Below are positions 1 through 34,738 of a stretch of DNA of 34,738 bases, piece after piece. The number at the start of each line of letters is the position of its first letter. Positions within the stretch are counted from its first letter, which is position 1. The notes beneath the pieces are model-generated. The model had not been told where the DNA came from, did not search any database, and was given only the letters and a program-made list of their open reading frames with translations. The stretch is taken from the IMG/VR virus record IMGVR_UViG_3300046812_000824, positions 1-34,738 of that record; one strand, 5' to 3'. The position numbers and the translations under genes were made by a program. Source of the DNA: a virus.

Positions 1-342
1 TCACTCAAAAGATGGCATGAAGACATAGGCTTTAATGTCGACTCTGTTTTTAACAACGAAGGTGCATATATTGGCCCGCGGGATAATTTCGATATTGTTC
101 AATTCACCGGCCTCAAGGACAAAAACGGCAAAGAGATTTACGAGGCGGATATTGTGGACTGCAAGGCTATGGATAATTACCCGGAGGATAATGTGCCCAA
201 AAGAGTCTTTTTCGGTAAAGATTTGGGTTTTGTCACCAGTGCTGAAGTTGCTAATCATGGCCTGCCTCTTACTTGGGGTGGCTATAAATCGCTCGAAATC
301 ATCGGCAATATTTACGAATCTCCAGACCTCTTAAAAGCCTAA
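1..342 (+). CDS. YopX-like phage protein, 5' end cut by window edge
   Basis: The frame is open from base 1, so the true start lies outside the window. The visible product has the YopX signature QFTGLKDKNGKEIYEADIV (about residues 36-54) and ends in LEIIGNIYESPDLL. These are small, often beta-rich phage and prophage proteins of unknown role. A rho-independent terminator follows 21 bases after the stop, so this gene closes a rightward transcript. The family call is from recognised motifs; function is unknown. Confidence 0.85.
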   Translation, partial: SLKRWHEDIGFNVDSVFNNEGAYIGPRDNFDIVQFTGLKDKNGKEIYEADIVDCKAMDNYPEDNVPKRVFFGKDLGFVTSAEVANHGLPLTWGGYKSLEIIGNIYESPDLLKA

Positions 343-362
343 CGCCCAAACGCTACCCCTCA

Positions 363-396
363 AGCCCTGCGCCCCGAGCCAGGGCTTTTTCCTTTT
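363..396 (+). terminator. Rho-independent terminator after the YopX-like gene
   Basis: A seven-base stem AGCCCTG / CAGGGCT (363-369 and 380-386) with a ten-base loop is followed by a T-rich tract TTTTTCCTTTT. It lies 21 bases after the stop codon of the YopX-like gene. Confidence 0.85.
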
Positions 397-488
397 AGTC
401 CATGCAGTTTCTCAAAAATAGACCGTAGAAAAAAACTTTTATAGAGAAAGCTTGACAGACCTATGCCCCCAAGCGCACAGTGTCTTTG

Positions 489-515
489 GGTTTGCTTTTG
501 ATTAAGGAGCAAACC
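489..515 (+). promoter_or_regulatory. RBS hairpin of first micro-gene
   Basis: GGTTTGCT (489-496) pairs perfectly with AGCAAACC (508-515). The Shine-Dalgarno AAGGAG (504-509) straddles the loop and the start of the 3' arm, and the TTG start follows at 516. A second hairpin of the same design lies at 810-837. Pairing would partly hide the SD, so translation may be controlled by RNA structure. Regulation is inferred; the pairing and the SD are seen. Confidence 0.65.
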
Positions 516-638
516 TTGAAACGCCCTCGCAAACGACTTACCCTCCGCAAGCTTCACGTTCTCATTGTCGATACAATTCTCTTGACGGTCGCGCTCATCG
601 AGGGCGTTAAGTATGTCCTTTATCTCATCAGCCATTGA
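516..638 (+). CDS. Micro-protein (40 aa) with one membrane helix, paralogue 1
   Basis: TTG start six bases after AAGGAG. The product begins with a basic segment (KRPRKRLTLRKL) and then a hydrophobic stretch of about 20 residues with ILLTVALIEGVKYVLYLI, so a single membrane helix with the basic end probably cytoplasmic. The gene at 840-935 encodes a similar sequence, ILTAALIIKGIQFLWFLI, behind the same kind of RBS hairpin. Two related copies argue against a chance reading frame. Function is unknown; a phage-encoded membrane peptide or toxin-like peptide is possible. A 91-residue frame on the opposite strand covers the same bases and was rejected. Confidence 0.55.
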   Translation: MKRPRKRLTLRKLHVLIVDTILLTVALIEGVKYVLYLISH

Positions 639-755
639 GAGCCAGGGTCTTTTTCTTGACTTTAGCTTGTGGAAAACTCAATCGGTAAAACTTTTTTTCG
701 ACTTGGTAATCACCTTAAGTTGTTTGCATGTAAGGGGATAAAGGACTGAGATGTT

Positions 756-775
756 ATGCACACTTTTGAGTGCAT
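756..775. repeat. Inverted repeat ATGCAC...GTGCAT
   Basis: Perfect six-base arms at 756-761 and 770-775 with an eight-base spacer. It lies between the two micro-genes, 84 bases before the second one, where an operator would fit. The rest of 639-809 shows no gene I can support. Confidence 0.35.
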
Positions 776-809
776 TTCCAGCGGGCGTATTCCATGTTAT
801 TAAGTACCT

Positions 810-837
810 GTCTGCTTCGATTGATTAAGGAGCAGAC
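810..837 (+). promoter_or_regulatory. RBS hairpin of second micro-gene
   Basis: GTCTGCT (810-816) pairs with AGCAGAC (831-837), with AAGGAG (827-832) at the 3' side of the loop. Compared with the hairpin at 489-515, one T-A pair has become C-G on both arms, a compensatory change, while TTGATTAAGGAGCA in the loop is kept. Confidence 0.65.
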
Positions 838-839
838 CA

Positions 840-935
840 TTGACCAGTCTCGATTTACGCATTCTTCAATATATTTTGACCGCCGCGCTCATCATCAAGG
901 GGATTCAGTTCCTTTGGTTCCTGATTCGCAAGTGA
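840..935 (+). CDS. Micro-protein (31 aa) with one membrane helix, paralogue 2
   Basis: TTG start seven bases after AAGGAG. Nearly the whole product is one hydrophobic helix flanked by polar ends (MTSLDLRILQ ... LIRK). It aligns with the 40-residue product of 516-638 over ILxTxALIxGhxahhhaLI and the DNA shares TTGACSGYCGCGCTCATC. The pair looks like a diverged tandem duplication that includes the leader hairpin. Function is unknown. Confidence 0.55.
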   Translation: MTSLDLRILQYILTAALIIKGIQFLWFLIRK

Positions 936-1308
936 AAGCCCTACGCCGTTTATTGCTACACTCAAGAAGTACGAGTGCTTGCCCGCCTGTCGTTAAGGCA
1001 CGTCTACGCTTTGTTATAGGCCCGCCCCGGCCTGGGGTTAAAGAACCCTCGGGACATCTCGGGGGTTGCGGAAGTTCGGAGCGGCAACTCTGAATGGCGG
1101 AATCTGGGGCAACATGCCTAGGCCCTTTGTTCTTCGCAAGTCCTCGTACAGCCTACTTGACAATCCAGTTGACAATTTCACCTACAGGGCTTGGGTTTAG
1201 CGTCCCCATAGGGACTTGACAAGCATTTAGCGACCTGCTCCTGTGGACATTTTGCTTATGGCAATTCATCTGTCATGATTTAGATACAAGCAATTAACAC
1301 AAAATCAA
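936..1308 (+). other. Non-coding stretch with several hairpins, possible leader RNA
   Basis: No convincing gene. Perfect short stems seen: CACTC/GAGTG (959-963, 973-977), GTTGC/GCAAC (1065-1069, 1084-1088), GGCA/TGCC (1108-1111, 1115-1118) and GTCCC/GGGAC (1202-1206, 1211-1215). AACCC at 1044-1048 can pair either with GGGTT upstream (1035-1039) or with GGGTT downstream (1063-1067), and the second pairing extends to eleven pairs with G-T wobbles. TTGACA occurs three times (1157, 1169, 1216), so a -35 element for the gene at 1309 may be here, but no clear -10 follows any of them. Confidence 0.4.
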
Positions 1309-1554
1309 ATGGGTAAATTTAGAGTTCTAGTCGAGGCGATTGGAGGCCACGGCTGTGAGAGGGAAATTAAAGATGGTAGCGAAGTGTATGGCTGCCAAAG
1401 TCGCGGATGTCCCGATTGTGCGGCCCGCGAGTTTGTCGCGGAGCTGAAGCGTAAAGGCAACAATGTTGAAATAGCGACCCTCACGCATTGGCCTGAAACA
1501 GACCATCAAGTTATTGACGATTTGTTGACCAAGAAGCGCACCGGCAATTTCTAA
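1309..1554 (+). CDS. Small cysteine-containing phage protein (81 aa)
   Basis: ATG start with no SD. The product contains VEAIGGHGCERE followed by YGCQSRGCPDC, giving cysteines spaced C-x4-C-x2-C after an earlier Cys. This looks like a small zinc-binding protein of a phage hypothetical family. The C-terminal part (FVAELKRKGNNVEIATLTHWP) is mixed alpha/beta. It lies 21 bases before the nuclease gene and is probably co-transcribed with it. Function is unknown; zinc binding is inferred from cysteine spacing. Confidence 0.75.
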   Translation: MGKFRVLVEAIGGHGCEREIKDGSEVYGCQSRGCPDCAAREFVAELKRKGNNVEIATLTHWPETDHQVIDDLLTKKRTGNF

Positions 1555-1575
1555 TTAAAATTCACCAAAACAAAA

Positions 1576-2700
1576 TTGGAAGTCGAAGAATTCGTTCTTG
1601 AGGATGAGGGCGACTATGGGGTTTATCTCATAGACGGCCAAGTTCACGAGAGCAACACCTCAAAACTCTCCTATTCCTGGGGAGCTGATAAAAACCAAAT
1701 CCGGACGCAGTATGTTGAGCCTGCCGCCCGCGAGATTATCCGCGAGGTCAAACGCCGCCTTGCAGAACATCAGCGCGTTCCTTCGCAAGAGGACGCCATT
1801 TCTATTGCGTTCGCCGGCATCAAGCGCCACAAAGAGCAGTACACAGTCTTTGGAACCGAGATGCACAAGGCGTTTCAAAACTTTGACGAGTCCAAGCCTG
1901 TTATTTTACCGACCCCGCGCCATCAGGCGTTCTTTCAGGGGTTTTTATATTTCCGAAAGCAGTACGAAGTGAAGCCGATTCTCGTTGAGAAACTCCTCAT
2001 TTGTCCTCATTGTGGCCTAACAACTCAGATAGACAATTTTTCAGAGGTGAACGGCCTGAATACGATTATGGATTACAAGACCGGCAGGACAGTTGGATTC
2101 AACACACCGTTTCAGCTCGCGGTCAACAAACATGTTCTCGAAGCTTTGGGATACCGCGTGGACCGGACCTGGGCAGTCCATATTCAAGATTTCTTCGGAT
2201 ACCCGATTGAGATGTGCGCGCCTTGGGAAGATGTAGAGTTGCGGCTTAAAAATGCCGAATTAAAACGGAAGACTTTGAATCCGAAGATTTATGTCAGGGA
2301 GTTTTCAGGCGAAAAAAAAGAAGCCTCAGCCGAAGCTAAGACTTCAATAGAGCAAGGACCTGCTCACGAGACAAATTTTCTGGGTCATCAATCCCAGCAG
2401 GAAGGGCAGGAGCCTTCACCCACAGACGTTTGCTCAGAGTGTGGATTGTCACTGCTACCTGACCGCACTTGTCTCTGTCTGGCAGATACACGACCCCTCG
2501 AAACAGTTGCGATAAAACGGCCAGTTGGTCGTCCGAGACGAACGCCCCAAAGCACGACACCGCGTAAAAGCCCATCTGCCAATACTTCATCACGCAAAGC
2601 GGACTCTCAACGACAAACCCCACCCGAAGAGGTAGAGCTGGATTTGAAGCACATTCACCCGAAGCGTTTGAAGCGCCGGCTTTTTCAACGAGCTGTTTAA
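1576..2700 (+). CDS. PD-(D/E)XK exonuclease, RecB/Cas4-like, with antisense-overlapping tail
   Basis: TTG start, no SD. Motifs match the RecB-like nuclease fold: GTEMH (His97), ILVEK (Glu138), IMDYKTG (Asp166, Lys168) and FQLAVNKH (Gln180). Such phage nucleases resect DNA ends for recombination with a single-strand annealing partner. The family-like part ends near residue 250. The remaining 120 residues are read opposite the end of the primase gene, are rich in Pro, Arg and Ser, and contain CSECG and an AT-hook-like RPVGRPRR. They may be a real overlapping domain or a chance extension. Confidence 0.8.
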   Translation: MEVEEFVLEDEGDYGVYLIDGQVHESNTSKLSYSWGADKNQIRTQYVEPAAREIIREVKRRLAEHQRVPSQEDAISIAFAGIKRHKEQYTVFGTEMHKAFQNFDESKPVILPTPRHQAFFQGFLYFRKQYEVKPILVEKLLICPHCGLTTQIDNFSEVNGLNTIMDYKTGRTVGFNTPFQLAVNKHVLEALGYRVDRTWAVHIQDFFGYPIEMCAPWEDVELRLKNAELKRKTLNPKIYVREFSGEKKEASAEAKTSIEQGPAHETNFLGHQSQQEGQEPSPTDVCSECGLSLLPDRTCLCLADTRPLETVAIKRPVGRPRRTPQSTTPRKSPSANTSSRKADSQRQTPPEEVELDLKHIHPKRLKRRLFQRAV

Positions 2701-3325
2701 TCTGCCAAGCCCCGAACACTTCCAACTGCTTATGAAAACCCTTGGGGAAAATGTACTTTGGGTCAGTCGAATCTTCAGCAATCGTTCTCGCCAAATATCC
2801 TACCTTGCAACCATCGCTGAAACGCCTGACGGAAAACAGCACCTTGTCCGTGTAGAGCGACTTCCGACTTGGATTCCGGTACTGTCCGACACCGAAGAGC
2901 TTGAGCGTTTCTTCCATTAAGCCGCGAGCTTTTAGCCAATCACTTTTCACATAAAACTTTTCATATGTTCCAGCAAATGGTTTATTTTCCAGAGCAGCCG
3001 ATTCTTGTTGTACCGCAGGCTCTTTACGAAAGATTTCCTGAGTTGTTTCAGGCGTCGTACTTCCGAGTATCCCGACCGCTTCTTGAAACCCAATCTTCTT
3101 GAGCTTCATTACGAGGTCGATTGACCCGCTTCCATGCTCCCCGCAAGAGAAGCAGTTGAATTTCTCATCCGTGAACGAGAAAGACGTATTGTTTTTCTTG
3201 GGTTGATGGAACGGGCATTTCCCGTAGTGTTCCTTTTTTCCTGGCCGCTTTTTAAAGCCTGTGAAGCCTAAAGAGGCAAGCACAGAGCCGAGCGGGATGC
3301 TTCTGACATCCTGATATTTGTCCAT
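2336..3325 (-). CDS. CHC2 zinc-finger / TOPRIM DNA primase-like protein
   Basis: Strong SD (AGGAGG, six bases before the ATG). The N-terminus has a CHC2-type zinc finger with Cys37, His40, Cys58 and Cys61 (KCPFH ... FNCFSCG). The C-terminal half has a TOPRIM domain with Glu240 in VVES and Asp283/Asp285 in YLPDRD. At 329 residues it lacks a helicase domain, so it would prime replication with a host helicase. It ends inside the nuclease gene on the other strand, overlapping it by 365 bases. The TOPRIM motifs fall in the overlap, so this reading is firmly real there. Confidence 0.88.
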   Translation of the reverse strand: MDKYQDVRSIPLGSVLASLGFTGFKKRPGKKEHYGKCPFHQPKKNNTSFSFTDEKFNCFSCGEHGSGSIDLVMKLKKIGFQEAVGILGSTTPETTQEIFRKEPAVQQESAALENKPFAGTYEKFYVKSDWLKARGLMEETLKLFGVGQYRNPSRKSLYTDKVLFSVRRFSDGCKVGYLARTIAEDSTDPKYIFPKGFHKQLEVFGAWQIKQLVEKAGASNASGECASNPALPLRVGFVVESPLCVMKYWQMGFYAVSCFGAFVSDDQLAVLSQLFRGVVYLPDRDKCGQVAVTIHTLSKRLWVKAPALPAGIDDPENLSREQVLALLKS

Positions 3326-3403
3326 TGGTCCTCCTTTGGCTTCTGAACCGAACGCTGCTCACGGAGGTAACTGAATCCCCACGAACAGCGTCCAGCACAG
3401 AAT

Positions 3404-3508
3404 TTACTTGTTCAATTTTCCAGCCACGAATTTTCCAACTTCGATAATGAAGATGATGAATATTGCGAGTCGAAGTAGGAACACTTCTGCCCCAGAAAAG
3501 TCAGGCAT
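3404..3508 (-). CDS. Micro-protein (34 aa) with one membrane helix
   Basis: ATG start with a weak SD (GGGCGG). The product MPDFSGAEVFLLRL... carries one hydrophobic helix (LAIFIIFIIEVG) and a basic end (GKFVAGKLNK). It resembles in size and design the micro-proteins at 516-638 and 840-935. It lies 78 bases upstream of the primase on the same strand and is probably co-transcribed. Function is unknown. Confidence 0.5.
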   Translation of the reverse strand: MPDFSGAEVFLLRLAIFIIFIIEVGKFVAGKLNK

Positions 3509-3678
3509 TTTTGCCGCCCTTTCCACATCGAGACGCACCTCTACGCCCCGGTGTAAAAACTCTTTAAATTTTCAGTAGTAGTTAGGTATTACCAGTGGTC
3601 CGCATCTGTGTCCAGGTTCATTCAACGAATCGTGCTTGAATAGCAGTAGAGCCTTTATTTACGCCTTTTTTCAACCCA

Positions 3679-3918
3679 ATGTCAACTCAAACTTTTCAAC
3701 AGTGGATTCACCCTCTTCTTGATTATTACAAGTACGAGGCAATAATTTTCACGGACTATATCCGACCCAACAAGCACGGCACTTTCAGCGTGAGGAACGC
3801 ACCAGCAGCCCAGGCGAGATTGGGAGTGTCAGCGCGATATCTGTACAAGGTCCGAGGACGGATGGAGAGTCTTGCAAGGCTTTATGAGGCGCTGGTGGAG
3901 AACGGGGTTGTGGAGTAG
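3679..3918 (+). CDS. Hypothetical protein (79 aa)
   Basis: ATG start with no SD. The product is mixed, with an aromatic N-terminus (WIHPLLDYYKYEAIIFTDYI) and a helical, basic C-terminal half (ARYLYKVRGRMESLARLYEALVENG). I do not recognise the family; a helix-turn-helix-like fold is possible but not shown. The upstream stretch 3509-3678 holds no gene I can support. The stop lies 20 bases before the ATG of the next rightward gene. Confidence 0.5.
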   Translation: MSTQTFQQWIHPLLDYYKYEAIIFTDYIRPNKHGTFSVRNAPAAQARLGVSARYLYKVRGRMESLARLYEALVENGVVE

Positions 3919-3938
3919 CATTGTTCAAGAGGTCTCCA

Positions 3939-4247
3939 ATGGCTCTACTCGTCAAGGAAGTCCGTCGCACACTATTGCCCCTAACTTATGCTGTTTTGAT
4001 TTTTGGCTTAGCATTAGCTGCTTTCGGTTTGGTTCTAGTTCGGCTTGGTCACACAGGAACTGCCGAAATGACCCTGTTCGGTCAATCAATTAAAACAACG
4101 AGTATCGGCATTGCTGCAATTTTCATCGGGGCTGTTGCGGTTGTTCGAATGGTACGAAGAATGTTTGAGTGGGTGGATACAGCAATTCGTCGGGAATCTC
4201 CCGAGCAGCCCGAGCCTCAATGGAAATTACGTCTCAGACGTCGTTAG
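3939..4247 (+). CDS. Small inner-membrane protein with two membrane helices
   Basis: I chose ATG 3939 (102 aa) because AAGAGG lies six bases upstream; a TTG at 3921 is in frame. Two hydrophobic helices (TYAVLIFGLALAAFGLVLV and TTSIGIAAIFIGAVAVV) flank a short loop with EMTLFGQSIKT. This LFGQ-x-IKTTSIGIAAIFIGA arrangement occurs in small bacterial membrane proteins of unknown function. The C-terminus is strongly basic. The 3' end overlaps the convergent gene at 4227 by 21 bases. Confidence 0.65.
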   Translation: MALLVKEVRRTLLPLTYAVLIFGLALAAFGLVLVRLGHTGTAEMTLFGQSIKTTSIGIAAIFIGAVAVVRMVRRMFEWVDTAIRRESPEQPEPQWKLRLRRR

Positions 4248-4574
4248 TTTATTCTCCAGCAAATAAATCAGCATTTTGGCACGGTTGTTTGCCTCGTCTT
4301 TCATTAATACCGATTCTTTCAAGACCTCTCCAATATCTGACTGCACCCAAATATCTCGGTTCAAATATGGCTGAAGTTTCTCTCCCAGCTCGGCAACTGT
4401 GAAGGCGGAAATGCGGTCATCTCTGGACGACGGAGCAACGACCCATTTTCCAATCCCGCTCCAATCATTTTCCTCCCAATTTTGTAACCAGTAAAAATAA
4501 CTCTCCTGTTTCACTCCCAATTCTTTGAGCCGTTTGGCGAGGTCGAGGGAGACGACCTGATTTTCTAATTTCAT
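4227..4574 (-). CDS. Conserved phage protein of the 'LAKRLKELGVKQES' type (115 aa)
   Basis: Start set at ATG 4574, giving MKLENQVVSLDLAKRLKELG and then VKQESYFYWLQNW. This N-terminus is shared by a common phage and prophage hypothetical family, which supports this start over the 55-residue upstream extension. The rest includes FTVAELGEKL and a C-terminal helix NRAKMLIYLLENKL. No SD is present. Function is unknown. The gene is divergent from 4599 with only 24 bases between. Confidence 0.75.
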   Translation of the reverse strand: MKLENQVVSLDLAKRLKELGVKQESYFYWLQNWEENDWSGIGKWVVAPSSRDDRISAFTVAELGEKLQPYLNRDIWVQSDIGEVLKESVLMKDEANNRAKMLIYLLENKLTTSET

Positions 4575-4586
4575 TTTTTCGTTGGT

Positions 4587-4592
4587 TATAAT
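4587..4592 (+). promoter_or_regulatory. TATAAT element just before an ATG
   Basis: A perfect TATAAT lies six bases before the ATG at 4599. If it is a -10 box, the transcript would start at or next to the start codon and be leaderless. No good -35 was seen at the usual distance. Confidence 0.35.
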
Positions 4593-4598
4593 TTGCTT

Positions 4599-4748
4599 AT
4601 GACTAATTGTTTGCATGACAAAGTTCACAGAGAATACGACAAGGGCGGTCAGGGAGACTTTGTTTGCGAAGATTGCGGCGACACATTTGGGAGCCGTGAC
4701 CAGCTTGAGCAAGCCCGTCAACAGGCTAAGGAGCAACAACAGAAATGA
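4599..4748 (+). CDS. Small zinc-ribbon-like protein (49 aa)
   Basis: ATG start with no SD and TATAAT just upstream. The product MTNCLHDKVHREYD ... FVCEDCGDTFGSRDQL has C-x2-H and C-x2-C pairs about 20 residues apart, the usual layout of a small zinc ribbon, then a Gln-rich helix (EQARQQAKEQQQK). It is divergent from the gene ending at 4227. Function is unknown; a small nucleic-acid-binding or adaptor role is only a guess. Confidence 0.6.
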   Translation: MTNCLHDKVHREYDKGGQGDFVCEDCGDTFGSRDQLEQARQQAKEQQQK

Positions 4749-4819
4749 GTCAAGCGGAAAAACTGACGATTGAGTGTTATGTTGAAGATGTACACACCTC
4801 TGGAAGCAATATTCAATAA
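4745..4819 (+). CDS. Possible micro-protein (24 aa) coupled to the zinc-ribbon gene
   Basis: An ATGA overlap with the stop of the upstream gene opens a 24-residue frame (MSQAEKLTIECYVEDVHTSG...). Short and unsupported by family knowledge. The coupling and the balanced composition are the only arguments. Confidence 0.25.
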   Translation: MSQAEKLTIECYVEDVHTSGSNIQ

Positions 4820-4863
4820 CAGTCGAAGCCTAGCGGCTTGCCTTCCTACTGAGCGACAGCGAA

Positions 4864-4998
4864 TTATCGAGCGAACGCACCTACAACCCCCAATATTATG
4901 AGGAAGACCAGGATTCCGGCCACGAAGAGCAGATGAGATTTCAAACGCTTCATTGCCTTCTCGCGCTGGATTTGTGAATAGCCTTTTTGATAGTTCAT
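4864..4998 (-). CDS. Micro-protein (44 aa) with one membrane helix
   Basis: ATG start, no SD. A polar, basic N-terminus (MNYQKGYSQIQREKAMKRLK) is followed by a hydrophobic helix (LLFVAGILVFLIILGVVGA). It is the last member of the leftward run 5808 to 4864 and begins five bases after the stop of the previous gene, which supports it as a real member of the operon. A longer frame of 100 residues in another phase of the same strand looks like a shadow. Confidence 0.6.
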   Translation of the reverse strand: MNYQKGYSQIQREKAMKRLKSHLLFVAGILVFLIILGVVGAFAR

Positions 4999-5003
4999 AA
5001 AGG

Positions 5004-5162
5004 TTATTTTCCGCTAGCATCCTCAGATGGCTCTGTCAAAAAGGCGTAATCCAATAATCTGGTTACGGGAATGACCCATTCATGACCGTTCCCCGCTTTA
5101 CATGTAAGGGTTAGCTTGTCCAACAATTTAGGATATGTAATTTCAATGCTATTTGAGTTCAT
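5004..5162 (-). CDS. Hypothetical protein (52 aa)
   Basis: Starts by overlapping the end of the previous leftward gene (14 bases). The product begins MNSNSIEITYPKLLDKLTL and contains CKAGNGHEWVIPVTRLLDYAF, a compact alpha/beta composition. Not recognised. Membership in the overlapping operon is the main support. Confidence 0.6.
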   Translation of the reverse strand: MNSNSIEITYPKLLDKLTLTCKAGNGHEWVIPVTRLLDYAFLTEPSEDASGK

Positions 5163-5334
5163 TGTTTTGTTTTTCAGAGTTCACAGCCTCGTTTAATGTT
5201 AGTTCCTCCAGATACCGCGCCCTTTGAATCCTCTTTCTGTCATCGAGTCCCAGCCGAGCTTTAGCGCGAACGGTTATCAGCTTCCACCCCGGCTCTGAGA
5301 ACCGGAGCGACCGAGTTTTCCTTGTTATTTTCAT
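5149..5334 (-). CDS. Possible ribbon-helix-helix-like protein (61 aa)
   Basis: ATG chosen at 5334. The start MKITRKTRSLRFSEPGWKLI followed by TVRAKARLGLDD is the pattern of ribbon-helix-helix DNA-binding proteins: a short strand (RSLRF), then W at the start of a helix rich in alternating basic residues. A second helix follows (RYLEELTLNEAV). It overlaps both neighbours, so it is translationally linked to the operon. If it is an RHH protein it could regulate this cluster. The family assignment is by pattern only. Confidence 0.6.
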   Translation of the reverse strand: MKITRKTRSLRFSEPGWKLITVRAKARLGLDDRKRIQRARYLEELTLNEAVNSEKQNNELK

Positions 5335-5449
5335 GTTCAAACGGATTACTGATTAAAAGGGACCGGAGCAGCAAGTCATTACAGTACCGATGTTCGCAAG
5401 GAGTCTTGCAGGCATCGACCAAGCCGCCGGCCAATACTTTATCTTTCAT
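5261..5449 (-). CDS. Small Cys/His-containing protein (62 aa)
   Basis: ATG at 5449 with SD GGGAGGGG and an ATGA overlap with the upstream gene. The product MKDKVLAGGLVDACKTPCEH is followed by RYCNDLL, giving C-x3-C-x2-H-x2-C, a possible metal site. The 3' part overlaps the next gene by 74 bases, which is long even for a phage; the C-terminal half may be less constrained. Function is unknown. Confidence 0.55.
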   Translation of the reverse strand: MKDKVLAGGLVDACKTPCEHRYCNDLLLRSLLISNPFEHENNKENSVAPVLRAGVEADNRSR

Positions 5450-5589
5450 ACGCCCCTCCCCGCATCGAACGATTCCTGCTTAGCCTTTTCTGCCTTTTCT
5501 GCAAAGTCAAAGTCTTCAGCATCCGGCAATTCCACCAGTTCTTCAGCTTCGGGCTCGGCTAATGCAACACCGTTGAAAATATGTGACAT
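5446..5589 (-). CDS. Small acidic protein (47 aa)
   Basis: ATG start with a purine-rich SD region (GGGAGAAAGAG) somewhat far upstream. The product is rich in Glu, Asp and Ala (AEPEAEELVELPDAEDFDFA) and ends in a Lys-rich helix. It is coupled to the next gene by an ATGA overlap. The charge pattern would suit a protein that binds a basic partner, but nothing more specific can be said. Confidence 0.6.
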   Translation of the reverse strand: MSHIFNGVALAEPEAEELVELPDAEDFDFAEKAEKAKQESFDAGRGV

Positions 5590-5610
5590 ACATTTACTCT
5601 TTCTCCCTCA

Positions 5611-5808
5611 CTACACAGGTATTCTGACATTTCCACGGATTAGTGCAAATGCGTGAAAACCGCATAGATAAGCCAACGGAAAAATAATTGTCCACAGGTA
5701 AACGAAAAAAGCACCAGCTTTTGGCCAGTGCTTCAAGAAATACTGATAATTGGCAATCTGTAGAAGAATAAGGTTTAGGTCAACAACGTTTTGGTCTTCA
5801 GTGTCCAT
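5611..5808 (-). CDS. Small membrane protein (65 aa), first gene of leftward operon
   Basis: Strong SD (GAGGAGG) before ATG. The product has an acidic start (MDTEDQNVVDLN) and two likely membrane segments (AGAFFVYLWTIIFPLAYLCG and the shorter HAFALIR region). The RBS and first codons share 17 identical bases with those of the primase gene, as if one start region had been copied. It heads a run of six leftward genes down to 4864. Function is unknown. Confidence 0.65.
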   Translation of the reverse strand: MDTEDQNVVDLNLILLQIANYQYFLKHWPKAGAFFVYLWTIIFPLAYLCGFHAFALIRGNVRIPV

Positions 5809-5899
5809 TGGTCCTCCTCGCCGGCATGATAAGGCGAATCAGAGAACCGCTGAATTGTGCAGACCTACAGGCAAAGAGCCTACATTAAGCATTTCACTT

Positions 5900-6148
5900 G
5901 TGCAAACAGCCATCTCAGAAGTCATCGAGGAAGCAATTTACCGCCGCGTTAAGACCACCATTGACCAGTATGTGAAGAAGAATGGCCCAGCGTTCGCAGA
6001 ACACAAGTTTGCCGGCGTCGAGTGGAATCTTCAGGTCACAGTCCTCGTGGACAATCTGGGGCTGAATCCAAAGTCGAAGCCCTCACTTTTTAAACGCTTT
6101 ATCAATGCCATCAAAAACTTCCGCAAAGAAACAAGTCAAGCCGACTAA
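5900..6148 (+). CDS. Hypothetical protein (82 aa), first of the rightward packaging operon
   Basis: GTG at 5900 chosen; the frame is open further upstream but that part is antisense to the membrane-protein gene at 5611-5808. The product begins MQTAISEVIEEAIYRRVKTT, contains VEWNLQVTVLVDN, and ends in a basic helix (LFKRFINAIKNFRKE). Not recognised. It overlaps the next gene by 44 bases. The start is uncertain since no SD is seen. Confidence 0.6.
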   Translation: MQTAISEVIEEAIYRRVKTTIDQYVKKNGPAFAEHKFAGVEWNLQVTVLVDNLGLNPKSKPSLFKRFINAIKNFRKETSQAD

Positions 6149-6359
6149 ATTCCGCTTCGTCATTCGCAAATACGTCATAGCCTCATCCGTGCAGCAAGCC
6201 CTGAAATACGAGTCCAAATCCCCGGTGCATGAGGTGTTTGTGGCTGACCGAGCAGAAGACCGCGCCATTGCAGACCCGATTGGCTTTGAGTACATAGCGC
6301 CGGAAGAGTGGGCCTCTTATGGTCCGTACTCAAAAAAGAACCGCAAGAAACTTGATTAA
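6105..6359 (+). CDS. Hypothetical phage protein (84 aa)
   Basis: ATG start with no SD. The core FRFVIRKYVIASSVQQALKY followed by ESKSPVHEVFVAD resembles a small phage family often encoded just before terminase genes. The C-terminus (GFEYIAPEEW) is acidic and aromatic. It lies 17 bases upstream of the small terminase candidate. Function is unknown. Confidence 0.7.
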   Translation: MPSKTSAKKQVKPTKFRFVIRKYVIASSVQQALKYESKSPVHEVFVADRAEDRAIADPIGFEYIAPEEWASYGPYSKKNRKKLD

Positions 6360-6376
6360 CCGATTTTTTTACCAAT

Positions 6377-6676
6377 ATGTCAAATGGCGGCAAGCGCCCA
6401 GGAGCCGGCAGGAAAAAAGGCTCCGTAGCCAAACACACACTCGAAGCGCAGGAATTTAGAAAGCGCCTTATTCAGCGTGTCACACCCGTTTGGGACGACA
6501 TCATCGACACCATGATTGAAAAAGCTGCAATGGGCGAATCATGGGCCATCAAGGAAATCAATGACCGCATTCTTGGTAAAGCCATTCAGCCATTAGCCAG
6601 TACGGACGACCAGGGCAATATCTTGCCATTCCAGATAATCGTTAAACAGAAAGACAGTGGAGAAAATAGAAGTTGA
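6377..6676 (+). CDS. Terminase small subunit candidate
   Basis: The N-terminus SNGGKRPGAGRKKGS is the Gly/Arg/Lys-rich start seen in many small terminase and related DNA-binding phage proteins. It is followed by helices (EAQEFRKRLIQRVTPVWDDI and DTMIEKAAMGESWAIKEIND). Length 99 residues is short but usual for this type. It overlaps the large terminase by 20 bases, the expected place for the subunit that recognises the packaging site. No SD. Confidence 0.7.
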   Translation: MSNGGKRPGAGRKKGSVAKHTLEAQEFRKRLIQRVTPVWDDIIDTMIEKAAMGESWAIKEINDRILGKAIQPLASTDDQGNILPFQIIVKQKDSGENRS

Positions 6677-7883
6677 ACTCTTCGGCGAACAATTCAAGGC
6701 TTTCAACTTCACCACGCAATTCGCCGCAGCAATCGCGGGCGTTCAGGGCGGTAAGACATTCGTTGGCTCTCTTTGGGCCGGCAAAAAGATAAATGACTTT
6801 CCTAAAGGCGTTGGAATTATTGCGGCGCCGACTTACAAGATTCTCAATCAGTCCACGCTCGTAAAGTTCTTTACACACTTTCCATCGCTTAAGCAGTACC
6901 ACAAAGAGCAGAAAGGCGAGATTCAGCTTCCGACAGGTGGCACAGTATTTCTTCGTTCGCTCGACCAGCCTTGGGGAGCGGAGGGAATTACTGCCGACTG
7001 GATTTGGGGCGACGAAGCCGGCCAAATGAGCAGAAATGCTTGGACCGTCTTCCGCGCTAGAGTCTCAACGACTCGTGGCCAGGTCTTTCTCACAACAACG
7101 TGGTATGACCTCGGTTGGCTTTATCAGGAATTCTATGTCCCTTGGGAAAAGGGAACGGACGCAGCCTATTCCGTTTTTCGCTGGCGCAGCGTCGATAACC
7201 CGGCATTTCCACAGGACTATTACGAAGCAGAGAAGAAGCGTCTTAGTCCGGAAGAGTTTGCAAGGCGTTATGACGCAATCCCGACAAAGATGGAGGGCCT
7301 CGTATACGACCTACCCGCAGACCAGATTATCGCTCCAATTCCCCTTGCAAGCCTCAACATCAAAGACATCATCTACGGCCTCGACTTCGGATTTCACAAT
7401 CCAGCGGCAGGAGTGGCACTTGTAATCACATCAGACAATATCGTTTATGTAGTTGACGACAGCATTTACACATCAGGGTTGACCCAGGACGACTTAGAAG
7501 ACAGGCTCCGTACGCTCAGGCAGCAAATTCCTTTTACATACACATACCCAGACCCGGCAGAACCCGACCGCATATTGTCCATGAAGCGCAAAGGCTTCTA
7601 TGTCCGCGCGGTCGATAAGAATGTTGAGCTTGGAATCAATGCAGTCAGAGAATTAATCCGCAAGAAGCAGCTTTTCGTCTTCAACACTTGCCGCAATTTC
7701 CTCGATGAAATCAACTCGTACCATTACGACAGCAACAAACTCAAAGAAGAGCCAGTCAAAGACAAAGACCACTTGATGGACGCTCTCCGTTACGCAATTT
7801 ACAACCACCACCCGAAACCCGCGCCAATCTTTGACCTCAAGGTCACAGGCGGCGTTAAGCCTTTTTTACAAGGCATCGGATAA
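6657..7883 (+). CDS. Terminase large subunit (packaging ATPase-nuclease)
   Basis: GTG start inside the previous gene. The ATPase domain has Walker A GVQGGKT (residues 28-34) and Walker B WIWGDEA (115-121). The nuclease domain has acidic residues near Asp243 (YGLDFGFHNP), in YPDPAEPDR, and Asp375 (HLMDALRYA). At 408 residues it is of normal length and appears intact. It cuts and pumps DNA into the prohead through the portal encoded next. High confidence from motifs and context. Confidence 0.95.
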   Translation: MEKIEVELFGEQFKAFNFTTQFAAAIAGVQGGKTFVGSLWAGKKINDFPKGVGIIAAPTYKILNQSTLVKFFTHFPSLKQYHKEQKGEIQLPTGGTVFLRSLDQPWGAEGITADWIWGDEAGQMSRNAWTVFRARVSTTRGQVFLTTTWYDLGWLYQEFYVPWEKGTDAAYSVFRWRSVDNPAFPQDYYEAEKKRLSPEEFARRYDAIPTKMEGLVYDLPADQIIAPIPLASLNIKDIIYGLDFGFHNPAAGVALVITSDNIVYVVDDSIYTSGLTQDDLEDRLRTLRQQIPFTYTYPDPAEPDRILSMKRKGFYVRAVDKNVELGINAVRELIRKKQLFVFNTCRNFLDEINSYHYDSNKLKEEPVKDKDHLMDALRYAIYNHHPKPAPIFDLKVTGGVKPFLQGIG

Positions 7884-7894
7884 ACCCGCAATAA

Positions 7895-9589
7895 ATGGCA
7901 ATCAACCACGAAACCCTAATAAACAAACTCCACCGCAATAAGCAGGACGGCTTTTTCTTTCAACAAAGGCGGCATCCGCAGTGGACCGAGAACTATGAGC
8001 TGTACCGCGACACCGTAATCGTGAACCGGCTCACCCAGCGCCAAAGCGTCAACATCCCCTTAATGAAAGAGACAGTCAAAACAATCCTCGCCGGCATTGA
8101 CGACGATTCCAAGATTGAATATGAAGAACTCGATAACGACGAGCAGAAGCAGATTTTCTTTAACGAATATTGGAACTGGACCGCAGACCTCTGCAAGCTT
8201 GAACTGAAAGACATCGTAGATAAGAAGCAGGTTCTTCTCTACGGCCGCAGCTTTTGGAAAATGAATATCGTGGACGGCGCTTTTTACGCCGAAGTCCTCG
8301 ACCCGCAAGACATCCTCATTGACCGCTACGCCGACCCCTCAGACATTGAAACCGCGCAGTACATCATTCATCAGCACATTTACAGAACGCTGGGCGAGAT
8401 TAAGAACAATTCGCTTTACGACCAAGAGGCAGTCGAACGCTTGGGCCAGTATTACGCCACAGAAGCCGGACTTATCAAGGCTGGGGAGAACATGCAGTCC
8501 TCACTTGAGAAGAATCAGCGCATGAAGGACATGGGCGATATTTACGCTGACTTCCCGCAGATTGGCGAGACCATCGTTGAACTGAATGAGCATTACGTGA
8601 AGCTTTGGGACGACGAGAAGAAGAAATACATCCTGACCCTCGTAACAATGGCCGACCAAGAGATTCTTTTACAGAAGCCGCTTGAAGATATTTTGAATAT
8701 TGATTTCTTCCCATTCGTCACTTGGGCAGACGATTTGGAACGCTTGGATATTTGGTCTGATGCCTGGGCAGATGTTGTCCGTACCCCGAACAAAGTCTTG
8801 AACGCTTGGTTCTCTCAGATGGTCGAGAACCGCACAATGCGCAACTTCGGCATGAATTATTACGACTCTTCAGGTATGCAGGGTTTCGCTCCGCAATCAT
8901 TTGAGCCGCAGCCTTGGGGTTGGGTTCCAATTCCCGTACCAGAAGGAAAGAACCTTGCAGACGTATATCAGAAAGTCGAGATTCCAGACCTCAAAGATTC
9001 GATGGACGAGATGCAGTTCATTATTGACCTTGTAGAACGCGCCACCGCAGCCACAGATATTCAAAAAGGCGAACCGAATAAAGACGAGATAACACTTGGC
9101 GAAGTGAAGCTGCTTGCAGCTAACGCGCAACAGCGCATTTCCTCAATGTCCAAGTTTTACAGACAGGCCCGCAAAGAGTTTGGCGAAAAATGGCAGAAGC
9201 TTGTAATGGCTAATGCCGACAAGTTAAAAGCCGTTAAGGTCTTCAAAAAGTCCTACAAGGGCAAGATGTTCTCAAAAGACTTAAAGCCGGGAGATTGGAA
9301 ATCAGAATCAGGGTACAACGTCAGAGTCGTGCAGCAAGCCGAACAAGACCAGAAAAATCTCGACACCGTTCAGAAACTCGGAGCCATTAAACAGCTCTAC
9401 CCGAACAATATTCCTTTAGCCAGGATTCTTGAAGAGAAGCTGCTCGACATTGCCAACGTCTCACCAGAACAAAAGAAAGAAGTCATGGACTTTGAAAAGC
9501 AAGCGGCCCAACAACCGCAGCCCGGCCAACAGCCAGGTCAAGCCCAACCACAGCCTCAACCAGTAAGCCCTCAACCTCAATATGCTTAA
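7895..9589 (+). CDS. Portal protein
   Basis: A 564-residue protein directly after the large terminase. Portal-like features include the N-terminal HPQWTENYELYRD and the helical stretch with DEITLGEVKLLAANAQQR followed by a long helix (ISSMSKFYRQARKEFGEKW), resembling portal wing and stem regions. The Gln/Pro-rich C-terminus is probably disordered. It forms the ring through which DNA enters and leaves. The ATG follows an A-rich leader (CGCAATAA) with no SD. Confidence 0.9.
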   Translation: MAINHETLINKLHRNKQDGFFFQQRRHPQWTENYELYRDTVIVNRLTQRQSVNIPLMKETVKTILAGIDDDSKIEYEELDNDEQKQIFFNEYWNWTADLCKLELKDIVDKKQVLLYGRSFWKMNIVDGAFYAEVLDPQDILIDRYADPSDIETAQYIIHQHIYRTLGEIKNNSLYDQEAVERLGQYYATEAGLIKAGENMQSSLEKNQRMKDMGDIYADFPQIGETIVELNEHYVKLWDDEKKKYILTLVTMADQEILLQKPLEDILNIDFFPFVTWADDLERLDIWSDAWADVVRTPNKVLNAWFSQMVENRTMRNFGMNYYDSSGMQGFAPQSFEPQPWGWVPIPVPEGKNLADVYQKVEIPDLKDSMDEMQFIIDLVERATAATDIQKGEPNKDEITLGEVKLLAANAQQRISSMSKFYRQARKEFGEKWQKLVMANADKLKAVKVFKKSYKGKMFSKDLKPGDWKSESGYNVRVVQQAEQDQKNLDTVQKLGAIKQLYPNNIPLARILEEKLLDIANVSPEQKKEVMDFEKQAAQQPQPGQQPGQAQPQPQPVSPQPQYA

Positions 9590-9926
9590 CATTCCAACGC
9601 TTTTAGAAAAGCACGGCCTGAAAATCGAAGAACTCAATAGTGCAGAGCGTGAGACGCTCGACAAGTGGAGTAAGGCTTGGCAGCAGCAAGAGATGTCAGT
9701 TCCAAAGATTCGAGAGCTACTTGAGAACTTGATTGACGGAACGCAGAAGGAATTAGCCGACCTCAAAGAGTCAACTTCATTTTGGTCTTGGCTCTTCAAC
9801 CGCAAGAAAGACATTTTCGTAAAAGCGCGGCTTAGAAATTATCTGACGCTCAGAGACTTCATCGCTGGGCCGGAACGAGCGCGCAAATTCATCGAAGAAA
9901 ACCTTAAAAACATTAACAACAAATAA
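9582..9926 (+). CDS. Head-region hypothetical protein (114 aa)
   Basis: Overlaps the portal end by eight bases. Almost wholly helical and charged (ETLDKWSKAWQQQEMSVPKI, ELLENLIDGTQKELADLKES, then SFWSWLFNRKKD). Its place between portal and scaffold suggests a virion-assembly role, but no family is recognised. Confidence 0.75.
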   Translation: MLNIPTLLEKHGLKIEELNSAERETLDKWSKAWQQQEMSVPKIRELLENLIDGTQKELADLKESTSFWSWLFNRKKDIFVKARLRNYLTLRDFIAGPERARKFIEENLKNINNK

Positions 9927-10160
9927 ATGAACGACAAAGCACTAGAGCTGAACGCCGATGAGCGTGACCATTTAGCGAAATTACTCGCAATGGATATTAA
10001 CGACATGCGCGATACACACATCGAGGCTATCAAAGCCCGCGCCGACTATTTGACCGACGAGATAAAAGCACGGCTGCCATTCCTTTCAGAAGTGAAATCA
10101 ACGCCCAAAGTCGGCAAGAAATCCGCTCCAATCGTGGCCGAAGATTCGTCCCAAAACTAG
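9927..10160 (+). CDS. Hypothetical protein (77 aa) of the head cluster
   Basis: ATG directly at the end of the previous gene, with no SD. Charged and helical (LNADERDHLAKLLAMDINDM), with a Lys/Pro/Ser C-terminal tail that is probably flexible. The last 63 bases overlap a micro-gene on the opposite strand. Function is unknown. Confidence 0.7.
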   Translation: MNDKALELNADERDHLAKLLAMDINDMRDTHIEAIKARADYLTDEIKARLPFLSEVKSTPKVGKKSAPIVAEDSSQN

Positions 10161-10241
10161 CACCAAACAGGCACACCCAACTGCCCGGATGAGAATGTAT
10201 TCAAGTATGTCAAAGAACCTTGCCACCTTATCCCTTTCCAT
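10098..10241 (-). CDS. Antisense micro-protein (47 aa) with a membrane helix
   Basis: ATG at 10241 preceded by GAGGTGA at good spacing, one of the better SD sites in the window. The product starts MERDKVARFFDILEYILI and continues with a hydrophobic helix (AVGCACLVLVLGRIF). It is transcribed against the structural operon and overlaps the gene at 9927. Its design matches the other short membrane proteins here. Function is unknown; it may be expressed apart from the late genes. Confidence 0.5.
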   Translation of the reverse strand: MERDKVARFFDILEYILIRAVGCACLVLVLGRIFGHDWSGFLADFGR

Positions 10242-10280
10242 ATCATCACCTCAAAATTTCATCAGAATTTAACGGTCTGT

Positions 10281-10440
10281 ACATCCGACTTTAACAAGCG
10301 AATGTTGCCGGAAGATGAACGAATCACAAAAAGTTTGTGGAACTTTAGTGGATGGATGTGCAAAAGAACGGTCTACGGCTGAAATATACAGAAATCTGTA
10401 GATATTAACGGCCTAATCCGCTAACGCACGGTCGGATTTT
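10281..10440 (+). ncRNA. Candidate structured leader RNA or small RNA before the scaffold gene
   Basis: The 290 bases between 10242 and 10531 hold no gene. Helices seen: ACATCC/GGATGT (10281-10286, 10354-10359) enclosing AAAGTT/AACTTT (10330-10335, 10341-10346); then AATAT-ACAGA / TCTGT-AG-ATATT (10383-10406, AG bulge); then AATCCG/CGGATT (10415-10420, 10433-10438) followed by TTTTCT, which resembles a terminator. A related sequence recurs before the next start: TTAACGGCCTAATCCG and TTAACCGCCTAACCCCG. Could be an attenuator controlling the capsid genes. Structure was judged by eye only. Confidence 0.4.
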
Positions 10441-10531
10441 CTAGGGCATACATAATAGCCGCACACCTTCCAAATGCAACCTACTTATTTTCAATTAACC
10501 GCCTAACCCCGTAAGGGACGGCCATAAACAA

Positions 10532-11356
10532 ATGACAGAACCATTGCAAACCCCGCCAGTCGGGACGCAACAACCGGCAGAGGTCACGCCGCAAGAAGAC
10601 CTAAACGAGACTGAACAGCTTTTAGCCGAGAAGCAAGCCGCTATCGAAGCAGAAGCTAAAGCCCTAATGGACCCGGAGAACAAACCTCCAGAGCCGCCAA
10701 AGGGGTCAATACCGCAGCAGCCTCAAATACCTGGCCCGGAGGTCACTCCAACACCAGTACAAACCCCGGTACCGCCCCAAGAAGACTTCGAGGAGAAATT
10801 CCGACAGTCATCTCGCGAGGCAAATAACCTCGTTGCCGCAAAACGGCAAACAGAGGAACGGCTCAAGCAACTCACAAACATTAATATCACCGAAAACGAA
10901 CTACGCGCTCTCTATCCCGATTGGGACTCGATGAATGAAATCGAGAAGCGAGCATTTCGAGAAACAGCCCTTGCCAACAAAAAGGCAAATCAGGCTCTCG
11001 ACCTCGCTACAAACATGATGGAACAGCAGCAGTGGGCAGCAGACTTCGCAAGAACCCTCAAAGCAAACCCGGCACTCGCCGGACGCGAAGAGGCATTTAA
11101 AGAATACTGCTACAAGCCCTCTCACAAATCTGTTCCGATTGATGTCCTCGTAAAGTCATTTCTCTTTGACGTTCAAATAACCAACATCCCAACACCAGCT
11201 CTTCCGGCCCCAGGACTCGAGAGAGGCTCAGGCGGTCCAAGAGAAACAGGTAACGGAGAGATGAACGAGGAACAGCTAGGACTTCTTCGCACTTCCAGCC
11301 CAGAAGCCTACAGAAAAGCTATCCAAGCCAAAATCAGGAAAGAACAACGCAGATAA
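10532..11356 (+). CDS. Scaffold-like protein
   Basis: 274 residues just before the capsid gene, the usual place for a scaffold. Glu/Pro/Gln-rich low-complexity N-terminal third, a central helical region (EEKFRQSSREANNLVAAKRQ, MMEQQQWAADFARTLKANP), and a basic C-terminal helix (AYRKAIQAKIRKEQRR). This architecture is typical of internal scaffolds that bind the capsid through a basic C-terminus. No protease domain is visible. Called from composition and position. Confidence 0.75.
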   Translation: MTEPLQTPPVGTQQPAEVTPQEDLNETEQLLAEKQAAIEAEAKALMDPENKPPEPPKGSIPQQPQIPGPEVTPTPVQTPVPPQEDFEEKFRQSSREANNLVAAKRQTEERLKQLTNINITENELRALYPDWDSMNEIEKRAFRETALANKKANQALDLATNMMEQQQWAADFARTLKANPALAGREEAFKEYCYKPSHKSVPIDVLVKSFLFDVQITNIPTPALPAPGLERGSGGPRETGNGEMNEEQLGLLRTSSPEAYRKAIQAKIRKEQRR

Positions 11357-11386
11357 AGTTTTCGGCATTAGAAATTCACATCTTCA

Positions 11387-12472
11387 ATGCCATCATACGC
11401 AACGAAGTTAGCTGAATCTTTTGCAGCAGAGACCATCAAAATTTACTACCAGAAATCTGTTATCGACATGATTTCGAATAGAAATTATGAAGGTGAAGTC
11501 AAAGACAAAGCTTCAAAGCTGAATGTTCTCACTTTCAGCAAAATCAAATTGAAGGACTTCAATGGCGCGACCATGACTCCGGACTCACTGACCGAGTCAA
11601 ACGCCCAGCTCACCACAGACCAGCAAAAGGCAAGCTACTTCCAAATCCCATCACTGGCTAAATTCCAGTCTTACATCAAAAATCCAGAAGGCACAATCCT
11701 GGAACAAGTCGGTAACGAACTCAAAGAAGTTATCGACGCGTTCGGCTTAGGCTTTTACACCAAAGCAGCCGCAGGAAACCGTGTCGGTACTGATTACGTC
11801 ACCGGCACAGTCACAGTAACAGCAGTAACCGGCGCAGTTGTCGGTTCAGGCACAACCTTTACAGCCGCAATGGTCGGTAGAGGTTTCAAGGCCGCAGGAC
11901 AAGCGTCCTGGTACAGGGTTAAATCTTTCACAGACACAACCCACATCACAATCGAGGACGACCTCGATGATGTCGCATCCCAATACACCGGCGGCGCAGT
12001 AGCAGGAGGAACTTCATTCACAATCGAAGCAAACACTCCGGTCGCTTTGACTTCTTCCACCATTTACGGCCAAATCGTAAATTTAAAACAGAAATTGGAT
12101 GCAGCTAAAATTCCTGCATCAGACCGTTTCTTAGTCATTCCGAGCAAGGTTGAAGCAATGTTGCTCCAATCAACCGCTTTGGTTACTCCTGTTGACGCCG
12201 CTTTCGAAGGTATTGTCAAAGAGGGCGTAATCGGCAAAATCGCCGGTATGACCATTGTCAGCTCTGAACAAGTTGCAGGCGACAACACCAATGGCTACCG
12301 CGTTATTGCAGCTCACAAGTCTTGGTTGACATTCGCGCAAGCCTATGTCGAAACAGGAATCGAACCGTTGATTGGCTCGTTCGGTCAGGCTTACAAAGGT
12401 CTTAACGTCTATGGCGGCAAAGTCATTGATGAAAGACGCAAAGCTGGCGCAGAACTGTTCTGTACCGCTTAA
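11387..12472 (+). CDS. Major capsid protein with inserted beta domain
   Basis: 361 residues following the scaffold. N-terminus MPSYATKLAESFAAETIKIY and C-terminal half (VIPSKVEAMLLQ, GIVKEGVIGKIAGMTIVSSE) fit an HK97-fold coat protein. Residues about 130-213 are a Thr/Gly-rich beta insertion with VVGSGTTFTAAMVGRGF and WYRVKSFTDTTHITIED, a module also found in phage surface proteins. The insertion probably projects from the capsid. No SD; the leader is short and AT-rich. Confidence 0.85.
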   Translation: MPSYATKLAESFAAETIKIYYQKSVIDMISNRNYEGEVKDKASKLNVLTFSKIKLKDFNGATMTPDSLTESNAQLTTDQQKASYFQIPSLAKFQSYIKNPEGTILEQVGNELKEVIDAFGLGFYTKAAAGNRVGTDYVTGTVTVTAVTGAVVGSGTTFTAAMVGRGFKAAGQASWYRVKSFTDTTHITIEDDLDDVASQYTGGAVAGGTSFTIEANTPVALTSSTIYGQIVNLKQKLDAAKIPASDRFLVIPSKVEAMLLQSTALVTPVDAAFEGIVKEGVIGKIAGMTIVSSEQVAGDNTNGYRVIAAHKSWLTFAQAYVETGIEPLIGSFGQAYKGLNVYGGKVIDERRKAGAELFCTA

Positions 12473-12500
12473 TCCTCTGATAATTAATTCCTAACTTCAC

Positions 12501-12998
12501 ATGTCAAGAACAAGAGTTTTTCAGGCTCCCAATTCAATGGGTTCGCTGAATGCCCTACTGGACACAAATCAGAGAGAACTCTGCAACATGCTTTTCAACT
12601 CAGGAGCGCTCGCCATTCACGGCGCATCATCTCCGTTGGCAAAGTTTGTAAACACACTCAAATATTTAGTTGATGGTGTTTATTGCAGCAAGGCAGCAGC
12701 AGACTGCGCGGCCCTCGCAGGTACTACCCATAACGCTAAATTCAATGTTTATGTCTTTTCAATAGACGCGGCAGGGAATTTGACAACCACTATGGGAACC
12801 GAAGGCGCAACTCGCGCAGCAGTTGTTTTCCCAACTCTGACAGACGGCCAGATTGCGATTGGTTTCGTTGAAATCAACCCAACCGGCACAGGTGACTTCG
12901 TAGGCGGCACAACCAACTTGGACGACGCAACAGTCGTTCCAAACGCGGTTTACGTCAACATCACTTCTGGTTTCATTCCAGGCACACAAGCAATGTAA
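12501..12998 (+). CDS. Virion structural or decoration protein (165 aa)
   Basis: Immediately follows the capsid gene. The C-terminal half (GTEGATRAAVVFPTLTDGQI, GFVEINPTGTGDFVGGTTNL) is a Gly/Thr-rich beta sequence of a type common in environmental phage structural proteins. Position suggests a capsid decoration protein or head completion factor. The N-terminal part is more helical. No SD. Confidence 0.75.
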   Translation: MSRTRVFQAPNSMGSLNALLDTNQRELCNMLFNSGALAIHGASSPLAKFVNTLKYLVDGVYCSKAAADCAALAGTTHNAKFNVYVFSIDAAGNLTTTMGTEGATRAAVVFPTLTDGQIAIGFVEINPTGTGDFVGGTTNLDDATVVPNAVYVNITSGFIPGTQAM

Positions 12999-13057
12999 TT
13001 TGCTGACTCTGCTCTTCTCTCGCAGGAGGGCGGGTCTCAGTTAATTAATCAACAAAA

Positions 13058-13624
13058 ATGTTTGCATCACGCTTCGACGTTAAGGAGAACGTCCAATACA
13101 AACTCTTTGATAAAGACGGGAACCTAAAGCCCCTTTTTCAGCCACACACTTTCGTTGCGTGGATGATTAAAAACGGCTGGCTCTCTCCCCACATTCCAAA
13201 GATTTCTCTCCTATTCGGTTTCTGGCGCTCAGAACTGAATGTCTCAAACCTCATCACTAATGCAGGCCGCGCGCTCATCTCAGGACTGATTAACGGCTCA
13301 GGCACACCCGCAGCAGCAACTTTTATTGCAGTTGGGACCGGAACAACAGCCGCATCTACCGCCGACACCACTCTTCAGACTGAAACCGCTACATCTGGCC
13401 TTTCAAGAGCAGCGGGAACCGTTTCACTTGTCACCACCAGCGTCCCGAACGACACCGCCCAGGTCACAAAGACCTTTTCAGTCACAGGCACAGTTGCGGT
13501 CACAGAAGCAGGGCTTCTTAATGCCGCTTCAGTTGGAACTCTTCTTTGCAGACAGGTCTTTGCCGCAATCAATGTCGCAAACACTGACCAGTTGCAAATC
13601 ACTTGGAAAGTTCAAAACGCTTAA
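13058..13624 (+). CDS. Virion structural protein, tail-fibre-like beta repeats (188 aa)
   Basis: The N-terminus (MFASRFDVKENVQYKLFD) is followed by a Thr/Ala/Gly-rich domain with FIAVGTGTTAASTADTTLQT and VTEAGLLNAASVGTLLCRQV, a pattern seen in phage surface proteins. AGGAGG occurs about 28 bases upstream of the ATG, too far to be a normal SD. Likely exposed on the virion; host binding is possible but not shown. Confidence 0.7.
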   Translation: MFASRFDVKENVQYKLFDKDGNLKPLFQPHTFVAWMIKNGWLSPHIPKISLLFGFWRSELNVSNLITNAGRALISGLINGSGTPAAATFIAVGTGTTAASTADTTLQTETATSGLSRAAGTVSLVTTSVPNDTAQVTKTFSVTGTVAVTEAGLLNAASVGTLLCRQVFAAINVANTDQLQITWKVQNA

Positions 13625-13633
13625 TCCTTACAA

Positions 13634-14593
13634 ATGGCAATCGCCTTTGATACAAATTCAACTCTCCACCAAGGCACAAGCTCCGTTACCTTTTCTCATA
13701 CCTGTACCGGCAGCAACTTAATCCTGTTTGTCGCCTCGCACAGCAGCACAACCACTTCCGGGGTCACTTATAACGGTGCCGCGATGACCAAAATCACTCA
13801 GAAAACTCTTGGCAGCGGAGCTGAATTGTCTCTCTGGTATTTAATTGCTCCTTCAACCGGCGCTCATAATGTTGTTGCAACTGGCAGTGGCGGCGCTCCA
13901 ACTGTCAGTGCTTGGTCAGCTTCTTATACCGGAGTCCAACAACGTTCCCAGCCTGACGCTAGCGGCGTTGCCGGTCCGACGACTTCCACCTCGTTTAGCC
14001 AGTCCCTCACTAGCGTTGCCGATAATTGCTGGGCAATTTGGGCCGGATTTACGGCTTCCGGCTCTACCGACACCGCAGGGTCAAACACTGTTCTCAGAGT
14101 TCAAGACATTGCGTTAGTCGGTCTTTTCCTTGCAGATACAGGCGCAGCAAAAACCCCGGCAGGAACCGACACTATGAATATGACGGCGTCTGCTTCGGTA
14201 ACTTGGGAAACGATAATGGCGACATTTGTCCCTTTCTCGGTTAAAGCCGCCAACCTAACAGAATCAGCCACAATTACCGACAAATTATCCCGGCTTCCAA
14301 GTCGCACTTTAACTGATTCATTCAGCCTTACTGACACATTCTTTCGTAACATCACCAAAGTTCTGAGTGAAAATCTTACCCTCTCTAATGTCCTCACATT
14401 TCTTCATTCTCGCTTTCTTATCCTCACTGAGACCTTTTCACTCCTCGACACCATGATGTTCAAAACCATCAAAAATCTATTTTCACCACGCAGCACTTCT
14501 TTCTCAGACAAATTCACCAGCCGAGGCAATTCAGCCACGGACAAATTCTCGAAGCAAAACACAAGCTTCTCTGACAAATTTTCATCCCGATAA
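13634..14593 (+). CDS. Virion surface protein with jelly-roll-like domain and C-terminal repeats
   Basis: Residues 1-200 resemble a ConA/jelly-roll-like domain (AFDTNSTLHQGTSSVTFSHT, SGVTYNGAAMTKI, SASYTGVQQ). The C-terminal third repeats LTDSFSLTDTF and TSFSDKF units (for example TSFSDKFTSR and TSFSDKFSSR). Such repeat tails probably form elongated or trimeric attachments. Position next to other beta-rich genes suggests a host-binding or decoration role. Confidence 0.65.
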   Translation: MAIAFDTNSTLHQGTSSVTFSHTCTGSNLILFVASHSSTTTSGVTYNGAAMTKITQKTLGSGAELSLWYLIAPSTGAHNVVATGSGGAPTVSAWSASYTGVQQRSQPDASGVAGPTTSTSFSQSLTSVADNCWAIWAGFTASGSTDTAGSNTVLRVQDIALVGLFLADTGAAKTPAGTDTMNMTASASVTWETIMATFVPFSVKAANLTESATITDKLSRLPSRTLTDSFSLTDTFFRNITKVLSENLTLSNVLTFLHSRFLILTETFSLLDTMMFKTIKNLFSPRSTSFSDKFTSRGNSATDKFSKQNTSFSDKFSSR

Positions 14594-14594
14594 A

Positions 14595-16295
14595 ATGCTC
14601 CAAGTAGAACCCATTTCAAATTTCAGCGGTTTTGGAACTGGCAAAGCAACCAGTCCGTATTCGCCATACAAGGAATATTTCTACTCGCAAGGAATGCAGA
14701 AATCGCAGTTCGGAATATCTCCGCGCTGGAACATCTCAAAAGATGTTGATAATTCTGGCCTCGCAAACCTTCAACTTGCAAATTGGTTCAGTCAGGGAAT
14801 GCTCGGAGGAAACAGTTATGTGTATGCCTTCGCCTCAGACGGTCGGCTATATCGAACAGCCCTCGGCGCAGCCTCATGGACCGAGCAGCGTTTTATCTCA
14901 TCGCCTTCTTCCCACGGAAACGGCATGATTTTCGACCAGACCAACCGCTTGCTTTATGCAAACGACCAATGGCTCGGGATGAGCAGCGACGGCAGTTCTT
15001 TTACAGACCTCTGGAAAGATTTCACCCTCAGCACAACAGATTTTCGCCCGATGGACACGTACGAAGATTGGGTCGTAATCGGAAACAAGAATCAGGTAGC
15101 TCTTCTCAATGTCACTGACGACAGTTTCAACGCGAATGCCCTGAACCTACCTTCCGGTTTCAACATCCGCTGCATCAAGTCAGGCGCAAACGGTATTCTC
15201 ATTGGAGCAAATTTCAACAACCGCGGCGTATTACTGCTCTGGCAGCCGAATTATGTTCGTTCTATCGCTCCCTGGATTTGGCGCAATCGCACAATTCAAT
15301 CCATCATTCCAACGGACACCGGCTGGGTAGTAATCACTCAGGGCGAAATCTTTTCAACAAACGGCTATTCAATTCAACCGATTACCGCCGAATTTCCAGA
15401 CAATCTCAAAAACTCATTCAACATAACCAACACCGTATTACCTCAAGGCGCGGACATCGAAGGCAACAGCCTCATATTCTGGGGTTCCAATGCTCAATTC
15501 AATAGACAGAAGCCTGGAATATATATCGTGAATCTTGATTCCGGGTTATATGAATTCGTTCCGGTTTCAAATAATGTCACAGCCGGCGTCACCGGAGGAG
15601 CAGTTTTCTTCGACAACAACAACTCCGTTCATCTTTCCTACACAACCGTAACCCCAAGCGCCAAATTCATCGGCCAACTCATAAACACCAACCCCTCAAG
15701 CGCTGTCCATATTTCCGAACAACTTGGCCAAAGTGGAAATGAAAAAGTTGCAGAAGGCGTTAAGTGGTCGCTCGGAATAAGTTCCCATCAAACTTTGACA
15801 CCCGCCATAACATTCGATATTTCAGTAAAAATTGCGAACGCGCGCAGAAACCTGTTCGGCTGGGGACTTACTAATGCAATGTCTGGTTCCGCAAATCTCT
15901 TACAAGTCGATGGCTCTCTTTCATCTGGAAGCGGAATCAATAAGGCGCAGCTTGGCGATGAGGTCACAATTCTTGAAGGAATCAATGCCGGCCAGGTGCG
16001 GCACATTTCAAATATCGCCAATCAAGGAACAAACACTGAGACATGGACCCTCAATTCCGCACTCCCCAACAACACCGAAGGCTCGATTCACTTCAACGTA
16101 AGCCCTTTCAAACTTGCAGAGAAGTTTTCCCTTTCAAACATCTCCGAACTCAAAGAATTGTTTTTCAACATCCAAAACCGCATCAAAGGCAAAAAGTTTC
16201 TGGTCAAAACTCTCATAGAAAATATGCCAGCAGGCCTAATGCTCGAACTCAAAGACGGCCAGTTCATTTATGACGAATTAACTCTAAAGAAATGA
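14595..16295 (+). CDS. Beta-propeller-like virion protein
   Basis: 566 residues with repeated aromatic/Gly/Asp strand motifs spaced about 45 residues (SYVYAFASDGRLYRT, GMIFDQTNRLLYAND, GWVVITQGEIFSTNG), as in beta-propeller tail-hub proteins. A C-terminal section (GDEVTILEGINAGQVRHISN) resembles the surface module seen in the capsid insertion. In short-tailed phages a propeller protein often forms the tail hub, which fits. It overlaps the next gene by four bases. Confidence 0.65.
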   Translation: MLQVEPISNFSGFGTGKATSPYSPYKEYFYSQGMQKSQFGISPRWNISKDVDNSGLANLQLANWFSQGMLGGNSYVYAFASDGRLYRTALGAASWTEQRFISSPSSHGNGMIFDQTNRLLYANDQWLGMSSDGSSFTDLWKDFTLSTTDFRPMDTYEDWVVIGNKNQVALLNVTDDSFNANALNLPSGFNIRCIKSGANGILIGANFNNRGVLLLWQPNYVRSIAPWIWRNRTIQSIIPTDTGWVVITQGEIFSTNGYSIQPITAEFPDNLKNSFNITNTVLPQGADIEGNSLIFWGSNAQFNRQKPGIYIVNLDSGLYEFVPVSNNVTAGVTGGAVFFDNNNSVHLSYTTVTPSAKFIGQLINTNPSSAVHISEQLGQSGNEKVAEGVKWSLGISSHQTLTPAITFDISVKIANARRNLFGWGLTNAMSGSANLLQVDGSLSSGSGINKAQLGDEVTILEGINAGQVRHISNIANQGTNTETWTLNSALPNNTEGSIHFNVSPFKLAEKFSLSNISELKELFFNIQNRIKGKKFLVKTLIENMPAGLMLELKDGQFIYDELTLKK

Positions 16296-16963
16296 CGGAA
16301 GACCAATTCAACAATGCCGTAAATAACGGACAAGTCAATCAAGTAGAACAACTACCAGCTCTTCCGCTTCCCGCAAACCCAGCCGACTCGGAGTCGGGCG
16401 ACAAACTCAGTGATTTTATTCAAGTTCTTCAGGTTTTGCGCAGTCCAAAAACCGCCCTCTCCGCTCCACCGACATTCGCTCCCAAGTCCTTTGCCGATTC
16501 AATTCAATGGGTAGATGACGGCGTAACCAAAACGCCCTACTTTTACATCAATGGCCAATGGGTAGCACCTGTTCCAAGCAACGCTATGCCTATTTATTGG
16601 CCGACCGGCGACAATCTCATCGGCGGGACCACAACTGCATATATAGGCATAAATGCTATTGGAAGCGACGAAACCGTGGTTCCAACTGTAATGCCTGTCG
16701 CTGGCACAATTACCAAGTTGTTCGCCCAGACTTTTACTGCGCAACCTGCTTCCGGCAATTCCGTTCTCACCGTTAGGAAAAATAATGCTGACCAACCCAT
16801 AACATTGACAATTCCTGCTAATGCTTCCGCTGGACTCTTCTCTGATTTGACACATTCTTTCTCGGTTGCTGCTGGCGACTTGATTGACGTGAGATGGGTC
16901 AATAATGCCACTACAACAGCCTGCAAAATTCATTACGTCGCCTTCGTTTTTATACCCGCCTAA
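16292..16963 (+). CDS. Virion surface protein with C-terminal beta-sandwich
   Basis: ATGA overlap with the previous gene. A Pro/Ala/Asn-rich linker leads to FYINGQWVAPV, then a beta-sandwich-like domain (MPVAGTITKLFAQTFTAQPA, LTVRKNNADQPITLTIPANA, VAAGDLIDVRW). The last domain type is common at the tips of phage fibres and decoration proteins. Host-binding is inferred. Confidence 0.65.
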   Translation: MTEDQFNNAVNNGQVNQVEQLPALPLPANPADSESGDKLSDFIQVLQVLRSPKTALSAPPTFAPKSFADSIQWVDDGVTKTPYFYINGQWVAPVPSNAMPIYWPTGDNLIGGTTTAYIGINAIGSDETVVPTVMPVAGTITKLFAQTFTAQPASGNSVLTVRKNNADQPITLTIPANASAGLFSDLTHSFSVAAGDLIDVRWVNNATTTACKIHYVAFVFIPA

Positions 16964-16975
16964 TCATCAGTATCA

Positions 16976-17701
16976 ATGACATTCCAAGAAGCAAAACAAC
17001 AGCTTGCTCTCAAGCTGGACATAAATTATTCAGACATCGCAAACAACGGCCTTTTCACAGATAGCGATTTGGGTCTGTACATCAATTCTGCGATTCAGGA
17101 TGCTTGGGATTACAAGCCTTGGCCCTTCACTCAGAAAGCAAAGACCACCGCTACACTCAACACCCCTTATTACGATTACCCACAAGACCTCATGCTCGGC
17201 AGCGCGTACCTGGTAAAAGTGACCGGCAACGAGTACAAGAAAATCCAGTACGAAGATTACGTCAAAGTCTTCGAACTCAACTCCGCAGACACTAGCCGAA
17301 TTTGGGCAGAGTGGGAATCATTCATTTTCATAAATCAAAACGCTTACACAGTTGGAGATACCCTCGACATTTACGGCAAAAAAATCGCTCCCCAAATGTC
17401 TAACTCTTCTGACCTTTTGCCCTTCACTCCAATTTCCGATTCCTATGAATACAGCGGCAACAATGCAATCATCACGCTTGCCTATTCAGAAGCCTTGGGA
17501 GGAGAAAAGAAAAACAATCCACAGAAAGCAGCTCTCGAACTGAAAGAAGCTTTCCTAAAACTCGATAATCTCTGGAAACCGTTTGCCGACCAGAAGGCCA
17601 CACAGCAAAGCAAAAACCGCCCGATGTTTGACGCACCTGATTTCTTCCGTACTCGAATGCCTACCAACAATAGCAATAACATTGGCACTTTTAACCCATA
17701 A
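16976..17701 (+). CDS. Head-tail adaptor-like protein
   Basis: 241 residues. The N-terminal helices (TFQEAKQQLALKLDINYSDI, LGLYINSAIQDAWDYKPW) are typical of adaptor proteins that sit below the portal in short-tailed phages, similar in type to P22 gp4. The C-terminus ends in a flexible Asn-rich tail (PTNNSNNIGTFNP). Called from motif pattern and gene order. Confidence 0.65.
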   Translation: MTFQEAKQQLALKLDINYSDIANNGLFTDSDLGLYINSAIQDAWDYKPWPFTQKAKTTATLNTPYYDYPQDLMLGSAYLVKVTGNEYKKIQYEDYVKVFELNSADTSRIWAEWESFIFINQNAYTVGDTLDIYGKKIAPQMSNSSDLLPFTPISDSYEYSGNNAIITLAYSEALGGEKKNNPQKAALELKEAFLKLDNLWKPFADQKATQQSKNRPMFDAPDFFRTRMPTNNSNNIGTFNP

Positions 17702-17705
17702 ATAA

Positions 17706-19958
17706 ATGACTCTTGACGAGCTGCTACAAGGCGGCGCACAACCACTTCAAGGCACAACCCCTTCTCTTCAGGGCGGAGTAAACCCGCAACAACCTGTTAA
17801 CCCTCAGAACCCACAGCCAACTGTTCCGTCTGTTACCGTTCCGAGTCAGTATGTCGCGCCACAACCGACCCCGGCCCCGCAGCCGCAACCCACTCCTCAA
17901 GCCGCGCCGGATACCTCTCTTAATTCAATCTTTCAACCCTACATTGGAAGCAGGCCCTCGCCCTCTAGCCCAGGCGTTTTAGAATATTTCAATAAGCAGA
18001 CTGGCCAGGGATTTTCTACACCACAGGAGCTTTTCAACTTTGCTTCAGGACTTGGAGCCGGCCAGGTCTCTTCGTTCGACCAATTACACGCGAACGTAAA
18101 TCAGCCGCAGCCAGCCCAGGCTCAAACAGTAGGACTCAATTACCCAACATCACCCGTTTCTACCGACCCACTTCAGCGCCTTGCACAGACCGCCGGGACC
18201 GCAGGACTTTCGATTGACGACCTCACCAAGATTGCCCAGGCAAACTCCGCACTAAACCCAGATGAAATTGCTCAAATTCGGCAGAGCCTTGGAATCGACC
18301 AGCTTGCACAGACAGCCTTTGCGCAGCCTACACAAAGCACCGTTGACCTTTTTAATCAGGCTTACTCTCAAGCAGGACTTGGAGATTTAAAAACCAAGAT
18401 TCAAGCTCTTTCAGACCAAATCACTCAAGAGCAGAACAATTACGCCGATGCCGTTGCGTCCGTAAACGAAAATCCATTTCTCACGGAAGCCTCAAGAGTC
18501 GGAAGACAGGCGACCCTTGCAACACAGGCCCAGCAAAAGATTGGAAACATTCAGCAAGAGCAGCAGAATTTAACAGACCTCTATCAGCAGGGCTTGACCG
18601 AGGCAAACGCTTTTGTCACCCGCTACACAAACGATTTCAATACGACCAAACAACTTGCAGCCGCAAAGCTCGATTACTTGAACCAACAGGCCCAGCAGAT
18701 TGCAACAGCAGAACTCGCACAAAAGCAGCAGCAGATTTATCGCTATCTGCCTGATTACTTGCAAGCAAAACAGCAAGCTTCAGAACCATTTGGCAGCGCA
18801 CAGTACGGATATTACAAATACAATCCGGACACAAAAACTTACGAGCAGGTCTCAGGCCCAGCCGCACAGTTCGAGTCAAATCCGATTACCGGCGAACTCT
18901 TCAATAACAAAACCGGCCAGCCAGTCGGCGCAACAGGTTCCGGAAGCGTTTCAGACGCTTTCGGCGCACCGGCCCCAGCCCAGACGACTCTTGCACAGAC
19001 AAATAACAATCCAGGCAACATCCGCAACCCTGCAACTGGACAATTCGCGGTTTACACCACACCGCAAGCAGGTTGGCAAGCACTTGAGAGCGATATTCAA
19101 GCCAAAATCTCAGGAAACAATGCTCATGGCCTTGGACCAAACAGCACACTTCAAGATTTCTTCAATGTCTACGCCCCAACGGGTGACGGTAGCAACAACC
19201 CGGCTTCTTATGCTCAATCAGTTGCTCAACAACTTGGAGTAAGCCCGACAACCAAGCTCGGCGACCTCTCTAATCGTGTACAAGACTTTGCAGTAGCAAT
19301 CGCCACGCATGAGGGATATTTCAACGGCTCAACCGCGACGGGAACACCAAGCGGAAATATCATTGACCAGTCAGCCCAGCAGCTCGTTGACGGAACCGCA
19401 GCGCCTTCTCAATTCTCAAAGCGTGGAGCTCAATATCAGCTCATTCTTGATAAAGCAAATCAGCTTTCACTCGCGCAAACAGGTCATGCTTTCGACGCAC
19501 AACAAGCCGAAGTAAATTTCAGCAATAAAGAAGCCGCCCGACCAATAATCAACCTTGAACAATCCGTCGAAAGTCATCTCGATACCGTTCTTCAGGATTC
19601 CGCAGCATTAAATAGAAGCAACAGCCCTGCGATTAATCAAGCGCAATTCGCCGTTCAACAAAAAACCGGCCCAGGCACGGCTCTGACCAAATACCTCCAA
19701 GCAATTCAGGACGCTAAAGGTGAAATCTCAAAATTGTTAGCAGGCAGCGGCGCACCTACCGACGAGACGCGCAATGAAGCAAACGCCATGCTTAACGAAT
19801 TCTTAGGCCACGGCGATTTGACCGCACAGATTGACCAGATTAAAACACTCGCGAAACAGAAAATCGCCGCGTACACGAATAACAACAACGGCTCACAGCA
19901 ATCCCTCTCTGTTTCATCCTCGCCGGTAAATCTTTCAGACATTAATTTCGCGTTCTAA
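17706..19958 (+). CDS. Internal virion protein with NPGN-type cell-wall-hydrolase-like domain
   Basis: 750 residues. The first 75 are Pro/Gln-rich. Residues about 190-370 are long Gln-rich coiled helices. Residues about 434-545 hold TNNNPGNIRNPATGQFAVYT and AGWQALESDI, which resemble NPGN-type virion-associated muramidase domains. Such proteins are ejected with the DNA and open the peptidoglycan. The hydrolase role is inferred since catalytic residues were not pinpointed. It overlaps the next gene at the stop/start (TAATG). Confidence 0.65.
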   Translation: MTLDELLQGGAQPLQGTTPSLQGGVNPQQPVNPQNPQPTVPSVTVPSQYVAPQPTPAPQPQPTPQAAPDTSLNSIFQPYIGSRPSPSSPGVLEYFNKQTGQGFSTPQELFNFASGLGAGQVSSFDQLHANVNQPQPAQAQTVGLNYPTSPVSTDPLQRLAQTAGTAGLSIDDLTKIAQANSALNPDEIAQIRQSLGIDQLAQTAFAQPTQSTVDLFNQAYSQAGLGDLKTKIQALSDQITQEQNNYADAVASVNENPFLTEASRVGRQATLATQAQQKIGNIQQEQQNLTDLYQQGLTEANAFVTRYTNDFNTTKQLAAAKLDYLNQQAQQIATAELAQKQQQIYRYLPDYLQAKQQASEPFGSAQYGYYKYNPDTKTYEQVSGPAAQFESNPITGELFNNKTGQPVGATGSGSVSDAFGAPAPAQTTLAQTNNNPGNIRNPATGQFAVYTTPQAGWQALESDIQAKISGNNAHGLGPNSTLQDFFNVYAPTGDGSNNPASYAQSVAQQLGVSPTTKLGDLSNRVQDFAVAIATHEGYFNGSTATGTPSGNIIDQSAQQLVDGTAAPSQFSKRGAQYQLILDKANQLSLAQTGHAFDAQQAEVNFSNKEAARPIINLEQSVESHLDTVLQDSAALNRSNSPAINQAQFAVQQKTGPGTALTKYLQAIQDAKGEISKLLAGSGAPTDETRNEANAMLNEFLGHGDLTAQIDQIKTLAKQKIAAYTNNNNGSQQSLSVSSSPVNLSDINFAF

Positions 19959-21703
19959 TGCCACCGCTTCAAGTCGTTTCACAACCGAATAATGTCCCGA
20001 CTCTCGCGCCGACAGTCGCCCCGGCTCCACAACAAGCCCCTCTGCAAGTCCAGAACGCACCAGCGCCACAACAGGCGCAGTTACCTGTACAGACAGCCCC
20101 CTCAGAGCCACAACCTCAGAACTTACCAGTTCAACCGCAACCGGCGACTCAGCAACAGACTGTTTCTGTTCAGCTCCCGCCAATCGTTACTGCAATTCAA
20201 ACTGCTATCAACCGCGGCGCAGACCCTACTTCGATTCTCCAAGCCATTGCGCAACAGAATCCTGATAAACAACCTTCAATTCAAACTGCCCTTAGTCGAG
20301 GAGCCACACCGCAACAGGTTCTCACTGAAATTGTTCAACAGAACAGCGGTATCGCTCAGGATGCAGCGCCAGAACATGTTGGATTCGTCCAAAGCCTCAT
20401 TCAATCAATTGCCCGACCATTCTTACGGCCCGCCGTTGGTCTTTATAACGCAGCAGCAGGAGCCGTAAAAGGACTCGAAGGCGATGTTCAGGGAGGAATC
20501 CAAGCAACTCAGCAGACTCGCGACCTGGGCTATTTCGGTAAAATTAAACCGACCTCACTTCAAAATATCGGAGAAGGAGCGGCTAAGAGCTTTGCAGACA
20601 CAGCAGGGACCGGCGCAGAGATTGCCGCCAACTTCGTTGGAGGTGAAGGAGCAGTTGGAGCCGGAGAAGACCTGATTAAAGGTGCAGCCGGAGCCGCTGT
20701 TAAACAGGGAATTAAGGAAGGAGCAAAGACCGGAGCCTTAGCGGGATTCGGCAGTGGTCTTCAAGACCAAAATGCTTCTATCAAAAGTGTTGTCGAAAAA
20801 ACAGTGGGCGGGGCCGTGGGGGGTGCTGTTACAGGTGGACTCATTACAGGACTCCCAGCTCTCGCGATTGGTACTTCCAAAGCCCTTAAGAACACAATCG
20901 CCCCTTCAGTCGAAGTCGCTCTTACAAAAGCGATAAAGCCGGCAAAAAATAATACAGGCTGGTTTGAGGCAATCAAAAATGTTGTTCCTGACATTCAAGA
21001 AACCGCAGCGAAAGCCAAACTCCCAATTAACAACCTCGAAGACCTCTCAAATGTAATCAAACTCACCAAAGACCGTCTTTGGAAAAGTTACACTGAGATT
21101 CTCGGTCCTCATGCAGACAGCACGATTGACGGTAATCAAATAGCAGACGCTATGCTTAATAGCCTCGATAAACGCACGCAGGTACAAAATCGCGGCCTCG
21201 TTGAAAAACTCATTGATAAAGCCGCCACTTATAGAAAACCCTTATCCCTCTCTGATGCAGAAGACTTTTTGCAGAGTGCTAATAATGAACTTCACAATTT
21301 CTATGCCAAAAATAAAGTAGGGCAAAAAGTCGCGGCTTCTGACCCTGACGTTGCTCCCGTTCTTGCTGAGGCCACTGCCTTGCGCGATTCTCTGTATTCC
21401 AAATTGAACGACCTCACTGGAAAGGACGCTGCCCTCTTAAAGAAAAAATACGGGGATTTGAGCAATATCCAAACTGAAGTCATCGGTAGAAAGAATGTTG
21501 CCGCGCGCCAGAACCCCGACAGCCTTGGAGCGCAACTAAATACTGCCCAGGCAGTCGGAAACATCCTCGAAAGTGTAGCGGATATGAAATTAGGCTCAGC
21601 TGCAAAAGGTGTCGGTCAGTTTGCAGCTTCTAAATATCTCCAACGCAAAAACAGCACAGACGGCCTGATTCAATCGGCATTCTCGCGCCTGGGGAAACAC
21701 TAA
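19958..21703 (+). CDS. Internal virion/ejection protein with glycine-zipper helices
   Basis: 581 residues. N-terminal 70 are Pro/Gln-rich, as in the previous gene, then short repeats with TSILQAIAQQNP and PQQVLTEIVQQN. The centre is Gly/Ala-rich with glycine-zipper helices (VEKTVGGAVGGAVTGGLI), likely membrane-active. The C-terminal part is helical. Together with 17706 it probably forms the set of proteins ejected into the cell envelope. Confidence 0.65.
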   Translation: MPPLQVVSQPNNVPTLAPTVAPAPQQAPLQVQNAPAPQQAQLPVQTAPSEPQPQNLPVQPQPATQQQTVSVQLPPIVTAIQTAINRGADPTSILQAIAQQNPDKQPSIQTALSRGATPQQVLTEIVQQNSGIAQDAAPEHVGFVQSLIQSIARPFLRPAVGLYNAAAGAVKGLEGDVQGGIQATQQTRDLGYFGKIKPTSLQNIGEGAAKSFADTAGTGAEIAANFVGGEGAVGAGEDLIKGAAGAAVKQGIKEGAKTGALAGFGSGLQDQNASIKSVVEKTVGGAVGGAVTGGLITGLPALAIGTSKALKNTIAPSVEVALTKAIKPAKNNTGWFEAIKNVVPDIQETAAKAKLPINNLEDLSNVIKLTKDRLWKSYTEILGPHADSTIDGNQIADAMLNSLDKRTQVQNRGLVEKLIDKAATYRKPLSLSDAEDFLQSANNELHNFYAKNKVGQKVAASDPDVAPVLAEATALRDSLYSKLNDLTGKDAALLKKKYGDLSNIQTEVIGRKNVAARQNPDSLGAQLNTAQAVGNILESVADMKLGSAAKGVGQFAASKYLQRKNSTDGLIQSAFSRLGKH

Positions 21704-21864
21704 GACTTTTTACGGAAGGCGTATTGGATTAGCTCGTCAGTCGTTCTGCGTTTTCGCAAAGCCGCCTGCAAAAGTAGCGTTCCAATTACCCCGACAATGA
21801 TTCCTATCAACATACCCTGAACATTACTCCAATCATTAATTCCGTCAAGACGACGGTTATCCAC
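21700..21864 (-). CDS. Small membrane protein (54 aa), antisense in lysis region
   Basis: GTG start at 21864, directly abutting the ATG of the rightward gene at 21865. The product MDNRRLDGINDWSNVQ leads into a membrane helix (GMLIGIIVGVIGTLLLQAA) and a basic tail (LRKRRTTDELIQYAFRKKS). An ATG at 21813 would give 37 residues with the helix at the very start. The layout is that of a short membrane protein; no SD was seen for either start, so the start is uncertain. The end overlaps the stop of 19958-21703 by four bases. Confidence 0.5.
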   Translation of the reverse strand: MDNRRLDGINDWSNVQGMLIGIIVGVIGTLLLQAALRKRRTTDELIQYAFRKKS

Positions 21865-22020
21865 ATGTCAGACCAAGAAATAAAAGATGAACAAGACATG
21901 AAAGAACTGCTCGAAGCCTACCGCAGCTTTAAGAACCTCGGTAAAGGCGCAGTCTGGCTCTTTTCCTTTGTGCTCGTCATTCTCAGCATCCTTCTCGCCA
22001 TTAAAAAACTAAAGCAATGA
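21865..22020 (+). CDS. Holin-like small membrane protein (51 aa)
   Basis: ATG immediately after the divergent GTG. Charged N-terminal half (MSDQEIKDEQDMKELLEAYR) then one membrane helix (AVWLFSFVLVILSILLAI) and a basic end (KKLKQ). This resembles small single-helix phage holins or spanin-like helpers, and it opens the lysis region. The stop overlaps the next start (ATGA). Function is inferred from design and location. Confidence 0.6.
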   Translation: MSDQEIKDEQDMKELLEAYRSFKNLGKGAVWLFSFVLVILSILLAIKKLKQ

Positions 22021-22949
22021 TAGACACACTTTCAAAAGGCGCACTTCCCGACGAACACGACGAACGGGATTTTCACCTTCAGACACTTGGCGCACTTCCA
22101 CCGGCAGACTTTTCAAAAGGCTCCGGTCTTTCACGCCCACCCCTTAAAGACCAGGACTCCTCAGACTCTTGCGTTTCCCACGCATGGAGTTATTACCACT
22201 GGCAACTAAAGGGAAAAGATTTCTCATGCCGCGATTTATTCGCACGAATCGCACAATCCTACGGCGCTGTAATTCGCGACGGCGGTCTTGCCATTGTCAA
22301 AGCAGGACAGGCTACGACCGCCGAGGTTGCAGACCCAAGACCTGAAACTCCCCAGAATATGCGTGATGTCACAGGCGTCACCGCAGACAAGGAATTCTCA
22401 GACAGAGAATTTGATTCGTTCGTAATGGGAGCGGACATTGACTCTGTTGCCTCTGCAATCCGTGCATACAAAGGTGTTGTCTTCGGTGTGCAGGGAACAA
22501 ATGAAGGCTGGCAAAACCTTACTGTCCCAGAACCGCCAAAACCAGATGACATAAATATCGCTGGCAAAGTCTGGGGTCACGCGCTCTATGCCGTGGACTT
22601 CCACATGCACACGAACATAGACGGCTCTCAAGAGAAATGTATTATCGCCGTTACATCCTGGCCGTCAGCCGGCATTACCGAACACCACATCCGCGCTCGG
22701 TATTTCGCAACAGGAATGACCTTTAATCCTTGGACCTTAATTCCAAAATCATTAACTCAAAACAACATGCAACTCATTCGCGATAACGGCACAATCTTTT
22801 TAGTGTCAACAGACAAGACTTCTAAAATTGGAATTGGTAACGCAGACGTTCTCACAGGCTTTTTCCCGACCGAACCGATTACAGACGGCGACACTTCGCA
22901 CATCACACAGGTAGGAACGCTTGCAGACGGCGTTATCCTGCATAAATAG
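22017..22949 (+). CDS. Papain-like (C1-type) cysteine peptidase protein
   Basis: 310 residues. PPLKDQDSSDSCVSHAW gives Gln46 and Cys52 of a papain-like active site, and WGHALYAVDF gives His188. The usual Asn position reads VTSWPS, with Thr in place of Asn, so activity may be altered. No signal peptide is clear. Its place after a holin-like gene suggests lysis or host-envelope action, but it may instead be a virion protein. The fold call is good; the role is open. Confidence 0.65.
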   Translation: MIDTLSKGALPDEHDERDFHLQTLGALPPADFSKGSGLSRPPLKDQDSSDSCVSHAWSYYHWQLKGKDFSCRDLFARIAQSYGAVIRDGGLAIVKAGQATTAEVADPRPETPQNMRDVTGVTADKEFSDREFDSFVMGADIDSVASAIRAYKGVVFGVQGTNEGWQNLTVPEPPKPDDINIAGKVWGHALYAVDFHMHTNIDGSQEKCIIAVTSWPSAGITEHHIRARYFATGMTFNPWTLIPKSLTQNNMQLIRDNGTIFLVSTDKTSKIGIGNADVLTGFFPTEPITDGDTSHITQVGTLADGVILHK

Positions 22950-23665
22950 CGGCTGGGGATAACTCATTTGCTGAGTGTGGAAGGAATTGCTACCTTTAGT
23001 AGGTAAGGATTTAGGGCTGACGTTGGTTTTTATCGCAAAGCCAGCCCCTTATGGACAAAGAATTGCAATTCAGGTGTTACGTTTCCGCTTCAGAGTGGCC
23101 TCGAGACCAGACTCAAAGAAGGAAGTTGGTGTAACATGAGCTTTTTCCCCGGAATGTGTTTCGCAAAACGAATCACCGGCAAAGCTCTCCTCGTTCGGCT
23201 TCCGAGTTCTGGGAAGCAAATAATCATGACAGCGGACGATTAACACTTAAACACTTTCAATTCTCAGACCGCGACGATTCCTATTAGGTTCTACAAAGTA
23301 TTTATTCTGCGCGTTGCCTCCCAAACGCAATCCCTTGTAGGGACAACTGAAGAAGCTTTACGTCGCCAACCTCTAAGGTCCTGTCAGTTGTCTATCCCGC
23401 TTAGGTACAGGACTGTTTCACTAGGAAGCTAGTAAGCTTTTTCACGGTTCACCTCCAAGTCCCGCAGTTCGGGTCAAGGCCATTATCCCGCAGCTCGCAA
23501 ACAAAAACAAACACATTCTTAAGCACTGGAAAAAGACGAGGAGGGCGTTCGTTCTTTCATTCCTGTCTTCCAGACGGGTAAACGCGCGATATTCCCATCG
23601 TTGCCGCGAGCCTAGCTCTTGGTGATTAAGGTGGACAGGCGTGAGAGAGCGAGCGAACCGTTTCT
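22950..23665 (+). ncRNA. Large structured non-coding RNA candidate
   Basis: About 716 bases without a convincing gene, packed with perfect helices. Examples: GAGCTTT/AAAGCTC (23138-23144, 23181-23187) enclosing CCGG/CCGG and TTCG/CGAA; GCTTCC/GGAAGC (23198-23203, 23212-23217); GACAACTG/CAGTTGTC (23342-23349, 23385-23392) with GTCCTGT (23378-23384) pairing ACAGGAC (23407-23413), an H-type pseudoknot; ACGGTTC/GAACCGT (23444-23450, 23655-23661) with GCTCGC/GCGAGC stacked inside; CTGGA-AGAC-AGG/CCT-GTCT-TCCAG with bulges (23526-23541, 23562-23573). Resembles GOLLD/ROOL-style large phage RNAs in size and context, but no class match can be shown. Ends are uncertain. Confidence 0.6.
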
Positions 23666-23710
23666 AAAAGTGCATTACGAGTAATTGTGAATCATTTCAC
23701 CGGCTGGATT

Positions 23711-24160
23711 ATGAAGCTGGAAATCCTCTTGGCTCTTGGACTTTGTTTCTATCAGCCAAAGATTCCTACCCTGCCAGTAATCCACCACGACTTCCGTGTT
23801 TCTGCAATTGCAGAATTCGAACTCAAGCATCACTTCATACCCAATGACAACATCAAAGAAATCATCAAGGCCGCAGATAAGTGTGACCTTAATCCCGCCC
23901 TACTCGTTGCAATTGATTTGCAAGAGTCCAGTGGAGGACGGCACTACATACGAAGCACTAATAACGAATGGGGCTGGGCTTCAGATACCCGTTCCTTTGA
24001 ATCCGAAACAGCCGCTATTGATTACATTTCGGACAAACTCTGCAACGGGCATTATTACAAAGGAAAGCCTCTCACCGGCAAAATCCGAGCCTACAATCCT
24101 TCCCCCACCTACGCCCCAGCAATAATCAAATCAATTAACGAAATAAATTCATATGAATAA
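23711..24160 (+). CDS. Lysozyme-like endolysin with N-terminal hydrophobic segment
   Basis: ATG 23711 chosen (149 aa); an in-frame GTG at 23687 would add eight residues, and neither start has an SD. An N-terminal hydrophobic stretch (ILLALGLCFY) may be a signal-anchor. The core has LLVAIDLQESSGG, with Glu72 the likely catalytic acid, then NNEWGWASDTRSF and RAYNPSPTYA, as in goose-type or SLT-like lysozyme folds. It would cut peptidoglycan for release. It overlaps the next gene by eight bases. Confidence 0.75.
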   Translation: MKLEILLALGLCFYQPKIPTLPVIHHDFRVSAIAEFELKHHFIPNDNIKEIIKAADKCDLNPALLVAIDLQESSGGRHYIRSTNNEWGWASDTRSFESETAAIDYISDKLCNGHYYKGKPLTGKIRAYNPSPTYAPAIIKSINEINSYE

Positions 24161-24401
24161 CATCCTCGCTTTCCTCAAAGGAAAGAAAACTTACATCACA
24201 GTTGCAGCAGGAATCCTAACCCTGATTGCACTCAAACTCGGTTATGTCTCTGCCGACACAGCTCAGACCCTATTTGTCTTTGAAGGCTTCTCAGGTCTCG
24301 CAGCACTTCGGGCAGCGGTTGCAAATGAAGTCAACAGCGCCCTTGACCAGCTTGAAGTCGTACCGAATGCCCCGACTCCGGTCACACCCCCGACCGTTTA
24401 A
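24153..24401 (+). CDS. Holin-like membrane protein (82 aa)
   Basis: ATG inside the end of the lysozyme gene. MNNILAFLKGKKTYITVAAG is followed by a membrane helix (ILTLIALKLGYV) and a second amphipathic helix, then a Pro-rich tail (VVPNAPTPVTPPTV). The FLKGKKTYI start occurs in phage holin-like proteins. Its tight link to the lysozyme gene supports a lysis role. Confidence 0.6.
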   Translation: MNNILAFLKGKKTYITVAAGILTLIALKLGYVSADTAQTLFVFEGFSGLAALRAAVANEVNSALDQLEVVPNAPTPVTPPTV

Positions 24402-24540
24402 ATGTTCTATCTGTTACGCCCGTTTCTCTTCTCACCAATCTCTCAAAGAACACGGACGACAACACCGTCCCCCGCCAAAGTGTAAAAACTGCGGCAAGAT
24501 TCTCAAGACTCCGTTTGAACATTTTTATTCTTGCTTCTGA
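24367..24540 (+). CDS. C2H2 zinc-finger protein (57 aa) with second zinc knuckle
   Basis: The ATG at 24367 overlaps the holin-like gene. The product has a textbook C2H2 finger: C-x2-C-x3-F-x5-L-x2-H-x3-H (CSICYARFSSHQSLKEHGRQ + H), then a second C-x2-C (CKNCGKIL) and a closing FYSC. Such classical fingers are uncommon in phages. It probably binds DNA or RNA. The reading extends 139 bases beyond the previous gene, which supports it. Confidence 0.65.
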   Translation: MPRLRSHPRPFKCSICYARFSSHQSLKEHGRQHRPPPKCKNCGKILKTPFEHFYSCF

Positions 24541-24542
24541 CC

Positions 24543-24560
24543 CTCTTCTTTCTTGAAGAG
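24543..24560. terminator. Hairpin CTCTTC/GAAGAG after zinc-finger gene
   Basis: Perfect six-base arms (24543-24548, 24555-24560) with a six-base loop begin two bases after the zinc-finger stop. The following bases ATTTGCATTT are only weakly T-rich, so termination is uncertain. Confidence 0.35.
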
Positions 24561-24648
24561 ATTTGCATTTCTCCTTTCCTCGCGTTGCTGCGGGGAATTG
24601 GGGCAAGGCCATAAACCAGATTTAAAGGCCCTCCGTAGCCTTTGAAAT

Positions 24649-24673
24649 TTGTGACCTCACCTCAATTTCACAA
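24649..24673. repeat. Inverted repeat TTGTGA...TCACAA overlapping an SD
   Basis: TTGTGA (24649-24654) and TCACAA (24668-24673) run into the SD AAGGAGGT (24672-24679) of the next gene. GAAATT and AATTTC nearby can pair in an alternative way. This may be an operator or an RNA hairpin that hides the RBS. Confidence 0.35.
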
Positions 24674-24685
24674 GGAGGTAAACAT

Positions 24686-25093
24686 GTGTGCCAACACTCC
24701 GGTTTTCATCCTGTCCGTGGTTGCGTCGAAAGACTCAATTACAAACAAAAACAGATAGACACCGACTTTTACGACCTACGCACCAGATTCGCTCAAGGTT
24801 ATCCCGCTTCTGGCCCCGTTCCTCCACTCTCACCCAATTATCTGAGCGGCCTACTTGCAGCCATCATCGAAGAGGCCCCAAAACAGCTTCGCGAATTCAA
24901 GCAGCAGCTTGCAGATTGTCTGCATTGGGAATTGCAACGTCACGGCGAACACATTTGCGCAGGTTACGAAATATCAGAATCCACCATCCGCGCTCTTTAT
25001 GCCGGAATAGGAGGTGATAATGCCCCGCAGGCACTTAACCAAAAACCCCAAGACCCAGCTTCCGCAATCAATCTTCATTCCTTGCATGAATGA
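24686..25093 (+). CDS. Hypothetical protein (135 aa)
   Basis: GTG at 24686 preceded by AAGGAGGT at proper spacing. An ATG two bases earlier gives only 24 codons. The N-terminus MCQHSGFHPVRGC has Cys and His that could bind metal. The centre is helical (LSGLLAAIIEEAPKQLREFK, QLADCLHWELQRH). The gene overlaps the next by 74 bases. Not recognised. First member of an SD-driven rightward operon up to the terminator at 25976. Confidence 0.65.
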   Translation: MCQHSGFHPVRGCVERLNYKQKQIDTDFYDLRTRFAQGYPASGPVPPLSPNYLSGLLAAIIEEAPKQLREFKQQLADCLHWELQRHGEHICAGYEISESTIRALYAGIGGDNAPQALNQKPQDPASAINLHSLHE

Positions 25094-25241
25094 GTGTGGA
25101 AAGAACATTGAAGTCACACCGGCCATGCAAGAGCGTTATTTAATCTCTCGCAATCCGGTCATTGTTGACCCAACCCTCTACATCACTTGCTGTGAGTGCG
25201 CTTTTGGCCTCACAAGTGAACAACTGTTACAGGAGAACTAG
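25020..25241 (+). CDS. Small zinc-ribbon-like protein (73 aa)
   Basis: ATG 25020 with a very good SD (GGAGGTGA). The product has C-x3-C near residue 23 (PCMNECGKNIEV) and C-x-x-C near residue 58 (CCECAFGL), consistent with a zinc ribbon. The first 15 residues are basic. It sits between two operon partners, and function is unknown. Confidence 0.65.
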   Translation: MPRRHLTKNPKTQLPQSIFIPCMNECGKNIEVTPAMQERYLISRNPVIVDPTLYITCCECAFGLTSEQLLQEN

Positions 25242-25251
25242 GAGGTAATCT

Positions 25252-25968
25252 TTGGAAGGTCTCATGGTCCACACTGGCGCAAGCAAATTAGGGCGCCAGG
25301 ACTTGCTTGCACTCCCAACGCCGGAAGGAACAACAACCCACCGGCCCATCCCTCACGCAAAAGTGATTGAAGGTCTTCTTGAATCGCTTTCTTACCGGAA
25401 GTTAAACGTCGTGCGAGACGAGTACGCGGTGACAAAAGACTCAATGCGTATGTTTGGCTTTCTCGAACTTGAAATTGAGGAGTCAGGCGTTCGCATCTCT
25501 TTGGGAGTCCGGAACTCCCACGACAAATCGTTCTCGCTTGGCCTTACTGTCGGCTTCCGAGTCCTGGTATGCGACAACCTTTCCTTCTTTGGCGACTACT
25601 CGCCAGTGATGCGAAAGCACACGAAAAACCTTGTCCTCGATGAAGTTATTGGAGGCGCGCTCGAAAAGATGCAGCGGAATTTCAAGCCGCTCATCCAACA
25701 AGTCGATGTCTGGAAGAATCACAGCCTCTCAGATAACGATGCGCGCTTGCTCATCTACAAGGCGTTTGTCGAAGACGGCGCAGCCCTTCCCAAGCACCTT
25801 TTGAAAGACGTGCATCGCCATTACTTTGAGCCAGAGTACGAAGACTTCAAACCCCGCAACCTGTGGAGTTTGCAAAACGGATTTACTTCCGCAATAAAAA
25901 AGCTGGAACCAGTTCCACAGTTCCAGGCCGCGACGGAAGTTGCCACATATTTCAACAGCCTCAATTAA
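25252..25968 (+). CDS. DUF932-family phage/plasmid protein
   Basis: TTG start at 25252 close behind GGAGGT; an ATG at 25264 is an alternative. 238 residues with the family-like core LGVRNSHDKSFSLGLTVGFR followed by VLVCDNLSFFGD. DUF932 proteins are frequent on plasmids and phages and their biochemical role is unsettled. The gene ends at a strong terminator, closing the operon from 24686. Confidence 0.8.
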   Translation: MEGLMVHTGASKLGRQDLLALPTPEGTTTHRPIPHAKVIEGLLESLSYRKLNVVRDEYAVTKDSMRMFGFLELEIEESGVRISLGVRNSHDKSFSLGLTVGFRVLVCDNLSFFGDYSPVMRKHTKNLVLDEVIGGALEKMQRNFKPLIQQVDVWKNHSLSDNDARLLIYKAFVEDGAALPKHLLKDVHRHYFEPEYEDFKPRNLWSLQNGFTSAIKKLEPVPQFQAATEVATYFNSLN

Positions 25969-25975
25969 GGCACTC

Positions 25976-26001
25976 GACCACCTAACCAGTGGTCTTTTTT
26001 T
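25976..26001 (+). terminator. Rho-independent terminator after the DUF932-like gene
   Basis: GACCAC (25976-25981) pairs with GTGGTC (25989-25994), with a seven-base loop, followed by TTTTTTT. Strong and well placed, eight bases after the stop. Confidence 0.92.
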
Positions 26002-26030
26002 ATCGTGTAAAATGCAAACGGGGGAAAGAC

Positions 26031-26258
26031 ATGCAGAGGAAAATGCAACCATGGATGTATTTGATTGCCATTCTTGATAATGGCAAAATTGAATCAGTTG
26101 ATGGCGCGCCGCTAAATGAAGGTGCATATCACGATATGGAAGACGAAGAAGAGTTTTTTGAACAGGTAGGGGAAGAAGGCTGGGAATTTGTTGGCAGTAT
26201 TCCAACCCCAATATCCGGCAGAACCAAATTATATTTCAAACAGCCAATACTTGAATAA
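26031..26258 (+). CDS. Small acidic hypothetical protein (75 aa)
   Basis: ATG 26031 with GGGGGA upstream; a second ATG at 26043 is possible. The product contains MYLIAILDNGKIESVDGAPL, an acidic run (DMEDEEEFFEQ), and GEEGWEFVGSIPTP followed by GRTKLYFKQP. The EGWEFVGxIPTP ... LYFK pattern recurs in small phage and bacterial proteins of unknown function. It is a stand-alone gene between two terminators. Confidence 0.7.
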   Translation: MQRKMQPWMYLIAILDNGKIESVDGAPLNEGAYHDMEDEEEFFEQVGEEGWEFVGSIPTPISGRTKLYFKQPILE

Positions 26259-26270
26259 TTCTGAGTTAGT

Positions 26271-26302
26271 AAAAAGCGTCCAGAACGGGTCTGAAACGCT
26301 TT
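26271..26302 (-). terminator. Rho-independent terminator for the leftward gene at 26341
   Basis: Read leftward, AAAGCGT and ACGCTTT form a perfect stem, with CAGA/TCTG inside, followed by a T tract. It lies 39 bases downstream of the leftward stop at 26341 and may also serve the rightward gene ending at 26258. Confidence 0.75.
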
Positions 26303-26340
26303 AAAACGCTCTAGGACGAGCGAAAATGCTTCTTGAGGGT

Positions 26341-26517
26341 CTAATTGCCCTCTTTCTCTTGTGGCTCACGGATTTGCAGCTTGCCGTCCAGGGGAATGTA
26401 ATTCAGCACAACATTGAGGCTGCCGTCTCTATTTTCAAAAGCCGCGCCAATGCGTGTCCAAAAATCTTTGTCTTTGTGCCGATTAATCCCGTAAACGGCC
26501 AGAGTTTTGCCGGCCAT
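26341..26517 (-). CDS. Conserved small phage protein (58 aa)
   Basis: ATG 26517 with AGGAGG a few bases upstream. The product MAGKTLAVYGINRHKDKDFW then TRIGAAFENRDGSLNVVLNY and IPLDGKLQIREP is a recognised type of small phage protein (fWtriGaAFxNkDGS...lPldGKlqiR). Function is not known. It was hidden in the opposite-strand region without a long open frame. It is convergent with the gene at 26031. Confidence 0.8.
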   Translation of the reverse strand: MAGKTLAVYGINRHKDKDFWTRIGAAFENRDGSLNVVLNYIPLDGKLQIREPQEKEGN

Positions 26518-26698
26518 TCATTATTTCCTCCTTCAGCAAGCCGACGTTCTTGACTCACTGAAGAGTGCTGGCGAAATCTCATACACCGCTCTAGACCTTC
26601 CTAGGATGTCGCGGATGGCTTGGGGAATGACCCTGTGAAATTCAGCCGTCAGGTTTTAACACCAGCACAACTCAAAGAACCAATTACAATATGCAAAT

Positions 26699-27007
26699 AT
26701 GAAAACGTTAGACCAACAGTTAGACGAATTGCAGGAAACGCTTGCCAATCTTTACGCAGGCATACACGAGTTGGATGATGAAGGTAAAAAGAAGCGACAG
26801 GCTTCGATTGAAAGAATATTGGAAAGTCAGCGCAAGAAATTCAATCCTGACGAAATCAAAAACATCGAAGAGCATTTGAAGAACTTGGAGCCGCACTCGA
26901 AACTCATCGGCAACAGGGACAAGAATTCAGATGAGCTGGTGCCAGATGTGAACATGCGTCTACATGAACGCTATAAGATTCTCAAAATGCTTCTGAAGAA
27001 AAAATGA
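26699..27007 (+). CDS. Charged coiled-coil protein (102 aa)
   Basis: ATG with no SD; TACAAT lies about ten bases upstream. The whole product is charged helix (KTLDQQLDELQETLANLYAG, RQASIERILESQRKKF, DEIKNIEEHLKNLE). A coiled-coil is likely. Not recognised. The stop is followed by the inverted repeat at 27009-27041. Confidence 0.55.
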   Translation: MKTLDQQLDELQETLANLYAGIHELDDEGKKKRQASIERILESQRKKFNPDEIKNIEEHLKNLEPHSKLIGNRDKNSDELVPDVNMRLHERYKILKMLLKKK

Positions 27008-27041
27008 CACCCTCTGGGCCACGAACGGGTTTACAGAGGGT
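26998..27041 (-). terminator. Leftward terminator with T tract inside the facing gene
   Basis: ACCCTCTG (27009-27016) and CAGAGGGT (27034-27041) form an eight-base perfect stem. Read leftward, it is followed within a few bases by a six-T tract that lies over the last codons of the rightward gene. It would stop transcripts from the leftward genes starting at 27728. Confidence 0.65.
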
Positions 27042-27089
27042 CGATACTCCTTCACCACGCTCACAGCCCGCAGAACGCCAAGCGTTCTC

Positions 27090-27296
27090 TCACGCCAATC
27101 CCATAAAAATCTTTATTCGCTCTTCTTCGTGCTTGTAATCCTTGTTTTCCCGAATCTCCCAGAAGCGATTTGCCAACCGTGCACCCTTCGCATCCCCGTA
27201 TATTCGGATTAGGTCCGCTTTCAGGATTTCAAAATATTTAGAACGCTGGCTGCTTTCCGTCTTCCGGTATTCCTCCGGCAGTAGTGCTTTTCTCAT
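27090..27296 (-). CDS. Hypothetical protein (68 aa)
   Basis: ATG inside the end of the DUF6378-like gene, with 59 bases of overlap. Charged, helical product (KADLIRIYGDAKGARLANRF and then WEIRENKDYKHEEERIKIFM). Not recognised. The overlap and the open frame in a coding context support it. Confidence 0.6.
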   Translation of the reverse strand: MRKALLPEEYRKTESSQRSKYFEILKADLIRIYGDAKGARLANRFWEIRENKDYKHEEERIKIFMGLA

Positions 27297-27573
27297 TTTG
27301 GTTTGGGTTTTCGTATATCAACATTTCAAGAGTTCGCGCATATCCCGCAATGTCAGTCAGGTTATCGAGTTTGTGTTTGTTTGCTTCACGAGAGACCTTG
27401 ACCAGCACCATCATTATCGGAACATCTCTGGCTTCCAACTCGACATCGGGAAATCGCGCTGATAGATATGCTGACCACAGTTTTGCAACGCGCCTAAAGT
27501 CTGGCCCCGGATGGCCGTATGAATCGCGTCTCTCGCCGCCCGTTATTTCGTTTGCTTGTTCGAGGATGTTCAT
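27238..27573 (-). CDS. DUF6378-like phage protein (111 aa)
   Basis: ATG 27573 is supported by an ATGA overlap with the gene upstream. The motifs ILEQANEITGGERRDSYGHP, then DVPIMMVLVKVSREANKHKL and DNLTDIAGYARTLEML, match a widespread phage family with DUF6378. Its role is unknown, though its place near nucleotide-metabolism genes in many phages suggests a link to DNA synthesis. The C-terminal tail is variable. Confidence 0.8.
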   Translation of the reverse strand: MNILEQANEITGGERRDSYGHPGPDFRRVAKLWSAYLSARFPDVELEARDVPIMMVLVKVSREANKHKLDNLTDIAGYARTLEMLIYENPNQNEKSTTAGGIPEDGKQPAF

Positions 27574-27728
27574 TCGTTTATTCCGCATAATACCCCAGTC
27601 ATCAAAAGAGCTAGGGGCAGTGTTGGTAAAAATAAAAAGAACCAGTAGCTAGAATTGAAATGGTTGTATAGCCCAACGGAAAACATTGTGAACCAAACTG
27701 ACCAAAAACTTGTGATGATGTATTTCAT
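27570..27728 (-). CDS. Small membrane protein (52 aa)
   Basis: ATG 27728 chosen; longer starts add non-hydrophobic residues. Two hydrophobic segments (YIITSFWSVWFTMFSVGL and YWFFLFLPTLPLALLMTGVL). It couples to the DUF6378-like gene by an ATGA overlap. No SD. Function is unknown. It heads the leftward run ending at the terminator near 27000. Confidence 0.6.
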   Translation of the reverse strand: MKYIITSFWSVWFTMFSVGLYNHFNSSYWFFLFLPTLPLALLMTGVLCGINE

Positions 27729-27915
27729 TTGTGTTTCGTTAGAAAGAAGAGGAATGGCGAGGATTTCGCCGCTATATCGCAATGAGAGCGGCTCTGTCAC
27801 CTCTGCCAGCCGTCCGGCTAACACCTAAGCAGCTTGAGACGATGCTCTTATCTGCCACATTCCTCTGCTAGAGGTGCGATTACGAATACGTCCAGAAACC
27901 CACAATCGCGACCCC

Positions 27916-27948
27916 GAGCAGAAGAGGGGAACAGGGTCGAATCTGCTC
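27916..27948. repeat. Inverted repeat GAGCAGA...TCTGCTC
   Basis: Seven-base perfect arms (27916-27922, 27942-27948) with a 19-base loop in the 230-base gap 27729-27958, which holds no gene I can support. No T tract follows, so a stem-loop of other purpose or an operator is possible. It lies downstream of the possible ssDNA-binding gene. Confidence 0.35.
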
Positions 27949-27958
27949 CCCGCAGATG

Positions 27959-28465
27959 CTAGACAGGCAAGCCGTCTGTAGAAGGTGTTTGTGTTTGTTT
28001 TTGCTGAATCAATTTAGCAACTTCCTCGACAGGCTTTTCTTTAGCCAGGGCGTCGATTGCTTCTTGAGGCACATCAGAATTGGACCGCGCCGCGGTCACC
28101 GTGTACTTAACATCTTTGCTGCCGGCATTCTTCGCATCAATCAGCAAGTCGTAAGGCATTGGGACGGCCGTAAATGCGTAATCAGGTTTGGACTGATATG
28201 CCGCAATAGAGCGCACGATTGTCATTGGCAAGAACGCAAGCCTCAAAGCGTTTTCCGAGAAAACCCACAGCCAGGTCACGAATTTGACATTGGTACTGAC
28301 CTCGCCGGTATCAGGATTTGTATATATATTTTGCAGCGGGAAAGAGGCTGATAAGACCCGGACTCTGTTTTCGCCTTCTTTGAACTTAAACTTATCGGAA
28401 CCCTTTCCGATATTGAACTCTTTTTCGGCGGCCTGTAAATCAGCGCCGAAGTTTACTTCTGTCAT
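27959..28465 (-). CDS. Possible ssDNA-binding protein
   Basis: 168 residues. The N-terminal part KFKFKEGENRVRVLSASFPL then VKFVTWLWVFSENALRLAFL has the layout of phage OB-fold-like SSB proteins. The middle (PMPYDLLIDAKNAGSKDVKY) is a pattern common to a phage family encoded near replication genes, and the C-terminal 35 residues are helical and Gln/Lys-rich. No SD. Assignment by pattern; another DNA-related role is possible. Confidence 0.55.
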   Translation of the reverse strand: MTEVNFGADLQAAEKEFNIGKGSDKFKFKEGENRVRVLSASFPLQNIYTNPDTGEVSTNVKFVTWLWVFSENALRLAFLPMTIVRSIAAYQSKPDYAFTAVPMPYDLLIDAKNAGSKDVKYTVTAARSNSDVPQEAIDALAKEKPVEEVAKLIQQKQTQTPSTDGLPV

Positions 28466-28498
28466 TTGTTTCGTTTGTTAATTCTTCTGCTTTAAGTA

Positions 28499-28550
28499 TG
28501 GCATTTGCACAAAAGCTTGCAAGTCGCGGAAATGCCAGTAAAATTGGCAT
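28499..28550. promoter_or_regulatory. Three TGGCAT sites between divergent genes
   Basis: TGGCAT (28499-28504), ATGCCA (28532-28537) and TGGCAT (28545-28550) lie in the 105-base gap between divergent genes. The centre site can pair with either side (TGGCATTT/AAATGCCA, and ATGCCA/TGGCAT), so the layout is two overlapping inverted repeats. A repressor binding cooperatively, or an RNA switch, would fit. No good promoter boxes were identified. Confidence 0.45.
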
Positions 28551-28570
28551 CGCACCGGAGTTATCCACAA

Positions 28571-29116
28571 ATGACCGACATTTCGTCCACCGCTTGGTTT
28601 CCAGTTGTAACTCTGGTAGCCGGTTACATCATGAAAGCTATCTCTGACCGTCTTGACCACAGTCGCACTGTTCAGCGCGAACGTGAAAACCGCCGTGAGA
28701 CTCGCCGAATTCAAATCGCAGAACGCCGCGCCGATTTTCAACGCAAGAATCTACTTGACCTTCAAGAGGCGATTCAGGACCTTGCTCGCTCTTCAGGTGC
28801 AATAATTCACGCTGACACTATGAAATTCCGCGAAACTCAACAATGGAGAAGGCATCTACTCCCTGAAGACCTAAACCAAGCACAATTTGAGGCAACCCGA
28901 AAATGTATTCTGCTGATTGTTCGAATACGAAATGGTGAGATTAGGGAAATTGCTCAAATATTTCGTCTTGCGGCTCTCGATGCCTCAGATAGCCCAGATG
29001 AAGCAACGGCCCAAAAGAGAATGAACGCTGCCGTAGAGGATTTAAAAAAGGTCCATGAGCTTATCGGCGCGGAATTAAGAAAGCTGGACGACGATGAAGA
29101 GGCTAAGGACTCTTAG
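28571..29116 (+). CDS. Membrane-anchored coiled-coil protein (181 aa)
   Basis: ATG 28571 chosen over an upstream in-frame ATG. A short N-terminal hydrophobic segment (WFPVVTLVAGYIMKAISD) is followed by a strongly charged coiled-coil (RERENRRETRRIQIAERRAD, FQRKNLLDLQEAIQDLAR). This arrangement is known in a bacterial hypothetical family. It probably sits at the membrane with its coiled-coil in the cytoplasm. Function is unknown. Confidence 0.7.
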   Translation: MTDISSTAWFPVVTLVAGYIMKAISDRLDHSRTVQRERENRRETRRIQIAERRADFQRKNLLDLQEAIQDLARSSGAIIHADTMKFRETQQWRRHLLPEDLNQAQFEATRKCILLIVRIRNGEIREIAQIFRLAALDASDSPDEATAQKRMNAAVEDLKKVHELIGAELRKLDDDEEAKDS

Positions 29117-29127
29117 CGGCCAACTTT

Positions 29128-29382
29128 ATGCCCAACTTTATCCACATGCACATCGAATATTGTGAAGAATACAAGCGGCTACAACGCAAGCGAGATGAAG
29201 CGGGAAACGAGTACCGCTATTTTAAAAAGACCTATTGCGCAGGCCGCATGACAAGGGAACTGGAATCCGCGCTGGAGGCCGCAGCCGAACACCAGCGCAA
29301 GACAGGTCTAGACTTTATGAACCACCCGCAGACTTGTCCTGAATGCCAAGCCCTCAGGAACGCGCCACCCAAAAAAAGTTAA
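29128..29382 (+). CDS. Hypothetical protein (84 aa)
   Basis: ATG 29128, 11 bases after the previous stop. Helical, with YCEEYKRLQRKRDEAGNEYR and AAAEHQRKTGLDF, and a C-terminal CPEC. Cys residues at each end may bind metal. Probably co-transcribed with 28571. Not recognised. Confidence 0.65.
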   Translation: MPNFIHMHIEYCEEYKRLQRKRDEAGNEYRYFKKTYCAGRMTRELESALEAAAEHQRKTGLDFMNHPQTCPECQALRNAPPKKS

Positions 29383-29437
29383 GGCAAAGAGGCACAAGCG
29401 TTTGGCGCGGTTTTGTTCTGTCAGTTCGGTTTTATAG

Positions 29438-29710
29438 TTACGCTTCATTAAAAGGCGCTTCACAGAAAATTACAAAATCTTGCGGCCCAACTTCATCAAT
29501 CTGAAAACCAGTGCAAAGATGTCTGCTGCCGTCCGGTAAATCAATGTTAATCTCACGCCGTTCAAACCAGTCCCGCGCTTCTTCAGCAGTGGCGCGCTTG
29601 TTCCACGTCATAGCGTTCTCTTTTTCTTTTGCAAACAAAATATCCCAGCGGAAACCATGCTGCGCTTTTTCATCCGCGACGTTTTTGTAGGTCTTAACGT
29701 AAGCTTTCAC
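29438..29710 (-). CDS. Hypothetical protein (90 aa)
   Basis: GTG start at 29710 with GGGAG a few bases upstream. Mixed alpha/beta product (MKAYVKTYKNVADEK, RATAEEARDWFERR, and PDGSRHLCTGFQIDEVGPQD). Not recognised. The large RNA candidate lies just upstream on the other strand. Confidence 0.65.
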   Translation of the reverse strand: MKAYVKTYKNVADEKAQHGFRWDILFAKEKENAMTWNKRATAEEARDWFERREINIDLPDGSRHLCTGFQIDEVGPQDFVIFCEAPFNEA

Positions 29711-29755
29711 ATCATTCTCCCGCTCAGATGATACACCTCACCCTTTTCTCCAGGT

Positions 29756-30052
29756 AGCTGAAGCACGGTCGGCGAATATGTTTTCAGTTAACTCTTTGTG
29801 TCCTCTACCCAGGTCGGTATGGACTTGTCTTTCCTTCTGAGGTGGTCCGCTCGTTCTCCTAACCCAACCTGCCAGCATCTTGTTTAAGGAATACTTGTTG
29901 CTGTTTGCTCAGCACAGATTGGGCAGGGAGAAAGAACGAGGCAGAAGGGACGTAGGTTCCGATTCTTTAAAAACGCCGGGACGCTAAAACTCGCGTTTCT
30001 TAACTGAATTGTAAGCCGTAGGCTTCCGTAAAAGCTTTCAGCTTTTTATTTT
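29756..30052 (+). ncRNA. Multi-branched structured RNA candidate with terminator
   Basis: About 300 bases with no gene and a consistent fold. Closing helix TTCAGTTAA/TTAACTGAA (29783-29791, 30000-30008); hairpin GTCC-TACC/GGTA-GGAC (29800-29824); central rod TTCCTTCTG/CAGAAGGGA (29831-29839, 29942-29950), CTCGTTCT/AGAACGAG (29850-29857, 29933-29940), CCTGCC/GGCAGG (29868-29873, 29922-29927), TGCTG/CAGCA; hairpin AAACGC/GCGTTT (29971-29976, 29993-29998). Then AAGCC-GTA-GGCTT and AAAAGCT-TTC-AGCTTTT with T tract. A U-G pair in the central helix favours the plus strand. AGCTGAAGC (29756) can also pair with the terminator. Confidence 0.6.
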
Positions 30053-30077
30053 GATGTCTTGGAAATTAAAACCGCCG

Positions 30078-30112
30078 ACCAGAGCGGGGCAGCGGCTTGA
30101 ATTTGCTCTGGT
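30078..30112 (-). terminator. Hairpin ACCAGAGC/GCTCTGGT, possible leftward terminator
   Basis: Perfect eight-base arms (30078-30085, 30105-30112). Read leftward, a CCGC/GCGG stem overlaps and is followed by TTTTAATTT, so it may end the transcript of the gene at 30163-30456. The rest of 30053-30162 holds no gene. Confidence 0.45.
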
Positions 30113-30162
30113 TACATCTGAAAGAAGCATAGCAAATCACTTTCGGTTATTTCCACTAATTG

Positions 30163-30456
30163 CTACTGGATTCTTGGGGATAAGTTCGGGAAGGCCTGCT
30201 CTATCGCTTTGAAAACATCATCCGGGTCCATGTCTGGTTTGCGTTCAATCGTAACAAAACGCCCCTTTAGCCGCTCAGCCTCTTTTTCAAATCCGTTTTC
30301 AAACAAAATGATGACAACCTCGTCATCATTCTCAGCCCATTCTTCGACCTCATAAGCCGAATCAACAAAGGAGACATGGGTGTCATCCTCTCCGCGCAGG
30401 AAGTCCGCGAAGTCACTTGAATCAACTGTCAGGTCCGCCATGTAGAGAATGGTCAT
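30163..30456 (-). CDS. Hypothetical acidic protein (97 aa)
   Basis: ATG at 30456, or the ATG at 30441 giving MADLTVDSSDFADF. Acidic and mixed alpha/beta (GEDDTHVSFVDSAYEVEEWA, VVIILFENGFEKEAERLKGR). It reads like a small compact protein. Not recognised. No SD. Divergent from the gene at 30534 with the promoter region between. Confidence 0.55.
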   Translation of the reverse strand: MTILYMADLTVDSSDFADFLRGEDDTHVSFVDSAYEVEEWAENDDEVVIILFENGFEKEAERLKGRFVTIERKPDMDPDDVFKAIEQAFPNLSPRIQ

Positions 30457-30533
30457 ATGGGTGTGGATAAATATTCAATCACTTGCAATATCTTCCCTTT
30501 TTCGAGGGCTTGTCAAGCACTATCCTGCCCGCT

Positions 30534-30848
30534 ATGCTTAGTACAGAGATACTCTCCGCACTTAAAAAAGCAAACTTTCCTCTCAAGCGAATTTCTGACC
30601 TGCTTTCTGAAATTGGCCTGCCTGAGAGCGAAGAAGAGTACCAAAAACTCTTCCCCAATTCCTTCAAACTCGCCGGCAAGTGGTTTTTAGAACCCACAGT
30701 TGAACAGTTACTCGCCGCGCTCGGCGATGAGTTCAGACTTCTCGAACGAACCCCCTCGCATTGGACCGCCATGAACACATCCAAAGTCGGACGCGGCGAC
30801 TCTCCGCTTGCAGCCCTAGCAAATCTTTACTTGGAAGTGCAGAAATGA
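30534..30848 (+). CDS. Conserved phage hypothetical protein (104 aa)
   Basis: ATG 30534 chosen. The C-terminal stretch RLLERTPSHWTAMNTSKVGR then GDSPLAALANLYLEVQK is typical of a phage protein found across many phages. The N-terminal part is helical (STEILSALKKANFPLKRISD). TTGTCA with 17-base spacing to TATGCT overlaps the start codon, so the start or promoter may be off. It couples to the next gene by ATGA. Confidence 0.7.
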   Translation: MLSTEILSALKKANFPLKRISDLLSEIGLPESEEEYQKLFPNSFKLAGKWFLEPTVEQLLAALGDEFRLLERTPSHWTAMNTSKVGRGDSPLAALANLYLEVQK

Positions 30849-31201
30849 GCCAGTCTAAACACGACAAAATCTTGAAAGAGGTTTTCGCAAAAGCGGCCAG
30901 CCGGGGCTTCAAATTCAAACTTCCCAAGAACCTCACGAAGTTCTTTTCCGACCCCAAGAACTACTTTCACCTCGTTTTTTCCCGCGAGTTTGCCCAGGCG
31001 GTCTGGGGAGAGCGACTTGTCTGTAACTGCGCTCCGTTCCCAGAAGAAGAACGATGTGAATATTGGGACATTCAAGCTTGGGAATATCACTTGCAAAAAA
31101 TGGTCCTGTACAACGAGCCCTATTATTACCTCATTGAAAAATGGAAAGAGCGGCCAGTCACCCCGCATTTCCCGAAACAAATTACACGAAACAAAAAATG
31201 A
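30845..31201 (+). CDS. Hypothetical phage protein (118 aa)
   Basis: ATGA overlap with the previous gene. Rich in aromatic and basic residues (SDPKNYFHLVFSREFAQAVW, EYHLQKMVLYNEPYYYLIEK). Two Cys near GERLVCNCAPFPEEERCEYW. Not recognised. The ATG of the next gene overlaps its stop. Confidence 0.65.
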   Translation: MSQSKHDKILKEVFAKAASRGFKFKLPKNLTKFFSDPKNYFHLVFSREFAQAVWGERLVCNCAPFPEEERCEYWDIQAWEYHLQKMVLYNEPYYYLIEKWKERPVTPHFPKQITRNKK

Positions 31202-31350
31202 AACCACAGCAATTATTTTTCACTGACAAATATATTTTCGCCTTAATGCCAGATGGACGCTTATTTCAGGGCTTCATTCAAAACGTCTTCGGCAGTTTGG
31301 ACGACATTTCCAGACCCGTTTGGCATGAAGTTAAACTCCCAAATGAATGA
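31198..31350 (+). CDS. Small hypothetical protein (50 aa)
   Basis: ATGA overlap. MKPQQLFFTDKYIFALMPDG continues with RLFQGFIQNVFGSLDDISRP, a compact beta-type product. Coupling on both sides supports it. Not recognised. Confidence 0.65.
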   Translation: MKPQQLFFTDKYIFALMPDGRLFQGFIQNVFGSLDDISRPVWHEVKLPNE

Positions 31351-31800
31351 CCCAAGCTCAACCCTTCTTTCCAGCAGACCTTGCCGACGGCAAGGTTTGT
31401 GAAAACAAATTAGTCGAAAAGCTAAGGAGCTTGGGTTTCAATCCCCAAGTTAACCCCTGGCGGCTCTCTTGAACAACTCCGTAAATATGACGTAAAGGCC
31501 ACTCTCCCGCAGACAGGCGTTCAGATTACCTATGAGTGCAAGCGGGACCGGCTCACTCAAGAGACAGGCAATGTGGCAGTCGAGCATAAGGCGATTCTTC
31601 ACTCCCAGGCTGATTTCATCGTTTATCTCATTGACGGACGACCAGACCTCTACCAGATAGGCAGGCAGACCCTCATTGACTTGCTAAATGAAAATTGGAC
31701 TGGGGACAGGCGCTGGCATGTTTTACGAGGCGGCGAGTTCCACGACTGGATGACGCTTATTCCGGCCAGGGAATTTATAGGGATGTGTACTTCACTTTAA
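31347..31800 (+). pseudogene. Frameshifted nuclease-like gene (joined 31347-31453 / 31455-31800)
   Basis: Frame one (ATGA start) reads FFPADLADGKVCENKLVEKL, RSLGFNPQVNP and stops at 31472. The downstream frame is open to 31800 and reads PGGSLEQLRKYDVKAT, QITYECKRDR, KAILHSQADFIVYLIDG. Removing one C from the C4 run at 31454-31457 joins them in register. The joined product of about 150 residues looks like a PD-(D/E)XK or VRR-type nuclease (D-x-K in RKYDVKAT and E-x-K in YECKRD). The cause may be a real mutation, a programmed +1 shift or a sequence error. Confidence 0.65.
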
Positions 31801-31810
31801 TAAAAATTTG

Positions 31811-31823
31811 TGGATGGCATCCA
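31811..31823. terminator. Hairpin TGGAT/ATCCA, leftward terminator
   Basis: Five-base arms with a three-base loop. Read leftward it is followed by CAAATTTTTATT. It lies 50 bases downstream of the leftward gene at 31873 and near the end of the rightward nuclease-like gene. Confidence 0.5.
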
Positions 31824-31872
31824 GAGAATTTAAAAGACTGTGTTACCACCCGTTACTTAATAAAATAAGGTG

Positions 31873-32202
31873 TTAGAGTTTTTTTTGAAGGCTACCGTGA
31901 TGTGCGGCGCAGAGCAGAAGCAGGTTGGAAGTTAGAAGTTCCCATTGTTTCTTGGTCCAGTCTGGAACAAAAAGTTTTATTTCTGCTGAAGGCTTTTTTG
32001 AAAATGCAACTAGAGTGTGTGTCAAGCGGTTTTCCGCAATTCCACGTGGAACAGAATTAGGTTTTTTTTGAAAAGAGGATTCTCCGCGACCTCCTTTCCT
32101 CGCTGATTTTTTTTCAAGAACAGTGCGCACAAGGCCAGTTATCGCAGTCGCGAGGCTCACGATTGCTGTACCAAGTGCGATGCCCATCGGGTCCAAGTGC
32201 AT
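31873..32202 (-). CDS. Hypothetical protein (109 aa) with N-terminal hydrophobic segment
   Basis: ATG 32202 (MHLDPMGIALGTAIVSLA); an ATG at 32229 adds nine residues. A hydrophobic start leads to a basic linker (VRTVLEKKSARKGGRGE). The C-terminus (WELLTSNLLLLCAAHHGS) has a Leu-Leu-Cys-x2-His-His pattern reminiscent of the end of HNH nucleases, but no other HNH residues are seen. No SD. Divergent from 32246. Confidence 0.5.
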   Translation of the reverse strand: MHLDPMGIALGTAIVSLATAITGLVRTVLEKKSARKGGRGESSFQKKPNSVPRGIAENRLTHTLVAFSKKPSAEIKLFVPDWTKKQWELLTSNLLLLCAAHHGSLQKKL

Positions 32203-32245
32203 ACAGCCCAATTTTAATCCTACAAACAATTAATAAACAACAAAA

Positions 32246-32653
32246 ATGTTCATACGCAAAAAGGACTTGAACGACCTCAAGTCGAAGGCAGGAGCGGCCC
32301 CACAGCTTCAATCGCAAATGGCGCAGCTCACGCATCAGTTAAACGCTTACAAAGGACAGACAGGGCAACAGCTCGCCGCGCTGGAAAAGGAATTGGATTT
32401 TGAAGATACAGCAGTTTTTTCCCTACGCACAATGGAGCGCGCGTATCGAGCCCTACAAGGTCTCTCCGCTCCTGCAAAGCGCACCATCAAAACCGTAATC
32501 AAAGCCCTTGAATCTCGCCTCTCTGAGCAGGAGAAACTTACCCGCATGATTCTCGCCCACCTTGGAGTCGAGTACGCCAAGACGACCGAAGAGACCGGCA
32601 GCGGCACGCTGACGAAAGAAGTGCTGAGAAGAGCTAAACGCCAGGGTAAATGA
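32246..32653 (+). CDS. Coiled-coil protein (135 aa)
   Basis: ATG with A-rich leader, no SD. Helical and Gln/Lys-rich (KKDLNDLKSKAGAAPQLQSQ, LAALEKELDFEDTAVFSLRT). The C-terminal part (ALESRLSEQEKLTRMILAHL) is an amphipathic coiled-coil. Coupled to the next gene by ATGA. Not recognised. Confidence 0.65.
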   Translation: MFIRKKDLNDLKSKAGAAPQLQSQMAQLTHQLNAYKGQTGQQLAALEKELDFEDTAVFSLRTMERAYRALQGLSAPAKRTIKTVIKALESRLSEQEKLTRMILAHLGVEYAKTTEETGSGTLTKEVLRRAKRQGK

Positions 32654-32856
32654 GGGACATCGACCTTGAACAACTTCTAAAAAAGGCGATTGACCATGAA
32701 ATTGAGTTGGCTTGCGAGGAAGAACTCACTAAAGCCAAAGAGCGTATTGACCAGCGCAAGAGCGAAATCATTTCAGGAGTCGCCTTACGGGTTTCTCAAA
32801 TGGTCGAGATGCAATCCCTCGATAGGTCTTTAATCATCAAAATCATTAAGCAGTAG
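32650..32856 (+). CDS. Small charged helical protein (68 aa)
   Basis: ATGA overlap with the previous gene. Product MRDIDLEQLLKKAIDHEIEL, then CEEELTKAKERIDQRKSEII, is a charged helix that ends hydrophobic (SLIIKIIKQ). May form a complex with its neighbour. Not recognised. Confidence 0.6.
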   Translation: MRDIDLEQLLKKAIDHEIELACEEELTKAKERIDQRKSEIISGVALRVSQMVEMQSLDRSLIIKIIKQ

Positions 32857-32861
32857 CTCTT

Positions 32862-33296
32862 CTGAACCCCCGCCGCAAAAAATCTCCCCTTAAGCTGGCT
32901 AAAGAAAAAATAGACTCTCTCGCAAAGCAGCCGTCACTTAAATCCCTGCACGCAAGAGTCTGGGCCGCATGGAGCAAGTACCGAAGAAGCCGGGAAGCTG
33001 ACTTCTCAGGTTATACCGAGTGTTACACCTGTCGCAGAAAATACCCTTGGAAAGAGATGGACCTGGGGCATTACCACCACGGCAGGCTCGATTTTGATGA
33101 GATGAACACTCATCCGCAATGTGTACGCTGTAACAAATGGCTTCATGGCAACGCCGGCCCTTATGCTGAAAGGCTTATTCAGGATTACGGATTAAAGAAA
33201 GTCTTAGACCTTCGCCGCCGCGCCCAACCAATTCACAAATACACGATGCTGGAACTCTTGGCCCTTGAAGAACAATTAAAAGCAAAACTCAAATGA
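32862..33296 (+). CDS. ninG: NinG-like / HNH-type recombination protein, no canonical start
   Basis: The reading frame is open between a stop near 32850 and 33296 but offers no ATG, GTG or TTG until 33057, which would cut the zinc site off. The nearest possible start is CTG 32862. Motifs: YTECYTCRRKYPW, LGHYHHGRLDFDEM, and THPQCVRCNKWLHGN, matching the NinG/HNH pattern with Cys and His pairs. NinG helps resolve recombination in lambdoid phages. ATGA overlap with the next gene. Unusual start or an upstream frameshift is likely. Length 144 residues; the usual N-terminal zinc region of NinG is not seen. Confidence 0.65.
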   Translation: MNPRRKKSPLKLAKEKIDSLAKQPSLKSLHARVWAAWSKYRRSREADFSGYTECYTCRRKYPWKEMDLGHYHHGRLDFDEMNTHPQCVRCNKWLHGNAGPYAERLIQDYGLKKVLDLRRRAQPIHKYTMLELLALEEQLKAKLK

Positions 33297-33484
33297 ATTA
33301 CCCAACGCCCTGGCAAATTGCGAATGCTCATGGCCCAAGTTTCTTTATCAGCAACTGGTCTGAGAAAAACCCTAATCTACAACCGCATAAAGAAAACGCG
33401 GTAATTGTAATTTGGGAAAGAGAAATCGCCGCTCATCACATTGAACAACACATAGAGCAAATTGATTTAACACCGCCCAAATGA
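33293..33484 (+). CDS. Hypothetical protein (63 aa)
   Basis: ATGA overlap on both sides. MNYPTPWQIANAHGPSFFIS, then NAVIVIWEREIAAHHIEQHI. Mixed alpha/beta with several His. Not recognised. Coupling supports it. Confidence 0.6.
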   Translation: MNYPTPWQIANAHGPSFFISNWSEKNPNLQPHKENAVIVIWEREIAAHHIEQHIEQIDLTPPK

Positions 33485-33693
33485 TTATGGAAGAAAACAC
33501 AACCTACCGTCTCTCAGAAATCACGGTTAACGCCGATGAGCTGAGACGCATACGAGACGACCTGGACGAGCATCTCGCATCGGGCCTTTCGCTTTGGAGA
33601 CGAGTAGACCAATTAATTAAGCAGGGAACCGTTCCCTCAAGAAAACATGACACCAACACCGCCGCCAGCGAAGACGCCGGCAAAGAGCGTTAA
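33481..33693 (+). CDS. Hypothetical charged helical protein (70 aa)
   Basis: ATGA overlap with the previous gene. Helical and charged (NADELRRIRDDLDEHLASGL, SLWRRVDQLIKQGT). Overlaps the next gene by 47 bases. Not recognised. Confidence 0.6.
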   Translation: MIMEENTTYRLSEITVNADELRRIRDDLDEHLASGLSLWRRVDQLIKQGTVPSRKHDTNTAASEDAGKER

Positions 33694-33961
33694 GCTCGAA
33701 ATGACCGAGGAGCAGTTAAACATGATTGTTTACATGCTCGGAGCCATTGACCTACGAACAGACCCAGACACACTAACGGTCGCAATGGACCTGAGAAAGA
33801 AGCTTAAGAACGCCCTTGAAGTCTTCAAGCCGAAGAATAAGCCTAAGAAAGACCAGTACGGCAAAGTGATGAGCGATGAAGAAAAGGCCACTGCCCAACA
33901 AATTGCCGCACAGTCTCAGGACGCCAACGCAGAGAAATTAGCGCCTCCCCAAAATGCCTAG
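33647..33961 (+). CDS. Hypothetical protein (104 aa)
   Basis: ATG inside the previous gene. Pro/Lys start (PTPPPAKTPAKSVKL), then a helical region (EMTEEQLNMIVYMLGAIDLR, VAMDLRKKLKNALEVF) and a Lys-rich, Gln-rich tail. Convergent with the integrase, overlapping by 24 bases. Not recognised. Confidence 0.6.
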   Translation: MTPTPPPAKTPAKSVKLEMTEEQLNMIVYMLGAIDLRTDPDTLTVAMDLRKKLKNALEVFKPKNKPKKDQYGKVMSDEEKATAQQIAAQSQDANAEKLAPPQNA

Positions 33962-34738
33962 CCGTTGATGCTCTTCAATCAAATCTTGCCCCTGTAAATG
34001 GACGTAACGCATCGTGGTTGTGATGCTGCTATGGCCGAGCATTCGTTGCAGCTTAAACACATTCCCCCCTTGCCGAATGTAATCAGTTGCCATCGTGTGC
34101 CGCGCCGCGTGGACAGTTCGCCGGGGAGCCGGAATGCCGATAATCTTGCAGAGTTTTTTGACATCACGAAGCACATTGTTTCGCATTAATTCCCGACCGT
34201 CACGCGTGCAGAATACAAACCCAGTCCTCTCAGCGCAGAATTTCCAAAGGATTTTCCGCAGCTCTTGAGACATGGGAACAAGCCGGTGTTTATTGCCCTT
34301 TCCTTTGACCGAAATAAGCAGGTTGTCGAAATCTATGCACTCGACCCGTAAACCTATGCATTCTGAGACCCGCAGTCCGCAGTCAAAGATTAAGAGCAAC
34401 AGGACATGAATTCGCTTTTCTTTAGGACAGGGTTTGAAAGCTAGGATTTTCTTTATGCCGGATGTGCCGTAGATTGCGACAGGTTTTTCTTCCTCTTTAA
34501 GTTTGGACATTGAAAGGGAAGACTTGCACCACTTGAGATAGGCGTTCACAGCGCGGATTCGATTGTTGCAGGAAGCAGAGGAAAGACCTTTTTCCCGCAT
34601 CCGCACGACTAAGTCTGTCAGGTCGTCTTGTGTCGGGTTTTCATTACCGAGCCACTTGAAAGATTCGCCATACCAGCCGAGTGTGCGCTCAGAAACATTC
34701 TTGAGAAATTTCCGCTCTTTCAAAAATCGTTCAAACAT
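33938..34738 (-). CDS. Tyrosine recombinase (integrase)
   Basis: 266 residues; the start ATG is the last codon of the window. The SAM-like N-terminal domain (about 1-85) is followed by the catalytic domain with Arg123 (DCGLRVSE), Lys147 (VKGKGNKHR), His210 and Arg213 (VHAARHTMAT), His236 (MLGHSS) and Tyr245 (TTMRYVH), all present. It would integrate the phage at an att site and is why the phage is called temperate. The short length fits a compact phage or XerC-like integrase. Family call is strong; the attachment site was not found. Confidence 0.95.
   Translation of the reverse strand: MFERFLKERKFLKNVSERTLGWYGESFKWLGNENPTQDDLTDLVVRMREKGLSSASCNNRIRAVNAYLKWCKSSLSMSKLKEEEKPVAIYGTSGIKKILAFKPCPKEKRIHVLLLLIFDCGLRVSECIGLRVECIDFDNLLISVKGKGNKHRLVPMSQELRKILWKFCAERTGFVFCTRDGRELMRNNVLRDVKKLCKIIGIPAPRRTVHAARHTMATDYIRQGGNVFKLQRMLGHSSITTTMRYVHLQGQDLIEEHQRLGILGRR

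Follow-up and report, generated by a model that had tools for sequence, protein, structure and literature searches.

Lysis Region of the Phage

The window, as the whole stretch of 34,738 nucleotides analysed here is called, is a 34.7 kb virus record encoding a terminase, a major head protein, and an integrase. The last of these is a tyrosine integrase, which suggests that the phage is probably temperate. In the lysis region, a papain-like peptidase gene is followed by a gap (22950-23686) and by the endolysin gene. The relevant features are:

22950..23520, plus strand: non-coding stretch; no relative found anywhere searched, no folding excess
23342..23413, plus strand: H-type pseudoknot, GACAACTG/CAGTTGTC with GTCCTGT/ACAGGAC, perfect; backed by no relative
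23523..23673, plus strand: the complete conserved motif, a structured RNA read as the leader of the endolysin gene; the unconstrained MFE fold gives P1, P2, and P4; local z -4.35; also in 11 other phages
23687..24160, plus strand: endolysin gene, starting with GTG; the protein has a hydrophobic segment at its N-terminus and a glucosaminidase/lysozyme-like domain; weak PF01832 match
25252-25968: DUF932 gene, adjoining the lysis region; its relatives were searched
33938-34738, minus strand: tyrosine integrase gene (PF00589)

Used as single queries, the papain-like gene led to one relative and the lysozyme gene to none, and the neighbouring DUF932 gene was the route into the phage family. DUF932 relatives were found in virus contigs and in metagenome-assembled genomes, the latter at 38-57% identity and nearly all from Acidobacteriota; judging from these related genes, the host is probably an acidobacterium. 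The closest relative is contig L035 (DUF932 85% identical), whose peptidase-endolysin gap measures only about 280 bases and is devoid of most of window positions 22950-23500. L035 shares with the window an identical 23-base block (window 23540-23562) and a second one, ACGAGTAATTGTGAA, at the endolysin start, start codon included. No similarity of the gap region to annotated phages was detected.

A DnaA-box-like site (AGTTATCCMCA, on either strand) recurs at matching intergenic places. With at most one mismatch, six such sites occur in the window against 0.8 expected, among them 22954-22964, 21855-21865, and 28559-28569. Others are located at 5709, 4331, and 10717 in L137, at 5756, 4539, and 10919 in L138, and at 4090, 4282, and 3613 in L035, L033, and L165, respectively.

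Coding and Folding Signals in the Gap

A preliminary description of this DNA had proposed that the gap contains no convincing gene and is occupied by one structured RNA of about 700 bases. The first statement was borne out, also by the coding-signal check proposed with it: the small ORFs of 22950-23686, including one of 35 codons at 23136, score as wrong frames, i.e., as non-coding, unlike the phage's genes. As to the second, the gap taken whole does fold better than shuffled sequences (z -3.75; opposite strand, z -2.56). However, a local scan with 160-base segments (866 in total) confined the plus-strand folding excess to 23521-23680 (z -4.35, rank 4 among the 866), and in the plus-strand segments of 22961-23520 z stayed near zero (0.0, 0.1, -0.4, 1.0, -0.3, and 0.0). 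A minus-strand piece, 22961-23120 (z -3.19), is the exception in the otherwise chance-like rest of the gap. Perfect stems of at least seven pairs are not in excess, with 7 observed against 7.8 ± 2.8 in shuffled sequences for the gap and 5 against 5.7 ± 2.3 for 22950-23520.

The individual helices named in the preliminary description exist. The pseudoknot is present at 23342-23413, and one of its quality arose in 9 of 1,000 shuffles, in a post-hoc test with no homologue for checking; comparison with shuffled sequences thus yielded a rare pseudoknot together with an ordinary number of helices. Both strands of a proposed twelve-pair helix, CTGGA..AGAC..AGG (23526-23541) and CCTGTCTTCCAG (23562-23573), were located as well, but this helix competes with P1, P2, and P4, which the comparison of phages supports, and the strand matching it is absent from the printed sequence of L035. 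The non-coding gap and the named helices were therefore retained and the single 700-base RNA was not: the approximately 570 bases outside 23521-23680, pseudoknot included, are without comparative support, and 22950-23520 is probably upstream intergenic DNA. A group I intron was also considered, as the pseudoknot topology resembles P3/P7, but its 27-base loop leaves too little room for P4-P6, and none of the Rfam introns scores.

Other folded elements were observed in these phages. Window positions 27830-28010 (minus strand) and 31270-31450 show folding excess as strong as or stronger than that at the leader (z -5.9 and about -4.2, respectively), with long hairpins, partly intergenic. In L034 (5018-5385) and L033 (5335-5670), a second strongly folding non-coding element separates a small zinc-finger-like gene from the one after it; its long helix is made of different letters in the two contigs (GATAAATGGGGGTTATGT/ACATAACACCATTTATC and GATAACGTGCATTATGTT/AACATAATATCGTTATC), and it is possibly another conserved RNA. 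Contig L032, which has no copy of the leader motif, carries very stable non-coding folds (2757-3020 and 3205-3325) between papain-like and CHAP/NlpC-like genes.

A Conserved RNA, Probably a Leader, Directly Upstream of the Endolysin Gene

The folded segment forms the 3′ end of the gap, and 13 bases separate it from the endolysin start codon. Its parts, all on the plus strand, are:

23523..23527, plus strand: P1 5′ strand GCACT; pairs with 23669-23673, probability 0.94-1.0; covaries with L035 ACGGGT/ACCCGT
23528..23534, plus strand: J12 GGAAAAA, 5′ side of the internal loop; AAA invariant (12/12)
23535..23538, plus strand: P2 5′ strand GACG; pairs with 23659-23662, probability about 0.6
23540..23544, plus strand: GGAGG, resembling a Shine-Dalgarno site; flanked by P2 and P4 and mostly unpaired
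23546..23656, plus strand: P4, long imperfect apical hairpin; 5′ arm within the 23-base block identical in L035
23659..23662, plus strand: P2 3′ strand CGTT
23663..23668, plus strand: J21 TCTAAA, the internal-loop strand on the 3′ side, in which CU is invariant
23669..23673, plus strand: P1 3′ strand AGTGC; pairs with 23523-23527
23674..23686, plus strand: 13-base spacer lacking a good Shine-Dalgarno site; the block ACGAGTAATTGTGAA, which includes the start codon, is identical in L035

Eleven other phage contigs (L035, L033, L137, L138, L155, L159, L161, L162, L165, L166, and L144) carry the same architecture immediately before the endolysin. Aligned without gaps, all 12 contain, in this order, P1 with 4-5 pairs, a 7-base strand, the 4-pair P2, an apical part, the partner of P2, a 6-base strand, and the partner of P1. 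The two single strands form a 7 × 6 internal loop in which an invariant AAA stands opposite an invariant CU, and the loop occurs in linked subtypes, J12 starting with GG going together with J21 ACUACA, ACUAAA, or UCUAAA, and the others with CUGU. The apical part varies from 21 to 122 bases. The conserved core spans 52-72 bases in most members and 151 in the window; with this size and its place directly before the endolysin start codon, it looks like an mRNA leader and not like a large free-standing RNA. GGAGG is present in the apical part of 11 of the 12 members, L144 being the exception; the window, L035, and L166 have the extra hairpin P4 on its 3′ side, and L035 has a further hairpin on its 5′ side. 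In the upper stem of P4, window and L035 sequences differ and pairing is kept; a 19-base arm of P4 used as a search pattern matched only L035.

All family-defining features (P1 and P2 around the 7 × 6 loop, AAA opposite CU, and the endolysin directly 3′) are present at 23523-23673, in a copy that is atypical by its J21 variant TCTAAA (UCUAAA) and by one G-U pair in P2. Plain MFE folds contain P1 and P2 in most members, including the window; L155, L137, and L165 fold otherwise. Sequences 5′ of the leader were also seen to recur: L137 (6895-6990) and L138 (7030-7135) have in common a helix-closed element with ends of the GCTAACCC/GGGGGTTAGC type and, in L138, an A-rich linker, and ACAAAAACAAA-like runs also occur 5′ of the leader in the window and in L035.

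The structure of the leader is conserved. In a hand-fitted alignment of the 12 sequences, in which GGAGG stood in for the excised apical parts and which thus leans towards structure, 97.2% of cells are paired and 40 cells show double changes, compared with 11.5 ± 2.5 in shuffles; all nine P1/P2 pairs vary on both sides, and controls with slid partners reached at most 49% paired. An independent check, in which six natural sequences were aligned by MAFFT without structure, gave 90% paired and 14 double changes against 4.9. The search for homologues and covariation proposed at the outset was thus successful for 23523-23673, with relatives in which P1 and P2 covary, and yielded no relatives for 22950-23520.

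A covariance model from six members (R1), run against about 1 Mb of related loci, recovered L161 (E 1.9e-5) and L159 (4e-5), both outside the model, both seen earlier in a descriptor scan, and both matching right before the endolysin. The bare structural descriptor is unselective (29 matches in real loci, 32 after shuffling), its signal being the position of the matches. A sequence-plus-pairing score trained on ten members, with L035 and the window left out, ranked the L035 site first in its own locus (25.5 against 18.7). The window copy stands out neither in this score nor with R1, which fails to align across its 120-base apical insert; its membership rests on synteny with L035, the shared blocks, seven compensatory pairs between the two, and its own MFE fold.

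A scan of the window against Rfam, GOLLD and ROOL included, gave no match at gathering score, and none at E values up to 10 within 22900-23720, in line with the earlier statement that the structured RNA of this lysis region is not assignable to either class. A gathering-level scan of 11 loci with Rfam 15 returned tRNA only, and E-value scans of the L155, L033, and L161 leaders nothing better than E 0.6. The leader had no match in annotated phages; 396 Acidobacteriota genomes contained chance matches only, inside protein-coding frames; whole virus records added no member, giving weak matches in unrelated sequence; and no description of the motif was found in the open-access literature. The motif is here called a new RNA family, a lysis-gene leader with unusual geometry.

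Endolysins, Start Codons, and Promoter Context

The proteins encoded downstream of the leader start with a hydrophobic segment and belong mainly to two families, SLT transglycosylases (L033, L159, L162, L165, L166, and L144) and glucosaminidase-like enzymes (window, L035, L137, L138, and L155); the L161 protein is of a third kind, without Pfam match. For the predicted fold of the window endolysin (pLDDT 79), the best matches were the C. difficile endolysin Ecd09610 and LytB, at an E value of 0.02 (prob 1.00) that makes them supportive only.

In 11 of the 12 members, P1 ends 12-15 bases before the assigned start codon. These 11 codons are GUG (five), UUG (three), and AUA (three), position having in part guided their assignment, most of all for AUA; L161 lacks a start codon at this spacing. 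Other genes of the window mostly start with ATG (13 of 15). A Shine-Dalgarno match of at least 4 bases beside the start is absent in most members, and four have a weak site. In six members (L137, L138, L144, L033, L159, and L161) an out-of-frame AUG was noticed four bases 5′ of the first codon of the endolysin frame, with junctions AUGC|GUG, AUGU|UUG, AUGU|AUA, and AUGC|AAA; the frame it opens codes for a short hydrophobic peptide in L137 (7104-7110) and L138 (7214-7220).

The -10-like hexamers found 5′ of P1 reach a score of 5.7, compared with 2.5 ± 0.5 for random sites. In most members TATAAT-like hexamers lie 3-18 bases 5′ of P1 and not inside it, which suggests that the leader RNA may begin the transcript; the window and L155 have no good -10. 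A particular case is AGGAGTATAATGAAGAAAAGATTA, just 5′ of P1 in L162 (3617-3660) and L166 (3387-3440), which may be taken either as a promoter -10 or as the Shine-Dalgarno site and ATG of a short MKKRL.T frame entering the motif.

Proposed Function and Alternative Explanations

It is likely that 23523-23673 acts in cis, as a structured leader at the 5′ end of the endolysin mRNA. The covarying fold, the fixed short distance to a weak start, and the exchangeable endolysins are best read together as those of a translational leader, and that eleven phages keep the shape with different letters argues that it probably controls when or how strongly the endolysin is made. Judged from the sequences, its most likely role would be to set endolysin translation and hence the timing of lysis. 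With non-AUG starts and, mostly, no good Shine-Dalgarno site beside them, binding of the 30S subunit probably depends on the folded leader. Two routes may be envisaged: the exposed GGAGG could capture the 30S subunit, with the compact fold drawing the start codon close enough, or the conserved internal loop could be the binding site of a factor, from phage or host, that switches initiation on late. By either route the endolysin would be made weakly or late, and lysis would be timed. A more specific version, put forward tentatively, is an IRES-like bacterial initiation element in which the folded RNA would present the Shine-Dalgarno sequence in a loop region, the internal-loop module would position the non-AUG start 12-15 bases past the base, and the endolysin would be translated only from the folded leader.

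An improbable alternative is a small RNA that acts in trans or is processed (an sRNA, a ribozyme, or a ligand-binding RNA) and only happens to sit upstream of the endolysin. The invariant AAA opposite CU and the two linked loop subtypes would suit a binding or catalytic module, but the 12 phages keep nearly the same spacing to the endolysin start, no Rfam ribozyme or riboswitch scores well, and the motif was not found away from endolysins in the 396 genomes of the host phylum.

Less probable again is an element acting on transcription, either a promoter or an attenuator or antitermination leader with which the lysis transcript would begin; the put RNA of phage HK022 is an example of an RNA acting at this level. 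The TATAAT-like hexamers in most members, which would place P1 at the 5′ end of the transcript, fit such an element. Against it, no terminator-like site was found in this region of the window, an RNA acting on polymerase needs no fixed distance to a start codon, and a good -10 is missing in the window and L155.

That all of 22950-23665 is one large ornate RNA, with the conserved hairpin as its 3′ domain, is very unlikely: the overall fold score and the rarity of the pseudoknot speak for it, but the short L035 gap has no counterpart of the rest, and outside 23521-23680 local z values are near zero and stems are not in excess. Hardly credible is a hidden endolysin N-terminus (frame ...LK[S/T]..., MKKRL.TALK in L162 and L166) that a frameshift or bypass would join to the rest. 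In those two, an ATG with an upstream AGGAG does open a short frame into the motif (read by eye), but L165 has no ATG there, the frame stops near the motif in L033, L155, L137, L144, and L159 (also by eye), the helix changes are compensatory, and the window frame scores non-coding; the missing ATG or the stops in other members led to rejection of the shift or bypass reading.

The timing of lysis is a central decision for a phage. A conserved fold in front of two unlike endolysin families suggests that RNA may be the level at which lysis is timed, through a dedicated leader that is retained when the enzyme is exchanged. Relatives of the phage occur in the little-studied Acidobacteriota, and the leader provides a new RNA family for screening.

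Comparison with Known Systems

Like GOLLD and ROOL, the leader is a structured non-coding RNA of phages and prophages. It differs from them in having no Rfam match, in a core of 52-72 bases instead of several hundred, and in abutting the endolysin start codon.

Leaders of phage T4 may be regarded as functional parallels and not as relatives, no homology being claimed. In T4 genes 38 and 25, a fold between a distant Shine-Dalgarno site and the AUG brings them to working distance (PMC3014915). The likeness would be that structure can bring a distant Shine-Dalgarno site and start codon together; in T4, however, the structure lies wholly between the two, whereas in this leader the GGAGG is inside P1 and P2, and P4, in members that have it, is the one helix wholly between, so that the gene 38 arrangement is matched only in part. 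On early transcripts of T4 gene e, the leader folds and sequesters the Shine-Dalgarno site and/or the AUG in a helix, lowering lysozyme synthesis about 100-fold (PMC3014915). Such burial in a conserved helix does not occur in the leader described here, as GGAGG is mostly unpaired and the start codon lies 12-15 bases outside P1; a conserved internal loop is present instead. A gene e type leader also has a late promoter within the 5′ strand of its structure; the -10-like hexamers observed here are 5′ of P1. What the two would have in common is control over when a phage lysis enzyme is made, exerted by RNA structure where its translation begins.
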